NCBI RefSeq assembly: GCF_014646875.1
Contig: NZ_BMOC01000003.1
Span: 62,001-126,000, forward strand
Direction: 5' to 3'
Length of the DNA: 64,000 nt
Source: Halobellus salinus
GTDB lineage: Archaea; Halobacteriota; Halobacteria; Halobacteriales; Haloferacaceae
The translations under genes and the position numbers were made by a program. This document shows, piece by piece, positions 1 to 64,000 of the stretch; the first letter of the stretch is position 1; each line of letters opens with the position of its first letter. Below the pieces are notes generated by a model. The model was given only the letters and a program-made list of their open reading frames with translations. It made no database searches and was not told the DNA's origin.

Positions 1-129
1 ATCCGGTCGGCGTGGTGGTGGGTGCTGCCGCCCGGGATCAGCATCACGCTGTTGGTGCTTTCGTTTTTCTACCTCTCGCGGGTGGTTGAGGGGATCACGA
101 GCCCCGACAGCGGGAGGTTCGAGCTGTGA
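1..129 (+). CDS. ABC transporter permease, C-terminal end (partial)
   Basis: Only the last 42 codons and the stop are inside the window, in frame 1. The visible end carries one hydrophobic segment (about residues 5-29 of the fragment) with a PPG-ISITLLVLSFFYL pattern and a short charged tail, as at the end of DppC/OppC inner-membrane permeases. The stop overlaps the GTG start of the next gene (GTGA), so it is translationally coupled to the two ATPase genes that follow. The family assignment leans mostly on this context, because the fragment alone is too short. Confidence 0.7.
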   Translation: MRSAWWWVLPPGISITLLVLSFFYLSRVVEGITSPDSGRFEL

Positions 130-1139
130 GCCTGCTCGAACTCCGTGACGTCTCGACCGAATACGAGACCGACGACGGGCCGCTTCGGGCGGTCGAGTCG
201 GTCGACATGGAGCTCGAAGCCGGGGAGATCCTGGGAATCGTCGGCGAGAGCGGGTGCGGGAAGACGACCCTCATGAAGACCATCCTGAACCTGCTCCCCG
301 GGAACGGACGAGTGGTCGGCGGCGAGATCGAGTTCGACGGGCGCGACCTCACGCAGCTGTCGAAGTCGGAGTGGCAGTCGGTTCGGTGGGCGGAGATATC
401 CTACATCATCCAGAACGCTATGAACGCCCTGGATCCGGTGTACACGGTCGGCGCGCAGTTCGTGGAGATCATCCGCGCCCACACCGACGACTCGAAGGCC
501 GAAGCCCGGACCAGGGCGGGCGACATGCTCGAGAAGGTCGGGATCGGCCGGGGTCGCCTCAACGACTACCCACACGAGCTGTCGGGCGGGCAGCGCCAGC
601 GGGTTGTGGTCGCGCTGGCGCTGGCGCTCGAGCCGCCGCTGATCGTGGCCGACGAGCCCACCACTGGGCTGGACGTCGTGACCCAAGAGGAGATCCTCAC
701 GCTCATCCAGGACATGCAGTCGGAGTTGGGGAGTGCGATGATCATCATCACCCACGACATCAGCGTGGTCGCCGAGGTGGCGGACCGCACCGGCGTGATG
801 TACGGCGGACAGTTGGTCGAGGTCGGCGACACGGTCGACGTGTTCAACAACAGCGCCCACCCCTACACGATGGGGCTGACCAACGCGTTCCCCTCACTCG
901 CCGACAACCCGGAGCGACTGGTCAGCATCCCCGGGACGCCGCCGGACCTCGTCACCCCGCCGGAGGGGTGCCGGTTCGCCGAACGGTGTCCCTTCGAGAC
1001 CGAAGCGTGTGCCCGGGAGCCGCCGGTCGAAGGGGTCGGGGACCGCCACACGGCCCGGTGTCACTACACCGACCAGGCGGCGAGGTTCCGCGAGGAGAGC
1101 AGTCGCGAGGACACTTGGACCGAGGGGGCCGACCGATGA
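126..1139 (+). CDS. Dipeptide/oligopeptide ABC transporter ATP-binding protein (DppD/OppD type)
   Basis: 337-residue nucleotide-binding subunit that powers peptide or small-solute import at the cytoplasmic membrane. Walker A is GESGCGKTT (about residues 39-47), the signature is LSGGQRQRV near residue 153, and Walker B is LIVADEPTTGLD near residue 173. A C-terminal oligopeptide-type extension carries a GCRFAERCPF...ACAREPP...RCHY cysteine pattern typical of DppD/OppD. The start is GTG, chosen because it overlaps the permease stop; the stop overlaps the next ATPase start (ATGA). The substrate cannot be deduced, and the binding protein and first permease lie outside the window. Confidence 0.93.
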   Translation: MSLLELRDVSTEYETDDGPLRAVESVDMELEAGEILGIVGESGCGKTTLMKTILNLLPGNGRVVGGEIEFDGRDLTQLSKSEWQSVRWAEISYIIQNAMNALDPVYTVGAQFVEIIRAHTDDSKAEARTRAGDMLEKVGIGRGRLNDYPHELSGGQRQRVVVALALALEPPLIVADEPTTGLDVVTQEEILTLIQDMQSELGSAMIIITHDISVVAEVADRTGVMYGGQLVEVGDTVDVFNNSAHPYTMGLTNAFPSLADNPERLVSIPGTPPDLVTPPEGCRFAERCPFETEACAREPPVEGVGDRHTARCHYTDQAARFREESSREDTWTEGADR

Positions 1140-2161
1140 GCGCCGAGCCGCTGTTCCGGGTCCGAGACCTCCGGAAGTACTACCCGGTGCGGGACGACGA
1201 TGGCCTGTTCAACCTGAACTTCCTGGGGGAGCCGAAGTCTCTCAAGGCCGTGGACGACGTCTCCTTCGAGATCAACCGCGGGGAGATCGTGGGCGTGGCG
1301 GGCCAGTCGGGGTGCGGGAAGTCCACGCTCGGAGAGCTGCTCGTGTTGCTCCAGCAAGCCACCGGCGGCGACATCCAGTTCCGGGGCACGAGCGTCAGCG
1401 ACTACTCCAAGGCCGAACGGAAGGCGTTCCGCCGGGAGTGTCAGATCGTGTTCCAGGACCCGTACGAGTCGCTGAACCCTCGGTTTACCGTGTCGCAGAC
1501 GGTCAAAGAGCCGCTCGTCGTGCACGGAATCGGCGACGCAGTCAAACGCGACGAGCGGGTCCGGGAGGCGCTCTCGGACGCGGGGCTCTCGCCGCCGGAG
1601 GCGTACCTCGACAAACTCCCGGCGGAGCTCTCCGGCGGGGAGCGCCAGCGAGTCAGCATCGCACGGGCGCTGGTGGTCGACCCGCTGTTTCTGGTGGCTG
1701 ACGAGCCGGTGTCGATGCTGGACGTCAGCATCCGTACGGAGATCCTCCACCTGTTCGAAGACCTCCAGAAGAAGCGGGACCTGACGATGATGTACATCTC
1801 TCACGACCTCTCGACGATCAACTACCTCGCCGACCGGACGATGATCATGTACCTCGGCGACGTGGTGGAGTTGGGGCCAACCCGGTCGGTGATCCGGGAT
1901 CCGGCCCACCCCTACACCGAGGCGTTGCTCGAGTCGGTGCCGATGGCCGACCCCGAGCAGGGCCGGGTGGGGACCGAGCGGACCGCGAGCGACATCCGGG
2001 GTGACGTGCCCGACCCCGTCGACCTCCCGAGCGGGTGTCGGTTCCGGACCCGGTGTCAGTACGCCACGGACCGGTGTAGCGCCGAGGAGCCGGCGCTCGA
2101 CGACTTCGACGACGGACGACAGGTCGCGTGCTTCTACCCGGTGTCGGACGGCGACGCCTGA
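1136..2161 (+). CDS. Dipeptide/oligopeptide ABC transporter ATP-binding protein (DppF/OppF type)
   Basis: 341-residue second ATPase of the importer. It has GQSGCGKST (Walker A, about residue 59), LSGGERQRVSIARAL (signature) and LFLVADEPVSMLD (Walker B). An insert after the first strand (YYPVRDDDGLFNLNFLGEP) and the C-terminal SGCRFRTRCQYATDRC cysteine segment are DppF-like. It starts with ATG overlapping the preceding stop by 4 nt. The next gene begins 20 nt downstream and may be in the same transcript. Confidence 0.93.
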   Translation: MSAEPLFRVRDLRKYYPVRDDDGLFNLNFLGEPKSLKAVDDVSFEINRGEIVGVAGQSGCGKSTLGELLVLLQQATGGDIQFRGTSVSDYSKAERKAFRRECQIVFQDPYESLNPRFTVSQTVKEPLVVHGIGDAVKRDERVREALSDAGLSPPEAYLDKLPAELSGGERQRVSIARALVVDPLFLVADEPVSMLDVSIRTEILHLFEDLQKKRDLTMMYISHDLSTINYLADRTMIMYLGDVVELGPTRSVIRDPAHPYTEALLESVPMADPEQGRVGTERTASDIRGDVPDPVDLPSGCRFRTRCQYATDRCSAEEPALDDFDDGRQVACFYPVSDGDA

Positions 2162-2180
2162 GGCCGACGACAAGACAACC

Positions 2181-3140
2181 ATGACTCACAGCATTCGTTA
2201 CGGCGTGAACGTGCCGACGAGCGGCGGCGACTCCGAACACACGTCGCTGCCGTTCTGCGACCACATCGACTGGCAGGACCAGCGGGCGTTCGGCAGGGCC
2301 GCCGAAGCGCTCGGCTACGACAGCCTCGGCGTGCCGGACCACATCATGACCGGGTCTGGACCGACGACCGAGTGTCTCACCACCGTCACCGGGCTGGCGG
2401 GGGCCACCGACGACGTGACGCTCTACCCGAAGACCATCAACAACCACCTCCGCCACGGCCCGCTCCTGGCGAAGACGGTCGCCACGCTCGATGTCGTCTC
2501 CGGCGGCCGGGTCAAACTCGGGATGGGCGCGGGGTGGAAGGCGGACGAGGCGACCGCCTACGGCTACGAGTGGCCGTCGGCCCCGGCCCGACTCCGTGAG
2601 ATGAGAGAGACCATCGAGGTGATGAAACGTCTCTGGACCGAGGACGAGGTCACGCACGACGGCGAGTTCTACGACCTCGAGGCCGCCATCTGCAAACCGC
2701 ACCCGGTACAGGACCCGCATCCGCCGATCATGATCGGTGGCGGCGGCGAGCAGATCACGCTCCGGATGGCCGCGGAGTACGCCGACACCTGGAACTACTA
2801 CGGGAGCCTCGGGAAAATGGAGCGGAAACTCGGCGTCCTGCGGGAACACTGCGAGACCGCCGACCGCCCGTTCGATGCGATCGAGAAATCGTGGTTCGCC
2901 CGGTGTATCGTCCGCGAGACCGAAGCCGAGGTCCAGGCGCTGTTGGAGGAGGCCCCACGGTTTAGCGGGGACCACGCCGGGTCGGGCGGCGCCGCCCTCG
3001 TCGGCACCCCCGCGGAGGTCTGCGAGCAACTGCGGTCGTACCGGGAACTGGGCTTCGAGGAGGTCATCGTCGAGTTCGTCGACTTCCCGGAGACGACCGG
3101 ACTGGAGCTGTTCGCGGACGAAGTGATGCCGCAGGTGTGA
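2181..3140 (+). CDS. LLM-class (luciferase-like) flavin or F420-dependent oxidoreductase
   Basis: 319-residue TIM-barrel oxidoreductase. Visible family marks are an early LGYDSLGVPDH segment, LDVVSGGRVKLGMGAGW near residue 110, and PPIMIGGGGEQ followed by a long C-terminal helix region. Haloarchaeal members usually use F420 or FMN, and the cofactor is not settled by sequence reading. It follows the peptide-type transporter by only 20 nt on the same strand, so it may act on the imported compound; that is inference. The substrate is unknown. Confidence 0.88.
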   Translation: MTHSIRYGVNVPTSGGDSEHTSLPFCDHIDWQDQRAFGRAAEALGYDSLGVPDHIMTGSGPTTECLTTVTGLAGATDDVTLYPKTINNHLRHGPLLAKTVATLDVVSGGRVKLGMGAGWKADEATAYGYEWPSAPARLREMRETIEVMKRLWTEDEVTHDGEFYDLEAAICKPHPVQDPHPPIMIGGGGEQITLRMAAEYADTWNYYGSLGKMERKLGVLREHCETADRPFDAIEKSWFARCIVRETEAEVQALLEEAPRFSGDHAGSGGAALVGTPAEVCEQLRSYRELGFEEVIVEFVDFPETTGLELFADEVMPQV

Positions 3141-3189
3141 CTCGAGTGCCCGCCCCGCGGTCGACGTGAGTCGGAGCCTGACCGAACGT

Positions 3190-3218
3190 TCGATATTAAA
3201 TTCTGCGAAAGATATTTC
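3190..3218 (+). promoter_or_regulatory. AT-rich promoter region of the M20 gene
   Basis: Two TATA-like stretches (ATATTAAA near 3192 and GATATTT near 3209) lie 24-50 nt before the chosen ATG at 3242, inside an otherwise GC-rich spacer. The second is at the distance expected for a leaderless haloarchaeal transcript. Confidence 0.45.
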
Positions 3219-3241
3219 AACTATGTTTGCGAAGGTGCGCT

Positions 3242-4660
3242 ATGGAGAAGCGGGACGTTATCGAGACGGTGTCCTCGAACCGGGACCGGTTGCTGTCGCT
3301 GAGCCATACACTCTGGGAGATGCCGGAGGTGGCGCTCGAGGAGACGGAATCCTCGTCGCTGCTCGTCGAGTGCCTCGCCGACGCGGGGTTCGAGGTGACT
3401 ACAGGAATCGGGGGGATGCCGACGGCGTTCGAGGCCCGGTACGGTGATGGAGACCCGACGGTCGGGATCCTCGGGGAGTACGACGCCCTGCCGGGAATGT
3501 CACAGACCGTGTCGGCGACGAGAGAACCCATCGAGGAGGGTGGTGCCGGCCACGGATGCGGTCACAACCTGTTCGCCGTGGGGAGCCTCGGCGGCGCGCT
3601 GGCGATCAAGGAGGCGATCGAATCCGGCGACGTTGACGGCACCATCGTCTACTACGGGTGTCCCGCCGAGGAGACGCTGGTCGGTAAGGTGTTTATGGCC
3701 CGCGCGGGAGCGTTCGACGACGCCGACGCCGCGCTGGCGTGGCACCCGAGCGACCTGACCTCGCCGTTCATGGGCGAAACCCTCGCGATGAACTCGCTGC
3801 AGTACGAGTTCACCGGCGAATCGGCCCACGCCGCCAACTCTCCCGCCTCGGGGCGGAGCGCGGTCGACGCGGTCCAACTGATGAACAGCGGCGTGGAGTA
3901 TATGCGCGAGCATGTCCCCGACGACGCACGGATCCACTACTCGATCGTCGACGGCGGCGGCGCACCCAACGTCGTGCCCGCAACGTCGACAGTCTGGTAC
4001 TTCGTGCGGGCGCCCGACCGGGCGGAGGTCGACCGGTTGACCGACTGGGTGGACGACATCGCCGACGGCGCGGCGACGATGACCCGGACCGCTGTCGACC
4101 GGCAGTTCATTACGGGGTGTCACCCCTACGTCCCGAACCGGCGGCTCTCGGACGTCGTTGAGGACAACCTCGAAACGATCGGTGCCGTCCCGTTCTCTGA
4201 CGAGGACCGGGCGTTCGCGGGCGACCTCAAGCAGACGTACGACCCGGAGACGATCGAATCACGGACCGAAGACGTCCCCGAGTCCCACCGGGAGACGGTC
4301 CGGGGATCGAACCTCTATGCCGAGCCGCTGCCCGCGATGGACGCCGAGGAGGTCCACTTCGGGTCGACCGACGTCGGCGACGTGAGCCAGATCACCCCGG
4401 TGGCGCAGTTCTGGGCGGCCGCCTGGCCCGTCGGCGCGCCGTCGCACACGTGGCAGGTCGTCGCCGCCAACGGCGACTTCGCAAACGAGACTGCGATCTA
4501 CGCGGCGAAAGTGCTCGCGGGGGCGGCGTACGACCTCCTCTCGGAGCCTGCACTCCTGGCGGACGTGCGGACCGAGTTCGAGCGCGAGATCGGCGAGGGG
4601 TTGTTCCGGAGTGCGGTACCGGACCACGTTGACCCGCCTGTCGACGCGGACCTCCAGTGA
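3242..4660 (+). CDS. M20 family amidohydrolase/peptidase (AbgB-like)
   Basis: 472-residue cytosolic metallo-amidohydrolase. It resembles the p-aminobenzoyl-glutamate hydrolase/AbgB group in length and in the motifs GILGEYDALPGM (metal-binding Asp and neighbours, about residue 80), GHGCGHNLF, PAEET and GESAHAANSPASGRSA (dimerisation-domain His). A further APSHTWQVV segment near the C-terminus provides the last conserved His. It hydrolyses an amide bond of an N-acyl or N-aroyl amino acid in known relatives; the exact substrate is not deducible. An upstream TTG would add five residues, but ATG at 3242 fits the TATA spacing better. It is transcribed alone. Confidence 0.88.
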   Translation: MEKRDVIETVSSNRDRLLSLSHTLWEMPEVALEETESSSLLVECLADAGFEVTTGIGGMPTAFEARYGDGDPTVGILGEYDALPGMSQTVSATREPIEEGGAGHGCGHNLFAVGSLGGALAIKEAIESGDVDGTIVYYGCPAEETLVGKVFMARAGAFDDADAALAWHPSDLTSPFMGETLAMNSLQYEFTGESAHAANSPASGRSAVDAVQLMNSGVEYMREHVPDDARIHYSIVDGGGAPNVVPATSTVWYFVRAPDRAEVDRLTDWVDDIADGAATMTRTAVDRQFITGCHPYVPNRRLSDVVEDNLETIGAVPFSDEDRAFAGDLKQTYDPETIESRTEDVPESHRETVRGSNLYAEPLPAMDAEEVHFGSTDVGDVSQITPVAQFWAAAWPVGAPSHTWQVVAANGDFANETAIYAAKVLAGAAYDLLSEPALLADVRTEFEREIGEGLFRSAVPDHVDPPVDADLQ

Positions 4661-5035
4661 GGCGGCCGTCGGTCCGGGGTCCGAACCGGCGGAGTGAACA
4701 AACTGTGCTATCACAGAACAGGGTGGGTTGAGTCGCTTGCCGACCCCGACGTGGAGTTCACATCCGATGTCGTCGCAGTGATGACGGGGCGGATCCCCGG
4801 GAACTGCGGTGAGACAGAGAATACTCGGATAGAGTTGATATCTAAGTATAGATCAGAATAACAGTATTAATTTTCGGTTCAGATCGCGTTACTTGAGATC
4901 GGAAGCTCGCAAAGTACCAAATCAAAATGTATGTAATATATGCTATGTAATGCGGGCATAACCGCTGTGTAGCCCGGCGCGCGGGCCGCCGACCGATTCC
5001 AGCAGCGTTTACACACCCGGTCCCGATGGCCAGGT
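4661..5035. other. Intergenic region without a recognisable gene
   Basis: 375 bp. The second half (about 4820-4960) is clearly AT-rich compared with its surroundings and contains several TATA-like stretches. I see no supported gene or strong hairpin here. Confidence 0.5.
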
Positions 5036-5539
5036 ATGACCTGGGTTCGCACGGAGTACGCGGGCGCGCTGGCGGTGGTGTCGACGTGGCTCGCCGCCTT
5101 TGTGCCCTGGAACATCACGTACTCGGCGGGCGTCTCCGGCGGCGCGGTGCTCTTCGTCCGGTTCCCGTTCGTCCAGATCCGCTACGCGTTCGGCGTGCCC
5201 GTGGCGCGGCGGGTCGCCGTCTCAGATCCGGTATCGGCGACCGCGTTCCAGGCCGGCCAGTCGATCCAGGTCGCGTACCAGACGTGGGCGGCCGGCGCGG
5301 GCGTGCTCGCCGTCGCGGTCGTGGTCGCCACCGTCTACTACCGGTACGAGGACGCGGTCGAGTCGGGACCGGTCGATCCGGTTTGGCTCCTCGGCGGGTT
5401 GCTCGGACTCTCGGGCGTCGTGCTCGGTGTTGCGACGTATCTGCTCGCGACGCGGGGATTTCCGGGGGTCCCCGTCCCGGTCGGCGTCGTCCTTCTCGTG
5501 ATTCTCGGCGGCGTCCTATTAACGGTCGACCGGGAGTGA
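5036..5539 (+). CDS. Conserved haloarchaeal integral membrane protein, unknown function
   Basis: 167 residues with four likely membrane segments (about residues 8-28, 78-98, 111-132 and 144-164), separated by a conserved-looking loop with FVRFPFVQIRYAFG. Proteins of this length and pattern are familiar from haloarchaeal genomes but I know no assigned function. It ends in a short cytoplasmic VDRE tail. It is not clearly linked to neighbours. Confidence 0.75.
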   Translation: MTWVRTEYAGALAVVSTWLAAFVPWNITYSAGVSGGAVLFVRFPFVQIRYAFGVPVARRVAVSDPVSATAFQAGQSIQVAYQTWAAGAGVLAVAVVVATVYYRYEDAVESGPVDPVWLLGGLLGLSGVVLGVATYLLATRGFPGVPVPVGVVLLVILGGVLLTVDRE

Positions 5540-5926
5540 GCGCTCGGGACGTGACGTCGTGCAACCACGGAGCGCTATGGTTTCCGGCCGGACGTCGACG
5601 AGCGACAGCAACGTGGTTACGAGCGTCGGGTGGCGCAGGCGGGTCCACTCTCCCCGGACGGACGACCGCTGCTCGGGCGAGGGCGTATCCCCAATCGCGG
5701 GACCACCGCCTGTGTGCGGTGAGCACCGCCCCACACCGAGCAGCGGTTGTCCGGCACACCGGTGTGGGAACGCGACGTGCCGGCTGTTCGCTAGCCACGG
5801 TGGGACGGCCGCGACGGGGGTGCTGGCGTCCCGGGTCGGCGTCGGGGATCCGGGTGGATTTCCGCGGTCCGGCCGACAGTATAAGTCGCTCCGCCGAGAA
5901 CGTCGACATCACGTCGGGTACCAACG
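5540..5926. other. Intergenic region upstream of the pilus ATPase gene
   Basis: 387 bp, GC-rich, with no supported gene. A TATA-like AGTATAAGTC at about 5877-5886 lies roughly 45 nt before the downstream ATG. Small inverted repeats around 5715-5760 (GCGGT...ACCGC) are weak. Long open frames here have atypical composition and look spurious. Confidence 0.4.
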
Positions 5927-7738
5927 ATGGCAGGCATGGATCCGAGCAACGAAAGAGGCGAGACCGACGGTGGGGCGGATGCAGCCGCTGCGCCGTCGGG
6001 CGTGACGAGGTCGGGTAACGACACTTCGGAGACGGCGGACCGGGGGATGGGGACGGCGGTCGCCGACGACCCCGGGGACGGGCCTGACGGCGCGCTCGGC
6101 GGGCTCGAAGCGCGGCTCCGGCGCTTCGTGAGTGTGCTCCGCGGCTCCGCGCTCGACGTCCGGCCGTACCGCCCGGAAGACGGGATCTTCGCCGAGTTCG
6201 AGCCACTGCCGGGCGAGGCGGTGGTCGATCGCTACTGGGTCAACGCGCCGTACGCCTACGTCGTGATCACCCACGACGACGAAGAGAGCGAGCACTACTA
6301 CTACGCGGTTGAACCCGAACTCGACGACTTCGAGCTGGAGCTTCTCGCTCGAACTCGGGTCGACATCCGGGATCCGCTCCTCTACCGGACCGACGAGGAG
6401 CCAACCGCCGAGGAGACGCTCAACAGGGAGCTTCGGACGCTTCTCGAACAGTACGGCGTGAACGTATCGATGCGGACGTTCCACGCGCTGTTGTACTACC
6501 TCTCCCGGGACTTCCGTCGGTTCGGCCGGATCGACCCGCTCATGAACGATCCGCATATCGAGGACATCTCGTGTGACGGGTACGACCTTCCGATTTTCGT
6601 CTACCACGACGACTACACCGACATCGAGACGAACGTGGTCTACAACGGCGAGGACCTAGACGACTTCGTGATCCGGCTGGCACAAGAGTCCGGTCGGCAC
6701 GTGAGTGTCGGCGACCCAGTGGTCGGGACCACGCTGCCGGACGGCTCGCGCGTAGAACTCGCACTCGGCGAGGAGGTGACGCCACGTGGGTCGGCGTTCA
6801 CCATCCGGAAATACGCCGATGAGCCGTTCACCCCGATCGACCTCATTGATTACGGAACCTTCTCCGTCGAGGAGATGGCGTATCTCTGGCTCTGCATCGA
6901 GAACAACAAGAGCCTCATCTTCGCCGGCGGGACGGCCTCGGGCAAGACCACCTCCATGAACGCGGTGTCGATGTTCATTCCGCCGCGTGCGAAAGTGCTG
7001 ACGATCGAGGACACCCGGGAACTGTCGTTGTACCACGACAACTGGCTGTCGTCGGTCACGCGGCAACGCCTCCACGAGGGGAGCGACATCGACATGTACG
7101 ACCTGCTGCGATCGGCGCTCCGCCACCGGCCGGAGTTCATCGTCGTCGGCGAGGTCCGCGGCGACGAGGCGGTCACGCTGTTCCAAGCCATGAACACGGG
7201 CCATACCACGTTTTCGACGATGCACGCCGACTCGATCGAGACCGTGATCAACCGGTTGGAAAACGAACCGATCAACGTGCCGCGGGCGATGGTCCAGTCG
7301 CTGGATCTGCTCTGTATCCAGACGCTCAGTCGGGTTGGCGGCGAACGAGTCCGTCGGTCGCAGGCCATCGGCGAGATCGGAGAGATCGACCAGCGGACCG
7401 GGGAACTCGACTACTCCCGGGCGTTCACCTGGGACCCCGAGTCGGATACGTTCGACCGGTCCGATTCCACCCTCGTTGACGAGATCCAGCGCGAGCGAGG
7501 CTGGACGCGGACCGAACGCAAACGCGAGATGCGCCGGCGACGACGGTTCCTCCAACTCCTCTCGAACCTCGGGACCACCGACTACCGTGCGTTCACCGCT
7601 TTGGTCAACGAATACTACACCAACCCCGAGCGAGTGATGGACCGACTCGAGGCCGCCGGGCCCACCGGAGAGGACGCGACCCTCGGCGGGAAGTCGGTGA
7701 TCGGCGACGAGGGGGCTAGAGTCGATGGCGGCGGGTGA
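5927..7738 (+). CDS. Type II/IV secretion system ATPase (archaeal PilB/GspE family)
   Basis: 603-residue cytoplasmic ATPase that drives assembly of type IV pilus-like structures. The N-terminal domain includes a DPLMNDPHIEDISCDGYD segment, and Walker A is GGTASGKTT (about residues 335-343). It also has an ASP/Asp-box VLTIEDTREL, Walker B RPEFIVVGEVRGDE (about residues 400-412) and a His-box GHTTFSTMHADS. A second in-frame ATG lies three codons in. The gene overlaps the following membrane-platform gene by 14 nt. It is a shorter paralogue of the PilB3-type ATPase at 26.4-29.9 kb; no pilin gene lies next to it. Confidence 0.92.
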   Translation: MAGMDPSNERGETDGGADAAAAPSGVTRSGNDTSETADRGMGTAVADDPGDGPDGALGGLEARLRRFVSVLRGSALDVRPYRPEDGIFAEFEPLPGEAVVDRYWVNAPYAYVVITHDDEESEHYYYAVEPELDDFELELLARTRVDIRDPLLYRTDEEPTAEETLNRELRTLLEQYGVNVSMRTFHALLYYLSRDFRRFGRIDPLMNDPHIEDISCDGYDLPIFVYHDDYTDIETNVVYNGEDLDDFVIRLAQESGRHVSVGDPVVGTTLPDGSRVELALGEEVTPRGSAFTIRKYADEPFTPIDLIDYGTFSVEEMAYLWLCIENNKSLIFAGGTASGKTTSMNAVSMFIPPRAKVLTIEDTRELSLYHDNWLSSVTRQRLHEGSDIDMYDLLRSALRHRPEFIVVGEVRGDEAVTLFQAMNTGHTTFSTMHADSIETVINRLENEPINVPRAMVQSLDLLCIQTLSRVGGERVRRSQAIGEIGEIDQRTGELDYSRAFTWDPESDTFDRSDSTLVDEIQRERGWTRTERKREMRRRRRFLQLLSNLGTTDYRAFTALVNEYYTNPERVMDRLEAAGPTGEDATLGGKSVIGDEGARVDGGG

Positions 7739-9947
7739 TCTCCTCGTATACTTCCCGCTTGTCCTCGTGACACTGCTTGCGGTCCCGGTGGTGCTTCTGC
7801 CCGTGAGTGTTCGGGCCGAGCTGCTGGTTTCCCGACTTGCGCTCCCGATTTTCGGTGGGTACGTCGCGGAGCCGACTCCCCAGCGCCGCGACCAGATCCG
7901 GCGGATGCGCGCGGCGTTCGTAGGGGAAAGCCACCGTGTGTTCCAGTCACAGACGCTGTTCATAGCGGGGGTTGCGGGCGTGGTCGGCAGCGTCTACGGG
8001 ATCTACGTCGGCGCGGCCGTGCTCCGGTCGCTCGCGGCTGATCCCGCACTCATCGCCGGGGTGCTTCCGGGGCAGTTGGCGCCGCTGGCGACCCGGTTCG
8101 CGGTCGTGGAGTTGTCGGGGCTGCGCCTGTTCGGGCTCTTGGCCGTCACGAGCGCGATGCTCGGAGCGGGGTTAGCAGCGGGGACCTACTGGGGCCGGTG
8201 GACAATCCTCGGCCAGCGGGCCCGCGCTCGCGGCGTCGAGATCGACGCGACGCTCCCGCGGACCGTCGCGTTCGTCTACGCGCTCTCTCGATCGGGGATG
8301 CCGTTCCAGGCCGTGTTACGGACGCTCTCGCGAAACCAGGACGTGTACGGTGAGGCCGCTCGCGAACTCGGGGTCGCCGTCCGGGACATAGACGCGTTCG
8401 GCACTGACGTGCTCACCGCGCTGAGAGAGACCGCCGACCGAACCCCCAGCGAGAATCTCGAGGAGTTCACCGAGAACCTCGCGAGCGTCCTGTTGTCCGG
8501 ACAGAGCGTCTCGGGGTTCCTCCACGAGCAGTATGAGCGGTTCCAAGAGGAGGTCGAAGCCCAACAGCGGCAGTACCTGGATCTGCTCTCAACGTTCGCG
8601 GAGGTGTACGTGACCGTGCTAGTGGCTGGGCCGCTGTTTTTCATCACGGTACTGGTAGTGGTCGGGCTCGTCATCCAGGACACCCTCGTCGTCATCCGGC
8701 TCGTTACCTACCTCGGAATCCCGCTTGCGACGTTCGGGTTCGTGGTCTATGTCGATAGCATCACCGAAGGACTCGATGTGGTCAGTCGGAGCGGCACCGG
8801 CGAGGAGAAACGCGCTGACATGGATCCCCGGGGTCGGATGGCCAGCGGACCCGACAAGCCTGGAAACGGCGGCGTCGGCGGCGTCGGCGGCGTGGCCGAC
8901 GGCGGCACCGTCCGGGGACGCAACCCCGATCCGGGCACGGACGCGGACAACTGGCTGCGGCTCACGGCCTACGACCGCATCGGACGGTACCGACGAACGC
9001 TCTCGGATCCAGTGGGGCTGGTGCTTGATCGGCCCGTCTACTCGCTTCTGGTCACCGGCCCGATCGGGCTCGTGATCGTGCTACTGTCGCTCAACCCCTC
9101 GGTCGGGGAGGCCGGCCGACTCCTCCGTGGTGGAACAGCGGTGTCGTCGGCGCCGGTGCTGGGCCTCATCGAAGTCGTTGACGGCCCCGTCGTTCTGGCC
9201 ACGATCGTGGCACTGCTTGGGATCGCCGTGGCACACGAGATCGAAAAGCGCCGGCTCCGTGCGGTCGAAGCGGAGATGCCGGACTTCCTCGACCGGATGG
9301 CGAGCGTCAACGAGGCGGGGGCGACCATCGTTGGGAGCCTGAATCGGCTCTCGGACGCAGAACTGGGCCCGCTCGGCGACGAAATCCAGCGGGTGTGGCG
9401 GGATATCGAGTGGGGCGCGACCGTGGGTGAGGCACTCGCGCGGATGGAGCGCCGGACCGGCACCCCCACGGTGTCGCGGTCGGTCACGCTGATCCGGAAC
9501 GCGATAGCGGCCAGCGGCGACATCGGTCCGGTGCTCCGCATCGCCGCCGACGAGGCAAAGGAGATCCGTCGGCTGGAACGGGAACGGAGACAGGAGATGC
9601 TCACCTACCTCGTTGTGATCTACGTGTCGTTTCTCGTCTTCCTCGGCATCATCGTCGCGCTGACCGTGTCGTTCATTCCCGCTATCGAGGCCGCCGGCGC
9701 CGCAGGGGGTGCCGCCGGAGGTAGCGGCGGCGTTGGCGGCGTGGCCGGCGTTGATCCGGGGATTATCGGCGGGGTCGGGTCGGTCGACACCGGCGCCTAC
9801 GAGGTGTTGTTCTTCCACGCCGCCGCGATTCAGGGGGTCTGTTCGGGCCTCGTGGCTGGACAGTTGGGTGAAGGGACCGCTTTCGACGGCGTGAAGCACG
9901 CGACCGTCCTCCTCGTTCTGACGTACGCGGTGTTCGCGTTCCTCTGA
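7725..9947 (+). CDS. Type II/IV secretion system membrane-platform protein (PilC/TadC family)
   Basis: 740-residue polytopic inner-membrane protein partnering the upstream ATPase. It has two GspF/TadC-type cytoplasmic domains (about residues 180-290 and 505-625), each followed by membrane segments, as expected for archaeal PilC proteins. Two glycine-rich stretches (GNGGVGGVGGVADGG near residue 385 and a Gly/Ala run near residue 655) act as linkers. The start codon lies inside the ATPase gene, consistent with translational coupling. It is the second PilC in the window; the partner at 24.4-26.4 kb is PilC3-like. Confidence 0.9.
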   Translation: MAAGDLLVYFPLVLVTLLAVPVVLLPVSVRAELLVSRLALPIFGGYVAEPTPQRRDQIRRMRAAFVGESHRVFQSQTLFIAGVAGVVGSVYGIYVGAAVLRSLAADPALIAGVLPGQLAPLATRFAVVELSGLRLFGLLAVTSAMLGAGLAAGTYWGRWTILGQRARARGVEIDATLPRTVAFVYALSRSGMPFQAVLRTLSRNQDVYGEAARELGVAVRDIDAFGTDVLTALRETADRTPSENLEEFTENLASVLLSGQSVSGFLHEQYERFQEEVEAQQRQYLDLLSTFAEVYVTVLVAGPLFFITVLVVVGLVIQDTLVVIRLVTYLGIPLATFGFVVYVDSITEGLDVVSRSGTGEEKRADMDPRGRMASGPDKPGNGGVGGVGGVADGGTVRGRNPDPGTDADNWLRLTAYDRIGRYRRTLSDPVGLVLDRPVYSLLVTGPIGLVIVLLSLNPSVGEAGRLLRGGTAVSSAPVLGLIEVVDGPVVLATIVALLGIAVAHEIEKRRLRAVEAEMPDFLDRMASVNEAGATIVGSLNRLSDAELGPLGDEIQRVWRDIEWGATVGEALARMERRTGTPTVSRSVTLIRNAIAASGDIGPVLRIAADEAKEIRRLERERRQEMLTYLVVIYVSFLVFLGIIVALTVSFIPAIEAAGAAGGAAGGSGGVGGVAGVDPGIIGGVGSVDTGAYEVLFFHAAAIQGVCSGLVAGQLGEGTAFDGVKHATVLLVLTYAVFAFL

Positions 9948-10026
9948 CCCAACGGAGACGAACACCGGGCTTTCGCAGCCGACTGCCGACCGTGGTGGCT
10001 TTGACTCCCCGGAGTGTATCCGGCGC

Positions 10027-10773
10027 ATGGACGAGTCGACGGAGACGCCGGTCAAGCGAACCTACGACCGGATCGCCGAGCACTTCGCGTCGACGCGGGC
10101 GTACCCCTGGCCCGAGGTGACGGCGTTTCTCCGCCCCGACGCCGGCGACGCGGTGTCGCGGCTCGACGCCGATGCGACCGACGCGCTCGCCGGGGGTGCC
10201 GCGCCGGTGGTCACACGCTCGACGCGGGACGCCGGCGGCCCCTCGAGCGTCGGGCTCGACGTCGGCTGCGGGAACGGCCGGCACGCCGAATCGCTGTCGG
10301 CAGTCGTCGGCCGCGTCGTGGGCGCCGACGTCAGTGCGGAACTCCTCGCGACGGCTCGGCAGCGGGGCGAGAACCGCCGGACCGACCCGCGGCCACACCT
10401 ACTCCAGGCCGACGCGGCGTCGCTTCCGGTGTGCTCGGACGCGGTTGACGTCGCAGTGTACGTTGCGACACTGCATCACCTCCGCCCGCGGTCCCGCCGG
10501 GTGGCGAGCCTCTCGGAGCTGTCGCGGGTGCTCGCTCCCGACGGTCGGGCGCTCGTGAGCGCGTGGGCGACAGCCCACGACCGCTTCGACGCCGACTCGG
10601 GGTTCGACACCACCGTCCCGTGGACGCTCCCCGGGGGGGAGTCGGTCCCGCGGTTCTACCACATCTACGACCCCACGGAGTTTGCGGCGGACATCCGCGA
10701 CAGCGGCCTCGTGGTGGTGGGGACCGCGGTGTCGAGCGGCAACTGTTATGCGGTGGTCGAACCCGGTGAGTGA
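10027..10773 (+). CDS. Class I SAM-dependent methyltransferase, Trm9/ABH8-like
   Basis: 248 residues. The SAM-binding motif LDVGCGNGRH is near residue 78 and the acidic post-II motif is GADVSAELL. DAASLPVCSDAVDVAVYVATLHHL forms motifs III-IV. The C-terminal RFYHIYDPTEFAADI segment is typical of the Trm9/ABH8 group, which methylates modified wobble uridine (for example cm5U to mcm5U) in tRNA. The N-terminus MDESTETPVKRTYDRIAEHF also matches that group (YDxIAxHFxxTR). The tRNA-modification role is family knowledge; in archaea it is inferred. Confidence 0.82.
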   Translation: MDESTETPVKRTYDRIAEHFASTRAYPWPEVTAFLRPDAGDAVSRLDADATDALAGGAAPVVTRSTRDAGGPSSVGLDVGCGNGRHAESLSAVVGRVVGADVSAELLATARQRGENRRTDPRPHLLQADAASLPVCSDAVDVAVYVATLHHLRPRSRRVASLSELSRVLAPDGRALVSAWATAHDRFDADSGFDTTVPWTLPGGESVPRFYHIYDPTEFAADIRDSGLVVVGTAVSSGNCYAVVEPGE

Positions 10774-10858
10774 CGCCCTCGGCCGTCCGGCGCGGCTGGC
10801 CGAGCCCGACGCACGCGTGCTCTGCATTTAAGTTCGCGCGGTGAGTATTACGAGTATA

Positions 10859-11923
10859 ATGAGCGATGTAGACGACAGCCAGGAATACGAGGTCGTCGTC
10901 GTCGGTGGCGGGCCCGCGGGGCTGCAGGCGGCGCTGTACACGACGCGACTCGGTCACGACACCGCGGTGGTTGACCGCGGGGGCGGCCGCGCGGCGATGA
11001 TGCTCGACACCCACAACGTGGCCGGAGTCACAGAGGACGTCTCGGGCAACGAGTTCCTCGGGACGGCACAACAGCAGGTGGAAGACTACGGTGGCGACGT
11101 TGTCCGCGACCTGATCGTCGACGCTGAACGAACCGACGACGGTCGGTTCCGGCTGGGCGGGAACGACACGGAACTCGTGGCCGACCGGGTCGTCCTCGGC
11201 GTCGGATTCAACGACGAGCGGCCTGAGCCGCCCGTTCCCCGGACCGGAAAGGGGCTCCACTACTGTCTTCACTGTGACGCGTACATGTTCGTCGACCGCC
11301 CGGTCTACGTGATGGGGACCGGTGAGGCGACCGCGCACGTCGCTATGATTATGCTCAACTTCACCGACGACGTGGACGTCCTCCTCCGCGGCGAGGACCC
11401 CGAGTGGAGCGACGAGACCGACGAGCAGCTTCGGGGACACCCGGTCGGGATCGTCGAAAGCGAGATCTCCGGGATGAACAAGAGTGGCGACGGATGGCTG
11501 GAGTCGTTCGAGTTCGAGGACGGAAGCGTCCGGCAGTACCGCGGCGGGTTCGCGATGTACGGGTCGGATTACAACACCGACCTCGCGACCCAACTCGGGT
11601 GCAACCTGAACAACGACGGCACCGTCGTGGTCGGTGACAGTATGGAGACGAGCGTCGACGGGGTCTACGCCGTCGGCGACATCACGCCCGGCCACAATCA
11701 GATTCCGGTCGCGATGGGGAAGGGCGCCCAGGCCGGCCTCGACATCCACTACGACCTTCGCGAGTTCCCGCGGGACCGGGCGTCGATCCGCGCGGAGGGT
11801 CCCGTCGGCGACGACGAGGTGCCGGGGCTCGGCGACCGGGTCCACGCCGCCGCGGCGGGGTTCGAGGAGGCGCGGGCGCCGCCGATCGAGACGCCGGCCG
11901 CGGACCCGGCTGACGACGACTGA
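10859..11923 (+). CDS. Thioredoxin-reductase-like FAD/NAD(P) oxidoreductase
   Basis: 354-residue flavoprotein. It has GGGPAGLQAALYTTRLG (FAD Rossmann motif, first 30 residues), a CLHC pair at the position of the redox-active CxxC of thioredoxin reductases (about residue 137), a second nucleotide motif MGTGEATAHVAM that departs from GxGxxA/G, and VYAVGDITPGHNQIP (second FAD motif). The ATG at 10859 is preferred over an upstream GTG because a CATTTAAG box is about 30 nt before it. The altered NAD(P) motif suggests a different or absent pyridine-nucleotide donor. An 80-bp palindromic element begins on the last base of the stop codon. Confidence 0.85.
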   Translation: MSDVDDSQEYEVVVVGGGPAGLQAALYTTRLGHDTAVVDRGGGRAAMMLDTHNVAGVTEDVSGNEFLGTAQQQVEDYGGDVVRDLIVDAERTDDGRFRLGGNDTELVADRVVLGVGFNDERPEPPVPRTGKGLHYCLHCDAYMFVDRPVYVMGTGEATAHVAMIMLNFTDDVDVLLRGEDPEWSDETDEQLRGHPVGIVESEISGMNKSGDGWLESFEFEDGSVRQYRGGFAMYGSDYNTDLATQLGCNLNNDGTVVVGDSMETSVDGVYAVGDITPGHNQIPVAMGKGAQAGLDIHYDLREFPRDRASIRAEGPVGDDEVPGLGDRVHAAAAGFEEARAPPIETPAADPADDD

Positions 11924-12002
11924 TACTGTCGGCTATAGTCGCGTGACGTATTTCGACACCCCGGGGTGTCGAAAATCTTCACGTAGTTATAGCCGACAGT
12001 AT
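11923..12002. repeat. 80-bp imperfect palindromic element, copy 1
   Basis: Terminal 15-nt arms are perfectly complementary (ATACTGTCGGCTATA at 11923-11937 and its reverse complement at the other end), with a perfect central palindrome CGACACCCCGGGGTGTCG and a partly mismatched middle. A second copy at 14081-14160 is in the opposite orientation and differs by only about one base. The element could be a miniature mobile element, a dispersed palindromic repeat or a 3'-end hairpin. No transposase is nearby. Confidence 0.85.
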
Positions 12003-12084
12003 GAGACCGGGTGTCGCAATCGCCAGGCCGCCGACGAAGGGTAACATCCTTATTCGGGGGCCTGGAAGTTGTCTGTGACGGCAC

Positions 12085-12155
12085 GCGCCGATGGTCTAGT
12101 GGTAGGACCTGAGCCTTCCAAGCTCATGGCCCGGGTTCAAATCCCGGTCGGCGCA
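12085..12155 (+). tRNA. tRNA-Gly (anticodon UCC)
   Basis: Cloverleaf: acceptor stem GCGCCGA/TCGGCGC with discriminator A at 12155. The D-arm contains AGTGGTAGGA, and the anticodon stem TGAGC/GCTCA encloses the loop CTTCCAA, giving anticodon TCC at 12117-12119. The T-arm is CCGGGTTCAAATCCCGG. No intron, and CCA is not encoded. A TATA-like CCTTATTC near 12048 is about 35 nt upstream. Confidence 0.96.
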
Positions 12156-12250
12156 CTCCCTGCGGTCGTTTGCCGACCGGCGTCCCGCTCGCTTCACTCG
12201 CGGGAACGCGGGGGTATGTGCTCGTATCTTTATCAACGCGTTCTATCAAC

Positions 12251-12706
12251 GCGTACCACCCAGTGTTCGGCTACACCCGACGCGTTCCGGACGGCGTGTC
12301 GCCGTACTCCTCCCCGAGTCTCAGTATCGGCGAGTACTGGCTGTACACGTTCGAGGCGGAAGGGGCTCACAACAGCATGTGCGCTCCCCACGAGCTCTTC
12401 GGGATGGTCGGCTCGATCGTCGTGGGGTCGGCGTCAGGACCCGCGGCGAATCCGGTGGGTGAATCGCCAGTCCCGAGTGAGCAGTCCCGGCCTCCCGAGA
12501 TCACCGCTGGACTGGTGCTGAGCGACCCAGCGATGGAACCCGAGAGTATCGTCGAGGCGGGGTCGGTCTCCTGGAGCGACCTCGCCCCGGAGAGCAAGCG
12601 ACCACTCCTGACCCCAGTGCAGGAGTGGGTTCAATCCCGGGTTCCAGTACGGGTCCCGGAGACTCCGAGCGGCCTCCTGGCCGCTCCGGGATTCCGAAGG
12701 TGGTGA
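12251..12706 (+). pseudogene. Fragment of a halocyanin-like blue copper protein gene
   Basis: The open frame encodes RRVPDGVSPYSSPSLSIGE followed by YTFEAEGAHNSMCAPHELFG and MVGSIVVG. The C-x2-H-x4-M spacing (Cys-Ala-Pro-His...Gly-Met) is the C-terminal copper-ligand cluster of plastocyanin/halocyanin domains. The N-terminal part of the domain, including the first His ligand and any signal peptide, is missing, and no good start codon precedes it. The later residues lose family resemblance and the frame stops at 12706. It sits directly after tRNA-Gly, a usual integration hotspot. A perfect 8-bp hairpin (12667-12686) lies in the tail. Confidence 0.6.
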
Positions 12707-12819
12707 CAAACCGCGTGGCACCGAGGGGTGTGTCGTCGTTCCGAGCGGGTCACACTCGCCGCGGGTGCGACCGGCACCCTCCGCCGAACCCTTTTGCTTC
12801 GCGCGCTCCACGGTAGCGT

Positions 12820-13974
12820 ATGGCGTTCGCACGCGACGACACCGGGCTCCGGGCCGACCTCGGCGCGCTGGCGTCGCAGGTCCACCCGGTGTTCATGCTC
12901 CCGCCGGTTGCGGCGAGCGCCTTCGGGGCCGTGATCGCGGGTCGGATGGCCTTCGTGCCGCTGCTGTTGCACGCCGCGGCGACCTTCTTCGCCGTCTACA
13001 CCGCCCACGTGAAGGACGGCTACGTCGACTTCTACGGCCGCGGCGAGGACGACGATCACCCGCTGACGGCTGCGGGGTGCCGGCGCGCCTTGGTGGGCGC
13101 CGGGGGCGGATTCGCGGCCGCGAGCGTCGGCCTCTGGGCCGTGGTCGGTCCCGTGGCGGCCGCGCTCGCGCTTCCGATGTGGTTGCTGGGGGTCCTCCAC
13201 GCCCCGCAGTTCGACACCAACCCCGTGACCACGACCCTGGGGTACCCGTTGGGGGTCGCGACCGCAATCGTCGGCGGCGCCTACGCTCAGGCGGGGTCGG
13301 TCGCGGGCGACGCGCTCGCGTTTGCGGCCGTGTTCGTGATCACACTCGCGGGCGTGAAAATCATCGACGACGCCACCGACTACGACTACGACCGCTCGAT
13401 CGACAAGCGGACCGTCGCGGTCGCGATGGGGCGCACTCGAGCCCGTCGCCTGGCGCACGGGCTGCTGTACGCCGGGTTCACGCTGGTCGTCGTGTTCGCG
13501 GTCGACGGGCTGTTTCCGACCGCGGCGCCGGCGGCAGCGGTGGCGTTCGGGGCCGTGGCGGCGGTCACGACGCGCGCGGACGCGGAGTTGGCGACGAAGC
13601 TCCTGGTCCGCGGCGCGTACGTCTTCCTCGCGCTCCTCGTTGCGAGCGTGTGGTTCCGGCCGCTCGCGGGGGCGCCGCTCCCCGACATCGGGGTCTTTGG
13701 CCCGTACACCTACCTCGCGACGGAGGTCGGGTTCGGGTCGCTGGCGTTCGTGTTGCTCTATCGAGCCGGCGCGCTCCGCCGAGCGGCCCGGACGATTCTC
13801 GTGTTGTATCCGCTGGCGTTCGTGTGGGACTGGTACACCCTGACTGTGGGGGTGTTCGCCATCCAGCTCCGAACCGGAGTCGACCTCGCCGGGATCCCCG
13901 TAGAGGAGCATCTGTTCATGGTCGTGGTTCCCGCCTTGGTGGTGGGGATCCACGAGACGCTCTCGGAGTTGTGA
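12820..13974 (+). CDS. UbiA-family prenyltransferase fused to a lycopene-cyclase-type domain
   Basis: 384-residue polytopic membrane protein. The N-terminal two thirds is UbiA-like with two Asp-rich motifs, KDGYVDFYGRGED (about residue 64) and DDATDYDYDRSIDKRT (about residue 185), which in the family bind the prenyl diphosphate through Mg2+. The last ~100 residues carry WDWYTLTVGVF...AGIPVEEHLF, the pattern of the short CrtYc/d lycopene cyclase domain. In haloarchaea UbiA enzymes elongate lycopene on the way to bacterioruberin; a carotenoid role fits both halves but is inference. A CCTTTTGC box about 27 nt upstream suggests a leaderless transcript. Confidence 0.8.
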   Translation: MAFARDDTGLRADLGALASQVHPVFMLPPVAASAFGAVIAGRMAFVPLLLHAAATFFAVYTAHVKDGYVDFYGRGEDDDHPLTAAGCRRALVGAGGGFAAASVGLWAVVGPVAAALALPMWLLGVLHAPQFDTNPVTTTLGYPLGVATAIVGGAYAQAGSVAGDALAFAAVFVITLAGVKIIDDATDYDYDRSIDKRTVAVAMGRTRARRLAHGLLYAGFTLVVVFAVDGLFPTAAPAAAVAFGAVAAVTTRADAELATKLLVRGAYVFLALLVASVWFRPLAGAPLPDIGVFGPYTYLATEVGFGSLAFVLLYRAGALRRAARTILVLYPLAFVWDWYTLTVGVFAIQLRTGVDLAGIPVEEHLFMVVVPALVVGIHETLSEL

Positions 13975-14080
13975 CCGGGGGTGGCCGGCCGACGTGGACG
14001 GCTCCGGGGCTCGTATCACCGGCAGTGGTCAGATGAGGGCGGTGCGACTGGAGACACCTCGAAAGCGACCGGCCCCTTTC

Positions 14081-14160
14081 ATACTGTCGGCTATAACTAC
14101 GTGAAGATTTTTGACACCCCGGGGTGTCGAAATACGTCACGCGACTATAGCCGACAGTAT
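14081..14160. repeat. 80-bp imperfect palindromic element, copy 2 (inverted)
   Basis: Reverse-complement copy of the element at 11923-12002, with the same 15-nt terminal arms and the same central palindrome; one mismatch (a G/A difference beside the core). It lies about 105 bp downstream of the UbiA-type gene. The two copies bracket the tRNA-Gly/blue-copper-fragment/UbiA segment in inverted orientation. Confidence 0.85.
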
Positions 14161-14368
14161 CAGTCCCGCCTACATGGGCTGGCTAACCGGCCGCCGGCCG
14201 GGGCTTTCGAGGTGGCCACAGGGTCACCAGCTTATGTGAACACTACCCGTATCGCCGGCGCCAGAGGCCTTGTATTTCAGACAGTATATTGGTATACCCT
14301 TATATGTGACTAGTGGCCTCATACACGTTGAGGAGAAGCGTCATTAGGGGGAGGTTCCACTGGTAAGT

Positions 14369-17300
14369 ATGACCAAGCGACGCAACCACACGACCGGCGA
14401 GTCCGACGGGCTCGCGGACCCGACGGACGAGCGGTCGAACTGCGGCGTCGGCGCCGTCATCGACCTCGACGGCGGCCGATCACACGGAACCGTTTCCGAC
14501 GGGCTCGAACTGCTGGAGAACCTCGAACACCGTGGCACCACCGGCGCGGAGGAGAACACCGGCGACGGCGCCGGGATCAAAGTACAGCGCCCCGACGACT
14601 TCTTTGACGCCGTCATCGACGTCGACCTCCCTGAGGAGTACGCGGTCGGCTCGATATTTATGCCGCAGGACGACGCGGCCTGCGAAGGGCTGGTGGCGAT
14701 TTTCGAGCGCGTCCTCGCGGAGCACGGACTCGACGTCGTCCACTGGCGTGACGTCCCGACCGACAACACCGACCTCGGCGCGACAGCCGTTGAATCCGAG
14801 CCCAACGTCCAACAGGCGTTCGTCGTCCCCGACGCCGACCTCGCTGCCGACGAGTTCGACCGCGCGCTCTACGTCGCTCGCCGCGCGGTCGAGAAGGAGG
14901 TCGACGAACTCGACTCGGAGGGCGCAAAGCGGTTCTACGTCTGTTCGCTGTCGCGGAAGACGCTCGTCTACAAGGGCCTCCTGAAGGGAGACCAGCTCGC
15001 CGACTACTACCCCGATCTCACTGACGAGCGGCTGAAGACCACGCTCACGCTGGTCCACGCCCGGTTTTCCACCAACACTCTGGGGGCGTGGCACCTCGCG
15101 CACCCGTACCGCCACGTCATCCACAACGGCGAGATCAACACCATCCAGGGGAACATCAACTGGATGCGGAGCCGGGAGACCGACCTCGAACACGACGCGT
15201 TCGGAGACGACCTCGATTCCCTGAAACCGGTTATCAACGACCCCGAGCAGTCCGACACCGCCTCCATCGACAACGCCGTCGAGCTGCTGCTCCACAGCGG
15301 TCGTGACCTCCCCCACGTCCTCCGGATGCTCATCCCGGAGGCGTTCCGCGGCGACAACGCGATGGCCGACGACCGCCGGGACTGGTACGACTACCACGCC
15401 TCGCTGATCGAGCCGTGGGACGGCCCCGCCTTGGTGGCTGCCACCGACGGCGACCGCGTGGCTGCGGTGCTCGACCGCAACGGCCTTCGGCCCTGCCGGT
15501 ACGACGTCACCACCGACAACACCCTGGTGATGGCCAGCGAGGTCGGTGCACTCGACACCGACCCCGCGGAGATCGAAGAACGCGGCCGGCTCCAGCCCGG
15601 CCAACTGTTCGTGGCCGACCCGGAGGAGGGCCGGGTCATCCCCGATGCGGAGGTCTTCGAGTCGCTGACCGACGAGAAGTACGGCGAGTGGGTCGACCGG
15701 GAGCAGCGCCACCTCGATTCGCTCGTGGATCCCGACGACTACGATCCTCGAAACGATGTCGACCACCTCCGGGCGGCGCAGGCGGCGTTCGGCTACACCG
15801 AAGACCAGGTGAGCCACCTCATCGAGCCGATGGCAACGGACGGCAAAGACCCCGTCGGGTCGATGGGCGACGACACGCCCCTGTCTGTGCTGTCGGATTT
15901 CAACCGGCCGCTTTTCACCTACTTCAAACAGCTGTTCGCGCAGGTCACCAACCCGCCGCTGGACTACATCCGCGAAGAGCTCGTGACCTCGCTCGAGTCG
16001 CGGTTGGGCGCGCAGCGCAACCTCCTGGACGAGACGCCCGAGCACGCCCGACAGCTCGTGGTCGACTCGCCGGTTCTCTCGGACGCCCAGACCGGCGCGA
16101 TCCGGTCGTTGGGTGACAGCGTTGAGGACGCGATGACGTCGACGGTCGTCGACATCACCTACGACCGGGAGCGCTCGCTCACGGAGGCGGTCGAGCGGGT
16201 TCGCGACGACGCCGCCGACGCCATCGAATCGGGCGCTGACGTGGTCGTGCTTTCGGACCGCGGCCTCAACCCCGATCGGGTCGCGATCCCAAGCCTGCTC
16301 GCGACCGGTGCGGTCCACCACAGCCTGGTCAGAAGCGGACTCCGGAACCGAGCGGGGCTGGTTGTCGAGTCCGGCGACCCCCGCGAGGTCCACCACCTCG
16401 CGACGCTCGTCGGGTACGGCGCCGACGCGGTGAACCCCTACCTCGCGTACCGGACCATCGCCGATCTCGTCGCCGGCCCCGACGGCGCCGACGCGGCGGA
16501 GGCGATCGGAGCCTACACCGAGGCGCTGGAGGACGGCCTCCTCAAGACGATGTCGAAGATGGGGATCTCCACCGTGGAGTCCTACCAGGGCGCACAGATC
16601 TTCGAGGCGGTTGGCCTTGACTCGGCGTTTGTCGCGGAATATTTCGAGGGGACGGAGATCCGGACGGAAGGCATCGGCATCGACGTGATCGAGGAGGACG
16701 CCCGCACCCGACACACCGTGGCGTACGGCGACGATCCGCAGCTCGAACGCCAGGGCGAGTACGAACACCGGTCGGACGGCATCCACCACCAGTGGAACCC
16801 ACAGACCGTCGGGACGATCCAGCAGGCCGTCCGGTCGGGCGACTACGAGAAGTACCAGGAGTTCGCGGACATGATCAACGACCAGAACCAGGAGCTCCAG
16901 ACGCTCCGCGGGCTCTTGGAGTTCGACTCCGACCGGGATCCGGTCCCGCTCGAGGAGGTCGAGCCGGTCGAGGATATCGTCGAGAACTTCTCGACGGCCG
17001 CGATGTCGCTGGGGAGCCTCTCGCCGGAGGCCCACGAGAACAACTCCATCGCTATGAACCGGCTGGGCGCCAAGTCCAACACCGGCGAAGGCGGCGAACC
17101 GCCCGAGCGATTCGGCACCGAGAAGGAGTGCAACATCAAACAGGTCGCCTCCGGCCGGTTCGGGGTCACCTCCGACTACCTCACCAACGCCGAGGAGCTC
17201 CAGATCAAGATGGCGCAGGGATCCAAGCCCGGCGAGGGCGGCCACCTCCCCGGCAAGAAAGTAAACGAGATGATCGCCCACGTCCGCTTTGCGACGCCCG

Positions 17301-18916
17301 GCGTCGGCCTCATCTCGCCGCCGCCGCTCCACGACATCTACTCGATCGAGGACCTGAAGCAGCTCATCCACGACCTGAAGGCGGCCAACCCCGACGCCGA
17401 CATCAACGTGAAGTTGGTCTCGGAGGCCGGGATCGGCACCATCGCCGCCGGCGTCGCGAAAGCCAACGCCGACGTGGTGCACATCTCGGGTCACGACGGC
17501 GGGACGGGCGCGTCGCCGAAGACGTCGATCAAGAACGCGGGGCTGCCGTGGGAGCTCGGGCTCGCGGAGGCCAACCAGATGCTCCGGAAGACCGACCTCC
17601 GGTCGCGGATCCGCGTCACCGTCGACGGCGGTATGAAGACCGGCCGCGACGTCGCGGTTGCGGCGCTGCTCGGCGGCGAGGAGTACGTCTTCGGGACCGC
17701 TTCCTTGGTCACCTCCGGGTGTGTGATGGCGCGGCAGTGCCACGAGAACACCTGTCCGGTCGGCGTCGCCACCCAGCGCGACAAACTCCGGAACCGGTTC
17801 CCGGGCCAGCCCGAACACGTCATCAACTACATGACGTTCATCGCCCAGGAGCTCAGGGAGATTATGGCGGAGTTGGGCTTCCGGTCGCTGGACGAGATGG
17901 TCGGCCGCCCCGGACTCCTCACCCAACGGGAGACCGACCACGAGAAGGCCAGCCACCTGGACCTCTCGGCGGTCATCGCCGAGCCCGGGGGCGAAAACCG
18001 CCGGCAGACCGAAGCACAGACCCACCCTGGCGTCGCCGATCAGGTGGACTACGACCTTATCGAGGAAGCCGATGCCGCGCTCTCGGAGGGGACGCCGGTC
18101 GCCATCGATCGAGAGATATCCAACGAGGACCGCGCGGTGGGTGCAACGCTGTCGAACCGCATCTCGAGGCGGTACGGTGGCGACGGCCTCCCCGACAACA
18201 CCATTCGGTGTCGGTTCGACGGCGTCGCCGGCCAGTCGTTCGGCGCGTTCCTCGCAAGTGGCGTGACGATGCACCTCACCGGCGCCGCCAACGACTACAT
18301 CGGAAAGGGGCTCTCCGGCGGGCGCGTGATCGTCGAAACCCCGTCGAATGCGGCCTACGAGGCGTCGCAGAACGTCCTGATCGGGAACGTGGCGCTGTAC
18401 GGAGCGACCCGGGGCGAGATGTACGTCAACGGCGTCGCGGGCGAGCGCTTCGCCGTCCGCAACTCCGGGGTGAAAGCGGTCGTCGAAGGCGTCGGCGACC
18501 ACGGGTGCGAGTACATGACCGGCGGCGCGGTCGCGGTGCTCGGCGAGACCGGCAAGAACTTCGCCGCGGGCATGTCCGGCGGCGTGGCGTACGTTTACGA
18601 CCCCGACGACGAGTTCGCCGCGACGGCAAACACCGGAATGGTGTCGCTGTCGGACACCTTAGAAGAGTCCGACCGCGCGATGCTCAAGCGGTTGGTGGAA
18701 AACCACGCGGCCTACACCGACAGCGACCGCGCGGCGTGGATGCTCGAAGAGTGGAACGACGTCGTCTCGGAGTTCGTGAAGGTGATGCCCGACGCCTACG
18801 CCGAGGTCATCGGGGAACGGGCCCGCGACGACGTCAGAAGCGAACTCCCGCCGGCGGCGACCGCAGCGGCCGATGCGGTCGACGGCGACGCGGCCGTACA
18901 GACCAGCGACGACTGA
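14369..18916 (+). CDS. gltB: Glutamate synthase, large subunit
   Basis: 1515-residue enzyme for glutamine-dependent amination of 2-oxoglutarate to glutamate. Cys25 in SNCGVGAVIDLDG is the expected N-terminal nucleophile after propeptide removal, and the class II glutaminase domain runs to about residue 410. A central domain follows (about 440-730), then the FMN domain (about 790-1190) with GHDGGTGASPKTSIKNAG. A C-x5-C-x4-C 3Fe-4S motif lies near residue 1118, and a C-terminal GxGxG beta-helix domain ends the protein. No small subunit (gltD) is adjacent, so a ferredoxin or a distant subunit must supply electrons. A TATA-like CTTATATG at 14299-14306 would leave a leader of about 40 nt. Confidence 0.97.
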   Translation: MTKRRNHTTGESDGLADPTDERSNCGVGAVIDLDGGRSHGTVSDGLELLENLEHRGTTGAEENTGDGAGIKVQRPDDFFDAVIDVDLPEEYAVGSIFMPQDDAACEGLVAIFERVLAEHGLDVVHWRDVPTDNTDLGATAVESEPNVQQAFVVPDADLAADEFDRALYVARRAVEKEVDELDSEGAKRFYVCSLSRKTLVYKGLLKGDQLADYYPDLTDERLKTTLTLVHARFSTNTLGAWHLAHPYRHVIHNGEINTIQGNINWMRSRETDLEHDAFGDDLDSLKPVINDPEQSDTASIDNAVELLLHSGRDLPHVLRMLIPEAFRGDNAMADDRRDWYDYHASLIEPWDGPALVAATDGDRVAAVLDRNGLRPCRYDVTTDNTLVMASEVGALDTDPAEIEERGRLQPGQLFVADPEEGRVIPDAEVFESLTDEKYGEWVDREQRHLDSLVDPDDYDPRNDVDHLRAAQAAFGYTEDQVSHLIEPMATDGKDPVGSMGDDTPLSVLSDFNRPLFTYFKQLFAQVTNPPLDYIREELVTSLESRLGAQRNLLDETPEHARQLVVDSPVLSDAQTGAIRSLGDSVEDAMTSTVVDITYDRERSLTEAVERVRDDAADAIESGADVVVLSDRGLNPDRVAIPSLLATGAVHHSLVRSGLRNRAGLVVESGDPREVHHLATLVGYGADAVNPYLAYRTIADLVAGPDGADAAEAIGAYTEALEDGLLKTMSKMGISTVESYQGAQIFEAVGLDSAFVAEYFEGTEIRTEGIGIDVIEEDARTRHTVAYGDDPQLERQGEYEHRSDGIHHQWNPQTVGTIQQAVRSGDYEKYQEFADMINDQNQELQTLRGLLEFDSDRDPVPLEEVEPVEDIVENFSTAAMSLGSLSPEAHENNSIAMNRLGAKSNTGEGGEPPERFGTEKECNIKQVASGRFGVTSDYLTNAEELQIKMAQGSKPGEGGHLPGKKVNEMIAHVRFATPGVGLISPPPLHDIYSIEDLKQLIHDLKAANPDADINVKLVSEAGIGTIAAGVAKANADVVHISGHDGGTGASPKTSIKNAGLPWELGLAEANQMLRKTDLRSRIRVTVDGGMKTGRDVAVAALLGGEEYVFGTASLVTSGCVMARQCHENTCPVGVATQRDKLRNRFPGQPEHVINYMTFIAQELREIMAELGFRSLDEMVGRPGLLTQRETDHEKASHLDLSAVIAEPGGENRRQTEAQTHPGVADQVDYDLIEEADAALSEGTPVAIDREISNEDRAVGATLSNRISRRYGGDGLPDNTIRCRFDGVAGQSFGAFLASGVTMHLTGAANDYIGKGLSGGRVIVETPSNAAYEASQNVLIGNVALYGATRGEMYVNGVAGERFAVRNSGVKAVVEGVGDHGCEYMTGGAVAVLGETGKNFAAGMSGGVAYVYDPDDEFAATANTGMVSLSDTLEESDRAMLKRLVENHAAYTDSDRAAWMLEEWNDVVSEFVKVMPDAYAEVIGERARDDVRSELPPAATAAADAVDGDAAVQTSDD

Positions 18917-18945
18917 GGGCCGCGCGTTTCGGGATGGGGCGACAG

Positions 18946-18953
18946 TATATATA
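18946..18953 (+). promoter_or_regulatory. TATA box of the pilin-like gene
   Basis: A perfect TATATATA centred 25-26 nt before the GTG at 18975. The spacing fits a leaderless archaeal promoter and decides the start of the downstream gene. Confidence 0.7.
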
Positions 18954-18974
18954 CGTCGCAACGAAACGCCGGAT

Positions 18975-19772
18975 GTGCGACGCGAGAGCGAGGGTTCGGG
19001 CCGTGCGTGTGGCTCTGACCGCGGCGTCAGCGAGACCGTCAGCTTCGTGCTTGTGTTCGCTCTCGTGGTTGCGTCGGTCGGCACCGTCTACGCGGTGGGG
19101 GTCTCCGAACTCGAAGCCACCCGCGACGCCGAACGGGTCGAAAACGCCCAGCGCGCGTTCGACGTGCTCGCGGACACCCTCGACGACCTGCTTGATGGCG
19201 CCCCGAGCCGCGGGACCGAGGTGAAACTCGCAGCGGCGACGCTGCGGTCGGCCGACGACGCCGCGGTCAACATCACGGTGACCTCGGCGGACGGTGCACA
19301 GGCGTACACCGCCGGGGAGATATCGGTCTCGCCGCTGGTGTACGACGTACAGGCGGGCGGGCAGGTCCGACTTAGCAACGGCGCGGTGCTCAGAGACTCG
19401 GCGCGCGGGGGCGCGTCGGTGGTCCGCGGGCCGCCGGTCGTGGTCGACGACGACCGCGTGTTACTCACGATCATCAAACAGGAACACGTCGGCTCCGATG
19501 CGGTCGGCGGCGACCGGACGGTCCGCATCCGGATGGACGCCAATCGGCCGCGGCGGCTCTACGGCAACGAGTCAGTGACCCACGAGTCGGTCCACGTCAA
19601 CACCACCACGCCGTACACCGACGCGTGGGCCCGTCACTACGAGTCGGTCGGCTTCGACTGCACCGAAGTCGACGATCCCGGTCCCGACGCCCCGGGGATG
19701 GTCTCGTGTACCGTTGAGGATGTCGACCGCGTCACCGTGGTGTGGTTGCGGGTGACCACCGAGTTCGAGTGA
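18975..19772 (+). CDS. Pilin-like secreted protein with prepilin-type N-terminus
   Basis: 265 residues starting at GTG, selected by the TATA box at 18946-18953. The N-terminus carries SDRGVSETVSFVLVFALVVA, a haloarchaeal class III (prepilin-peptidase) signal: charged residues, Gly before the cut, then Ser/Glu and a long hydrophobic stretch. The rest is a beta-rich acidic extracytoplasmic domain with several N-x-S/T sites (for example NITVTS, NESVTHES). It stands alone 58 bp after gltB, just upstream of the PilB3-C3 locus on the opposite strand, and could be a minor pilin. The exact function is unknown. Confidence 0.75.
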   Translation: MRRESEGSGRACGSDRGVSETVSFVLVFALVVASVGTVYAVGVSELEATRDAERVENAQRAFDVLADTLDDLLDGAPSRGTEVKLAAATLRSADDAAVNITVTSADGAQAYTAGEISVSPLVYDVQAGGQVRLSNGAVLRDSARGGASVVRGPPVVVDDDRVLLTIIKQEHVGSDAVGGDRTVRIRMDANRPRRLYGNESVTHESVHVNTTTPYTDAWARHYESVGFDCTEVDDPGPDAPGMVSCTVEDVDRVTVVWLRVTTEFE

Positions 19773-19870
19773 CGCGTCCTGATCGCCCCCACCCATTCAC
19801 CTGCGCCGACACTCAAACAGGGATTTGAGCCTCACGGAGGTATTTGTGGGTTCCTACCGACGACTGGTGT

Positions 19871-20245
19871 ATGGCTCCCGAGCAGACACCCCGTGGCCGA
19901 ACCGTCGGGCGACGCGCCCGCGACGCCTCCAACAGCCGACCCGCCGCTCGAAGCGAGGATCTCCACCTCCGGAGTTACGCCCACGAGTGGGCGTACGACG
20001 TCGCAGTCGAGGTGGTGAGCCCCGACGGCGACGTGGCGTTTGCGGCCGACTACTACCTCCAACCCGGCGACGCCGAAAGCGTAATCGATGCACTCCCCGC
20101 CGGGGAGTACGAGGTCCGAGCGACGCTTGATAACGACACACATCGGACTGCAACGTGTCGGATCGGCGCCGATCCCGACCGCACGGCGGTGATCGAGGTC
20201 GGCAACGGCATCGTCAGCCTCACCGAGGGGTTGCCGACGCGGTAG
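19871..20245 (+). CDS. Small conserved haloarchaeal protein, beta-sandwich-like, unknown function
   Basis: 124 residues. After a basic, disordered N-terminus (about 30 residues) comes a compact domain with LRSYAHEWAYDVAVEVVSPD, a YYLQPGDAESVIDALPAGEY loop, an ATCRIG strand and an IEVGNGIVSLTEG ending. The order of strands resembles carboxypeptidase-regulatory/FN3-like folds. No signal peptide or membrane segment is visible. ATG at 19871 is favoured over an in-frame upstream ATG (19844), since the extra residues look noncoding. Confidence 0.65.
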   Translation: MAPEQTPRGRTVGRRARDASNSRPAARSEDLHLRSYAHEWAYDVAVEVVSPDGDVAFAADYYLQPGDAESVIDALPAGEYEVRATLDNDTHRTATCRIGADPDRTAVIEVGNGIVSLTEGLPTR

Positions 20246-20263
20246 CGCGGCCCCGCGGTCCCG

Positions 20264-21802
20264 CTAGTGCAACTCGACGGTCACGTTGTTTTCGGTGACA
20301 TAGAGGTAGGTGAGGTACGATCCGCGTTCGCTCGTGTCGTAGCGGAGCACCCCGTCGGAGTTGGCCTGGTTGATCTGGGCGCTGCCGCTCCCTCCGGGGC
20401 CGTGATTGACACGCACGGTGAAACCGGCGTCGAACGTCGCGAGGTAGTGGCGCGTGAGAATCCTGCTGTTCTGCTCGTCGCCGCTTTCGTACGTGGTGTG
20501 CTCGTTGTCGTCGCCGGTGTGACCGAACGTCGTCGGGTCCGGCGCGGGACCGTCATTCAGTGAGGCCCAATCGAGTTCGGTATCGCCGTTCCTGTCGACG
20601 GTGCCGGGGTCGTAGGTGAGCGACTGCTCGGGACTCGTAAACGCCATGCGGAGCTCCGGGGCACCGTCCGAACACGCGAGTTGGACCGGCCCGGACACCG
20701 AGGAGATGGTGTCGTTCGTCCAGTGGTGGACGCCCGCCGCCGTCGAGTCGTTGTGGTAGTAGACGTCCATCCGCAGGTCCACGTCGTCGGGACCACCACC
20801 GGTGCAGTAGCCCCCGATCCCCGTCGGCGTCGCCACGAACACCTCGTAAGCGTCGTCACCCGCCTCGACGTAGTACGAGAAATAGAGGTTGTTCGCCGTC
20901 CCACCGTTGCCGTTGCTGGCGCCGATCCGGATCGACGTCTCGAATGTCTCCACCGAGTGGCCGTCGGCGACCCCGCGGACGGCGACACCCTCGTTCTTGT
21001 CCGGAAGCCGGAACGCGCCGGGTTGGTCGGCCGTCCCCAGGACGACCGTGGCGGTCCGGTTCCCGTTGTCGACGGAGACGGTGCCGGTGGTCCGGGTCCG
21101 GAAATACTCGGCCCACCCCTCGTAGTATTCGCTTTTGACCGTCACCGACACCGTCCCGTTCCGGACCGGGTTGTCGTACTGCCGGATCGATCCCTCCGTG
21201 GTGTTCGCGTCGTACGGGGCGCCGGGTCCGTCAGTGGCGACAGCGGCGTCGGCGGGGTAGACTCGTGTCAACTCACCGTCCCGTTCAACGGTCGCGGTTG
21301 TCTCCCCGGCGGCCGCGTCGTCCGACCGGACACGGAGGACCGGCAGCGTCAGCGTCGTGCCGCGGTAGTGGAACTCCGGCGACGACACCATCGACGTGCC
21401 GCCCGCCTGGCGGCGCCAGACGCCGCCACCCTGGTAGGCGACCGTCGTGCTGCCGGTCCGGTAGGAGACCGACCCCAGCGACGCGTTGTAGACGGTTTCG
21501 GTCCTGTTGGCCGTGTAGTTCGTGTGCGTGATCCGCAGCCACCCGGTGTCGGAGTCGGCGGCGTAGTCCCCGCTGGTGGTCCGCCCGAGTCTGACAGTCT
21601 GGGTCGACCCCTCGCCGAGTCCGACCACGGCCGTCCGCGCGTCGAGCAGCGTTATGGCGTGTTCCGCGCGGTCGACCGAGGTCCGGTGTTGGATGTCGTC
21701 GAAGGCGGCCCCGCCGACCCCGACGACGACGCCCGCGCCAACGACCGTCAGGGCCAACAGGAGCACGAGTCCGAGGTTCGACGAGACGGCGCGGGCAGTC
21801 AT
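20264..21802 (-). CDS. Pilin-like protein, last gene of the pilB3C3 operon
   Basis: 512 residues. The N-terminus ARAVSSNLGLVLLLALTVVG is a class III signal-like helix. The remainder is an acidic, Asn/Thr-rich extracellular domain with many N-x-S/T sites, ending in YLYVTENNVTVELH. It starts at an ATG overlapping the stop of the preceding gene (4-nt overlap). Its size is unusual for a pilin, so a minor/adhesive pilin or pseudopilin role is more likely than a major subunit; this is inference from operon position. Confidence 0.72.
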   Translation of the reverse strand: MTARAVSSNLGLVLLLALTVVGAGVVVGVGGAAFDDIQHRTSVDRAEHAITLLDARTAVVGLGEGSTQTVRLGRTTSGDYAADSDTGWLRITHTNYTANRTETVYNASLGSVSYRTGSTTVAYQGGGVWRRQAGGTSMVSSPEFHYRGTTLTLPVLRVRSDDAAAGETTATVERDGELTRVYPADAAVATDGPGAPYDANTTEGSIRQYDNPVRNGTVSVTVKSEYYEGWAEYFRTRTTGTVSVDNGNRTATVVLGTADQPGAFRLPDKNEGVAVRGVADGHSVETFETSIRIGASNGNGGTANNLYFSYYVEAGDDAYEVFVATPTGIGGYCTGGGPDDVDLRMDVYYHNDSTAAGVHHWTNDTISSVSGPVQLACSDGAPELRMAFTSPEQSLTYDPGTVDRNGDTELDWASLNDGPAPDPTTFGHTGDDNEHTTYESGDEQNSRILTRHYLATFDAGFTVRVNHGPGGSGSAQINQANSDGVLRYDTSERGSYLTYLYVTENNVTVELH

Positions 21803-22350
21803 GCGTGAGTCACTCCCGAGGCCGGTGGTGCGAGCGACAGCGATCCCGACGGGTCGCCGTCCGCGAGGACGAGCGTCGAATCGCCCGCGTCGGCCCGGAC
21901 AACCACCCATCCACCGCTTACCGATCCCTCTTCGATACCCACGAGCGTAGAGGTGGTGAGCGTAACGCGCACGTCGGTGCCCGACGATCGCAGCGTCAGG
22001 GCGTATCGCATCGGCCCCTCGCCGGGAGTCGAACGGGTCGTCACCGTGATCCGGTAGGACTCGCCCGCCACTCGCGCGGGGAGGCGCACGCCGACGCGGA
22101 CCGAGCGCGACTGTGCGTCCGCCCGTGCGAGCCGGTCCGCATCGGCAATTCCGGCCGCCAGCCGCTCGGCAACAACGGTGAGTTCCTCACGCACAACGCT
22201 CGTGCGCTGGTCCTGGACGTATCCGCCCGCGCCGACGAGCAACCCCGAGACGAGCACCGCCGTGATCCCCAGCACGATCACGTAGTTCACCGTAATCGAG
22301 ACGGCCCGGCCGGGTCGGGACCCCGCTCGCCGCGGCGTGTCGTCAGTCAT
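21799..22350 (-). CDS. Pilin-like operon protein (small, single N-terminal helix)
   Basis: 183 residues. RAVSITVNYVIVLGITAVLVS near residues 15-35 gives a class III signal-type transmembrane helix, followed by a heptad-like helix EELTVVAERLAAGIADADRL, as in pseudopilin stalks. A small beta domain makes up the rest. Starts and stops overlap the neighbours by 4 nt on both sides, so it is part of the polycistron. Confidence 0.7.
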   Translation of the reverse strand: MTDDTPRRAGSRPGRAVSITVNYVIVLGITAVLVSGLLVGAGGYVQDQRTSVVREELTVVAERLAAGIADADRLARADAQSRSVRVGVRLPARVAGESYRITVTTRSTPGEGPMRYALTLRSSGTDVRVTLTTSTLVGIEEGSVSGGWVVVRADAGDSTLVLADGDPSGSLSLAPPASGVTHA

Positions 22351-23327
22351 TCCGGCACCACCTCGACTGTCGCCTCGTAGTCGAGTTCGACGGTCCGGTA
22401 TGTGACTGTGAGTTCGGCCCCGTAGACGGCGTCGGTCCAGTACGGCGACGGCCCGGTGTCGTTCAGCCCGGACAGCGACAGCACAGCGGGCGGCTCGTCA
22501 ACCACCATCGTGTATGTGCCGTTGGCCGCGCCGCCGTCACGGTAGTTGATGTCGACAGGTCCGCTCGTGTTGTCTACCGGGCCGAGTGCCGGACACGGCG
22601 CGCCGCCGACCGACTCGTTCGGGACATCGATACTGAAGGTTCCGCTGGTCACCGAGCCGACCACACAGATCGTCTCCGTTCCGCCGTCGTCAACGCGGAT
22701 CTCGGGGCCGGTGGGAGTGTCGTACACGAACACGCTCCGCGTGCCGGCCCCCGAGGTGACATTCACATGGAACACGTCGTCGGCTCTCAGATCCGCCGGA
22801 TCGTCGGTGAGCGTCGACTCTTCGACGGAGAACCGCATCGAACGGACGTTCGAGCCGCCCGAGACGACAGTCCAGTCGTCCGCGCTGCCGCCGCCCGTGA
22901 AGTTCCGGCCGGCGTCGTCCTGTTGGATCCGAGTACCGTTCGTGACCCCGGTGACGTCGACGTCCGCGGCGTCCCCGACGACGGCGCGGTGAGACGACGC
23001 GAGGTCGTCCCACTCCCCCATCGTCGCGTTCAGCGCCCGGTTCAACTCGGCCGCAGAGGTGTTATTCCGGCGGTTCACCGACGCAACGGCGTCAACGCCG
23101 GCACGCCGAGACGCCGACACGTACTCGATGGCGGGCGTGGCCTCCACGCCGGAGTCGCGGGTCGCGAGGGTGCCGGTGTAGATTGCGGTGTTTAAAAGCA
23201 GCGCGAGCGCGACGAACACGACCGCGAGCGCCAGCGCCCCCACGAGGAGGAGCTGGGCGCGGTCGTCGCCGCCGGACCGGCCGGCGCCGCTCGGACGCCG
23301 ACCGGAGGGCCGTCTCACATCCGCCAT
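22347..23327 (-). CDS. Pilin-like operon protein with N-terminal membrane helix
   Basis: 326 residues. After a basic leader, DDRAQLLLVGALALAVVFVA begins a hydrophobic helix typical of this haloarchaeal pilus operon. Cysteines are few; several N-x-S/T sites and a beta-rich domain with a Cys pair (ICVVG...PCPALG) follow. Start chosen at ATG 23327, where it overlaps the end of the upstream gene by 13 nt. Likely a minor pilin or assembly factor. Confidence 0.7.
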   Translation of the reverse strand: MADVRRPSGRRPSGAGRSGGDDRAQLLLVGALALAVVFVALALLLNTAIYTGTLATRDSGVEATPAIEYVSASRRAGVDAVASVNRRNNTSAAELNRALNATMGEWDDLASSHRAVVGDAADVDVTGVTNGTRIQQDDAGRNFTGGGSADDWTVVSGGSNVRSMRFSVEESTLTDDPADLRADDVFHVNVTSGAGTRSVFVYDTPTGPEIRVDDGGTETICVVGSVTSGTFSIDVPNESVGGAPCPALGPVDNTSGPVDINYRDGGAANGTYTMVVDEPPAVLSLSGLNDTGPSPYWTDAVYGAELTVTYRTVELDYEATVEVVPE

Positions 23328-23899
23328 ACGACGAGCTCCACCTCCACGACCGAGTAGAGCGCCTGGTCGGTGTCGGCGTCGGGGACGAGATACGACGCGT
23401 TCGAGAGTGTGGTGTCCGACGCCGACCCGCCGGTCCCGCGCAGCGGGTCGTCGTCGGCGAGCGTAACCGTCCACCGGGCGGTGGAGGCGTGGTCGCTGGG
23501 GTTCCCGAGGTCGACAATCGACTCGCGCCGCCTGTCGCCGTCACTGGCAACGTAGTACAGCGTCAGATCGAAGACGATCCCCCGGTTGAGGAACATCGAT
23601 TCGAGGGTGTCGCCGAACGCCGTCGGCGGGGTACCGTCGACGTACCCATCGTTCGATGCTCCGTGCCAGTTGTCCGCCGACTCGTTCCAGTACAGAAGCG
23701 TCGGCTTCAGCGTTCCGCGCTCCGCGGCCGACGCGAGCACGCCCTCGGCGGCGGCCGCCTGCTGGTTTTCGATGTGCTGACTGGAGGTGCTGCCGGTCAG
23801 CGGCGTGACGGCCGTCACCTGGAGCGCGAAGACGAGACTCGATAGCAGGATCAATGACGCAGTGATCGCTTCCAGGGTGTGGGCCTGTGCGCGGTCCAT
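23315..23899 (-). CDS. Pilin-like operon protein
   Basis: 194 residues starting MDRAQAHTLEAITASLILLS, again with Arg-Ala-Gln before a hydrophobic helix. The ATG overlaps the previous stop by one base (TGATG); an in-frame GTG two codons upstream is less likely. The C-terminal part ends in a short beta segment VVEVELVVWRM. No catalytic motif is seen. Confidence 0.7.
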   Translation of the reverse strand: MDRAQAHTLEAITASLILLSSLVFALQVTAVTPLTGSTSSQHIENQQAAAAEGVLASAAERGTLKPTLLYWNESADNWHGASNDGYVDGTPPTAFGDTLESMFLNRGIVFDLTLYYVASDGDRRRESIVDLGNPSDHASTARWTVTLADDDPLRGTGGSASDTTLSNASYLVPDADTDQALYSVVEVELVVWRM

Positions 23900-24399
23900 C
23901 ACCACGTCCTCACGACGAGTCGGCGGGGGTGGCCGTCAAGCGACACCACGCGGGTGGCCGCCGACACCGAGGCCGTCTCCGGCGGGGTCGGCCCCGCGGC
24001 GAGCCGGTCCCCACTGTCGACGACCGAGCCGTTGGCGTACCGGATGGTCACGTTGATATCCCGGGTTCGGTCGAGCGTGAACACCGCTCTCGTGGTGGCC
24101 GCCGAGGTGTTGAACCCACACGTCGACGCCGCCGGGCCACCGCCGTTCAACTGGTGGAAAAAGCCGTTCGTACACGTCTCGTTCAGCACGTACGGCTCCG
24201 AGGGGTCGCCGAGCCGGTCCGTCGACAGCGACGTCGCGACCCGGTCTGCGGTCTGTGGCCCCTCCGTGCTCTGAAACGGCGTGAAAACCGTCGGCACGAA
24301 CGCGACCACGAACGCGACCACGAGTAAGAACAACCCGATCCCGATCGCGAAGTCGATGGTCGTCTGGGCGCGGTCGCCCGACGGTGAGGGTCGCGTCAT
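23899..24399 (-). CDS. Pilin-like operon protein directly after pilC3
   Basis: 166 residues. RAQTTIDFAIGIGLFLLVVA forms the N-terminal membrane helix. Two Cys (ETCTNGFF and ASTCGFN) about 18 residues apart could form a disulfide in the external domain. Its ATG overlaps the pilC3 stop by 3 nt. Part of the same transcription unit as pilB3 and pilC3. Confidence 0.7.
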   Translation of the reverse strand: MTRPSPSGDRAQTTIDFAIGIGLFLLVVAFVVAFVPTVFTPFQSTEGPQTADRVATSLSTDRLGDPSEPYVLNETCTNGFFHQLNGGGPAASTCGFNTSAATTRAVFTLDRTRDINVTIRYANGSVVDSGDRLAAGPTPPETASVSAATRVVSLDGHPRRLVVRTW

Positions 24400-26441
24400 C
24401 CGACCACCATCCACACCACCAACGCGACCGTCTGGAGGATGACGACGAACTTCACGCCCGAGACGATGTCGGCGTTCCGGATGTAGCCGCTGATGAACCC
24501 CGACAGTGCGGCTTGGAGGGTGACAGCGTGGAAAAACAGCACAGATAACAGGTCGATGTTGATCCCGTCACCGAAGTTGAGCCCACCCGCGGCCGCCTCG
24601 CTGCCGCCGCCGGTCTGCGACGCAAGCCCCGCCATAACGTCGAGGAACTGGGTCTTGAGGATGGCCATCACGCCCAGCAAGGTGAGGTACGTCATGAGGA
24701 TGATCGCCACCTGCATCCGGGTTCGGGACTTCCGCTCGCGCTCGATGTCGTCTTGGGTCTCGGAGGCCTGCGCCGCCGTGGTCAACACCTCTGTGATCTG
24801 GCTCGACGCCTCCTGGGCCTTCGAGATGAGTTTGACCGTCCGGGCGAGGCGTGGGATGTGGTACTTGTTGTTGAACTCCACAAGGGCGCTCCGGAGGCTC
24901 ATCCCGTAGTTGACCTTCGCGCGCACCGTCTCGAACTCGTCGGCCAACTTGCCGGATGAGGTCTCGGAGACGGTTTCGACCGACTCCAGTAAAGTCTGGC
25001 CGGTGTCGTTGGCGCTGGAGAGCTTCCGGAGGGTGTCCGAGAGTTTCCCCACAACCGCGTTCCGCGACCGTCCGTTCCAAGCGTCGAAGGCGGCCAGCGG
25101 GATCCCCACAGTATACACCGGCACGTACCACCACACGAAGGTGCCCCACACGGGGTTGTTCACCATACCCTGCCACGAAAGCGGCGCCGCCCCGTTCGCG
25201 ATCGCAACACCGAGGGCCGCGAGCGCGGCGGGAACAGTCACGATCAGGGTGTACAGCGGGTGATCCCGGAAGAACAGGTCGGGGCGGCGGAGCAGCCGTC
25301 CGGTCTTGTGCGTCCCCTCGCGGGACCGGATTCGGTCGAAGACCCGGAACTCGCCCACGAAACTCTCGATCAGCCCCCTGTGGATCAGCCCCTCACGGGT
25401 GACCTGTTCCAACCGGTCGGAACTGTTCGACGGCTGGAGGTAGCCGTTGCCGGGTTCGTCCTGCTTGACCGTCGAGACGAGGACCAAGAACCCGACGCCG
25501 GTGAGCGGGATGAGCGCGTAGACGGTCCCGAACAGCAGCCTGTCTTGGGCCTGCCCGAGCATACTCATAATCACCAGGATGATGATGAGTAAAAGCGGGA
25601 ACAACGACAGCGTCATGTACATCTCGCCGAACAGTTCCAGGGTTTCAAGCACCGTCTCCTGTTCCTGTTTGGCGGTCCGGAGGTGTTTTTCCTTTTTGTC
25701 GTCGAGGAACTGCTCCATACTCCCGCCGGAGTTCACGATCGAGAGCATGTCCGACAGGAACTGCGAGAGCTCCTCCGACGGCGTCACCATCGCCTGCTCG
25801 CGGATGGCGTTCCGGTAGTCGGTCCCGAAATACTCCGTTTCGCGCACGATGCTCTGGAACTCCTTTGCCACCTCGCCGTAGGTGTCGTCGGCGCGGGCCA
25901 TCGCCTCCAGGATCTCGAGTTGGTTCAGCCCGCCGACCGACAGCGCGTACATGAACGAGATGGCGTCGGGGAGGAGCATGTTGATCTCCCGCTTCCGCTC
26001 TCCGGCCGTCGAATACGGGATCGCGATCAGCGTCCCGAACCCACCCGCGAACCCGACTGCCCCGAAGACCAGTCCGGAGACGACCGTCACCGCGGGGGCC
26101 GTGAACGCGTTGAGTGCGGCCGCGGTCGCGGCGTCGGGGGCAGGGAGGCCGAGGCTGATGATGTCGGGGGAGACAACCCCCAACGCGAAGATCGCCCACC
26201 CGACTGCGGTACCGAGAGCCCACAGGACCCCGCCGCCGATCGCGCCGAGGGCGAGCGCACGGGAGAGATAGAGCTCAACGGTCGCTGACATCCGGGCCTG
26301 TTCGAGTTTCGTCTCCACGTCGCTCACGAAGTCGCCGTCCTCGTCGAACAGGAACTGAAACACCGGGTAGAACGCGTCGCCGAGGAGGTCGGTACTCCTG
26401 TCGAGTTGCTCGCTCTCGGCGTCACCGACGTCTAAGCTCAT
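24396..26441 (-). CDS. pilC3: Archaeal type IV pilus membrane-platform protein PilC3
   Basis: 681-residue polytopic protein with two GspF/TadC modules (about residues 150-260 and 460-560), each followed by hydrophobic hairpins. VGGLNQLEILEAMARADDTYGEVAKEF-type helices are characteristic. It is the membrane partner of the PilB3-type ATPase encoded immediately upstream, with a 4-nt overlap. In Haloferax volcanii the PilB3-PilC3 pair assembles adhesion pili; that role is transferred here by homology. Confidence 0.92.
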   Translation of the reverse strand: MSLDVGDAESEQLDRSTDLLGDAFYPVFQFLFDEDGDFVSDVETKLEQARMSATVELYLSRALALGAIGGGVLWALGTAVGWAIFALGVVSPDIISLGLPAPDAATAAALNAFTAPAVTVVSGLVFGAVGFAGGFGTLIAIPYSTAGERKREINMLLPDAISFMYALSVGGLNQLEILEAMARADDTYGEVAKEFQSIVRETEYFGTDYRNAIREQAMVTPSEELSQFLSDMLSIVNSGGSMEQFLDDKKEKHLRTAKQEQETVLETLELFGEMYMTLSLFPLLLIIILVIMSMLGQAQDRLLFGTVYALIPLTGVGFLVLVSTVKQDEPGNGYLQPSNSSDRLEQVTREGLIHRGLIESFVGEFRVFDRIRSREGTHKTGRLLRRPDLFFRDHPLYTLIVTVPAALAALGVAIANGAAPLSWQGMVNNPVWGTFVWWYVPVYTVGIPLAAFDAWNGRSRNAVVGKLSDTLRKLSSANDTGQTLLESVETVSETSSGKLADEFETVRAKVNYGMSLRSALVEFNNKYHIPRLARTVKLISKAQEASSQITEVLTTAAQASETQDDIERERKSRTRMQVAIILMTYLTLLGVMAILKTQFLDVMAGLASQTGGGSEAAAGGLNFGDGINIDLLSVLFFHAVTLQAALSGFISGYIRNADIVSGVKFVVILQTVALVVWMVVG

Positions 26442-29400
26442 CGGTCGCCTCCCGCCGTGTCATTCTCCCGATCAGCGACGTCGTCGGCCCCCCTGGGGTC
26501 GTCGGTCTGAGAGTCGGTGTCGGCGTCCGCCAGCAGTTCCTGGATCTTGACCGACTCGTCCGCGTCGCTGTCGGGGCCAGCCGCCGCGTCGTCCGGGGGC
26601 TGCGGTTCACCGCCCGCCCCGGACTCGTCTGTGGCCTCCGACTCGGCGGCCAACCGGTCGTCGAACCGGTCGAACAGATTCAGTTCGGGGTCCTCGTCCG
26701 GGTTGCTCTCGTCGACGACGTCCCACGCGACCGCGTCGCCCTCGTCATCCCCGTCGGCGGTGCCGTCGCCCGTGTCACGATCCGCGTCGTCCGCGGAGTC
26801 AACCGCGGTGTCGGCGCCCTCCGGGTCGACGGACGGGTCAGTGCCGTCGTCGGGCGCCGGTGTTCCGGCGGTGTCGTCGGGCGCCGGTGTTCCGGCGGTG
26901 TCGTTGGGCGCCGGTGTTCCGGCGGTGTCGTCGGGCGCCGGTGTTCCGGCGGTGTCGTCGGGCGCCGGTGGCACCGCCTTGTCGTCGAGCGCGTCGAGTT
27001 CGTGGTGCTCACCGCCGGTCGCGGCAACGTCGGGCGCGGACGCCACCGCAACCAGCGCGTCCGCGACATCGACGTCTCCGAGGTCGCGGTAGTCGGGCCA
27101 CAGTTCGTCTTCGGCCCGCTGGAGGATCTCGTCGCACACCTCCGTGACGTCCGCACCGGGGGTGGGTCGGGGCACCATCTCCTCTTTGTCGGGGTCGACG
27201 TCGATCTTGACCGACTCCATCTCCCGGAGGTCCTCTAAGCTGCGTTCGAGCTCTCCTCTCGCCATCAGCGCGATGATGGTCTCCTCGTCGTTGATGAACG
27301 CTTGGAGTGTCGCTGCGACCTGCGTGTAGGTGTTGAGCCCCCGGTCAATCAGGTACGCGAGCACGACCCGGCGCTTGAACTTCGCCTCGTTGAGTTCCGC
27401 GTGGGTCCACCCGCGGTCGAACTTGATGTCCTCTACGGTGTTCGACGAGCCCATTTTGAGGAACTCGTCGCCCTCGGCCTGCCACTGGTAGACGTCTTGG
27501 ACGTTGATTTCATCGTTTTCGGCGTCGTAGTGGTTGATCTCGGTCAGGGATTTGTTCCGCCGGACCTTGTTACCCTGCACCCGTGTGGAGGTCTGGACCG
27601 ACACCAGATCCAGGGCGGTGAACATCGTCTTCGAGACGTTGATCGGGTCGGTGGTGAACCGCTTCAGCACCTCGCCGACGCTGTCGGCGTGGAACGTGGT
27701 GTAGGTGGTGTGACCCGTTGACATGACCTGAAAGAGCGTCCGGCCCTCCTCGCCGCGAATCTCACCCATCACGATGTAGTCAGGGCGCTGCCGGAGCGCC
27801 GCTTCCAAGAGGTCGAACTCGTCGACGTCGCCGCCGTCGTCGTCGCTGAACGAGGGTCGGGTGACGGAGGCGACCCAGTTGCGCTGCGGGAGTTCGACCT
27901 CCCGAGTGTCCTCGATTGAGACGACCTTGGCGTTCGAGGGGATGAAAAGCGACACCGCGTTCAGCGACGTTGTCTTGCCCGAGGCGGTCCCGCCAGCGAA
28001 GATCAGGCTCTTGTCATTTTCGATACACAGCCACAGGAACGCCATCTCCTCTAAGGAGAACGTCTTCCAGTTGATCAGGTCCACCGGCGTGAACGGCACG
28101 TCTTTGAACTGCCGGATGGTGTAGTTGGTGCCGTGATCGGAGACCTCCCGCCCGAGCGTCAACTGCGCCCGCGACCCGTCCGGCAGGGTGGCGTCGACCT
28201 GCGGCCGCCGCTTCGAGATGCCTTTCCCCGACCGTTGGGCGAGTTTGACCACGAAGTCGTCGAGTTCGTCCTCGCCGTGGGAGACGTTCGAGATGATCTG
28301 CTCGTAGTCGGAGTGGTAGACGAACACCCGGGAGTTGTACCCGTCACACGAGATGTCCTCGACGTTCACGTCGTGTTTGATCCCGTCGATCCGCTCGTAC
28401 CCGATGAAATCCCGCCGGAGCGCGTACAACAGCTTCTCCACCTGGTAGTCGTTCAGGGCTGCGGCGTCCTCCGCGATCACCGCCGGCTCCGGCCGCGCCG
28501 CGATGCCGTCGAGCGACGGATCGTGGTCCGCAGGAGCCCCGTTCCCGAAGATCCCGTCGAACCGGCCGCCGAACGCACCGGGGTGTATCCCCACCGACCG
28601 GGCGACCCTCGCCAGCTTTCGCTCAGAGCGGTCCGGCGACGGCTTCTCGGCGCCGTCGTCGGAGCCAAAACCGAGGTTCAGATCCACGTCCAACCCCGCG
28701 AGCAGTCCCTTGTCGGTCCCGTCGGTCGGGCCGGATTGAGCTACCGAGAGGCCCGCCGCGCGGGGATCCTCGGGAGTCCGGTAGAGGTTGTACCGTTCGA
28801 GGAGTTCCAGCGTCTGCTGTTCGATGGTCCGGCGGCGGGTCCCCGGGGCGTCGCTGACGACGCGGTCGTCGTCGTATTTGATCGCGGTCCGGAGCTTCCC
28901 GGTCAGAAACTCCACTAACTCCGCTTCGATCGGGGTCTGGTGCGGCCGGATGACGTAATACTTCTTCTCGTTTTCTTTCGTGGAATGGAAGATGATCACG
29001 AACGCGTGGGGTTCGTTGACCCAGTAGCGCTCGACCTCCCGGAAGTGGGACTTCTTTGCGAGCGGGACCGCCTTCTCGAGGTCGTACCGGTTGACTACGG
29101 TTGTTGCCCCCCCAGTGTCGGAAAAGAAGGCGTCCTCGTCGAACTCGGGGTCGACGTCGACTGTCCGCTCATCGACGACCTCGTCGAGCGCCTCGGCACG
29201 TGTAGCGCCGTGAGCGAGCGCGTCCTCGGTCGCGTCGGGGTCGAACCCCAGCGCCGACGCGGCGTCGAACCGCTCGATCTCGCCGTCGGCGTCGCGGGGG
29301 CGCGACCCGTCGTCGGCGTAGTAGTACTCCCGTTTGTAGTGCTCCCATAACCACTCGCCTTTGACCACCGGCGTGGTCGCGGGGTCGCAGAACGCCTCGA

Positions 29401-29899
29401 ACGCGGCGTCGTGGCGGGCGGCGGTCCGTGCCGCCGACTCGACACCGTCGGCCGCCTCGGTCGGGTGGAAGTCGAGGTGCGTCTCGGGGTCGAGTCCCAC
29501 CACCGCCCAGTCGGCGCGGGTCGGCGTCGGGATCTCCACCGCGTCGCTGTCGTCCCGCCGGCCGCCCGACTCCTCGTTGTGGCTGTCACGCCGGATTCGC
29601 GGGTCGTAGCCGCGATACAGCGTCTCGACCTCGCTCCCGTCGCCGTACTCCGCGAGGAAGTCCGCCCACGTGTACTCGCCGACCGCGACCCGCGGGGCCG
29701 AATCCAGCGGCGGGGCTGTCCCGTCGGCCGCCGCCCCCGCCGCACCGCTCGTCGGCAGTTCATCTCCCGCACCCGTCCCGGATTCGGCACCGCTGTCCGG
29801 ATCCGCGGCCGCTCTATGAGGGGCTGGTGGCGTCTCGCCTCCCCGCTCCGACGCGTCCTCGCCTTCCCCGGTGGGGGGCGCGTCGCCGTCGGTTGCCAT
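26438..29899 (-). CDS. pilB3: Archaeal type IV pilus assembly ATPase PilB3
   Basis: 1153-residue GspE/VirB11-type ATPase. An acidic N-terminal extension (about 250 residues) precedes a pilus-ATPase N-domain with NVEDISCDGYN. Walker A GGTASGKTT is near residue 632, VVSIEDTREVELP and Walker B RPDYIVMGEIRGEE follow, and GHTTYTTFHADS is the His box. A low-complexity acidic C-tail contains TPAPDDTAG repeats. The start follows a CCTTTTTCACC box at about 29 nt. First gene of the seven-gene overlapping operon. Confidence 0.94.
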   Translation of the reverse strand: MATDGDAPPTGEGEDASERGGETPPAPHRAAADPDSGAESGTGAGDELPTSGAAGAAADGTAPPLDSAPRVAVGEYTWADFLAEYGDGSEVETLYRGYDPRIRRDSHNEESGGRRDDSDAVEIPTPTRADWAVVGLDPETHLDFHPTEAADGVESAARTAARHDAAFEAFCDPATTPVVKGEWLWEHYKREYYYADDGSRPRDADGEIERFDAASALGFDPDATEDALAHGATRAEALDEVVDERTVDVDPEFDEDAFFSDTGGATTVVNRYDLEKAVPLAKKSHFREVERYWVNEPHAFVIIFHSTKENEKKYYVIRPHQTPIEAELVEFLTGKLRTAIKYDDDRVVSDAPGTRRRTIEQQTLELLERYNLYRTPEDPRAAGLSVAQSGPTDGTDKGLLAGLDVDLNLGFGSDDGAEKPSPDRSERKLARVARSVGIHPGAFGGRFDGIFGNGAPADHDPSLDGIAARPEPAVIAEDAAALNDYQVEKLLYALRRDFIGYERIDGIKHDVNVEDISCDGYNSRVFVYHSDYEQIISNVSHGEDELDDFVVKLAQRSGKGISKRRPQVDATLPDGSRAQLTLGREVSDHGTNYTIRQFKDVPFTPVDLINWKTFSLEEMAFLWLCIENDKSLIFAGGTASGKTTSLNAVSLFIPSNAKVVSIEDTREVELPQRNWVASVTRPSFSDDDGGDVDEFDLLEAALRQRPDYIVMGEIRGEEGRTLFQVMSTGHTTYTTFHADSVGEVLKRFTTDPINVSKTMFTALDLVSVQTSTRVQGNKVRRNKSLTEINHYDAENDEINVQDVYQWQAEGDEFLKMGSSNTVEDIKFDRGWTHAELNEAKFKRRVVLAYLIDRGLNTYTQVAATLQAFINDEETIIALMARGELERSLEDLREMESVKIDVDPDKEEMVPRPTPGADVTEVCDEILQRAEDELWPDYRDLGDVDVADALVAVASAPDVAATGGEHHELDALDDKAVPPAPDDTAGTPAPDDTAGTPAPNDTAGTPAPDDTAGTPAPDDGTDPSVDPEGADTAVDSADDADRDTGDGTADGDDEGDAVAWDVVDESNPDEDPELNLFDRFDDRLAAESEATDESGAGGEPQPPDDAAAGPDSDADESVKIQELLADADTDSQTDDPRGADDVADRENDTAGGDR
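26859..26966. repeat. 27-bp tandem repeat inside pilB3 (four units)
   Basis: Four consecutive 27-bp units encode nine-residue TPAPDDTAG repeats in the disordered acidic C-tail of PilB3; one unit has Asn for Asp. The number of units probably varies between strains by slippage. Confidence 0.85.
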
Positions 29900-30375
29900 T
29901 GGAGCACGCTCTACGGTCTCGGTGAAAAAGGCTTCCGGCGCACCTATCAGATCCCATAATCGGGCGTGCCGTCCGGCAGCGATCCGTTCGACCGGCAGCG
30001 ATCCGTTCGACCGGCAGCGATCCGTTCGACCGGCAGCAACTGGATACGCGCGGGCGTGTTCCCGGCGGCCACGCGCTTCGGCGATCCGGTCCGGCGAGGG
30101 TCGGCGTGGACACCCCGCCCGCGCCGAGGGCGGTCGGACGCAACCGGGAGTTGGGCCGCACTGGCGTGGTCATACCAAAAATAGAATATTGTACTGTGAT
30201 TACGAACTCATTTCTCAGCCCTTCTGAGATAGATACCGTAGATACAACTGAACATACAAATATAGTAGTTCAGTTATCTAACAGTATTGCATCGTCGGTT
30301 TCGCTCCGGCTCCCGTGCGCCGGGGTGGAGGACCGCCGGCACAACATATTTCACCTAGTTCGCAAATCGTGAGGT
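29900..30375. other. Divergent intergenic region between pilB3 and the amidohydrolase gene
   Basis: 476 bp. The left part carries the 19-bp tandem repeat (29973-30029). The middle (30175-30300) is AT-rich and has an inverted repeat AACTGAAC / GTTCAGTT at 30246-30275 with a 14-nt spacer. A TATA-like CATATTT at about 30340 sits 31-36 nt before the amidohydrolase ATG. No gene is supported here. Confidence 0.6.
29973..30029. repeat. 19-bp tandem repeat, three perfect units plus partial
   Basis: Unit CCGGCAGCGATCCGTTCGA at 29973-29991, 29992-30010 and 30011-30029, then a partial copy to about 30037. Intergenic, without spacers, so not a CRISPR. Confidence 0.9.
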
Positions 30376-31509
30376 ATGCCGTCATCCATCCGGCGGTTGG
30401 ACTCCGGCGCGGAAGTCCCTGAGGCTGCCTTCGACGACTACATCATCGATCTTGACTTCCACGTCAACCCGATGCCCGACGAGTTGGTATCGTACGTTGA
30501 CGACGACGTGCTCGCGGACAAGGTGAGCACGGAGTTCGGCCCCACCCCGGTCGTCGGCAAGTGGGACGCCGCCTACGCGATCAAGGAAGGCACCGAAGGG
30601 CTGTTCACCCAAAGGCGCGCCGAGTACGCCGAGGATGTCCGGGCGGCCTGCGCGAAGTTCGCGATCGACGATCCGGTCGTCAACCCCGGGGTCAACACCC
30701 TGAATCTCCAGCACCACCCGCTCCTGAAGAACGCGGTCTGTCAGGCGTCGAACGACTACATGGTCGAACACTTCGTTGACGAGGGGATGTACACCTCGAT
30801 GATGGTCCCGAAGTGGGACCCCGAGTATGCGGTCAAGGAGATCGAACGCGTCGGCGGCGAGGACGAGGTCGTGGCCGCCTACTCGTGGTTCGACCCGAAG
30901 GTGCCGTGGGGCGCAGAGCAGTTCGATCCCGTTTTCGAGGCCCTGGTCGACCACGACCTCCCGCTTTTGCTCCACGGCTCGCTTGCGTACTGGCCCCAAC
31001 ACAGCTACATCGGCGACGAGATGCTGACCTGGACCGAAATCTTGGGTTTCGACTGGCCGATCCACGGCATGGTTAATCTGCTCAACCTGATCATGCGCGG
31101 GGTCTTCGACAAGTATCCCGGTCTGAACGTGGTGTTCCAGGAGGCGGGCCACTGGTGGGTGCCGTTTCTCCGGTACCGCATGGACGAGTTCTACGAGATG
31201 CACCCCGAGGACGTCCAGCTCACCCCACGGAAGCACGCCGCCGGCGAACGCTACCTCGAGCGCACGCCCAGCGCGTATCTCGATGACAACGTCTACCTCT
31301 GTACGCAGCCGTTCGCGATGCCGCGCAACGCGAGCGAAGCCGCGGCGATGCTGGAGTTGAGCCACGCCGAGCGGATGTTCACCTACTCCAGCGACTGGCC
31401 CCACCAGACACTCGACCCGCCGACGTGGTTCTACACGTCGCGGGCGTTCGACGACGACACCCGTGAGGCCATCCTCCACGGCAACGCAGAGGAGATCCTC
31501 GACATCTAG
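30376..31509 (+). CDS. Amidohydrolase-2 family enzyme (ACMSD/aromatic decarboxylase-like)
   Basis: 377-residue TIM-barrel metal enzyme. IIDLDFHVNP near residue 25 replaces the usual DxHxH start motif, and LLLHGSL, FQEAGHWW and YSSDWPHQ supply the other metal/active-site His and Asp. Relatives decarboxylate or hydrolyse aromatic or muconic acids (ACMSD, gamma-resorcylate or 5-carboxyvanillate decarboxylases) but the substrate here is unknown. It heads the catabolic island and is followed after 4 nt by a broken Rieske gene. The start fits a CATATTT box about 31 nt upstream. Confidence 0.8.
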   Translation: MPSSIRRLDSGAEVPEAAFDDYIIDLDFHVNPMPDELVSYVDDDVLADKVSTEFGPTPVVGKWDAAYAIKEGTEGLFTQRRAEYAEDVRAACAKFAIDDPVVNPGVNTLNLQHHPLLKNAVCQASNDYMVEHFVDEGMYTSMMVPKWDPEYAVKEIERVGGEDEVVAAYSWFDPKVPWGAEQFDPVFEALVDHDLPLLLHGSLAYWPQHSYIGDEMLTWTEILGFDWPIHGMVNLLNLIMRGVFDKYPGLNVVFQEAGHWWVPFLRYRMDEFYEMHPEDVQLTPRKHAAGERYLERTPSAYLDDNVYLCTQPFAMPRNASEAAAMLELSHAERMFTYSSDWPHQTLDPPTWFYTSRAFDDDTREAILHGNAEEILDI

Positions 31510-31513
31510 GACG

Positions 31514-31899
31514 ATGAGCGCGCACCCAGCACGCGACGACGGCTTCACGAAGGTCGCAACGGTCGACGACATCGACGCCGGCACCGGGGTCGCGGTCGAT
31601 GTCCGCGGGATCGAGATCGCGGTGTTCAACGCCGACGGGGAGGATGTCAAGCCATCTCCAACCGGTGTGCCCACCAGCAGGCCCCGCTGTGTAAGACGGG
31701 CGAGACCAAGATCAACGCCGAGGACACCTGGACCGCGACCCGCGGCGGGGTGGACGAGGCGGAGTGTACCGTCTCCTGCCCGTGGCACCTCTGGGAGTGG
31801 GACCTGGAGACGGGCGAGCACGCGGTGTCGGGCAAGCGGATCGCGACCTTCGACTGCGAGGTCGCGGACGGTGACGTCTACGTCGCCGCGCCGGGGTAG
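31514..31899 (+). pseudogene. Rieske [2Fe-2S] ferredoxin gene with a frameshift
   Basis: The 5' part reads MSAHPARDDGFTKVATVDDI and continues to VFNADGE. Around 31646-31649 one base appears missing: the downstream frame reads SNRCAHQQAPLCKTGE and TVSCPWHLWEWDLETGEH. That gives the C-x-H and C-x2-H cluster-binding boxes of a Rieske protein (about 128 residues), ending at 31899. As printed the gene would run out of frame to 31909. It may be a true pseudogene, a programmed shift or a sequencing error. It follows the amidohydrolase by 4 nt and likely served as its or an oxygenase's electron carrier. Confidence 0.75.
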
Positions 31900-31979
31900 T
31901 CAGCGGTGACGCGGCCGTTCGATGTGCGCCAGCGTTGGACGGCTGTCTTTCGGCACGTGGCTGCCGGGGCAAACAGCCG

Positions 31980-32216
31980 GTGGGCGGGACTGGAAGCGGC
32001 CGCGTTCTCGACGAACCTGAACGAAGTAAGCACCGCAGGAGCGAACCGGGCGAGACCGGAGGTCTCGCTGGAAACCGGCGGCTCGCCGCCGGTGGCGCAG
32101 TGAACGACGAAGCGCGTCGTTCGAGAGAGCGGAGCTCTCTCGTGATCACGAAAAACGCGCAGCGTCTTTCGGACGACAGCGAGTCCCGGGAATCGAGAAC
32201 GCGGGGGCTTCCGAAG
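31980..32216. repeat. Long inverted intergenic repeat, left copy
   Basis: Shares, in opposite orientation, at least two long similar blocks with 39478-39665: the first includes CTCGACGAACCTG and CGAAGTAAG, the second GTGATCACGAAA, ACGACAGCGAG and GCTTCCGAA. I estimate about 80 percent identity in the aligned blocks. It contains no gene. The two copies flank the maoC-liv-SBP-ligase block. Confidence 0.75.
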
Positions 32217-32250
32217 GTATCTCGGTGCCGTCTCCTACAGCATAGTATCT

Positions 32251-32721
32251 TCACTCCTCGAACGGCCACGCGTCGCTCCCCGCCCGGGTGAGGATGATGT
32301 TCGTCGACCGCCAGAAGATGACTTCTTCGCCGTCGCCGTTCTCGGCGTGAAGGTTGACGTCGGCGTACCCCCGATCGTCACGGCTCTCGGAGGCGTGTTT
32401 TTCGGTGACCTCGACCGCGACGGAGACGGTATCGCCGGGCCGGACCGGCGTCCGCCACCGGAGTTCGTCCATCCCGAACGACCCCACCGACGCGGTGTCG
32501 TTCAGGAACCCCTCGGCCAGGAGCGCCATGCACGACCCGCCCGTGTGCCACCCGCTCGCGATGAGGCCGCCGAACATCGTCTGCGCCGCGGCGTCGGGGT
32601 CGATGTGGATCGGCTGGGGGTCGTACCGGCGGGCGAACGCGAGCAACTCCTCGCGGTCGGCGGTGTAGGAGCCGAGGTCGTGTGTCTCCCCCGCGTCGAT
32701 GTCCTCGAAGTACCGGACCAT
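32251..32721 (-). CDS. MaoC-like (hotdog) enoyl-CoA hydratase
   Basis: 156 residues, single hotdog domain. YDPQPIHIDPDAA with Asp and His is the R-hydratase catalytic motif, followed by FGGLIASGWHT. It hydrates an enoyl-CoA or oxepin-type CoA intermediate. It starts 2 nt after the livF stop, so it is the last gene of the transporter operon. In bacterial PaaZ the hydratase is a MaoC domain fused to an aldehyde dehydrogenase; here a stand-alone ALDH occurs at 43.3 kb, so a split PaaZ is possible. Confidence 0.88.
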   Translation of the reverse strand: MVRYFEDIDAGETHDLGSYTADREELLAFARRYDPQPIHIDPDAAAQTMFGGLIASGWHTGGSCMALLAEGFLNDTASVGSFGMDELRWRTPVRPGDTVSVAVEVTEKHASESRDDRGYADVNLHAENGDGEEVIFWRSTNIILTRAGSDAWPFEE

Positions 32722-32723
32722 AC

Positions 32724-33416
32724 TCAGAGGTATGCGTCTTTGACGTGGTCGCTCTCCAACAGCCCCGTCCCGGTGTCCTCGCGGACGACGCGGCCGTTCT
32801 CAAGGAGGTACGCCCGCTCGGCCATATTCAGCGCCCGGTTGACGTGCTGTTCGACCAACAGTACGGTTACCTCCTCGCTGATCTCTTCGATCTTGCCGAA
32901 CACCCGGTCGGTGATCTGCGGCGCCAGCCCCTCCGAGGGCTCGTCCAACGCAAGGATCGTCGGCTGTGCCATGAGCCCCCGGCCGATTGCGAGCATCTGC
33001 TGTTGCCCGCCGCTCATCGACTTCGCAAGCTGGTCGGAGCGCTCCTCGAGGATGGGAAACAGCTCGAAGACCTCCTGCATCGTGTCGTCGAGGCTATTCC
33101 GATGGGTGTACGCGCCCATCTCGAGATTCTCTCGGACGGTCATGTCCCCGAAGAGGTTCCGCTCCTCGGAGACGTGGACGAACCCGCGCTCGACGATCTC
33201 GGTCGGGTTCAGCGTGGCAGCGTCGGCGTCCCAGGCGCTCACACGCCCGTCGCTGACCGGATGAAGCCCGGACATCACCCTGAGCAGCGTGGACTTGCCG
33301 GCGCCGTTGGGACCCACGATCGAGACCACAGTATCGTCCTCGGAGACGTGGAGGTCGAGGTCCCAGATCACCTGGATGTTGCCGTAGGAGACGTCGATGG
33401 CGTCGAGTTCGATCAC
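32724..33416 (-). CDS. livF: Branched-chain-type ABC transporter ATP-binding protein LivF
   Basis: 230 residues. GPNGAGKST (Walker A, about residue 35), MSGGQQQMLAIGRGL (signature) and ILALDEPSEGLAPQ (Walker B). The short length and SEGLAP motif are LivF-like. Its ATG overlaps the livG stop by 4 nt. Given the context it probably energises uptake of an aromatic or amino-acid-like substrate rather than branched-chain amino acids. Confidence 0.93.
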   Translation of the reverse strand: MIELDAIDVSYGNIQVIWDLDLHVSEDDTVVSIVGPNGAGKSTLLRVMSGLHPVSDGRVSAWDADAATLNPTEIVERGFVHVSEERNLFGDMTVRENLEMGAYTHRNSLDDTMQEVFELFPILEERSDQLAKSMSGGQQQMLAIGRGLMAQPTILALDEPSEGLAPQITDRVFGKIEEISEEVTVLLVEQHVNRALNMAERAYLLENGRVVREDTGTGLLESDHVKDAYL

Positions 33417-34141
33417 GAGTTGTCGGCCCCCAGGTACGCCTCGGTGACAGCCTCGTTGTTTCTGATCGCCTCGGGCGTCCCCTCCGCGATCTTTCGGCCG
33501 CTCTTGAGGACGATGATCCGGTCTGCGGTCCCCATAATCGCGTCCATGATGTGTTCGATCCAGAAAACGGAGATGTCGCGGTCGTCACGGAGCCGTCGGA
33601 TCGTGTTCGAGAGCGCCTCGATCTCGCCGGGGGTGAGCCCGCTCGCGATCTCATCCAACAGGACGAGGTCCGGATCCGACGCCACAGTCCGGGCGAGTTC
33701 GAGCTGTTTCTGTTGGGCGATGGGGAGGTTTCGGGCCTCCATATCGGCTTTGTCTTCGAGGCCGACGAACGCGAGCGCTTCCCGGCCGCGGCGCTGCGCG
33801 TTTTCCTGGGAGACCGACGCGTCGGTGCCGAACAGCGCGCCGGCAGCCGCGTTCTCGAGCACCGTCATCTCCCCGAACACCCGAACGATCTGGAACGTGC
33901 GGAGCACTCCAGACCGGGCGATCTCGTGGGTGTCGAGCGTGAGGAGGTCCTCGCCGTTGAACGTGATCTCGGAGCCCTCCTCGGGGTCGAGGACGCCGGT
34001 GATGGTGTTGAAAAGCGTCGTCTTCCCCGCGCCGTTGGGGCCGATGAGCCCCACGATCTCCCCGCGGTCGATCTCGAAGTCCACCCCGTCGACCGCGACG
34101 AGGCCCCCGAACTTCTTGCTGACGTTGGCGACCTCAAGCAT
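33413..34141 (-). CDS. livG: Branched-chain-type ABC transporter ATP-binding protein LivG
   Basis: 242 residues. Walker A GPNGAGKTT, Q-loop LRTFQIVRVFGEMTVLENA and Walker B LVLLDEIASGLTPGE are intact. The signature is unusual, NLPIAQQKQLELAR instead of LS-x-GQQ, with Pro-Ile-Ala replacing Ser-x-Gly. ATG at 34141 begins MLEVANVSKKFGG; longer in-frame extensions upstream are not family-like. It pairs with LivF. Confidence 0.92.
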   Translation of the reverse strand: MLEVANVSKKFGGLVAVDGVDFEIDRGEIVGLIGPNGAGKTTLFNTITGVLDPEEGSEITFNGEDLLTLDTHEIARSGVLRTFQIVRVFGEMTVLENAAAGALFGTDASVSQENAQRRGREALAFVGLEDKADMEARNLPIAQQKQLELARTVASDPDLVLLDEIASGLTPGEIEALSNTIRRLRDDRDISVFWIEHIMDAIMGTADRIIVLKSGRKIAEGTPEAIRNNEAVTEAYLGADNS

Positions 34142-34223
34142 TGATCGATGAACGCACGCGTCGGGTAATAACGGTTTTGTCTCGTCGCGTCCGCGGCGGT
34201 CTCGGACGGCATCCCCGGTGAGA

Positions 34224-35249
34224 TCACTCCGCCTCTGTCTCCGCGGGCGTCCCGCCACCGCCGCTCCCGCCGCTCGAGACGAGGTCGTACGCCTCGAGTA
34301 GGTCCCGGATAGTAACGATGACTCCGCTCCGGAAGTACAGGAACAGCACGATCAGGAGCGCGCCGAAGATCGCCGCGCGCCAGTCCGCGGCGTAGTTGCT
34401 GAGGAACGCCTCGATTGCCTCGACGACCACCGCGCCCACGATCGGACCGTAGGTCCGGCGGATCCCGCCGACGATCAGCACGACCAGCGCGATCACGTCG
34501 ACCGCCAGAAACGTGAAAATCGAGGGGGTGATGTAGGTCGCCTCCCGCGCCAGCAGAGTGCCGGCGATCCCGATAATGACTCCGGCGACGAACCCCGCGA
34601 TGGTCTTGTACCGGACCACGTCGATCCCGATGGACTCCGCGGCGGCCTCGTCCTCGCGGATCGCCTCGAACGCCATCCCGTATTTGGAGTTGATGAGCCA
34701 GATGTACAGCACCATCGCGGCCATAAGGAACGCCAGGATGACGTAGTAGAGCACGACCTTTGTCGGAATCCCGACCGCCCCGGCGATCCCGGAGATGGAG
34801 AACAGCTCGTAGGGGAACCCGGTGGAGCCGCCGGTGAGGTCCCTGGCGCCGATGAACGCCTCGGCGAAGACCAACTGGAGGTTCAGGGTGAGAATGGAGA
34901 TCAGGATGACCGTAAAGCGCCGGCGCGCGGAGATCCAGCTGACCGACAGTCCGATGATACCGCACACGAGCGCCGCAACCGGGAGCGCGAGCCACGCGGT
35001 CACGCCGACGGTGTCGGCGACCAGCGCCGTGGTGTACGCCCCGATCCCGCCCAGTCCACCCATGAACAGGAACAGCTGGTCGTTGTGACCGAAGACGATG
35101 TTGAGCGCGAGCGCGAACAGCGCGAAGAGCAACACCCGCGTGAGCACGCCGACGCCGTAGCCGCTGCCCGCGATCGGGATGGGTGCGAGCACGAACACCG
35201 CCGCCACCAGGGCGAGTTTCCGCGTCCCCGGGAGCGTGTCGGTGTTCAC
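34224..35249 (-). CDS. livM: Branched-chain-type ABC transporter permease LivM
   Basis: 341 residues with about eight to ten membrane segments and the family loop RAIREDEAAAES-like (here EAIREDEAAAESIGIDVVRYK). It forms the membrane channel with LivH. Its ATG overlaps the livH stop by 4 nt. An 82-nt gap separates it from livG. Confidence 0.93.
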   Translation of the reverse strand: MNTDTLPGTRKLALVAAVFVLAPIPIAGSGYGVGVLTRVLLFALFALALNIVFGHNDQLFLFMGGLGGIGAYTTALVADTVGVTAWLALPVAALVCGIIGLSVSWISARRRFTVILISILTLNLQLVFAEAFIGARDLTGGSTGFPYELFSISGIAGAVGIPTKVVLYYVILAFLMAAMVLYIWLINSKYGMAFEAIREDEAAAESIGIDVVRYKTIAGFVAGVIIGIAGTLLAREATYITPSIFTFLAVDVIALVVLIVGGIRRTYGPIVGAVVVEAIEAFLSNYAADWRAAIFGALLIVLFLYFRSGVIVTIRDLLEAYDLVSSGGSGGGGTPAETEAE

Positions 35250-36109
35250 GACGACATCACCTCCGGACGGAAGAGCAGGAACACGATCGCCGCGCCGAAC
35301 AGGATGACCGTCGCGACGTACGACCCGATGAAGAAGTTCGCGAGCGTGTTCACGAGCCCCAACACCGCCCCGGCGACGACCGCGCCCACGAGGCTTCTGA
35401 CGCCGCCGACGATCGAGACGATGAGCGCGAACGTGGTGAACTGGAAGGCGTTACCCACCCCGATGTTCGACCGGGCGGCGACAACCAGCCCCGCGAGCCC
35501 CGCGACCACCGCCGAGAGGACGAACACCAGCGTCCGGATCTTCCGGGGGTCGATCCCAACGAGCTGTGCCCCCCGCTCGTCCTGAAAGATCGTTCGGGTC
35601 GCCTTCCCCAGAAACGTCCGGTTCAGGAAGGTAAACAGAACGGCGAGAACGACCGCCGCGACGGCGATGGAGACGACCGATGTTCCGGTAACCACGGTCG
35701 TGCCGATGTCGACCGGCGCGAGATCAAGCGGGAGGGAGTACCGCGATGAGACGAAGTTGACCATGATTCCTTCGAGCATCACCGCCAGCCCGAGCGTGGT
35801 GAAGATGCCGAGCAGGATGCGCTCTTCGCCGTCCGACCGGTAGACCAGCGAGAGCAGCGTCCGGTCGATCACCAGCCCGAGAACGCCGACAACCCCGAGA
35901 CCGGCGAGTGCGGCGACCGGCAGCGGCACGCCCCCGCTCGTCAGCAGTGACGCAGTAATGGCCGCGATGACGGCGAACGCCCCGATTGCCAGGTTCAGCA
36001 CCTCTCCCAGGCCGTAAACCAGCGTGATCCCGACGCCAAGCAGCGCCAGGGAGGCGCCGAAGGCGAGCCCGTCGATCGTGATCGCCGCCAGTGTGCTGAC
36101 TGATACCAT
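35246..36109 (-). CDS. livH: Branched-chain-type ABC transporter permease LivH
   Basis: 287 residues, about eight membrane segments. GASLALLGVGITLVYGLGEV and NLAIGAFAV near the N-terminus and FQDERGAQLVGIDPRKIRTL in the cytoplasmic loop are LivH-type. Begins about 125 nt after the binding-protein gene on the same strand. Likely co-transcribed with the rest of the transporter. Confidence 0.93.
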   Translation of the reverse strand: MVSVSTLAAITIDGLAFGASLALLGVGITLVYGLGEVLNLAIGAFAVIAAITASLLTSGGVPLPVAALAGLGVVGVLGLVIDRTLLSLVYRSDGEERILLGIFTTLGLAVMLEGIMVNFVSSRYSLPLDLAPVDIGTTVVTGTSVVSIAVAAVVLAVLFTFLNRTFLGKATRTIFQDERGAQLVGIDPRKIRTLVFVLSAVVAGLAGLVVAARSNIGVGNAFQFTTFALIVSIVGGVRSLVGAVVAGAVLGLVNTLANFFIGSYVATVILFGAAIVFLLFRPEVMSS

Positions 36110-36233
36110 CTACGTACTCCCACTCATAACGGACGGTGACGTATATGTTACGACTTGCTCAGTCCGGTGCCAGCGCCGCGCTCGGCGGCCTGACGGCTCC
36201 GGGAACGCGCGGTGAAACCTTGGGCCGCGCGAG

Positions 36234-37544
36234 TTACTGGTCGGCGTCGATCGCCGGCAGCGGGTCGGTCCGGTAGAGCTCCTCGTAGCTGTAGTCGCCG
36301 TCAGAGTAGTACGACGGCGCGTCCAGCGACAGACTGCTGTACAGCTGGATCTGGTTTTCGAGTTCCCCGGAGTCAGCGTACTGGATGGGGTTCGCAAACA
36401 GCGTGTCGAACTCGATCGCCCGGGTGGCTTCGGTGATCGCCTGCGGGTCGGCCTCGCCGGCGTTCTCGATGGCCTGCGCCATAAGCTGGGCGGTGACGTA
36501 GCCGTAAGCGGTGTGGGTGTTGAACTGCGCGTCGTTGGCCTCGGCGAACCGCTCGGCCACCGCCGCGAACTCGTCGCTGTACGGGTCCGAGAGGTGGACG
36601 TGGGTGAACCCTCGGTTGGCGTTCTCACCAAGCGCAGACCGGATGACGTTCGGCGGGAACGACGGCCCCGTGACCACCTCGGGATTTCGACCCAGCTCGT
36701 AGAGCTGCTGGGTGATCGAGAGCGATCCCGGGGGGTGGCCGCTCGCGATGACCATCTCGACGTCCTCGGGCACCTGCCGGACGTACGAGGAGAAGTCGCT
36801 TTGGGAGACGGGGGCAACCTGGATCTCGACGTCGATGTCGAAGTTCTCTTCGATGCCCGACTGGATCGACCGGCCCCACGCGTAGTCGCCGACGATCGCG
36901 GCGACGTTCTCGTAGCCACGATCGGCGGCGAGACCCGCCTGCGCCTGCGCCGTTGGCGTGGCGGGCGCGAGCCCGACTCGGAAGGTGTGCTGCGTCTCCG
37001 GCGTGATGGTGTCGTTCGACCCGGCCATGTGCATAAACATCGGAATGCCGAGTTCCTGGGCGGTTCGGGAGGTCCGGATCCCGACGTCGGAGCTCACCGG
37101 GCCCGTCGCAGCCACGATGTCGTCCTGCTCGGCGAACCGCTCGAAGATCGACGCCGCCTCCGCAGGGTCGCTCTCGGAGTTGGCCTCCACGATGTTCAGC
37201 TCCCGGCCGTCGAGGACGCCGCCGTTGTCGTTGATCTCCTGGACGCCGAACGCGAGCCCCGCCGAGTGGACCTGCCCCCACGGCGCGAAGTTCCCCGCGA
37301 GCGGCTGGACCGATCCAATGTTGATCGCGCCGGAGCCACCGTCGTCCGAACCACTCGTCATCGTGGTGTCGCCGCCGGAGTCACCGTCGCCGGAGTCACC
37401 GTCGCCGGAGTCACCGTCGCCGCCCGAGTCTCCCCCGTCATCGGAGCTGCCACCGCCGCTCGAACACCCAGCGATCAGGCCGAGTCCGGCGGTGCCGCCG
37501 GTCGCTTTGAGAAACGTCCGTCTGTCAACACCTTTCTGTGGCAT
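36234..37544 (-). CDS. Tat-exported lipoprotein, branched-chain-type ABC substrate-binding protein
   Basis: 436 residues. Twin-arginine signal VDRRTFLKATGGTAGLGLIA with lipobox Cys just after it, as usual for haloarchaeal binding proteins. A Gly/Ser/Asp linker with repeated DSGDG units precedes a Peripla_BP_6 domain (INIGSVQPLAGNFAPWG...). ATG at 37544 is chosen over 37553 for spacing to a CAAATACC box and to the Tat motif. It captures the imported compound outside the cell; substrate is unknown but its divergent neighbour is an aryl-CoA ligase. Confidence 0.92.
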   Translation of the reverse strand: MPQKGVDRRTFLKATGGTAGLGLIAGCSSGGGSSDDGGDSGGDGDSGDGDSGDGDSGGDTTMTSGSDDGGSGAINIGSVQPLAGNFAPWGQVHSAGLAFGVQEINDNGGVLDGRELNIVEANSESDPAEAASIFERFAEQDDIVAATGPVSSDVGIRTSRTAQELGIPMFMHMAGSNDTITPETQHTFRVGLAPATPTAQAQAGLAADRGYENVAAIVGDYAWGRSIQSGIEENFDIDVEIQVAPVSQSDFSSYVRQVPEDVEMVIASGHPPGSLSITQQLYELGRNPEVVTGPSFPPNVIRSALGENANRGFTHVHLSDPYSDEFAAVAERFAEANDAQFNTHTAYGYVTAQLMAQAIENAGEADPQAITEATRAIEFDTLFANPIQYADSGELENQIQLYSSLSLDAPSYYSDGDYSYEELYRTDPLPAIDADQ

Positions 37545-37624
37545 TATAATCATCGTTCACGCTGTTTTGGTATTTGAACCTGCCGATTCCGCGCGGATAC
37601 GGCCGGATTCAGTCGGTGTCGCGG

Positions 37625-37716
37625 TCGCGCCACTCCCGTTCGATCGGTCTTGTGATCGCGCCACTCCCGTTCGATCGGGCCGTCCTCGCGCCACTCCCGT
37701 TCGATTGGTCTTGTGA
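37625..37716. repeat. Three tandem ~31-bp repeats between two divergent promoters
   Basis: Units begin at 37625, 37656 and 37686, each with the shared core TCGCGCCACTCCCGTTCGAT. They lie between the TATA regions of the binding-protein gene (about 37573, minus) and the ligase gene (about 37740, plus). Such placement suits a set of regulator-binding sites, but slippage-derived repeats are also possible. Confidence 0.8.
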
Positions 37717-37768
37717 TCGCGCGCGACCGCAAACTATTTCATAATAAATACTGATATCCGAGACAGCC

Positions 37769-39409
37769 ATGCAGGAGAACGTACCTGAGTCGTACCTCCC
37801 CGAGGACGGCCCACAGCTCATCCACCCGCTGCCGGAACTCCACTATCCCGAGGAGGTCAACGTCGCAACCCAGCTCGTCGACAGACACGTCGGCGAGGGG
37901 CGCGGCGACAACGTCGCGATCCGGTTCGGTGACGAGGCAGTCACCTACGCCGACCTCCAGACGCGGGTGAACCGGCTGGGGAACGCCCTGGTGAAGCAGG
38001 GTGTAGAGCCGGGCGACCGCGTGGTCGTTCGGTTCACCAACCGCCCGGAGGCGGTCGTGTCGTGTCTGGCCGCCCAGAAGATCGGTGCGGTGGCGCTGCC
38101 GTCGATGAAGCTCCTGCGGGCGAAGGAACTCGTCCACATCATCAACAACGCCGAGGCGTCAACCGTCATCGTCTACGACGACCTCCTTGATGAGATCGAC
38201 GAGGCTCTGCCCGAACTCAACACCGTCGACACCGTCGTGGCCGTCCAGCGCAACGGGATCGACCACGACCACGTGGACTACGACGAGGTGACCGCGGCGG
38301 CCGCCGACGAACTCGACGCCCACCCCACGACCCGCGACGACCTGGCGCTCATGCTCTACACCTCCGGAACGACCGGCCAGCCCAAGGGCGCGACCCACAC
38401 CCACCGCCAGGTGCTCGCGACCGCCGACAGCTACGCGAACTACTGTCTGAACGCCTCCGCCGAGGACGTCTTCGGCGGCAACCCGCCGCTGCCCTTCGCG
38501 TACGGCTACGGCGATCTGCTCACCTTCCCGCTCCGGGTCGGCGCCACCACCAGCCTGGTCGAGAACGCCGGGCCGGGTGATTTGCTCGACGCGATCGAGA
38601 ACCACGGGATCACGGTCCTGTGCTCGATTCCGACGGCGTTCAACCAGATCCTCGCGAAGTTTCCCGACGGCCACGAGGAGTACGACACCGCCTCGCTCCG
38701 GCTGGCGGTGAGCGCGGGCGAGCCGCTGACCCACAGCACGTTCAACCGGTTCAAAGACACGTACGGGGTGGAGATCTACGACGGCATCGGCACCACGGAG
38801 ATGCTCCACATCTTCGTGAGCCACCGCGAGGGCCAGGAGATCGACCCCGGCGCGACCGGCTACCCGGTCCCCGGCTACGAGTGCAAGGTGGTCGACCCCG
38901 ACACCGGCGAGGAGATGCCGCGCGGGGAGGCCGGCCTGCTCGCGGTCCGCGGCCCGACCGGGATCTCCTACTGGAACCGGCCGCGCAAGCAGGACGAGGC
39001 GCTGGTCGACGGGTGGAGCCTCCCGGGCGACATCTACATCCACCGCGAGGACGACCGGCTTGAGTACAAGTCCCGCGAGGACGACCTCATCATCTCCAGT
39101 GGGTACAACATCCCCGGCCCCGAGGTCGAGGCGGTCATCGAGGAGCGCGAGGAGGTCTCGGAGGTCGCGGTCGTCGGTTCCCCCGACGAGGAGCGCGGCC
39201 AGATCGTGAAGGCGTTCGTCGTGTCAACCGAGGGGGTCGGGGCTGGCGACCGCCTCACCGAGACGATCCAGAATCACGTCAAGAACACGCTGGCGCCGTA
39301 CAAATACCCCCGCGCCGTGGAGTTCGTCGACGAACTTCCCCGTACCGAGACCGGGAAGATCCAGCGCGTGAAGCTCCGGGATCGCGAACACGAACAGTAC
39401 GAGGACTAG
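37769..39409 (+). CDS. Aryl-CoA ligase, benzoate/2-aminobenzoate-CoA ligase class
   Basis: 546-residue adenylate-forming enzyme. LMLYTSGTTGQPKGATHTHR is the AMP-binding P-loop (about residue 195), PPLPFAYGYGDLLTFPLR and IYDGIGTTEMLHIF are typical of the aminobenzoate/benzoate ligase group. The C-terminal domain has YKSREDDLIISSGYNI and ends with ETGKIQR (catalytic Lys). It would activate an aromatic acid to its CoA thioester at the start of the pathway. A TTCATAATAAATA box is about 25 nt upstream. Phenylacetate as substrate (PaaK role) is possible but not shown by the sequence. Confidence 0.88.
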   Translation: MQENVPESYLPEDGPQLIHPLPELHYPEEVNVATQLVDRHVGEGRGDNVAIRFGDEAVTYADLQTRVNRLGNALVKQGVEPGDRVVVRFTNRPEAVVSCLAAQKIGAVALPSMKLLRAKELVHIINNAEASTVIVYDDLLDEIDEALPELNTVDTVVAVQRNGIDHDHVDYDEVTAAAADELDAHPTTRDDLALMLYTSGTTGQPKGATHTHRQVLATADSYANYCLNASAEDVFGGNPPLPFAYGYGDLLTFPLRVGATTSLVENAGPGDLLDAIENHGITVLCSIPTAFNQILAKFPDGHEEYDTASLRLAVSAGEPLTHSTFNRFKDTYGVEIYDGIGTTEMLHIFVSHREGQEIDPGATGYPVPGYECKVVDPDTGEEMPRGEAGLLAVRGPTGISYWNRPRKQDEALVDGWSLPGDIYIHREDDRLEYKSREDDLIISSGYNIPGPEVEAVIEEREEVSEVAVVGSPDEERGQIVKAFVVSTEGVGAGDRLTETIQNHVKNTLAPYKYPRAVEFVDELPRTETGKIQRVKLRDREHEQYED

Positions 39410-39477
39410 TACGGACTGTCAGGTCGTTTCACGATCTGTTCACTTGTGAACGGAACCGGTACGAACGACAGAGTCAG

Positions 39478-39665
39478 TATTTCGGAAGCTCCCGCGCTCT
39501 CGACTCTCAGGGCTCGCTGTCGTTCGAAGGACGCGACGCGTCTTTCGTGATCACAAGAGGGCTCCCTCTCGGACAACGGTCCTGGGCGCTCATTTCGCTC
39601 ACGCCCGTGGTCCTTACTTCGCCCAGGTTCGTCGAGAGCGCGACCGCTTCAATTCCCACCCAGCG
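39478..39665. repeat. Long inverted intergenic repeat, right copy
   Basis: Reverse-complement relative of 31980-32216, with two similar blocks separated by a shorter middle. It lies in a gene-free 326-bp spacer downstream of the ligase, where no other feature is seen. Confidence 0.75.
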
Positions 39666-39735
39666 GTGGGTTCCCGATCCGCCACCGCGTCTCCGAACAC
39701 AATCGAGCGCGACGCCCGACTCCGGCGGCCGCGCC

Positions 39736-41175
39736 CTACTCCGGTACGAACTTCAGCCCGTACCGCGTGACGCCTTCGACGGTGTAGATCCGGCGGAGGC
39801 GCCCCGTGACCGCGTCGCCGACCGAGACGGATCCGGGATCACAGTCGGTCAACTGCGCGGGGAACCGAGCGCTGCCGTCGCCGTCAATCGCGGTCGATTC
39901 GACGATCGCGACGGCGAACGGGCCGTCCCGGCGCTGCTGCTCGACGAACTCCGGGGGCGCGCCGCCCTGACCGATCACGGTGACCGCGGCGACCTCGCCG
40001 GTCCGGGACAGCGGCGTGAGTTCGTAGTCCTCGCGGGCGCCACACGCCGGACACGCACCCTCCGGCGGGAACGCGACGGCGCCGCAGTCGGGACACCGAC
40101 CGGCGGCCAGCCGGTAGCGCTGGGGGGTCGTGCGCTGCCACGACGGGAGGCTGACGTGGGCGCCGCCGCCCGCGACCTCGGTCTCCCCGATCGTGCCGCG
40201 CGCCCGCAACGCCGCCGGATACGGGACCTCCTCGCCCGCCTCGATCGCGGCCGTGACGCCGGTCTCGGGCGCCGTGGCCACCTCGAACCCGAGGCCGACC
40301 GCCGTCGCGCCGCTTCCGAAGAAGCCCGCAATCACAGTCGAGTCCGGATCGACCGCCTCCAGCGCGGCGAGCAACCCGATCGCGACCGCCGCGGCGCCTG
40401 CGTCACCGACGTCGTCGACGACGGTTCCCCGATCGATCGCACCGCCATCGTAGGGTAACGCCGTCCCGATCCGGTGAGGGATGTCGCCGGTCGGTTGGTA
40501 CAGGCTCACAGCGTCGACTGTGCCGTGGTCGATCGCCAGCCGATCGAGAGCGGTCGAGACGACATCGCGGATCGTCGTGCGCTCGTACGTCGTGATATCT
40601 AGCTCCGACACTTCCGTACGTCCCCGTTCTCGGAGCCGGAGCCCCGGGGCGTCTCTCGACTCCCGGGTGCGGTCTGTGAGCACCACGTCGGCGTCGTCGT
40701 CGACGAGGAACGCGGCCGCACCCGCGCCGACACGTTGGCCGACCGCTGCGGCATCGCCTTCTGGAGCGTCGGCGACGACAACCAGTGCGGGCCCGTCGCT
40801 GTCGACGCCCGAGAGCAGCGCTTCCCCGCCAGCAGCGGTGCTCTGGGTCGCGGTCGTCGTCGAGACCGCCGAGTCCAGCCCGAGCGCCGCCCCGATCCGC
40901 GGCGCGAACGCCTCCTCCTCCAAGGGAGGCGTAGTCGTTGCGACCGCCAGATGGGCGATGTCGGCGGCGGCGAGGTCGCCACTGCTCAGGGCGTCGCGGC
41001 CGGCCGCGACCGCCATCGTGAGCGCGTCCTCGTCTGCCGCGGGCACTGCCGCACGGTCGACCGGCGCGGCCGCGCCCCACGCGGCCTGGATCTCGGCACC
41101 GTCGAGTCGCTGGCGGGGGAGATACAGCCCGGTCGCGGCGATCCCGCGACCCGTCCCGTTTCCAGCGCCGGTCAT
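39736..41175 (-). CDS. HMG-CoA-synthase-like protein fused to DUF35 zinc ribbon/OB fold (thiolase partner)
   Basis: 479 residues. Residues 1-330 resemble the KAS III/HMGCS thiolase superfamily fold. The usual nucleophile segment is replaced by TTTATQSTAAGGEALL, with no Cys at the expected place. Residues 360-475 are a DUF35 module with a CPDC...CPAC zinc ribbon and an OB-like domain ending RRIYTVEGVTRYGLKFVPE. In other archaea DUF35 proteins bridge thiolase and HMGCS; here the fused protein overlaps the thiolase gene by 4 nt and probably acts as its scaffold or CoA-channelling subunit. Confidence 0.8.
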   Translation of the reverse strand: MTGAGNGTGRGIAATGLYLPRQRLDGAEIQAAWGAAAPVDRAAVPAADEDALTMAVAAGRDALSSGDLAAADIAHLAVATTTPPLEEEAFAPRIGAALGLDSAVSTTTATQSTAAGGEALLSGVDSDGPALVVVADAPEGDAAAVGQRVGAGAAAFLVDDDADVVLTDRTRESRDAPGLRLRERGRTEVSELDITTYERTTIRDVVSTALDRLAIDHGTVDAVSLYQPTGDIPHRIGTALPYDGGAIDRGTVVDDVGDAGAAAVAIGLLAALEAVDPDSTVIAGFFGSGATAVGLGFEVATAPETGVTAAIEAGEEVPYPAALRARGTIGETEVAGGGAHVSLPSWQRTTPQRYRLAAGRCPDCGAVAFPPEGACPACGAREDYELTPLSRTGEVAAVTVIGQGGAPPEFVEQQRRDGPFAVAIVESTAIDGDGSARFPAQLTDCDPGSVSVGDAVTGRLRRIYTVEGVTRYGLKFVPE

Positions 41176-42347
41176 AGCTCCCCCTCCTCGACCCGCTCGA
41201 ACACGTGGACCGTCACGCCACCTCCCGACCCGCCGACGTTGTGCGTCAGCCCGATCGCCGGGTCCTTGACCTGGACGTGGGCGTCGCCGCGGAGTTGTGC
41301 GAACGCCTCGACGACCTGGCCGGTCCCGGTCGCCCCGATGGGGTGACCCTTGGATTTCAGTCCGCCGGAGGTGTTCACCGGGAGGTCGCCGTCGGGGTCG
41401 GTGACGCCCGCCCGAAGGAGCCGCGGCGCCTCGCCGCGGTCGCAGAAGCCGAGATCCTCGTAGGCGGCGAGTTCGGCGATCGCGAAGCAGTCGTGGACCT
41501 CCGCGAAGTCGAGGTCTTCTGGCGCGATGCCCGCCTCCTCGTACGCGCGGTCGGCGGCCGTCTCCGACGCCGGAATCCCGGTGAGTGAGTCGCGCTGGAA
41601 CAGCCCGACGCGGCCGGAGGCAGCGCCCGCACCCGACACCCGGACCGGTGCGTCCGCGAGGTCCGCGGCGACCGCCTCGCTCGCGACGAGCACTGCGCTC
41701 GCGCCGTCGGTGGTGGGGCAGCAGTGATACAGGTTCAGCGGCGCCGCCACATCGGGGGCGCTCGTCGCCTGCTTCAGGGTGCACTCGAACCCGAGGTGTG
41801 CGTGGGGGTTCTGTGCGCCGTTGCCGTGGTTCTTGACCGCGACCCGGGAGAGGTCCTCAACGGTGGCGTCGTGCTCGCGGAGGTACGCACTCGCCATCTG
41901 GGCGTACACGCCCGCGAACGTGGTGCCGGAGAGCCGCTCCCACTCGGTCTCACCGCTCACGCCCAGCCACCACTTGGTGTGGTCGCCGCTCATATCTGTC
42001 ATAACCTCGTAGCCGCCCGCGAGCACGAGGTCGGCCATCCCGGACCGGACCGCCATCACGGCCTGCCGGAGCGCGTACCCCGATGCCGCACACGCGTTCT
42101 CGACCCGCGTGGTCGGGATGCCGTGGAGTCCGAGATGCTCCGTGACGGCGGGTCCGCTCAGCCCGAGTTGCCGCCCCCCAACCCCGAGCGTTCCCAGAAA
42201 CGCCTCATCGACGTCGGCGGGGTCGAAATCGCCATCCACGCTCCCGACGGCCTCGTCGAAGGCGTCGTCGAACAACGACCGGTAAGACCGGTCGGGGAAG
42301 GAACCGAAGTCGGACTGCCCGGCGCCGATAATATACGCATCGGTCAT
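41172..42347 (-). CDS. Thiolase (SCP2/acetyl-CoA acetyltransferase-like)
   Basis: 391 residues. Nucleophile Cys in VENACAASGYALRQAVM (about residue 85), EVHDCFAIAE and KGHPIGATG supply the other active-site residues, and the C-terminal NVGGSGGGVTVHVF is the SCP2-type variant. It performs the thiolytic last step of a beta-oxidation-like sequence, releasing acetyl-CoA. A TTTTTAG box is 26 nt upstream. It is divergent from the PaaG-like gene. Confidence 0.9.
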   Translation of the reverse strand: MTDAYIIGAGQSDFGSFPDRSYRSLFDDAFDEAVGSVDGDFDPADVDEAFLGTLGVGGRQLGLSGPAVTEHLGLHGIPTTRVENACAASGYALRQAVMAVRSGMADLVLAGGYEVMTDMSGDHTKWWLGVSGETEWERLSGTTFAGVYAQMASAYLREHDATVEDLSRVAVKNHGNGAQNPHAHLGFECTLKQATSAPDVAAPLNLYHCCPTTDGASAVLVASEAVAADLADAPVRVSGAGAASGRVGLFQRDSLTGIPASETAADRAYEEAGIAPEDLDFAEVHDCFAIAELAAYEDLGFCDRGEAPRLLRAGVTDPDGDLPVNTSGGLKSKGHPIGATGTGQVVEAFAQLRGDAHVQVKDPAIGLTHNVGGSGGGVTVHVFERVEEGEL

Positions 42348-42367
42348 ACGTTCTCCCCGGCGAGGAG

Positions 42368-42401
42368 CGACTAAAAAGTACGTGCTTCGGGTGGGTTTAT
42401 T
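42368..42401. promoter_or_regulatory. Divergent leaderless promoters (thiolase / isomerase)
   Basis: Between the two start codons only 77 bp remain. A CTAAAAAGT stretch at about 42371 serves the minus strand (26 nt to ATG 42347), and GGTTTATTACC at 42391-42401 serves the plus strand (about 28 nt to ATG 42425). Confidence 0.6.
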
Positions 42402-42424
42402 ACCGCTCGACGGCGACGCGGGCT

Positions 42425-43192
42425 ATGGTACGAGTCGAGACCGACGGTCGCGTCCACACGATCGCGTTCGACCGACCGGACGCGAAGAACGCGCTCACAG
42501 CCGACGCGGCAACCGAACTCGTCGACGCGCTGGAGGCGGCAGAGGAGGCCGACGCCCGCGCCATCGTGCTCACCGGCGACGGCGACGCCTTCTGTGCGGG
42601 CGGCGACATCGAGGCGATGGCCGCCCGCGACGAAACGCCGAGCGAGGCGCACGACCGCGTCCGGGAGACGCTCTCGGAGGTGATCGAGACGCTCCTGACC
42701 CTGCCGCTGCCGGTGATCGCGAAGGTGAACGGCGACGCCGTTGGCGCGGGAACGAACGTCGCCGCTGCGTGCGATTTCGTCTACGCGACCGAGGACGCTC
42801 GGTTCGGCGAGGTGTTCGGGAACGTCGGGCTGATCCCCGACTCCGGCGGGACGGTCCTGCTGCCGGCGCTGGTCGGGCTCAGAACGGCAAAAGAACTCAC
42901 CATGACCGGCCGGCTGTTTGACGCGACCGACGCCGCCGAGATGGACCTCATCAACCGGGCGGTCCCCACAGCCGATCTCGACAGCGAGGTCGCGGATCTT
43001 CTACGGGCGCTCGACCGGAAGCCCACGGAGACGCTGGGACTCACGAAGCGCGGGCTTCACGAGAACATCGGCCGACCGTTCCGCGACGCACTCGAACGTG
43101 AGGCGTACCTCCAAGTGCTGGCGTACGGGAGCGACGCCCACGAGACCGGTGTCGAGGCGTTCCGGAACGGCGAGCGACCCGACTTCGAGTGA
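42425..43192 (+). CDS. Enoyl-CoA hydratase/isomerase family, PaaG-like
   Basis: 255 residues of crotonase fold. FCAGGDI and VAACDFVYA form the oxyanion region. The active-site loop reads GLIPDSGGTVLLPALVG, matching PaaG (1,2-epoxyphenylacetyl-CoA isomerase, with the catalytic Asp) and not the two-Glu hydratases. That would convert the ring epoxide to an oxepin-CoA after the PaaABC step. It begins an operon-like pair with the aldehyde dehydrogenase (61 nt later). The assignment is by motif; not all PaaG-motif proteins have this function. Confidence 0.78.
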   Translation: MVRVETDGRVHTIAFDRPDAKNALTADAATELVDALEAAEEADARAIVLTGDGDAFCAGGDIEAMAARDETPSEAHDRVRETLSEVIETLLTLPLPVIAKVNGDAVGAGTNVAAACDFVYATEDARFGEVFGNVGLIPDSGGTVLLPALVGLRTAKELTMTGRLFDATDAAEMDLINRAVPTADLDSEVADLLRALDRKPTETLGLTKRGLHENIGRPFRDALEREAYLQVLAYGSDAHETGVEAFRNGERPDFE

Positions 43193-43253
43193 GTTGACCC
43201 GGCCGGTGGGAAGGTGCCAACGCTTTTTATCCCCCACGGAGACTTCCTGACGC

Positions 43254-44705
43254 ATGACTTACGCGGGCCCGACAGCCCTGTATATCGACGGCGAGTGGAC
43301 CGAATCAGTAGACGGCGGCACGATCGAAACCGAGGATCCGGCGACCGAGGAGACGTACGCGACCGTCGCGTGCGCCACCGAAGCGGACGTGGCGGCGGCG
43401 GTCGACGCCGCCGAGTCGGCCGCCGAGCACGACGCGCCGTGGCGGAGCGCAGACCCCAAAGAACGCGCGGCGGCGCTGGGGGCGATGGCCGACGAGATCG
43501 AGGCCATGGCCGACGAGATCGTTCTGGTCGAGTCCCACGACAACGGGAAAACGCCGTTCGAGGCGCAACTCGACGTGGAGATGGTGATCGACACCTTCCG
43601 GTACTACGCGGGGTGGGCCGACAAACTGACTGGGGAGTCCATCCCGGTCCCGGGCAACCGGCTTGACTACACCCTTCGGGAGCCGCTGGGGGTCACCGCA
43701 CACATCGCCCCGTGGAACTACCCGTTCCAACTCGCCGGCCGGAGCCTCGCGGCGGCGCTTTCGTGCGGCAACACCGCGGTGGTCAAACCCTCGAAGACCA
43801 CGCCACTGTCCGCGCTCTACTACGGGATGGCCGCCGAGGCCGCCGGCCTCCCCGACGGCGTCGTCAACGTCGTCCCCGGCCGCGGGTCGGAGGCCGGCAG
43901 CGCACTGGTCGACCACCCGGGGGTCGACCACGTCGCGTTCACCGGCAGCACCGGGGTCGGCAAGGGACTCATGTCCGCGGCCGCCGACAACCTGACCGGC
44001 GTGACCCTGGAACTCGGCGGGAAGGGACCGAACGTCGTCTTCCCCGACGCCGACCTCGACGCCGCCGCGAAGGGTGTCCACTACGGGATCTTCATGAACT
44101 GCGGCCAGATGTGCTGGGCGGGCTCCCGCCTGCTTGTCCACGAGGATGTCCACGACGAGGTCGTCGATAGCGTGGTGGAACGCGCGGAGGCGACACCCCT
44201 CGGCAGCGGCATCGACGACGACGGTCGGATGGGGCCGGCGGTCAGCGGCTCCCACCGCGAGGAGGTGCTCGACTACGTCGAGACCGGAATCGACGAAGGG
44301 GCGACGCTGGCGACCGGCGGATCGGTCCCCGACGACAAGCCGGCGGGCTATTTCATCGAGCCGACGGTGTTCACCGACGTCGACAACGACATGACGATCG
44401 CCCGCGAGGAGATCTTCGGCCCCGTGTTGTGTGTGATCGAGTTTTCGGAGTTCGAGGAAGCGATGGCGATCGCCAACGACTCGCCGTTCGGGCTGAGCGC
44501 CGGGGTATGGACCACCGACCTCTCGACGGCTCACGACGCCGCGAGTCGGCTGGAATACGGGATGGTCAGCGTCAACGAGTATCCGCAGACGTTCCCCCAG
44601 ACGCCGTTCGGGGGGGTCAAACAAAGCGGGCTCGGCCGGGAACAGGGCACCGAGGCGGTGCGAGAGTACACCCAGTCGAAGAGCGTCAACCTAAATCTCG
44701 GGTAA
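43254..44705 (+). CDS. NAD(P)-dependent aldehyde dehydrogenase
   Basis: 483 residues, ALDH superfamily. VTLELGGKGPNVVF (general-base Glu) and NCGQMCWAGSRLLV (nucleophile Cys, about residue 284) are intact. FTGSTGVGK is the nucleotide-binding turn and EEIFGPVLCV the family signature. Length and C-terminus (QSKSVNLNLG) are betaine-aldehyde-dehydrogenase-like, not a PaaZ fusion. In this context it may oxidise the ring-opened semialdehyde. A CTTTTTATCC box 27 nt upstream suggests its own leaderless transcript. Confidence 0.9.
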   Translation: MTYAGPTALYIDGEWTESVDGGTIETEDPATEETYATVACATEADVAAAVDAAESAAEHDAPWRSADPKERAAALGAMADEIEAMADEIVLVESHDNGKTPFEAQLDVEMVIDTFRYYAGWADKLTGESIPVPGNRLDYTLREPLGVTAHIAPWNYPFQLAGRSLAAALSCGNTAVVKPSKTTPLSALYYGMAAEAAGLPDGVVNVVPGRGSEAGSALVDHPGVDHVAFTGSTGVGKGLMSAAADNLTGVTLELGGKGPNVVFPDADLDAAAKGVHYGIFMNCGQMCWAGSRLLVHEDVHDEVVDSVVERAEATPLGSGIDDDGRMGPAVSGSHREEVLDYVETGIDEGATLATGGSVPDDKPAGYFIEPTVFTDVDNDMTIAREEIFGPVLCVIEFSEFEEAMAIANDSPFGLSAGVWTTDLSTAHDAASRLEYGMVSVNEYPQTFPQTPFGGVKQSGLGREQGTEAVREYTQSKSVNLNLG

Positions 44706-44812
44706 CCGGGGACGGGAGCCGGTCGATCTCGTGTCTGTTCGCGCCGCGGGCGTGCGGCTTCTCGACGCCTCGGATCGGCAAGAGATGTCGGCTGGCGGAG
44801 TCGGGCGCGCGT

Positions 44813-45649
44813 CTACTCGTCGGAGCCGGGCTCCTTGTCGCCGAGTTCGACCCCGAGGAAGTCGGGCTCGCGCTTGTTGAGGAAGGCGTCGACCCCCTCT
44901 TCGGCGATGTCGGAGCCGAGCAGCTGGTTCTGGAGTTCCCGCTCGTGAGCCAGTGCGTCCGAAAGCGGGAGCTCAAGCCCCTCGTTGACCGCGAGCTTGT
45001 TGTGGCCGACCGCGCCCGCGGGCTTGTCGACGATCATCTCCGCGAACTCGAAGACGGCGTCCTCCAGCTCCTCTGGCGGGTGGAGCTCGTCGAAGATGCC
45101 CTTCTCGGTGGCTTCTGCGGGGGTCAGTTCCTCACCGGTGACCATCAGACGGAGCGCCTCCGAGCGGTCGATGTAGCGGGGCAGCAGCTGGGTACCCGCC
45201 TCGCCCGCGATCAGGCCGAGGTGGATCTCGGGCATCCCCACGCGATAGTCGTCGTCGTCACCGACGAACCGGAAGTCACACGCCAGCGCCAGTTCGAGGC
45301 CGCCGCCCATGCAGTGGCCGTCGACGGCGGCAATAAACAGCGTGTCCGTCGTCCGCATCTTCATGATGATCTCCTTCGAGGTCTGGCTGGCGTAGCCGGT
45401 CTGCTCGCCGGTCTCTTCTTGAAGGGCGTTGATGTCGTAGCCGGTCGAGAAGATGTCGTCGTTCGCGCTGCCGAAGACACAGACCCGGACTTCGTCGTCG
45501 AAGCGGACGCCCTCAACGGCGCGCTGGAGCTCCAGTAGGACATCGATGTTGTGGGCGTTCACCGGCGGGCGATCGATCCGCAGGATCCCGACGTGGTCCC
45601 GCGTCTCCGTCTGGAAGTACTCGAGGTCGAGTTCGTCGAAGGACTTCAT
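44813..45649 (-). CDS. Enoyl-CoA hydratase/isomerase family protein
   Basis: 278 residues of crotonase fold. PPVNAHNIDVLLEL and DIFSTGYDINAL are followed by MGGGLELALACDF, and MPEIHLGLIAGEAGTQLLPR keeps the first catalytic Glu but has GEAGTQ in place of GxGGTQ. It ends in an acidic tail. It is one of three crotonases in the island; each has a different active-site loop, suggesting different steps. An AACTATTTGTA box is about 30 nt upstream. Confidence 0.87.
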   Translation of the reverse strand: MKSFDELDLEYFQTETRDHVGILRIDRPPVNAHNIDVLLELQRAVEGVRFDDEVRVCVFGSANDDIFSTGYDINALQEETGEQTGYASQTSKEIIMKMRTTDTLFIAAVDGHCMGGGLELALACDFRFVGDDDDYRVGMPEIHLGLIAGEAGTQLLPRYIDRSEALRLMVTGEELTPAEATEKGIFDELHPPEELEDAVFEFAEMIVDKPAGAVGHNKLAVNEGLELPLSDALAHERELQNQLLGSDIAEEGVDAFLNKREPDFLGVELGDKEPGSDE

Positions 45650-45785
45650 TACGTGCGTGAGAACCCCGCCACGTTACAAATAGTTTGTGAATGTGCCGCC
45701 GCGGGCCCGGCGAACACGGGCGAAAACGCCGGAATCGGCGGTTCACTCCCCGGCTTCCGAACTGGGAGCCGGCCGTAGTCGAGGC

Positions 45786-46586
45786 CTACCGACCCTGCCA
45801 CTCGGGCGCCCGATCCTCGAAGAACGCGTCGATACCCTCGCCTTTGTCCTCGGTGGCAAACAGCTGGACGAACAACTGCGCCTCGTAGTCGATCCCCTCG
45901 TCGAGCCCCGTCCGCGACGCGGCCCGGACGCTCTCTTTGGCGAACTCCAGGGCCAACGGGCTCTTGTCGGCGATCGACCCAGCGAGTGCCGCGACGCGGT
46001 CGTCGAACGTCTCGGAATCGCACACCTGCTCAACCAGCCCGATCTCGGCCGCCTCCGTGGCGTCGACCAGCTCGCCCGAGAGGATCAGCCGCATCGCCTG
46101 CCCCTCGCCGATCAGCCGGGGGAGCCGCTGCGTGCCGCCGCCGCCCGGGATGATCCCCAGGTTGATTTCGGGTTGGCCGAGCTTGCCGCCTTCCTTCGCG
46201 ATCCGGATGTCGCAGGCCGTCGCGAGCTCCAGTCCGCCGCCGAGGGCGTGGCCGTTGACCGCGGCGACGACAGGGGTCGTGAGCCCGTCGACGACCTCGT
46301 ACACCCGGGGGCGGGCGCTCGCCGCCCGCTGTTCGAAGAGGTCGCGGTCGCGGAACTCGGTCACGTCCGCGCCCGCGACGAAGGCGTTGCACTCCTCGGA
46401 GCCCGTGAGTACGATCACCCGCGCCTCGGAGTCCTCGATCGCGGGCAACGCGGTCTTCAACTCCGATCTGACCGTTTCGTTCAGCGCGTTCCGGTCGTCG
46501 GGCCGGTCGATCGTGACAGTCGCCACGGCGTCGTCGCGCTCGACCCGGATCGACTCGAACTCGGTGGTGAAGATATCGTCGCTCAT
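45786..46586 (-). CDS. Enoyl-CoA hydratase (PaaF/crotonase type)
   Basis: 266 residues. Both catalytic Glu loops are canonical: GQPEINLGIIPGGGGTQRLP. FVAGADVTEF and ALGGGLELATACDI build the CoA/oxyanion region. It hydrates a 2,3-dehydro-CoA intermediate in the lower pathway. The ATG at 46586 overlaps the stop of the 3-hydroxyacyl-CoA dehydrogenase gene by 4 nt, so the two act in sequence and are co-transcribed. Confidence 0.9.
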   Translation of the reverse strand: MSDDIFTTEFESIRVERDDAVATVTIDRPDDRNALNETVRSELKTALPAIEDSEARVIVLTGSEECNAFVAGADVTEFRDRDLFEQRAASARPRVYEVVDGLTTPVVAAVNGHALGGGLELATACDIRIAKEGGKLGQPEINLGIIPGGGGTQRLPRLIGEGQAMRLILSGELVDATEAAEIGLVEQVCDSETFDDRVAALAGSIADKSPLALEFAKESVRAASRTGLDEGIDYEAQLFVQLFATEDKGEGIDAFFEDRAPEWQGR

Positions 46587-47467
46587 CGGTCGCTCCACTC
46601 CCCGCTGGTCGCGACGGCCTCGCCGTCCTCCCACACGTAGAACCCCTCACCCGACTTCTTCCCCAGCTTCCCCGCCCGGACCTTCCGCTTGAGCAACTGG
46701 GGCGGGGTGAACCGCTCACCGAGCTCGGTCCGGAGGTACTCCAGGATGTCGAGGCGGACGTCCAGCCCGACGACGTCTGTGAGCTCCAGCGGCCCTATCG
46801 GGTGGTTGTAGCCGAGTTCCATGGCGTTGTCGATGTCGCGGGGGGCGGCGACGCCTTCTTCCACCATCCGGATCGCCTCGACGCCGAGTGCGACGCCGAG
46901 CCTGGAGGAGGCAAATCCCGGCACGTCGCGGACGACGACTGGGGTCTTGTCGATCGCTTCCACGAACTCGGTTGCGAACGCGCGGGTCGATTCGTCGGTA
47001 CGTTCGCCGACGATCACCTCGACGAGGGACATGATGTGGACCGGATTGAAAAAGTGGAGTCCGATCAGGTTCCCCGGCCGTTCCAACCCGCTTGCGAGTT
47101 CTGTCACTGACAGTGACGAGGTGTTGGTTGCGAGGATCGTCTCCTCGCTCGCCACGTCCTCGGCGTCGGTGAGGACGGTTGTCTTCAGACCGAGGTCCTC
47201 TGGCACCGCCTCCGCGACGAGGTCGGCCCCTCCGATCGCGGTCGGGAGATCGGTCTCGCCGGTGATGTTCCCAAGAGCCGAGTCCATCTCGGCTTCGGTG
47301 ACCTTCCCGCGTTCGACGCCGCCTTCGAGGTTCGACCGGATCGAATCGACCCCCTCGTCGACGATCTCCGGTTCGATGTCCCGGAGTGTCACGTCGTGAC
47401 CCGCCATCGCGCTCACCTGTGCGATGCCGTGGCCCATCGTGCCAGCTCCGAGTACTGTGACCTGCAT
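46583..47467 (-). CDS. 3-hydroxyacyl-CoA dehydrogenase (PaaH/HBD type)
   Basis: 294 residues, complete two-domain enzyme. NAD-binding GAGTMGHGIAQ at the N-terminus, HFFNPVHIM with the catalytic His near residue 138, and PGFASSRLGVAL before the C-terminal helical domain with ELGYNHPIGPLELTDVVGLD. It oxidises the 3-hydroxyacyl-CoA formed by the downstream hydratase. An AATATTTAAG box lies about 28 nt upstream, and two palindromic GTATAC sites lie 130-290 nt upstream. Confidence 0.92.
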   Translation of the reverse strand: MQVTVLGAGTMGHGIAQVSAMAGHDVTLRDIEPEIVDEGVDSIRSNLEGGVERGKVTEAEMDSALGNITGETDLPTAIGGADLVAEAVPEDLGLKTTVLTDAEDVASEETILATNTSSLSVTELASGLERPGNLIGLHFFNPVHIMSLVEVIVGERTDESTRAFATEFVEAIDKTPVVVRDVPGFASSRLGVALGVEAIRMVEEGVAAPRDIDNAMELGYNHPIGPLELTDVVGLDVRLDILEYLRTELGERFTPPQLLKRKVRAGKLGKKSGEGFYVWEDGEAVATSGEWSDR

Positions 47468-47595
47468 ACGCCAATCGACACCGGGTGGAGACTTAAATAT
47501 TGTAGAAGTGACCTACGCCCGGACTGCTCCGCACGTTCGGGTGAAGCAGCGATCTGCCGTTTCGGATGCTGCCGCGCAGGAGCCCCGCGAAAAAA

Positions 47596-47617
47596 CTGTA
47601 TACAAACCCGTATACAG
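47596..47617. promoter_or_regulatory. Palindromic operator-like site 1
   Basis: CTGTATAC-AAACCC-GTATACAG: 8-nt arms perfectly complementary around a 6-nt spacer. The 18-bp core GTATACAAACCCGTATAC recurs, inverted, at 47742. It lies 130 nt upstream of the 3-hydroxyacyl-CoA dehydrogenase start in a gene-free 414-bp region. Confidence 0.7.
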
Positions 47618-47741
47618 CGCCGGGGCCGGTATTCTTCAGAAACGATACTAACATACGCGCCGCTTAGAATCACAGTTGTACACCTATTAGTTCTGTTTCA
47701 GCCGCGGTGGAGCGCGGACCGTCAGTCGATCCACGACTGTC

Positions 47742-47759
47742 GTATACGGGTTCGTATAC
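47742..47759. promoter_or_regulatory. Palindromic operator-like site 2 (inverted copy)
   Basis: GTATACGGGTTCGTATAC; its reverse complement differs from site 1 at one of 18 positions (A to G). The centres are 144 bp apart. It lies between the ferredoxin 3' end (47882) and site 1. Confidence 0.7.
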
Positions 47760-47881
47760 ACCAGCTAACACAGCAACACACCCCAGCAAGGGGTCGGAGC
47801 GTTCCGTTCAGGAGGCGACCGAAGGGGTAGTGGCTCTCTCGGCGTCGACGACGTGATACAGAGGAACCGCACCGGAGCCGG

Positions 47882-48166
47882 CTACGGGCTCTCGTTCGAC
47901 CGAAGCTTCAGGTCCGACCGGGGCTTCGCGACACACGTCAGAACGTACCCTTCGTCTTTTTCGCCCCCCGAGAGGAACATCGCCTCCACCTGGTCGGTCT
48001 CGCCCTCCTCGACGCGGAGCGCCGAGCAGACCCCGCAGACGCCCATCCGGCACTGGTAGGGAAGGTCGACCCCGACTTCCTCGGCGGCCTCCAGGATGGG
48101 CCGGTCTTCGGGGACCGTGATTGTGCGTCCCTTGTCGACGAACTCGACTTCGTAGGTCTCGACCAT
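47882..48166 (-). CDS. Plant-type [2Fe-2S] ferredoxin
   Basis: 94 residues with PYQCRMGVCGVCSALRVEEG and a final Cys about 30 residues later (YVLTCVAKP), the CX4CX2C...C pattern of plant-type ferredoxins. No reductase domain is attached. ATG is 2 nt after the GNAT gene stop, so the two share a transcript. In bacterial phenylacetyl-CoA epoxidases this module is the C-terminal part of the PaaE reductase; here it may be the separate electron donor to PaaABC, which starts 0.7 kb away on the other strand. Confidence 0.9.
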   Translation of the reverse strand: MVETYEVEFVDKGRTITVPEDRPILEAAEEVGVDLPYQCRMGVCGVCSALRVEEGETDQVEAMFLSGGEKDEGYVLTCVAKPRSDLKLRSNESP

Positions 48167-48167
48167 G

Positions 48168-48653
48168 TTAGAGTCGCTGTTCGTAGACGTGTTCAACCGG
48201 TTCGAGTCCGTGGGATTCGAGCATCGCCGCGGCGTCTTCCTCGCCGGCCAGGACGTCGATGCGGTAGAACTCGACGTCGCGGGGATCCTCGGTGAACCAC
48301 TCCGCGGCGCCGTTCAGTAGGTGACTCGCGATCCCCTTCCGACGGTGGTCCTCGCGCACGTACATCCCGTTGATGTAGCCGTGGTTCGCCAGCCGGAAGA
48401 TGGGGTGGTCACCCATCACCCGGGCTTCGAGCACCCCGAGGAACTCGTCGTCGTCGTCGTTTTCCGCCAGGAGGACGGTCCCGTACTTCGAGTCGACGAG
48501 TTGGTTCTCGAAGTACTGAAGCCAGCGCTCGTCGGCCTGGTCCGAGTGTTCGTACCGCTCGTCGAACCGCGAGAGGTACGACGTGAACCCGTGCCAGAGC
48601 GCTAAGATTTCCTCGCCGTCGGCTTCGGTGGCGTGGCGCGTTCGGATACCCAT
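48168..48653 (-). CDS. GNAT family N-acetyltransferase
   Basis: 161 residues. The acetyl-CoA-binding motif is MYVREDHRRKGIASHLLNGA (R-x-x-G-x-A), and the C-terminal domain has EFYRIDVLAGEEDAAAMLES. Start ATG 48653 is preferred to an upstream ATG because a TTTTAGA box is about 25-30 nt away. The substrate is unknown. Divergently placed from paaA and upstream of the ferredoxin gene. Confidence 0.85.
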   Translation of the reverse strand: MGIRTRHATEADGEEILALWHGFTSYLSRFDERYEHSDQADERWLQYFENQLVDSKYGTVLLAENDDDDEFLGVLEARVMGDHPIFRLANHGYINGMYVREDHRRKGIASHLLNGAAEWFTEDPRDVEFYRIDVLAGEEDAAAMLESHGLEPVEHVYEQRL

Positions 48654-48842
48654 ACACACCGTACCGAACCGGTGCGTCTAAAAGATTCGCGTTGGGAGGG
48701 GGTCGGATCCGCGCCTGTGGCCGTCCGCCGCTGTGGCCCGTGCGCCGGTCTGTGGCGACAGTTACCGTGACTACGGTTCGCACGCCTGCCACAACGGTTA
48801 AGACGGTAGAGTCGAACCACGCAGTACGGAGATTGATTCGCG

Positions 48843-49763
48843 ATGCCAACAGAGAAACGCTTCAAAGAGCAGCTACAGAACGGGCGCATGATCGAAGACG
48901 AGTCGGAGATGACCGATGGGTATAAGAAGGCGTTGAAGGGAACCCTGCTTGTCTCCGCCGACACCGAACTCATGAGCGCCCCGGCGTACTACGAGCAGTC
49001 GATGAACGCGCCGACGCTGGACTCGCGGGCGTCGTGTGTGAGCGTGATCCAAGACGAGCTCGGCCACGGCCACATCGCCTACCGCCTGCTCGAGGACCTC
49101 GGCGAGGATCGCGAGCAGCTCCTGTACGAGCGCGAGCCCCACGAGTTCCGAAACACCTACGGCTTCGACCAACCGCTGGAGACGTTCGCGGAGCTGGTCT
49201 GTTCGCACGGGATGTTCGACCGCGCGGGGATGGTCCTCCTGAGCGACATCGAGGAGCACACCTCCTACGCCCCCTGGAAGCGCGCGCTCCGGAAGGTCGG
49301 CAAGGAAGAGCAGTTCCACCTCCGCCACGGCGAGACCTGGATGCGCCGGTTGACCAGCAAGTCCGAGAAGACCAAGGGCAAGGTCCAGGACGCCGTCGAC
49401 TGGATGTTTCCGATGGGTGTCGAGTGGTTCGGCCTTCCCGACAGCCAGAAGCGCAACACCGACCAGCTCGACTACCGCATCAAGGGCAAGACAAACGACG
49501 AGCTCCGCCAGGAGTGGATGAGCCACGTCGTGCCGCTGGCGGACGACCTCGACCTCGAGGTGCCCGCCCACTACGACGAGCAGTCCGACGAGTTCGTCTT
49601 GGAGTACGACGCCCCGGTCGCGTTCGACGCCGGGAGCAAGGACTGGCGCTTCGAGGAGCCGATCGGCTGGGACGGCGTGATCGACCGCTGGCGGGACCGT
49701 GGCCCGGCCAACCGGACGCACGTCGACCTCATCCAGTCCGGGACGCTCGAAGTGGGGGTGTGA
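48843..49763 (+). CDS. paaA: Phenylacetyl-CoA epoxidase, catalytic subunit PaaA
   Basis: 306-residue helical diiron protein of the ferritin-like class. Two E-x2-H boxes bind iron: QDELGHGHIAYRLLED (about residue 70) and GKEEQFHLRHGETWMRR (about residue 157). It carries the ring-epoxidising site of the PaaABC complex, which converts phenylacetyl-CoA to its 1,2-epoxide with O2. It is the first of five overlapping or nearly abutting genes. Substrate specificity, phenylacetyl-CoA or another aryl-CoA, is not settled by sequence. Confidence 0.92.
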   Translation: MPTEKRFKEQLQNGRMIEDESEMTDGYKKALKGTLLVSADTELMSAPAYYEQSMNAPTLDSRASCVSVIQDELGHGHIAYRLLEDLGEDREQLLYEREPHEFRNTYGFDQPLETFAELVCSHGMFDRAGMVLLSDIEEHTSYAPWKRALRKVGKEEQFHLRHGETWMRRLTSKSEKTKGKVQDAVDWMFPMGVEWFGLPDSQKRNTDQLDYRIKGKTNDELRQEWMSHVVPLADDLDLEVPAHYDEQSDEFVLEYDAPVAFDAGSKDWRFEEPIGWDGVIDRWRDRGPANRTHVDLIQSGTLEVGV

Positions 49764-49764
49764 C

Positions 49765-50139
49765 ATGAGCGTCAACACCGCGGGGTCGATCGCCGCGGGC
49801 GCTCACGCCGGCCCCAGCGAGGACGCCGACGAGTTCGAGCGCGAGTTGTGGGCCACCCTCGACACCGTCCCGGATCCACACATCCCGGTCAGTCTGGTCG
49901 AGATGGCGATGGTCTACGATATCGACGCCGGCGGCGGCGACGTGACTGTCACGATGACGTTCCCGTGTATGGGGTGTCCCGCGTACGATATGATCAAAGA
50001 CGACGTGCGCGCGGCGCTCCGGACGGTCCGCGGGGTCACCGACGTCAACATCGAGATCACCTGGGACCCGGTCTGGTCGAAGGACATGCTCACCAACAAC
50101 GCCCGGGAGGAGCTCCGGGACGCCGGTATCAGCCTATGA
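49765..50139 (+). CDS. paaD: PaaD N-terminal (MIP18/DUF59) domain protein, lacking the zinc ribbon
   Basis: 124 residues. LDTVPDPHIPVSLVEMAMVY and a TMTFPCMGCPAYDMIKDDV loop are the MIP18/DUF59 fold found in PaaD, thought to help assemble or repair the diiron/Fe-S centre. Bacterial PaaD continues into a C-terminal Zn ribbon; this one stops after EELRDAGISL. The missing ribbon is encoded separately at 51103. The ATG is 1 nt after the paaA stop, and its stop overlaps paaB by 4 nt. Confidence 0.88.
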   Translation: MSVNTAGSIAAGAHAGPSEDADEFERELWATLDTVPDPHIPVSLVEMAMVYDIDAGGGDVTVTMTFPCMGCPAYDMIKDDVRAALRTVRGVTDVNIEITWDPVWSKDMLTNNAREELRDAGISL

Positions 50140-50339
50140 AGTACCACGTGTTCACCCGCGTCAGCGCTGGCGACGACCTGATGCACGTCGGAACGGTCCA
50201 GGCCGACTCCGACCGGCTCGCGCGGATCTACGCCCACCGGACCTACGACGAGGAGGATTGGGACTTCATCGGCGTCGTCCACGAGGAGAACCTCATCGAA
50301 GTCGAGGGACAGCCCATCGCGGGCGGGAGGACCGCATGA
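50136..50339 (+). CDS. paaB: Phenylacetyl-CoA epoxidase subunit PaaB (short)
   Basis: 67 residues, against about 95 in Escherichia coli. YHVFTRVSAGDDLMHVGTVQ, IYAHRTYDEEDWDFIGVV and a final segment are the PaaB core. It bridges PaaA and PaaC in the known complex. ATGA overlaps on both sides show tight coupling. Confidence 0.87.
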   Translation: MKYHVFTRVSAGDDLMHVGTVQADSDRLARIYAHRTYDEEDWDFIGVVHEENLIEVEGQPIAGGRTA

Positions 50340-51106
50340 GCGACGACGGGTGGCCGGAGCCGGCGGTCGACTACGTTCAGGCCATCGCCGACACCAAGAT
50401 CCTGCTCGGCCAGCGCTACGGCGAGTGGATGTTGAAGGGGCCAAACCTCGAAGACGACATCTCAGGGGCCAGCAACGCCCAAGACGAGATCGGACAGGTC
50501 CGACAGCTGTTCCGAGTCCTCACCCGCCAGGGCGTCGACGACGAGTGGCTCGAATCCGAGCGCGCTCCCGACGAGTACGCCAACGCGGCGACGCTCGACA
50601 CCGAGGCGGACGCGTGGCCCACGTTCATCGTCCAGGTTGCGCTCACCGACCGGGCTGCGTGGCTGCTGCTCGACGCCATCGACCACGACGACTTCACCGG
50701 GATGGTCCAGAAGATGGGCGAAGACGAGTACTTCCACCTCGAACACCACGACGGCCGGCTGGAGACCCTCGCTGAGGACCAGCCCGAGGCCGTTGAGGCC
50801 GCCCTTGAGGACTACTTCCCGGATATTCTTGCGTTCGTCGGCCCCGCGACCCACGACGCGGAGTCGGACCCGCTCGTCGACGCCGGGTTCACCGACCGTC
50901 CGGCCGCGGAGATCAGGCGCGCGCTCGCCGAGCACTACGCGGACCTCTTTGCGGGGACCGAGGTGTCGGTGCCGCCGCTCGATGACGGCGTACCGGACCC
51001 CGACGCGTGGGACGAGACCCGCCGCCGCGTCGGCGACGGCCACGTCGACGCCGACGTGGTCGACCAACTACAGGGTGTCTCCAACCGGGAGTATGTGATC
51101 GCATGA
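50336..51106 (+). CDS. paaC: Phenylacetyl-CoA epoxidase structural subunit PaaC
   Basis: 256-residue helical paralogue of PaaA. NAQDEIGQVRQLFRVL keeps only part of the iron-binding box (Gln for His), as expected for the non-catalytic PaaC, while MGEDEYFHLEHHDGR retains E-x2-H. It stabilises PaaA in the complex. The start overlaps the paaB stop and the stop overlaps the zinc-ribbon gene start. Confidence 0.9.
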   Translation: MSDDGWPEPAVDYVQAIADTKILLGQRYGEWMLKGPNLEDDISGASNAQDEIGQVRQLFRVLTRQGVDDEWLESERAPDEYANAATLDTEADAWPTFIVQVALTDRAAWLLLDAIDHDDFTGMVQKMGEDEYFHLEHHDGRLETLAEDQPEAVEAALEDYFPDILAFVGPATHDAESDPLVDAGFTDRPAAEIRRALAEHYADLFAGTEVSVPPLDDGVPDPDAWDETRRRVGDGHVDADVVDQLQGVSNREYVIA

Positions 51107-51345
51107 GCTCCTCGAACAGTTCACCCGGATGCGACGCCGGTACCGCTGTCGACGACGACCGCCAGGACCCCCCGGAAGCTGTCTGTCCGTTCTGTGGCTC
51201 CGAGGACTCCGATCTCGAGTCCACGTTCGGGTCGGAGGTCTCGAAGAGCCAGTACTACTGCAACAACTGCCACACGGTCTTCGAGCGGATCAAATACGAC
51301 GGCGCGATGCCGTCAACCGGCCGCGAGCGCGACGGTTCACGCTGA
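51103..51345 (+). CDS. Stand-alone PaaD-type zinc ribbon protein
   Basis: 80 residues. CPFCGSEDSDLESTFGSEV and YYCNNCHTVFERIKY give CX2C...CX2C and closely match the C-terminal ribbon of bacterial PaaD. A short disordered N-terminus replaces the MIP18 part. With the gene at 49765 it forms a split PaaD placed around paaB-paaC. ATG overlaps the paaC stop by 4 nt. Confidence 0.85.
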   Translation: MSSSNSSPGCDAGTAVDDDRQDPPEAVCPFCGSEDSDLESTFGSEVSKSQYYCNNCHTVFERIKYDGAMPSTGRERDGSR

Positions 51346-51477
51346 GAACGATTCGTTTTTGTTGAGGTATAGTTAGCGGTGGATTCGTGACGAACGATGT
51401 CGAGAGGCCCTCGGAAGCCCGATGGCGGTTCGTTAGCTGGCCATCGTTCGATCGAATACGATCCCTTTCGCCCGAAG

Positions 51478-52632
51478 CTACAGCCCCAACGCCTCGCCCG
51501 CGACGGTCGTCTTCTGGATCTCCGAGGTCCCGCCGATGATCGAGAGGATGCGGGCGTCGCGGTAGTACCGCTCCAGGGGGTAGTCGGTCCGGTAGCCCTT
51601 GCCGCCGTAGATCTGCATCGCGTTGCGGGCGCAGAACTCCGCGGCGTCGCTGGCGGTGAACTTCGCCCGCGAGGACGCCCGAGTGTCGCCCTCACCGTCG
51701 GCGATCCGGACCGCAGAGCCGTACACCAGACTCCGCGCGGACTCGAGGCGTGAGTCCATCTCCGCCACCAACACCTGGACCGCTTGGTACTCGCCGACGG
51801 GCTTGCCGCCCTGCTCGCGGTCGCCGGCGTAGTCGACCGCTTGCTGGAAGGCGGCCCGGCCGATCCCACACCCGATCGCGCCCAGTCCCGTCCGGGCCAT
51901 GTCGATCGTGCCCATCGCGATCCGGAAGCCCTGGCCGATCGACCCCAGGAGCGCGTCGGCGTCGACCGCGACATCGTCGAGCGTCGAGTCGCCGGTCACG
52001 TGGCCGTGCATCCCGAGGTACTCCCCGCGGTCGAAGGTGAACCCCTCGACGTCGTCGGGGTTCGGCACCAGGAAGACGCTCACGCCGTGGGAGTCGTCGG
52101 GTTGGGGGCGCTTCCGGGCGACCACCAGGTGGACGTCGGCGACGCCGGCGTTCGTCCCGAACGATTTCTCGCCCGAGAGCCGGTAGCCGTCGTCGGTCGC
52201 CTCCGCGACGGTGCCGAGCTCCGTCGGCGACGACCCCGCGCCGGGTTCGGTCAAAAGCATCGCGCCGACCGACTCGCCGGAGACCATCTTCGGGAGCAGG
52301 CGGTCCTTCTGGGCGTCGGTCCCGAAGTTCAGGACCGGCAGCGTCGCGAACGTGTGGCCCTGGATGGTCTCGGCGACCGCGGCGCTCTCGGCGGCGACGC
52401 GTTCGAGCGCCAGACAGTACGAGACGAAATCGCCGCCGAGTCCGCCGTACGCCTCGGGGACTACGATCCCGAGCAGTCCGGCGTCGCCCGCGGCCTCGAC
52501 GACGTCGCGGGGGAACTCCCGGCTCCGTTCGATCTCCTCGGTTCGGGGCGCGAGCGTCTCCTCGACGAAGGAATCGGTGCGGTCGAGAACGTCGTAGTGC
52601 TCCTCGGAGAGGGCACGGTCGAGTAACGTCAT
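51478..52632 (-). CDS. Acyl-CoA dehydrogenase with altered catalytic base positions
   Basis: 384-residue flavoenzyme of the ACAD fold. LLTEPGAGSSPTELGTVAE and KSFGTNAGVADVHLVVA are FAD/substrate segments, and MQIYGGKGYRTDYPLERYYR is the C-terminal domain. The usual catalytic Glu (EGTxxIQ) is replaced by IGGTSEIQ, and the alternative Glu of the isovaleryl type (LDLER) is replaced by IDMAR. Either another residue acts as base or the enzyme has a different reaction. It is 49 nt after the MBL gene. Confidence 0.85.
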   Translation of the reverse strand: MTLLDRALSEEHYDVLDRTDSFVEETLAPRTEEIERSREFPRDVVEAAGDAGLLGIVVPEAYGGLGGDFVSYCLALERVAAESAAVAETIQGHTFATLPVLNFGTDAQKDRLLPKMVSGESVGAMLLTEPGAGSSPTELGTVAEATDDGYRLSGEKSFGTNAGVADVHLVVARKRPQPDDSHGVSVFLVPNPDDVEGFTFDRGEYLGMHGHVTGDSTLDDVAVDADALLGSIGQGFRIAMGTIDMARTGLGAIGCGIGRAAFQQAVDYAGDREQGGKPVGEYQAVQVLVAEMDSRLESARSLVYGSAVRIADGEGDTRASSRAKFTASDAAEFCARNAMQIYGGKGYRTDYPLERYYRDARILSIIGGTSEIQKTTVAGEALGL

Positions 52633-52681
52633 ACCTGCGTTGGCGTCGCGCGGGGACTTATGTATACCGTGACGGGCGGGA

Positions 52682-53713
52682 CTACAGCGGTCCGAATCGG
52701 AGGCCGTCCCCGCCGGAGTCGATGTCGAGGGTCCGCCGCGCCCGAACGTACCGGTCGGGCGCCTCACCGACGCGCTCGGCGAAGCCGTGGTCGGCCGCGA
52801 AGGCGAGGTGTGCCGCTGCCTCCCCGGCGCCCATCTTGGCGTGGATCCCTGCCATCTCCCCAAACAGGTCGTTTGCGACCGCCCACGGCGTCGGTCCCGG
52901 TTCACCGTCGTCGGTATTGTCCCCGGGGTCGGGCAGCGCCGCGACCGCGTCGAGGGTCCGGTCGGCGTGGTGGTCCCGGATCGTCCGGATCCGATCCGGC
53001 AGGTCGACCGTCGGCCCGTGGCCGGGGTAGGCGTCCGGGGGTGCTGCCGCCTCCGACCCGGTGTCCCCGCCGAATCGCTCCACCAGCTCGTCGAGCGTGT
53101 CGAGGTACGTCGACAGCGCCGCGTCGAGCCGCGTGTCGCTGCCGCCGACGTTCGGCGTGTACGTCGGCAGGACCGCGTCGCCGACGAGCAGCGCGTCGTC
53201 CGCCAGAAGCGCGAGGTGACCCGCGGTGTGGCCAGGGGTGTGGACGGCCTCCGCGCCCGCCACCGACTCGCCGTCGGTGACGGCGCTGACCGGACAGGCG
53301 TCCGGCATCGGCGAGGGAGTGTCGCCGTCGACGATGTCTGCGACCGTCGCGTCGGGAACGCCCCACGCCCGGAGCCGTCGGGCGTCGCGGTCGAGGCGGC
53401 GCTCCCGCTCGGCGGCGTAGTCGGCCACAAGCGGGGCATCGTTCTCGTGGAGTACCAGTTCGGCGTCGGCGGCCGCCGCCAGCCTGGGCGCCACCCCGGC
53501 GTGGTCGGCGTGCCAGTGGGTGACCGCGACCGTCCCTATGGCGTCGACCGGCAGCCCCGCCGCAGCGAGTCCGTTTGTCAGCGTCTCCCACGGCGCCTCC
53601 CCCGGTGGCCCGGGGTCGACGACGAGCCCGCGGTCCGGGAGGACATAGGTGCTGTTTTCTCCCTCGGGGCTGGCAGCGGTGTGGGCGATCCGTTGGACTG
53701 TTGTGCTCGACAT
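52682..53713 (-). CDS. Metallo-beta-lactamase-fold hydrolase
   Basis: 343 residues. VTHWHADHAGVAP is the HxHxDH metal motif (about residue 65), with HTPGHTAGHLAL, VGDAVLP and YPGHGP providing the other ligands. The LACTB2/glyoxalase-II-like pattern with a C-terminal helical domain is visible. In this operon it may hydrolyse a CoA thioester or lactone. It starts 3 nt after the stop of the UbiD-like gene. Confidence 0.86.
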   Translation of the reverse strand: MSSTTVQRIAHTAASPEGENSTYVLPDRGLVVDPGPPGEAPWETLTNGLAAAGLPVDAIGTVAVTHWHADHAGVAPRLAAAADAELVLHENDAPLVADYAAERERRLDRDARRLRAWGVPDATVADIVDGDTPSPMPDACPVSAVTDGESVAGAEAVHTPGHTAGHLALLADDALLVGDAVLPTYTPNVGGSDTRLDAALSTYLDTLDELVERFGGDTGSEAAAPPDAYPGHGPTVDLPDRIRTIRDHHADRTLDAVAALPDPGDNTDDGEPGPTPWAVANDLFGEMAGIHAKMGAGEAAAHLAFAADHGFAERVGEAPDRYVRARRTLDIDSGGDGLRFGPL

Positions 53714-53716
53714 CGC

Positions 53717-55234
53717 TCAGGCACTCCCGTCGGCGCCTCTGTCGTGTGTCGGGTCGTCTCCGGGGCCGTGGTCGAACCCCAACTCCGACCAGTCCGCGCG
53801 CACTGCCTCCCGGATCTCCTCGGGATACGTCGCCTCGAAGGTGACTCGCGGCGCGATGTACTCCTCGTCCCACCGGGGATCCCACGCGGCGTCGACGTAC
53901 ATGTTCGAGCCGGTCGCGCCGTCCCGCCGGTAGTGAGGCGCCCGGGCCGCGGGCGCCTCCGGATCGGAGAACTCCCAGTCGTTGGCGGGGTGGGCTTTCA
54001 CCCAGACGTCGTCGAACGCCCGACCCAGATCCATCGGCGGCGTCTCGGTGTCGAGGATGACCACCTTGTCGAACAGTCGCGAGAACGAGAAGAGGGTGTT
54101 TGCGAGCTGCCACTCGAAGCCGGCGTAGAGAACGTCGCTCGCCACCAGACAGATTCCCAGGCCCGCCTCGACGGGGAGCGCGAGCCACTCCGCGGGCGCG
54201 ACGCCCCAGTAGTTGTTCACCCGACCGTAGAGCCGCGCCGACTCGGTGGTCGACAGGAGGTGTCGGCCGTCGGCCATCGGCGCGCCGGTCGGCGCGAACG
54301 GGACGACCGGGTCCTCGCGGACCCGGACGCGGTTCACGCGGGCACGGAGCGTGGCGGTGGCGACGGCGCGCTCCCACGGCGACGGCGGCCCCGACGGCCG
54401 GCGGTCGGGCGTCGAAACCGACGCGGGCGCGCCGGAGACCGTCGCTTCGATCACCACCTCGCTCGCCGCAGGCACCGCCCCCGCAGGAGTCGGGGCGATG
54501 TCGACCGGCCCCAAGGCATCGGCGATACTGGGCGCGCCCGCAACCTGGGACTCCCCCAGCCACCGCATTGTCGCCCCGAACAGCGCCGCTGGCGGTGTCC
54601 CGAGTGCGATCGTCACCCGGGTTCCCTCGGGCGTGCTGCCCGCCGGTGCGGGAACCGAGAGCCGGAGGCCGTCGCTGCCGTGGACGGAGCCGCGGACCGG
54701 GACCCACCGCACTGCGCCGGGGTCCGTCCGGCTGTCCTCGGGGACCGCTGCGGGCAACGACCCGCTCGCGGCGGCGGCGCCGTCCCCGACTGCGGCCGCC
54801 GGGACCGCCGCGACGCCGAGGGTGAGCGTCGGTACGTCGGCGTCGCCGACCGCCGGCAGCCCCAGCGTGCGGAGGTCAGCGTCGGTCGTCGCCACCGGGT
54901 GGTCGACCGGCTCCGGGTCGGAGCCGCCGCGCCGGGCCGCCACTAACGCGTCGAGCACATCGAGGTACGCGGCGTCGTGGCCCACCCCGAGCGCGCTACC
55001 GGTCCGCGACCACGGCTCCCGCGATCGGACCGAGAGCCGGTCCGGGCCGCCGAACGCCCCGCCGACCAGGGTGGCGCGCCCGCCGGTGTCGGCCAGACGG
55101 ACCGCGGGGGCGTTCGTCCGGGCGGCTTCCCCCGCGACTGCGGCTGCGGTGTCGGCCCAGTGGACCCGCTCGTTGACGGTCGCGAGGTCACTCGCGGCGT
55201 CGAGTCGGTCGAGGTGAGTCCGGAGGTCACTCAC
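53717..55234 (-). CDS. UbiD-family protein, degenerate (decarboxylase-like)
   Basis: 505 residues. The fold pattern of UbiD is recognisable (VPVRGSVHGSDGLRLSV, RVNRVRVREDPVVPFAPTG, a C-terminal DVWVKAHPANDWEF region). The catalytic EGPFGE segment is absent, replaced by a PSGPPSPW stretch, so no prFMN-type E-R-E site is seen. It starts with GTG and overlaps the next UbiD gene by 8 nt. It may form a pair with that protein, with one subunit inactive. Confidence 0.72.
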   Translation of the reverse strand: MSDLRTHLDRLDAASDLATVNERVHWADTAAAVAGEAARTNAPAVRLADTGGRATLVGGAFGGPDRLSVRSREPWSRTGSALGVGHDAAYLDVLDALVAARRGGSDPEPVDHPVATTDADLRTLGLPAVGDADVPTLTLGVAAVPAAAVGDGAAAASGSLPAAVPEDSRTDPGAVRWVPVRGSVHGSDGLRLSVPAPAGSTPEGTRVTIALGTPPAALFGATMRWLGESQVAGAPSIADALGPVDIAPTPAGAVPAASEVVIEATVSGAPASVSTPDRRPSGPPSPWERAVATATLRARVNRVRVREDPVVPFAPTGAPMADGRHLLSTTESARLYGRVNNYWGVAPAEWLALPVEAGLGICLVASDVLYAGFEWQLANTLFSFSRLFDKVVILDTETPPMDLGRAFDDVWVKAHPANDWEFSDPEAPAARAPHYRRDGATGSNMYVDAAWDPRWDEEYIAPRVTFEATYPEEIREAVRADWSELGFDHGPGDDPTHDRGADGSA

Positions 55235-56777
55235 CTGAGGTCACCCCCGGATCGCGGTCGACCCCGGCGCGGTCGAGCACCGACCGCGCGCGTTCCCGCA
55301 GCGCACCGTCTCCGCCTGCCGACTCCGACACGCCCGACTCACCGTTCGAGGTGGCGTCGATGTACGCCTTCGCGGTCTTGGATTTGGAGGTCCCCGTCTC
55401 AACGTCGCCCTTCTCTTCGGGGGTCTGATAGATGTTCAACGGCACCTTCGGCATCGTCTCGGCGCCGAACTGGTGGAAGTCAGAATCGGGGTCGGCGTGG
55501 AGCGCGAGCGCCTCAACAACGTCCCGCGTCGATAGCGGATCAACGTCGGCATCAACGAACACGAAGAAATCAACGTGTAGCATCCCCCACGTTGTGAAGA
55601 TGAAGTTCGCGAGTTCGTGGAGGTAGCCCGGCCGCGGGACGTCCGTCGAAACAACGTACACCGACCGCGGGGTGAACCGCCACGGAACGCACTTTTCGAC
55701 GTCATATCCGGCCGCTCGGAGCCCCAGTGTGGCGTCCGGCCCGGTGCACGCCACCTCGGTCGTGGAAGTGGTGTTCAGCGAGTAGCCGACGCCCGAACCT
55801 TCCACGCAGAATGGGATCAGCGGGTCCTCACGGTGGGTGACCGCGTCGACGCGGAGCACCGGCATCGACCGCCGCGGGCCGTGCATGTACCCGAAGTAGT
55901 CGCCGAACGGTCCCTCGTCCAGCCGCTCGCCCGGGATGATTCGGCCCTCAATCACCAGTTCAGCGCTCGCGGGGACTTTGAGGTCGTTCGTGGTGCACTC
56001 GACGAGTTCGACGGGGTCGCCCTTCAGCCCACCCGCGAACGCCGCCTCGTCGCTACCGGTGGGGATCCACATCGACGCGGTGAACTGCGCGGCTGGCTCG
56101 ACCCCCACGGCCAACGCGACGGGCATCGGCTCCTCGCGCCGCTCGTACCGGTAATAAAACAGGTTCGGGGTCTGCTCACCCGCCAGCAGCAGGACGCTCG
56201 CGCGGGCGCCGTCCTGGATCATGGCGCGGTGGGCCGACCAGTCGGTCCACGAGGAGTCGGGGTCGGGCGCCACCATCGTGTGGAGGTTGGAGTAGCGCCC
56301 GCCGTCGGCGGCGTGGATGTAGGGCCAAGGGAACGAAAAGAGGTCCACGTCGGCGCCGCGGCGGATCACCGCCTTGCAGGCGGCGTCGGTGGCGTCGACT
56401 TCGACCGGGGCGACCGGGTTCCGGAGCCGCTCCATCACCGTCCGGTAGTACTCCTCGCCCGAGAGGTCCGGGGGGAGTCCGAGCGCTCGCGCCGGGCGAT
56501 CCCACGGCCGACCCCGGGTGCCGCGGTATGGGTCACCCACCAGCCGCGCGGGGACCTGGCAGTCGGTGACCGACTCGAAGACGGGGACGCGGTCGTCGCG
56601 GTCGTTCGCAAGCATCGTGATCGCGCTTGCCTCGAGATTCCAGGAGACTCTGGCGCCGATCCGGTTGAGTTCCTCTGCGGCGTCTATCATCCCGAGGTAG
56701 TCTCGGAAGCTGTCAGCCGGGACGTTGGGGGCGCCGCCATCGGTCACGGGACCACCACCCCGTCGCTTACGGGTCAC
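55227..56777 (-). CDS. UbiD-family (de)carboxylase
   Basis: 516 residues. YSNLHTMVAPDPDSSWTDWS and the DEGPFGDYFGYMHGP loop (about residue 289) correspond to the prFMN-binding and catalytic segments. The first Glu is kept but the second Glu of E-G-P-F-G-E is Asp. VTHREDPLIPFCVEG follows as in the family. Relatives decarboxylate or carboxylate aromatic acids or phenols using prenylated FMN; no UbiX (prenyl transferase) gene is in the window. GTG start overlaps the upstream gene stop (GTGA). Confidence 0.83.
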   Translation of the reverse strand: MTRKRRGGGPVTDGGAPNVPADSFRDYLGMIDAAEELNRIGARVSWNLEASAITMLANDRDDRVPVFESVTDCQVPARLVGDPYRGTRGRPWDRPARALGLPPDLSGEEYYRTVMERLRNPVAPVEVDATDAACKAVIRRGADVDLFSFPWPYIHAADGGRYSNLHTMVAPDPDSSWTDWSAHRAMIQDGARASVLLLAGEQTPNLFYYRYERREEPMPVALAVGVEPAAQFTASMWIPTGSDEAAFAGGLKGDPVELVECTTNDLKVPASAELVIEGRIIPGERLDEGPFGDYFGYMHGPRRSMPVLRVDAVTHREDPLIPFCVEGSGVGYSLNTTSTTEVACTGPDATLGLRAAGYDVEKCVPWRFTPRSVYVVSTDVPRPGYLHELANFIFTTWGMLHVDFFVFVDADVDPLSTRDVVEALALHADPDSDFHQFGAETMPKVPLNIYQTPEEKGDVETGTSKSKTAKAYIDATSNGESGVSESAGGDGALRERARSVLDRAGVDRDPGVTSGE

Positions 56778-57319
56778 TCCTCGCGACCCCCGCCGAGCCG
56801 GATCTCCGCCTCCTCGCGTTCGCGCTCGGTCCGGAGTTCGACGTACCGGTCAACCAGCCCGGGCCGGGTCTCCGAGAGGTGCTCCCCCAACAGCGACCGG
56901 ATCGCAGTCGAGACCGAGTCGTACTCGCCGGTCTCGACCAGGTATGAGACCAGTGTCTTCACGTCCGCACCGCGGGCGGTCAGCACGTTCGACCCCTCGC
57001 GGCTCCGCTCGAAACAGGCCGCCAGCGTCGCCTCGTCGACGGTGGGCTCGGAGATGTCGGCCTCGATGATCTCGATGTACCACCGCTCCTCGCGGTTTTC
57101 GTGCGGCCCACGGAGGATGGTCAGCGGATCGGGATCGTCGAGTTCGGCGGCCTCGCGCGCGATCCGCGCTCGGGTGGTGAAGATGTGTTTGGTCTCCTGG
57201 TCGGTCACCTGGAGTGAGATCTCGCCGGCGGTGTCGGCGGGCAGGTGGTCCTCGGAGGTGATATACTGGTCGCTCACGGACCCATCCCCTCGTGACCGGC
57301 CAGCGTGTTCATACGCCAC
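56774..57319 (-). CDS. Unassigned protein with ribbon-helix-helix-like C-terminus
   Basis: 181 residues. I do not recognise the N-terminal ~120 residues. The segment VETGEYDSVSTAIRSLLGEH (about residues 130-150) looks like the helix-turn-helix part of a ribbon-helix-helix (CopG-like) domain. A charged helix rich in Arg/Glu ends the protein. A TTTTATACT box about 22 nt upstream supports GTG at 57319; another GTG at 57277 would begin VSDQYITSED. First gene of the ubiD-ubiD-MBL-ACAD set, so it could be its regulator. Confidence 0.55.
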   Translation of the reverse strand: MAYEHAGRSRGDGSVSDQYITSEDHLPADTAGEISLQVTDQETKHIFTTRARIAREAAELDDPDPLTILRGPHENREERWYIEIIEADISEPTVDEATLAACFERSREGSNVLTARGADVKTLVSYLVETGEYDSVSTAIRSLLGEHLSETRPGLVDRYVELRTEREREEAEIRLGGGREE

Positions 57320-57379
57320 AGTCCGAACGCGGACAAGTATAAAACCTTCCCGACTGGCCCTGTCGCTCCCACCGGGGCG

Positions 57380-57580
57380 CTACCACCCGTCGAACTTGTC
57401 GCGCCGGTACAGGTCGATCCCGCGGACCGTCGACCGGTCCTGGGCGGCGGCGAACGCGACGGCGTCGGCAACCGCTTCGGGGGCGGTCACCCCGCCCGAC
57501 TCGACCCGCCCCTCGGAGGAGTCACGCTCCTCGCTTGCGAACTCCGTCCGCACGGAGGGAGTTGCGTGCTCGGCCGCTCT
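57380..57580 (-). pseudogene. C-terminal remnant of a short-chain dehydrogenase gene
   Basis: Reading the minus strand, the frame gives SVRTEFASEERD...SGGVTAPEAVADAVAFAAAQ and ends RRDKFDGW at the stop 57380-57382. This is the typical end of SDR proteins (PGxVxTEF, then a PEDVADAV helix and a C-terminal strand). No upstream part, NAD-binding motif or start is present, because the thioesterase stop lies directly before it. Confidence 0.72.
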
Positions 57581-58441
57581 CTACGGCTCGAACGCCGCCA
57601 CCATCTCGTCGGTGTAGGTCGTCGGGTCCCCCTCGCGGTCGAAACACCCGTATTCGGTGACCCCCTCGATGCGGATCTCCCCGTCGGTCCGGAAGGTGTG
57701 GTCGACCCTGATCGCCTCGTCGGTCACCGACCGCACGTCGGTCGTGACCGACAGCGTCGAATCGAACTCGACCGTCGAAGTGAACTCCCAGTGCCACGCG
57801 CGGAGTCGGAACGGCTGCTTCTCACCGGCAATCTCGGCCGGGTCGAGCCCCGCGTCGGCGAGAAAGGACTCGAGCGCGACAGCTGCAAAGCGAGGGTACT
57901 CCTCGAAGTACGCCAACTCCGAGCCCTCGATGTGCGGGCTGTGGATGCGGAAGGCATCCTCAAACGTCGGGTGGTCGTCGCCGGCCGCCCCGTTCTCGCG
58001 GGGCGTGTCGTTGTCGGCCGGCCCCGGGTTGACGTCGCGGGAGGCGTGATCCGCCCGTAGCCGGTCGCGTACCCCGTCCGGAAGCGGGAGCGCCCCGCCG
58101 TCGGGTGCGATCGTCACGTGCGTCATGCGGGCGGTCGAGAACGGCTCCCCGTCGGCGTCCACGACGTCGTAGACCAGCTCCAAACTGGAGTCACCGACGC
58201 GTGTGGGGGTCACCGCGACCGAGACGGTGTCCCCGAACGTCGGGTATCGGTGGATGGTCGTGTCGACGCCGACCGGCGCGTAGGGGATGGCGCCGTCGGC
58301 AACGAGGTCCTCGAACCCGTAGTCAACCGCGGTCGCGAGTTCCTGCGTCGAGACGAGTTGCCAATCGAAGATGGTGGCGCCGTGAACCAGCGGGCCGGCC
58401 AGTTCCCCGAACCGCACCGGGTGGTCGCGGATGGTTCGCAT
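57581..58441 (-). CDS. Acyl-CoA thioesterase, double hotdog (4HBT/FatA-like)
   Basis: 286 residues in two hotdog halves. The first has AVDYGFEDLVADGAIPYAPV, the second RLRAWHWEFTSTVEFDST and VRVDHTFRTDG-like strands. The Asp/Glu-Asn/His pairs expected for fatty acyl-ACP/CoA thioesterases are not easy to verify by eye. ATG at 58441 begins MRTIRDHPVRF. A CCTAAAC box is about 30-40 nt upstream. It follows the SDR remnant and may release a free acid from CoA. Confidence 0.72.
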   Translation of the reverse strand: MRTIRDHPVRFGELAGPLVHGATIFDWQLVSTQELATAVDYGFEDLVADGAIPYAPVGVDTTIHRYPTFGDTVSVAVTPTRVGDSSLELVYDVVDADGEPFSTARMTHVTIAPDGGALPLPDGVRDRLRADHASRDVNPGPADNDTPRENGAAGDDHPTFEDAFRIHSPHIEGSELAYFEEYPRFAAVALESFLADAGLDPAEIAGEKQPFRLRAWHWEFTSTVEFDSTLSVTTDVRSVTDEAIRVDHTFRTDGEIRIEGVTEYGCFDREGDPTTYTDEMVAAFEP

Positions 58442-58621
58442 AGAACCCGGGTTTGCTACCCCGACGTAAGCCGGTTTAGGTGTCGGCAAACGCGCCGCTC
58501 GGGGGGACGCCCACCGCACCGGGCCGGCGGCGTGCCCCCCATGGCGGAACGCGACGAGGATGCACGGAGAGATCTGTTCTGTGAGCAAGTAATATAATTA
58601 ACGTGTTAATAAACTATTTCT

Positions 58622-58735
58622 GTTGCGTTGCGCTGTTTTTGTTGCGTTGCTCTGTTTCCGTTTCGTTACTATTTTTTTGCTGTGTGACTCTGTTCCCGTC
58701 GCATTGCTCCGTTCTTGCTGCGTTGCTCTGTTACG
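58622..58735. repeat. Six degenerate 19-bp tandem units, T-rich
   Basis: Exactly 19-bp periodic from 58622: GTTGCGTTGCGCTGTTTTT, GTTGCGTTGCTCTGTTTCC and four diverged units to 58735. Consensus G(T/C)TGCGTTGCTCTGTT plus three variable bases. It lies in the 557-bp intergenic region between the thioesterase and the coiled-coil gene. Confidence 0.85.
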
Positions 58736-58807
58736 GTTCTGTGATCCCTGATTTCGATTTGGCCAGTGGATATTATATATTTATAACATCACTACACGAG
58801 AAATATT

Positions 58808-58837
58808 GTCATTATTTCATAAGTCATTATTTCATAA
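58808..58837. repeat. 15-bp perfect direct tandem duplication
   Basis: GTCATTATTTCATAA at 58808-58822 and again at 58823-58837, in an AT-rich stretch. Confidence 0.9.
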
Positions 58838-58869
58838 AAGAAGCCAAATATTCAGTCGGTCCAACCGGG

Positions 58870-58925
58870 CTCGAGAGGGGGTCCAGTCACTCGAGAGGGG
58901 GTCCAATCACTCGAGACGGGCCCTG
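58870..58925. repeat. 20-bp tandem repeat, two units plus partial third
   Basis: CTCGAGAGGGGGTCCAGTCA at 58870-58889 and the same with one base changed at 58890-58909, then CTCGAGACGGGCCC at 58910-58923. Located 40-130 nt upstream of the TATA box of the coiled-coil gene. Confidence 0.88.
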
Positions 58926-58966
58926 ACCGACTGTGTCGCTGCGGACCCACAGTACTCCGCCCGGTC

Positions 58967-58976
58967 CTTTTATATG
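58967..58976 (+). promoter_or_regulatory. TATA box of the coiled-coil gene
   Basis: CTTTTATATG centred 28 nt before ATG 58999, consistent with a leaderless transcript. Confidence 0.7.
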
Positions 58977-58998
58977 ACGTGTTCGGGTACAGGGCGCT

Positions 58999-60687
58999 AT
59001 GAGCCACGAGTCCGACGTCGATCGAACGGTCTCCGTGTCCGACGGCGACGTGCGCGTCGAGAAGTCGTTCGCCCGCAATGAGTTTCCCGTTCCGGCGATC
59101 AAGTTTCGCCTCGTCTCCGAAAGCGATGACTCGGTCCACGTTCGGTTGGTGGATCGGATCCCCGAGGATCTGCCGATGGAGAGCGTCGGATTCCACCCCG
59201 AGTATGGGAGCGACAACTGGATCGCGTACAAGAATCACCGCGTCGAGTACGAGCGGACCTTAGAGCCCGGCGAGTCCGCGACCACCGTGTACGGCATTCG
59301 GCTGGAAGACCCCTCGGACGCCGCGGGGTTTCTGGGCGAACCCGTCCTCGAACGCCCGCCAGTGCCGGGTGAGCCACCGGAAGATCGCGCGGGCACGGAC
59401 GTCGACGACATCCTGGGGGCCGACCGGAGCCAGCTCGTCCGGGACGCGCTCCAGGGTAACGGCCGGCTTGCGAACCAGGAACCGCCGGCGGGTCCCGCGG
59501 ACGCCGGCCCCGGCGTCAAGCCGATATCCGGGCCCTCTGCCGACGGCAACGGGGAGTCACCCGACGGCGAGCCCGACCCGATCGATGGCAACGCCGAGCC
59601 CGCAGTCGAGCCCGCGGGCAAGCCAACAGCCGACGCAGACGACACGGAAGTGGCGGGCGGCGACGATTCGCCGGAGCCGCGCGCGATCACATCGGAGCTG
59701 CCAGCAGCGGTGCGCCGCGAAACGGACTCGGTGACACCGGTCGGGAGCGGTGGTGTCGCCGCCGACATCGAGACTGACGCCGACGCGGACGAGTACGTCG
59801 ACATCGGTGCCGAAGCCGGTGACTCCGCCGGTGCGGCCGCACCGGCGCTCGACGTCGAGGCCGGGCTGGCGGCCGCGCTGGCCGCGGAGATCCGGGCGGG
59901 AGCGGTGTCGGACGCCGACCTCGACACGCTCCGCGGCGAACTCGACCCGGGGCTGCCCCGGAGCGCGGACGTCAGGATCCGGCGGTTGCAGTCGCAGTTG
60001 GCCGACCTCGAAGCCTACAGCGACGCGATCAAGGAGTTCATCGACGACACGGGGACCGGCGCAGAACTCGTTGAGCGGCTCAACGCCGAGGTCGAATCGG
60101 TCACCACGGAACTCGATGGCCTCCGCGACGGACTCGACGCCGCAGCCGAGGACCGCGAGGCGATCCGCGACGACGTCGGCGCCCTGGGCGACGACCTCGC
60201 AGCGACCGACGACCGGGTCGACACCGTCGACGAGACTGCCACCACGGCCGCCAATGGCGTCGACGACGTCCACGACCGGGCCGACGCCATCGAGGACCAC
60301 TTCGACGGTGTCGAGTCCGACATCGACGACCTCACCGACGACATCGACGACCTCACCGACGACATCGACGACGTTGCGGCCGAGATTGGGGACGTCGCCG
60401 CGGGCCTCGACGATACTGACGACTACGTCGCCAGGGTCGACGACGACCTCGACGAGGTCCGCGAGGAGGTCTCGGCGGTCGACGCCGGCGTGGCCGACGT
60501 CCGCGAGTCGGTGTCGGCGGACGTCGCCGACCTCCGGGCCGAGGTGACGGCGCTGACCGACGCACTCCAGCGCGTCGACAACATCGAGGCCGAAATCGAG
60601 GAGCTACAGACCTTCCGCGACCGCCTCAACAGCGCGTTCGGCCCCGGGGGCGGCGGCAGTGACGGCGGCGACGGCAGCGGGACGTAG
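58999..60687 (+). CDS. Acidic coiled-coil protein with N-terminal beta domain, unknown function
   Basis: 562 residues. The first ~115 residues form a compact domain (RNEFPVPAIKFRLVSESDDS, YGSDNWIAYKNHRVEYERTL). A disordered acidic region follows (about 130-270), and then a long coiled coil (about 320-545) with DDIDDLTDDIDDLTDDIDDV-type heptad and hendecad repeats. It ends in a Gly/Ser-rich tail. No membrane segment. Similar architectures occur in haloarchaea as structural or chemotaxis-linked proteins, but I cannot assign a function. Confidence 0.72.
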   Translation: MSHESDVDRTVSVSDGDVRVEKSFARNEFPVPAIKFRLVSESDDSVHVRLVDRIPEDLPMESVGFHPEYGSDNWIAYKNHRVEYERTLEPGESATTVYGIRLEDPSDAAGFLGEPVLERPPVPGEPPEDRAGTDVDDILGADRSQLVRDALQGNGRLANQEPPAGPADAGPGVKPISGPSADGNGESPDGEPDPIDGNAEPAVEPAGKPTADADDTEVAGGDDSPEPRAITSELPAAVRRETDSVTPVGSGGVAADIETDADADEYVDIGAEAGDSAGAAAPALDVEAGLAAALAAEIRAGAVSDADLDTLRGELDPGLPRSADVRIRRLQSQLADLEAYSDAIKEFIDDTGTGAELVERLNAEVESVTTELDGLRDGLDAAAEDREAIRDDVGALGDDLAATDDRVDTVDETATTAANGVDDVHDRADAIEDHFDGVESDIDDLTDDIDDLTDDIDDVAAEIGDVAAGLDDTDDYVARVDDDLDEVREEVSAVDAGVADVRESVSADVADLRAEVTALTDALQRVDNIEAEIEELQTFRDRLNSAFGPGGGGSDGGDGSGT

Positions 60688-60762
60688 CCCCAACGCCACC
60701 GTCGGCGACCGTCCTGGGCGCGGAACGCAACCCGTTTTACGCCTCGCCGCCATCACTCGTCA

Positions 60763-61674
60763 ATGACACCGACGGAGGCGGTTCGGGTCGCGGTGCCGCG
60801 GAAGGGACGGCCGCTCGAAGCCGTGCTCGAACGCGTCGCCGACGTGGCGGGTGCCGAGACCGTCGCCGACCGGATCGTTTCGACGATCCGCCACGAGAAG
60901 GCGATCACGAAAGGCCGGACAACGCCCGAGGAGGACGTGTACGACCGTCTCGCCGCGTACTCCGATCTCGGTACCGACGACGCACCGGAGTACACCCTGC
61001 TTCGCGACGACAGACCGGGGATGCCCCGCCGGATCGTCTTCGACAGCCTCAGGGTCGACATCGACGGCGTCCCGGTACAGCTGATCGGCCGCGAGGAACC
61101 GTTCCGGGCGCTCCGAACCCACGCCTTCGGCCTGGGGTTCGACAGCGCCGACCTCGTGTTGGAGGAGGTCGTGGAACTCGAACCCGAGGGGATCGGGTCG
61201 ATCGCCGACATCAACGCTCGGATCGACCCGATAAACACCGACGTCCGGGTGGTCTCGGGGCTGGGTGACACCGTGTTCCACACCCTGATGGCGCGCCCGG
61301 AGATCCTCCCGCCCGGCGCCGACCTCGACCGGGCGTTCGTCGCAGATTACGAGGGGGGGCTCTGCATCTCCCCGCGGTACGAGCGGCTGGTTGAGGCGGT
61401 ACTCGGGACGCGGCCGCTCGCGGGCGTCGACTTCGCGTACCCCGCGCCCGACTGCGACGAGGAGGAGGCCGCGATCGCCGATGTCGGCCTCGGGGTCTAC
61501 CTGACGGTAACGGGGTCGACCGCGCGGGACCACGGCCTCATCCTGGGCGAACACCTCTTTCCTTCCGAGACGGTGCTGATGGAGAACGTCGTCGAGACCG
61601 ACGGCGACGACCCCGCGAGTCGTGTCCGGGAGGCGCTGGCGGCGGCGACGGGCGAGACCGAGATTGCGGTCTAA
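60763..61674 (+). CDS. HisG-like (ATP phosphoribosyltransferase fold) protein, divergent
   Basis: 303 residues. VRVAVPRKGRPLEAVLE resembles the start of HisG, and IADVGLGVYLTVTGSTARDH plus the HLFPSETVLMENV ending match the C-terminal lobe of the periplasmic-binding-like HisG fold. The central part has long insertions and no clear PRPP loop was found by eye, so the histidine-biosynthesis reaction is doubtful. It has no his-operon neighbour. Confidence 0.6.
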   Translation: MTPTEAVRVAVPRKGRPLEAVLERVADVAGAETVADRIVSTIRHEKAITKGRTTPEEDVYDRLAAYSDLGTDDAPEYTLLRDDRPGMPRRIVFDSLRVDIDGVPVQLIGREEPFRALRTHAFGLGFDSADLVLEEVVELEPEGIGSIADINARIDPINTDVRVVSGLGDTVFHTLMARPEILPPGADLDRAFVADYEGGLCISPRYERLVEAVLGTRPLAGVDFAYPAPDCDEEEAAIADVGLGVYLTVTGSTARDHGLILGEHLFPSETVLMENVVETDGDDPASRVREALAAATGETEIAV

Positions 61675-61869
61675 TAGGTACTGCCGACTCTTTGTCTGTG
61701 CGCATCGCCCCTTATAATGTGTGCCGTGCGGCCCTTACTGCCGTGGTTTCGCTCATCGGAAGACAGGTGGATCTGCCATCAGCGGATACGTGAGTGCGAA
61801 TCGAAGGCGTCCTGGCTGCAACACGCTACCCCGATCTGTTCTCGGCTATCAGCCCCAGCACAGGTGAAG

Positions 61870-61973
61870 TACCTCGGGGACAAGCCCCGAGGCACTCGCC
61901 TTGATATTCTGTAGATGTCCGAGTTACGGAGAATCGTGGAGAAAGCCCCATGCTTTAGCGCGGGGAGGATGTC
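61870..61973. mobile_element. Probable IS200/IS605-type end relic (no transposase)
   Basis: A perfect 8-bp hairpin (CCTCGGGG-ACAAG-CCCCGAGG, 61872-61892) and an imperfect one (CCCC-ATGCTTTAGCGC-GGGG, 61946-61965) lie 54 bp apart, and no tnpA or tnpB lies between them. The second hairpin, read as GACATCCTCCCCGCGCTAAA on the minus strand, matches sequences I associate with ends of haloarchaeal IS200/IS605-like elements. It truncates the zinc-ribbon-like fragment upstream. The family call is tentative. Confidence 0.4.
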
Positions 61974-62156
61974 AAAGCGATCGCACTCCACTTGCACATC
62001 ATATTCTGCGTCCCGCATCCATGTGACAGGGTCTTCCTCACCGAGAGCCTCGTTGTACGTATACTCTCCGAGAAGATCGGCCCACACATCGTCCGGTGGC
62101 TCTACCGATTGGTGGCCGTCACATCCCGCATACGGGCATTCGATAATGGTTCCCAC
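61974..62156 (-). pseudogene. Truncated small protein gene (N-terminal part only)
   Basis: Begins MGTIIECPYAGCDGHQSVEP and continues to DVQVECDRF, after which the frame enters the hairpin relic. CPYAGC and the later ECD may be parts of an original zinc-binding site. The remaining ~60 residues look like a real haloarchaeal protein; the rest of the open frame (to 61779) is derived from the mobile-element relic. Confidence 0.5.
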
Positions 62157-62248
62157 AGCCCGAGGTTGAGTGCACTAGTAATAACTCTGATGCCGGTTCC
62201 TGGGTGCGTTTCCGTCCTCCACGCGTCCGTGGTGAGGGTGGATTAAAC

Positions 62249-64000
62249 CTAGTCCGCCTTCGCTTGCCACTCCCGAACGGTGTCGGGGCCGACCCCGTCG
62301 ACCCGGTCGGCGACCGCGTCGGGTTCAGCCTCTTTCAACGACGGCACGTCGTCGATGCCCACGTTCTGGAGCTTCTCGGCGGTCTTTTCGCCGATACCGG
62401 AGACGCTCTCGAGCTCCGAGCCGCCGGCCTGCTCGGCTTGGTACTCCCGGTAGTTGCAGATCGGACACCCCAACGCCCAGGATTCTCGATCCTCGTCGTC
62501 GTAGGTGATCCGGAGTTCGGGCAGGTCGTGCTCCTCGCAGACGCCGTCGGTCACCTCGAGGTCGCCGCGACGGGGCAGCGGCAGCGAGTAGTCGCAGTCG
62601 GGATACCGGGTACACCCCACCAGCCGCGACCCCGAGCGGAGCTGTTTGATCGCGAGTTCACCACCGTGGTCAGTACCACAATCCGGACACGCCCCGATGA
62701 CGCGGTCCTCCTGGGCGTCTGCGGCCTCGGCCTGACACAGCGGGCAGCCGTGGACGAACGTCTTCCGGCCGGCGAGCATCTTGACCTGGGTGAGGCCGTG
62801 GTCGTTGCAGGTCTCCTCGAGTAGCAGGGGTTTCCCGGTCGAGGGCAGCGGCAGCGTGCGGGTGCATTCGGGGTAGGCGTCACACCCGATAAAATACGAC
62901 CCCTGCCGGCTCTGTCGGATCACGAGGTCGCTGCCGCACTCGGGGCAGGCGCCGACGGTCCGGTCGGCCTTCAGCGACTCCCGGAGGTGGTCGCCCACCG
63001 CCTCGCCCGACTCCATCAGCCCCTCGAAGACCTCCTCGAGCATCTCCCTGGACTCCCTGGTCACGTCTTCGAGGGTGGCGTCGCCCCGCGTGATCGCCTG
63101 CATGTCCGCCTCGAGTTGGGCGGTCATCTCCTCGCTCACGACGCGCTCGGCGAACTCCTCGGCGGCCTCGACGACCGCGTGGGCCAACCGGGTGGGCCGC
63201 GGCGGGTCGCTCTCGATGTAGCCGCGGTCGTAGAGCTTCTGGATGACGTTGTGGCGGGTGGCTTTTGTCCCGATCCCCATCGACTCCATGGTCTCGATGA
63301 GCCGCGATTGGCCGTACCGTCGCGGCGGCTGGGTCTGTTTGGCCTCGAAGCTGGTGTCGGTCACGGTGAGTTCCTCGCCCTCACGCACGTCGGGGACGAA
63401 CGACTCGCTCGCGCTGGAGTAGGGGTAGACCGCGTGGTAGCCCGGTTCGACCAGCCGTTTGCCGTTCGCCTTCAGCAAGAGGTCCTCCCCCTCGCTGGCG
63501 ACGGCCGCGACCACCCGGAGGTGCTCCCAGGTCGCGGGGTCAGCAACCGTTGCAAAGAAGCGCCGGACAACGAGTTCGTAGACCTCCCACTCGTCGTCGT
63601 CGAGGTCGGCAGCGCCCGGTAGCTCTCCCGTGGGGTGGATCGGCGGGTGGTCGGTGGTCTCCTCGTCGCCCTCCGTGGGGTCGATCTCCTCGCGGTCAAG
63701 GAGGCTCTCGGCGTCGTCGCCGAACTGTCGGGTGCCGACGAAGGCGTCGAGCAGTTCCCGCGGGTCGAGGTCGTCGGGGTACACTGTATTATCCGTCCGG
63801 GGATAAGTGATATACCCCGCGGTGTAGAGGTCCTCCGCGATGCTCATCGCCCGCTGGGCGGTGTAGTTCAGCGAGCTCGCCGCGCGGATGAACTGGGTGG
63901 TGTTGAACGGCGCCGGCGGGTCGTCGGTCCTGGTTCGCCGGCGCACCGAGTCGACCGTCGCGGTCGACGCGGTTTCGAGGGTCTCGTACGCCCCGCTCGC
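62249..64000 (-). CDS. topA: DNA topoisomerase I (type IA), C-terminal part; runs off the window
   Basis: At least 583 residues visible; the N-terminal TOPRIM domain lies beyond the edge. The catalytic Tyr is in TAGYITYPRTDNTVYPDDL. Downstream come MESMGIGTKATRHNVIQKLY, then several zinc ribbons (CPECG...CDAYPEC, CPLCQ..., CPDCG...CTRYPDC, CPICN) and a C-terminal helix-hairpin-helix tail (VSGIGEKTAEKLQNVGIDDV, VDGVGPDTVREW). It relaxes negative supercoils. Frame is open to base 64000. Confidence 0.95.
   Translation of the reverse strand, partial: ASGAYETLETASTATVDSVRRRTRTDDPPAPFNTTQFIRAASSLNYTAQRAMSIAEDLYTAGYITYPRTDNTVYPDDLDPRELLDAFVGTRQFGDDAESLLDREEIDPTEGDEETTDHPPIHPTGELPGAADLDDDEWEVYELVVRRFFATVADPATWEHLRVVAAVASEGEDLLLKANGKRLVEPGYHAVYPYSSASESFVPDVREGEELTVTDTSFEAKQTQPPRRYGQSRLIETMESMGIGTKATRHNVIQKLYDRGYIESDPPRPTRLAHAVVEAAEEFAERVVSEEMTAQLEADMQAITRGDATLEDVTRESREMLEEVFEGLMESGEAVGDHLRESLKADRTVGACPECGSDLVIRQSRQGSYFIGCDAYPECTRTLPLPSTGKPLLLEETCNDHGLTQVKMLAGRKTFVHGCPLCQAEAADAQEDRVIGACPDCGTDHGGELAIKQLRSGSRLVGCTRYPDCDYSLPLPRRGDLEVTDGVCEEHDLPELRITYDDEDRESWALGCPICNYREYQAEQAGGSELESVSGIGEKTAEKLQNVGIDDVPSLKEAEPDAVADRVDGVGPDTVREWQAKAD

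What the first reader, a model, noticed from the sequence alone, without database searches (positions are those of the whole stretch)
48843..51345. Archaeal PaaABC-type epoxidase operon with PaaD split in two and no PaaE
Five overlapping or abutting genes encode PaaA, a MIP18-only PaaD, a short PaaB, PaaC and a stand-alone zinc ribbon. In the bacterial gene, MIP18 and ribbon are one protein and the PaaE reductase completes the set. Here the two halves surround paaB-paaC and no FNR-type reductase is in the window; only a lone [2Fe-2S] ferredoxin sits 0.7 kb away. A multi-component oxygenase with a different electron-supply route is suggested.
Basis: partly seen in the sequence, partly recalled or inferred. 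Interest (0 to 1): 0.75.

Follow-up and report, generated by a model that had tools for sequence, protein, structure and literature searches.

The report
PaaABC-like oxygenase operon with own ferredoxin
A salt-loving archaeon carries a five-gene oxygen-using enzyme operon that belongs to a widespread but apparently undescribed sister family of the bacterial phenylacetyl-CoA epoxidase; in haloarchaea it always travels with its own small ferredoxin instead of the usual fused reductase, and it probably attacks CoA-activated benzoate-like ring compounds.

Summary
The five genes are real and placed as described: PaaA-like, MIP18-only PaaD, short PaaB, PaaC-like and a stand-alone PaaD zinc ribbon, tightly coupled. 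No PaaE, fused PaaD, PaaK or BoxB was found in the 99%-complete genome. The reading changes in three ways. (1) A separate ribbon is ordinary in haloarchaea: NCBIfam already models MIP18-only PaaD and a 56-aa ribbon (misnamed PaaE), and canonical haloarchaeal operons run A-B-C-D-ribbon. (2) The window proteins fall far below those models. They belong to a distinct sister family with order A-D-B-C-ribbon, found in haloarchaea and about ten bacterial phyla; the ribbon is a separate gene in 106 of 106 loci, so a fused PaaD looks derived, not this one split. (3) All 84 family PaaA sequences keep the six diiron ligands and none keeps the E49/K68 lysine bridge proposed for electron entry from PaaE. 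In Halobacteria the operon, one specific [2Fe-2S] ferredoxin and one GNAT acetyltransferase occur in exactly the same 43 of 391 genomes, side by side. A benzoate-CoA-ligase-family gene is usually nearby. Best reading: a ferredoxin-fed diiron aryl-CoA oxygenase acting on a benzoyl-CoA-type substrate. Substrate and electron route are inferred, not shown.

The parts
48843..49763 (+). PaaA-like catalytic diiron subunit (306 aa)
   Evidence: PF05138 6.5e-62; six ligands E42,E72,H75,D126,E155,H159 kept, E49/K68 lysine bridge lost; model pLDDT 95, Z 32.5 to PaaA 4IIT
49765..50139 (+). PaaD N-terminal half: MIP18/DUF59 protein (124 aa), probable metal or Fe-S maturation factor
   Evidence: PF01883 8.7e-22; NF041868 108 bits of 180
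50136..50339 (+). short PaaB-like bridging subunit (67 aa)
   Evidence: TIGR02157 5e-4; fold matches PaaB 3EGR and 4IIT_B
50336..51106 (+). PaaC-like structural subunit (256 aa), diiron ligands incomplete (K at E42, Q at H75)
   Evidence: PF05138 3e-25; ligand check
51103..51345 (+). stand-alone PaaD-type zinc ribbon (80 aa)
   Evidence: PF23451 3.1e-16; 4 Cys invariant in 120 homologues
47882..48166 (-). cluster-specific plant-type [2Fe-2S] ferredoxin (94 aa from ATG), probable electron donor
   Evidence: TIGR02008 85 bits over 81; same 43 of 391 genomes as the PaaA, within 2.7 kb
48168..48659 (-). GNAT acetyltransferase abutting the ferredoxin gene; role unknown
   Evidence: PF00583 4.9e-13; same 43 genomes
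37769..39409 (+). benzoate-CoA ligase-family enzyme, probable maker of the substrate
   Evidence: TIGR02262 389.8 over 375.25; present in 23 of 28 related loci
44813..45649 (-). crotonase (ECH2); its orthologue directly follows the ribbon gene in most related loci: candidate epoxide isomerase or ring-opening step
   Evidence: PF00378 1.8e-47; 21 of 28 loci
51478..52626 (-). acyl-CoA dehydrogenase, likely associated pathway gene
   Evidence: acyl-CoA dehydrogenase models; 16 of 28 loci

Best explanation
The operon encodes a soluble diiron oxygenase for CoA-activated aromatic acids, from a sister family of 1,2-phenylacetyl-CoA epoxidase with the typical order A-D-B-C-ribbon. A is the catalytic subunit, C its partly degenerate structural partner, B the bridge; D (MIP18) and the ribbon are two separate maturation factors for the metal sites. 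In haloarchaea electrons reach the diiron site from the dedicated [2Fe-2S] ferredoxin at 47882-48166, itself reduced by general cell enzymes (2-oxoacid:ferredoxin oxidoreductase, or the general stand-alone FAD reductase), instead of a fused PaaE. The likeliest substrate is benzoyl-CoA or a substituted benzoyl-CoA made by the nearby ligase; the product (epoxide or arenol) would pass to the crotonase and beta-oxidation genes around it. Shown here: gene content, family, ligand conservation, linkage. Inferred: activity, substrate, electron route, roles of D and ribbon.
For: Fold and ligands: Z 32.5 to PaaA, 21.1 to BoxB; EEHDEH in 84 of 84 family members. Distinct family: tree clade of 31 A rows sister to canonical PaaA, SH-aLRT 95, with the labels needing only the minimum 5 changes; order and separate ribbon across phyla. 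Electron route: ferredoxin, GNAT and PaaA share exactly 43 of 391 genomes, distance 0.1-2.7 kb; the ferredoxin is only 36-45% identical to the genome's other such ferredoxins sampled but 60-97% to its counterparts at the other loci; lysine bridge lost in 84 of 84, and that bridge was proposed to carry electrons from PaaE (PMC4498308). Substrate: ligase TIGR02262 over cut-off; no PaaK, no BoxB; bacterial members L145, L153, L159 carry neighbouring benzoate-CoA ligase-family genes at 542-595 bits.
Against: Canonical haloarchaeal PaaA keeps E49/K68 although its operon also lacks a PaaE reductase, so loss of the bridge is not simply loss of PaaE. Bacterial members show no linked ferredoxin or reductase within about 4.5 kb, so the ferredoxin route may be haloarchaeal only. 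Some bacterial members sit beside ligases that are not benzoate-type (L092, L105, L106, L126, L169), so substrates may vary. Type Ib loci (L065-L067) lack the window's ligase.
Confidence: 0.55

Rival explanations
1. It is a diverged 1,2-phenylacetyl-CoA epoxidase doing the ordinary PAA pathway step, with an unlinked reductase.
For: PF05138 A and C plus PaaB fold; the best named matches are PaaA models; some bacterial relatives have PaaK-like ligases next door (L126, L127, L169); canonical haloarchaeal operons manage without a linked PaaE.
Against: TIGR02156 128.8 of 280 and the haloarchaeal Paa cut-offs missed; no PaaK in the genome; separate clade, different order, no lysine bridge.
Confidence: 0.2
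2. It is a hydroxylase or epoxidase for a non-benzoate CoA ester (aminobenzoyl-, hydroxybenzoyl-, heteroaromatic or alicyclic acyl-CoA), the GNAT acting on an amino-aromatic acid or on a regulator ligand as BadL does in Rhodopseudomonas.
For: The GNAT is inseparable from the operon in haloarchaea; BadL is a GNAT that acetylates aminobenzoates in benzoate catabolism (PMC6191541); 2-aminobenzoate-CoA ligases are close kin of benzoate-CoA ligases (PMC8388817; 4WV3 among the ligase hits); UbiD-family genes neighbour many loci.
Against: No direct evidence on the ligase's substrate; bacterial members lack the GNAT.
Confidence: 0.2
3. The ferredoxin is not the donor to PaaA but feeds another enzyme of the pathway; the oxygenase is reduced by an unlinked NAD(P)H reductase.
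For: A general 212-aa FAD reductase-like protein is in 381 of 391 haloarchaeal genomes; bacterial members have no linked ferredoxin.
Against: The ferredoxin follows the PaaA in 43 of 43 genomes and 28 of 28 loci, whereas ligase, acyl-CoA dehydrogenase and UbiD genes do not, so the oxygenase is the only constant redox partner.
Confidence: 0.2
4. The five-gene arrangement is an assembly or gene-calling artefact.
For: Small ORFs of 67 and 80 aa are easily miscalled.
Against: Same genes and order in about 100 independent loci.
Confidence: 0.01

Closest known systems
Bacterial 1,2-phenylacetyl-CoA epoxidase PaaABC(D)E (TIGR02156-TIGR02160)
   Same: Diiron A with six identical ligands, PaaC-like partner, PaaB fold, MIP18 and ribbon domains, CoA-ester context
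   Different: Order A-D-B-C-ribbon, ribbon separate, no PaaE, no E49/K68 lysine bridge, no PaaK; equivalog cut-offs missed
Canonical haloarchaeal Paa operon (NF041867-NF041869)
   Same: MIP18-only PaaD and stand-alone ribbon; no linked FNR-type reductase
   Different: Order A-B-C-D-ribbon, lysine bridge kept, PaaK present in L175, its PaaC keeps the diiron ligands; window proteins score 15/150, 108/180 and 34/100
BoxAB benzoyl-CoA 2,3-epoxidase
   Same: Diiron aryl-CoA epoxidase; structural match Z 21; benzoate-CoA ligase in the cluster
   Different: BoxB is one ~470-aa chain; the genome has no TIGR03225 match
Family members annotated only as 'Phenylacetic acid catabolic protein' or 'paaA' in Halalkalicoccus jeotgali, Agrobacterium tumefaciens pAtCG920 and Thermus thermophilus pTF27b
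   Same: Same family and order A-D-B-C; ribbon present
   Different: No GNAT-ferredoxin pair in the two bacteria; ribbon gene left unannotated in both bacterial records

Membership tests
1,2-phenylacetyl-CoA epoxidase PaaABCDE | PF05138 pair A and C with six diiron ligands in A | tested here: met
1,2-phenylacetyl-CoA epoxidase PaaABCDE | NCBIfam equivalog cut-offs (TIGR02156/57/58/59) | tested here: not met
   128.8 of 280; 20.1 of 85; 54.6 of 133; 78.1 and 35.3 of 108
1,2-phenylacetyl-CoA epoxidase PaaABCDE | E49-K68 lysine bridge | tested here: not met
   Y and V in the window; 0 of 84 family members
1,2-phenylacetyl-CoA epoxidase PaaABCDE | Fused MIP18-ribbon PaaD | tested here: not met
1,2-phenylacetyl-CoA epoxidase PaaABCDE | PaaE reductase (FNR plus [2Fe-2S]) | tested here: not met
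   no match over cut-off genome-wide; FNR-like and Fer2 parts are separate genes
1,2-phenylacetyl-CoA epoxidase PaaABCDE | PaaK phenylacetate-CoA ligase in the genome | tested here: not met
   best 30.6 bits of 646
1,2-phenylacetyl-CoA epoxidase PaaABCDE | Epoxidation of phenylacetyl-CoA | not testable with these tools
   needs a biochemical assay
Haloarchaeal Paa (NF041867-NF041869) | Curated cut-offs and order A-B-C-D-ribbon | tested here: not met
   15.3/150, 108.3/180, 34.4/100; order A-D-B-C-ribbon
BoxB benzoyl-CoA epoxidase | TIGR03225 match in the genome | tested here: not met
   no match at E 0.01
A-D-B-C-ribbon PaaABC-like family (defined here) | Clade membership, gene order, separate ribbon, lost lysine bridge | tested here: met
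Plant-type [2Fe-2S] ferredoxin (TIGR02008) | Curated cut-off | tested here: met
   85 over 81.15

The most novel reading that the evidence does not exclude
The A-D-B-C-ribbon family is a third class of aryl-CoA epoxidase, besides PaaABCE and BoxAB, spread over archaea and about ten bacterial phyla, with benzoyl-CoA-type substrates and an electron entry that bypasses a PaaE-type reductase; in haloarchaea a dedicated ferredoxin reduces the diiron site directly.
Probability: 0.35. Interest if true: 0.75.

Novelty: new variant of a known kind. Interest (0 to 1): 0.58.

Why it matters
If right, many haloarchaea and soil, thermophilic and uncultured bacteria carry an unrecognised oxygenase for aromatic acids that is now labelled phenylacetate degradation. 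It would change pathway predictions that use PaaA and PaaC as phenylacetate markers (as proposed in PMC13186573), give a natural PaaABC system with a detachable electron donor, and turn the origin of PaaD around: two separate genes first, fusion later.

Tried and rejected
Artefact reading: rejected by about 100 loci. Ferredoxin as a chance neighbour: rejected by the genome profile; the E-value thresholds were set after seeing the data, but the gap is wide (1e-35 to 1e-26). The stand-alone FAD protein as a dedicated reductase: rejected, it is in 381 of 391 genomes. Literature: searches for haloarchaeal PaaABC, PaaD zinc ribbon and related terms found no description of this family; the library holds open-licence papers only.

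Full report
What is there. Five + strand genes at 48843-51345 encode a PaaA-like protein, a MIP18-only PaaD, a 67-aa PaaB, a PaaC-like protein and an 80-aa zinc ribbon. Gaps are 1, -4, -4 and -4 bases, so the genes are probably translated together; similarly tight spacing recurs in 28 haloarchaeal relatives. Pfam supports A, C, D and the ribbon. PaaB is weak by sequence but its predicted structure (pLDDT 89) finds the solved PaaB structures first. The PaaA model (pLDDT 95) matches PaaA of the phenylacetyl-CoA monooxygenase at Z 32.5 (rmsd 2.4, 285 residues) and BoxB at Z 21.1.

The genome. The window lies in a 3.07 Mb genome held at 99.26% completeness. It has one PF05138 pair only, no fused PaaD, no PF00175 domain, no PaaE over cut-off, no PaaK and no BoxB. 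A free-standing 212-aa FAD-binding reductase-like protein lies next to korA on another contig, but 381 of 391 Halobacteria have it, so it is a general protein.

The split is not the unusual part. NCBIfam already holds haloarchaeal models for a MIP18-only PaaD (NF041868) and a 56-aa ribbon called PaaE (NF041869), and public records show Haloferax alexandrinus with paaA-B-C-D plus this ribbon as paaE, and Haloarcula sinaiiensis the same with its B gene under another name. The window proteins hit those models far below their cut-offs.

A separate family. A survey of 391 Halobacteria found 43 genomes with a close PaaA relative and a larger set with only distant ones at about 30-35% identity. Plasmid records revealed bacterial relatives in Thermus thermophilus (54%) and Agrobacterium (38%), and a scan of species genomes gave 80 loci in Pseudomonadota, Actinomycetota, Bacillota, Chloroflexota, Bipolaricaulota, Gemmatimonadota, Acidobacteriota, Armatimonadota, KSB1 and haloarchaea. 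Profile annotation shows the order A-D-B-C-ribbon almost throughout; exceptions are a ribbon in front of A in Siminovitchia (L153, L159), a divergent D in L069-L071, a second PaaB in a few, and loci cut by contig ends. In Agrobacterium and Thermus the ribbon gene is there but unannotated. MIP18 and ribbon are separate genes in 106 of 106 loci of this family and in 10 of 10 canonical haloarchaeal loci; they are fused only in the four canonical bacterial operons sampled. On a tree of A and C proteins the new A rows form one clade (SH-aLRT 95) sister to canonical PaaA, and the new C rows are apart from canonical PaaC. With C as outgroup to A, separate genes are ancestral and fusion is derived. 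This rests on a quick tree and few canonical bacteria.

Active site. All 84 family PaaA sequences examined keep the six diiron ligands. None keeps the pair E49 and K68, which all seven canonical PaaA in the same alignment keep (also L072, L073, L078). In E. coli PaaA this lysine bridge lies at the diiron site and was suggested to take part in electron transfer from PaaE (PMC4498308). The C subunit has Lys in place of the first Glu ligand in nearly all family members, so it is probably not catalytic.

Ferredoxin and GNAT. The [2Fe-2S] ferredoxin and the GNAT beside it are present in 28 of 28 related haloarchaeal loci, whereas ligase (23), crotonase (21), MBL (18), acyl-CoA dehydrogenase (16) and UbiD (16) are not. 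Over 391 genomes, PaaA, ferredoxin and GNAT pick exactly the same 43 genomes, and the ferredoxin lies 0.1-2.7 kb from paaA. In L065-L067 all seven genes lie in one direction, A-D-B-C-ribbon-GNAT-ferredoxin. The genome's other sampled ferredoxins are only 36-45% identical to it. The ferredoxin is therefore the best candidate donor in haloarchaea; bacterial members have no such linked pair.

Substrate. The ligase at 37769-39409 passes the benzoate-CoA ligase family cut-off and its orthologue is upstream of paaA in most related loci. Bacterial members L145, L153 and L159 have strong benzoate-CoA ligase-family genes in the same short stretch (542-595 bits against 375). Others have PaaK-like or unassigned ligases, so the family may cover several acids.

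Most likely working. Ligase makes an aryl-CoA; the A-B-C complex, matured by D and ribbon, oxygenates the ring with O2 and electrons from the cluster ferredoxin; crotonase, aldehyde dehydrogenase and beta-oxidation enzymes carry on. Gene content, family, conservation and linkage are shown; enzyme activity, substrate, electron route and the roles of D, ribbon and GNAT are inferred. The GNAT may act like BadL, which acetylates aminobenzoates to control benzoate catabolism (PMC6191541), but this is only a lead.

Novelty. I found no paper describing this family; a 2026 survey calls archaeal PAA sets incomplete (PMC13186573). The library lacks most subscription journals, so prior description cannot be excluded.

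Noticed in passing
L090 7496-7663; L175 7696-7863: NCBIfam NF041869 names a 56-aa zinc ribbon 'PaaE' in haloarchaea, whereas bacterial PaaE is the FNR-type reductase: a misnomer now spread through public annotation.
   Followed up: partly
L088 12151-12456 (+) and L087 just after PaaC: Ribbon genes of the Agrobacterium and Thermus operons are present but unannotated in the public records.
   Followed up: partly
window 52682-57319: MBL hydrolase, two UbiD-family proteins (the second degenerate) and a 181-aa protein without any family are conserved beside the operon in 10 to 18 of 28 related loci; a heteromeric UbiD-type enzyme is possible.
   Followed up: partly
L074-L079, L090, L175 (second PF05138 gene): Canonical haloarchaeal PaaC keeps all six diiron ligands (8 of 9, the ninth with Asp for the first Glu), unlike bacterial PaaC, so both subunits might be catalytic there.
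   Followed up: no
L135, L145, L152, L155, L087: Some bacterial members carry two tandem PaaB-like genes.
   Followed up: no
L080 10298-10936 (-): A 212-aa FAD-binding reductase-like protein next to korA is almost universal in Halobacteria (381 of 391) and is a candidate general ferredoxin reductase.
   Followed up: partly
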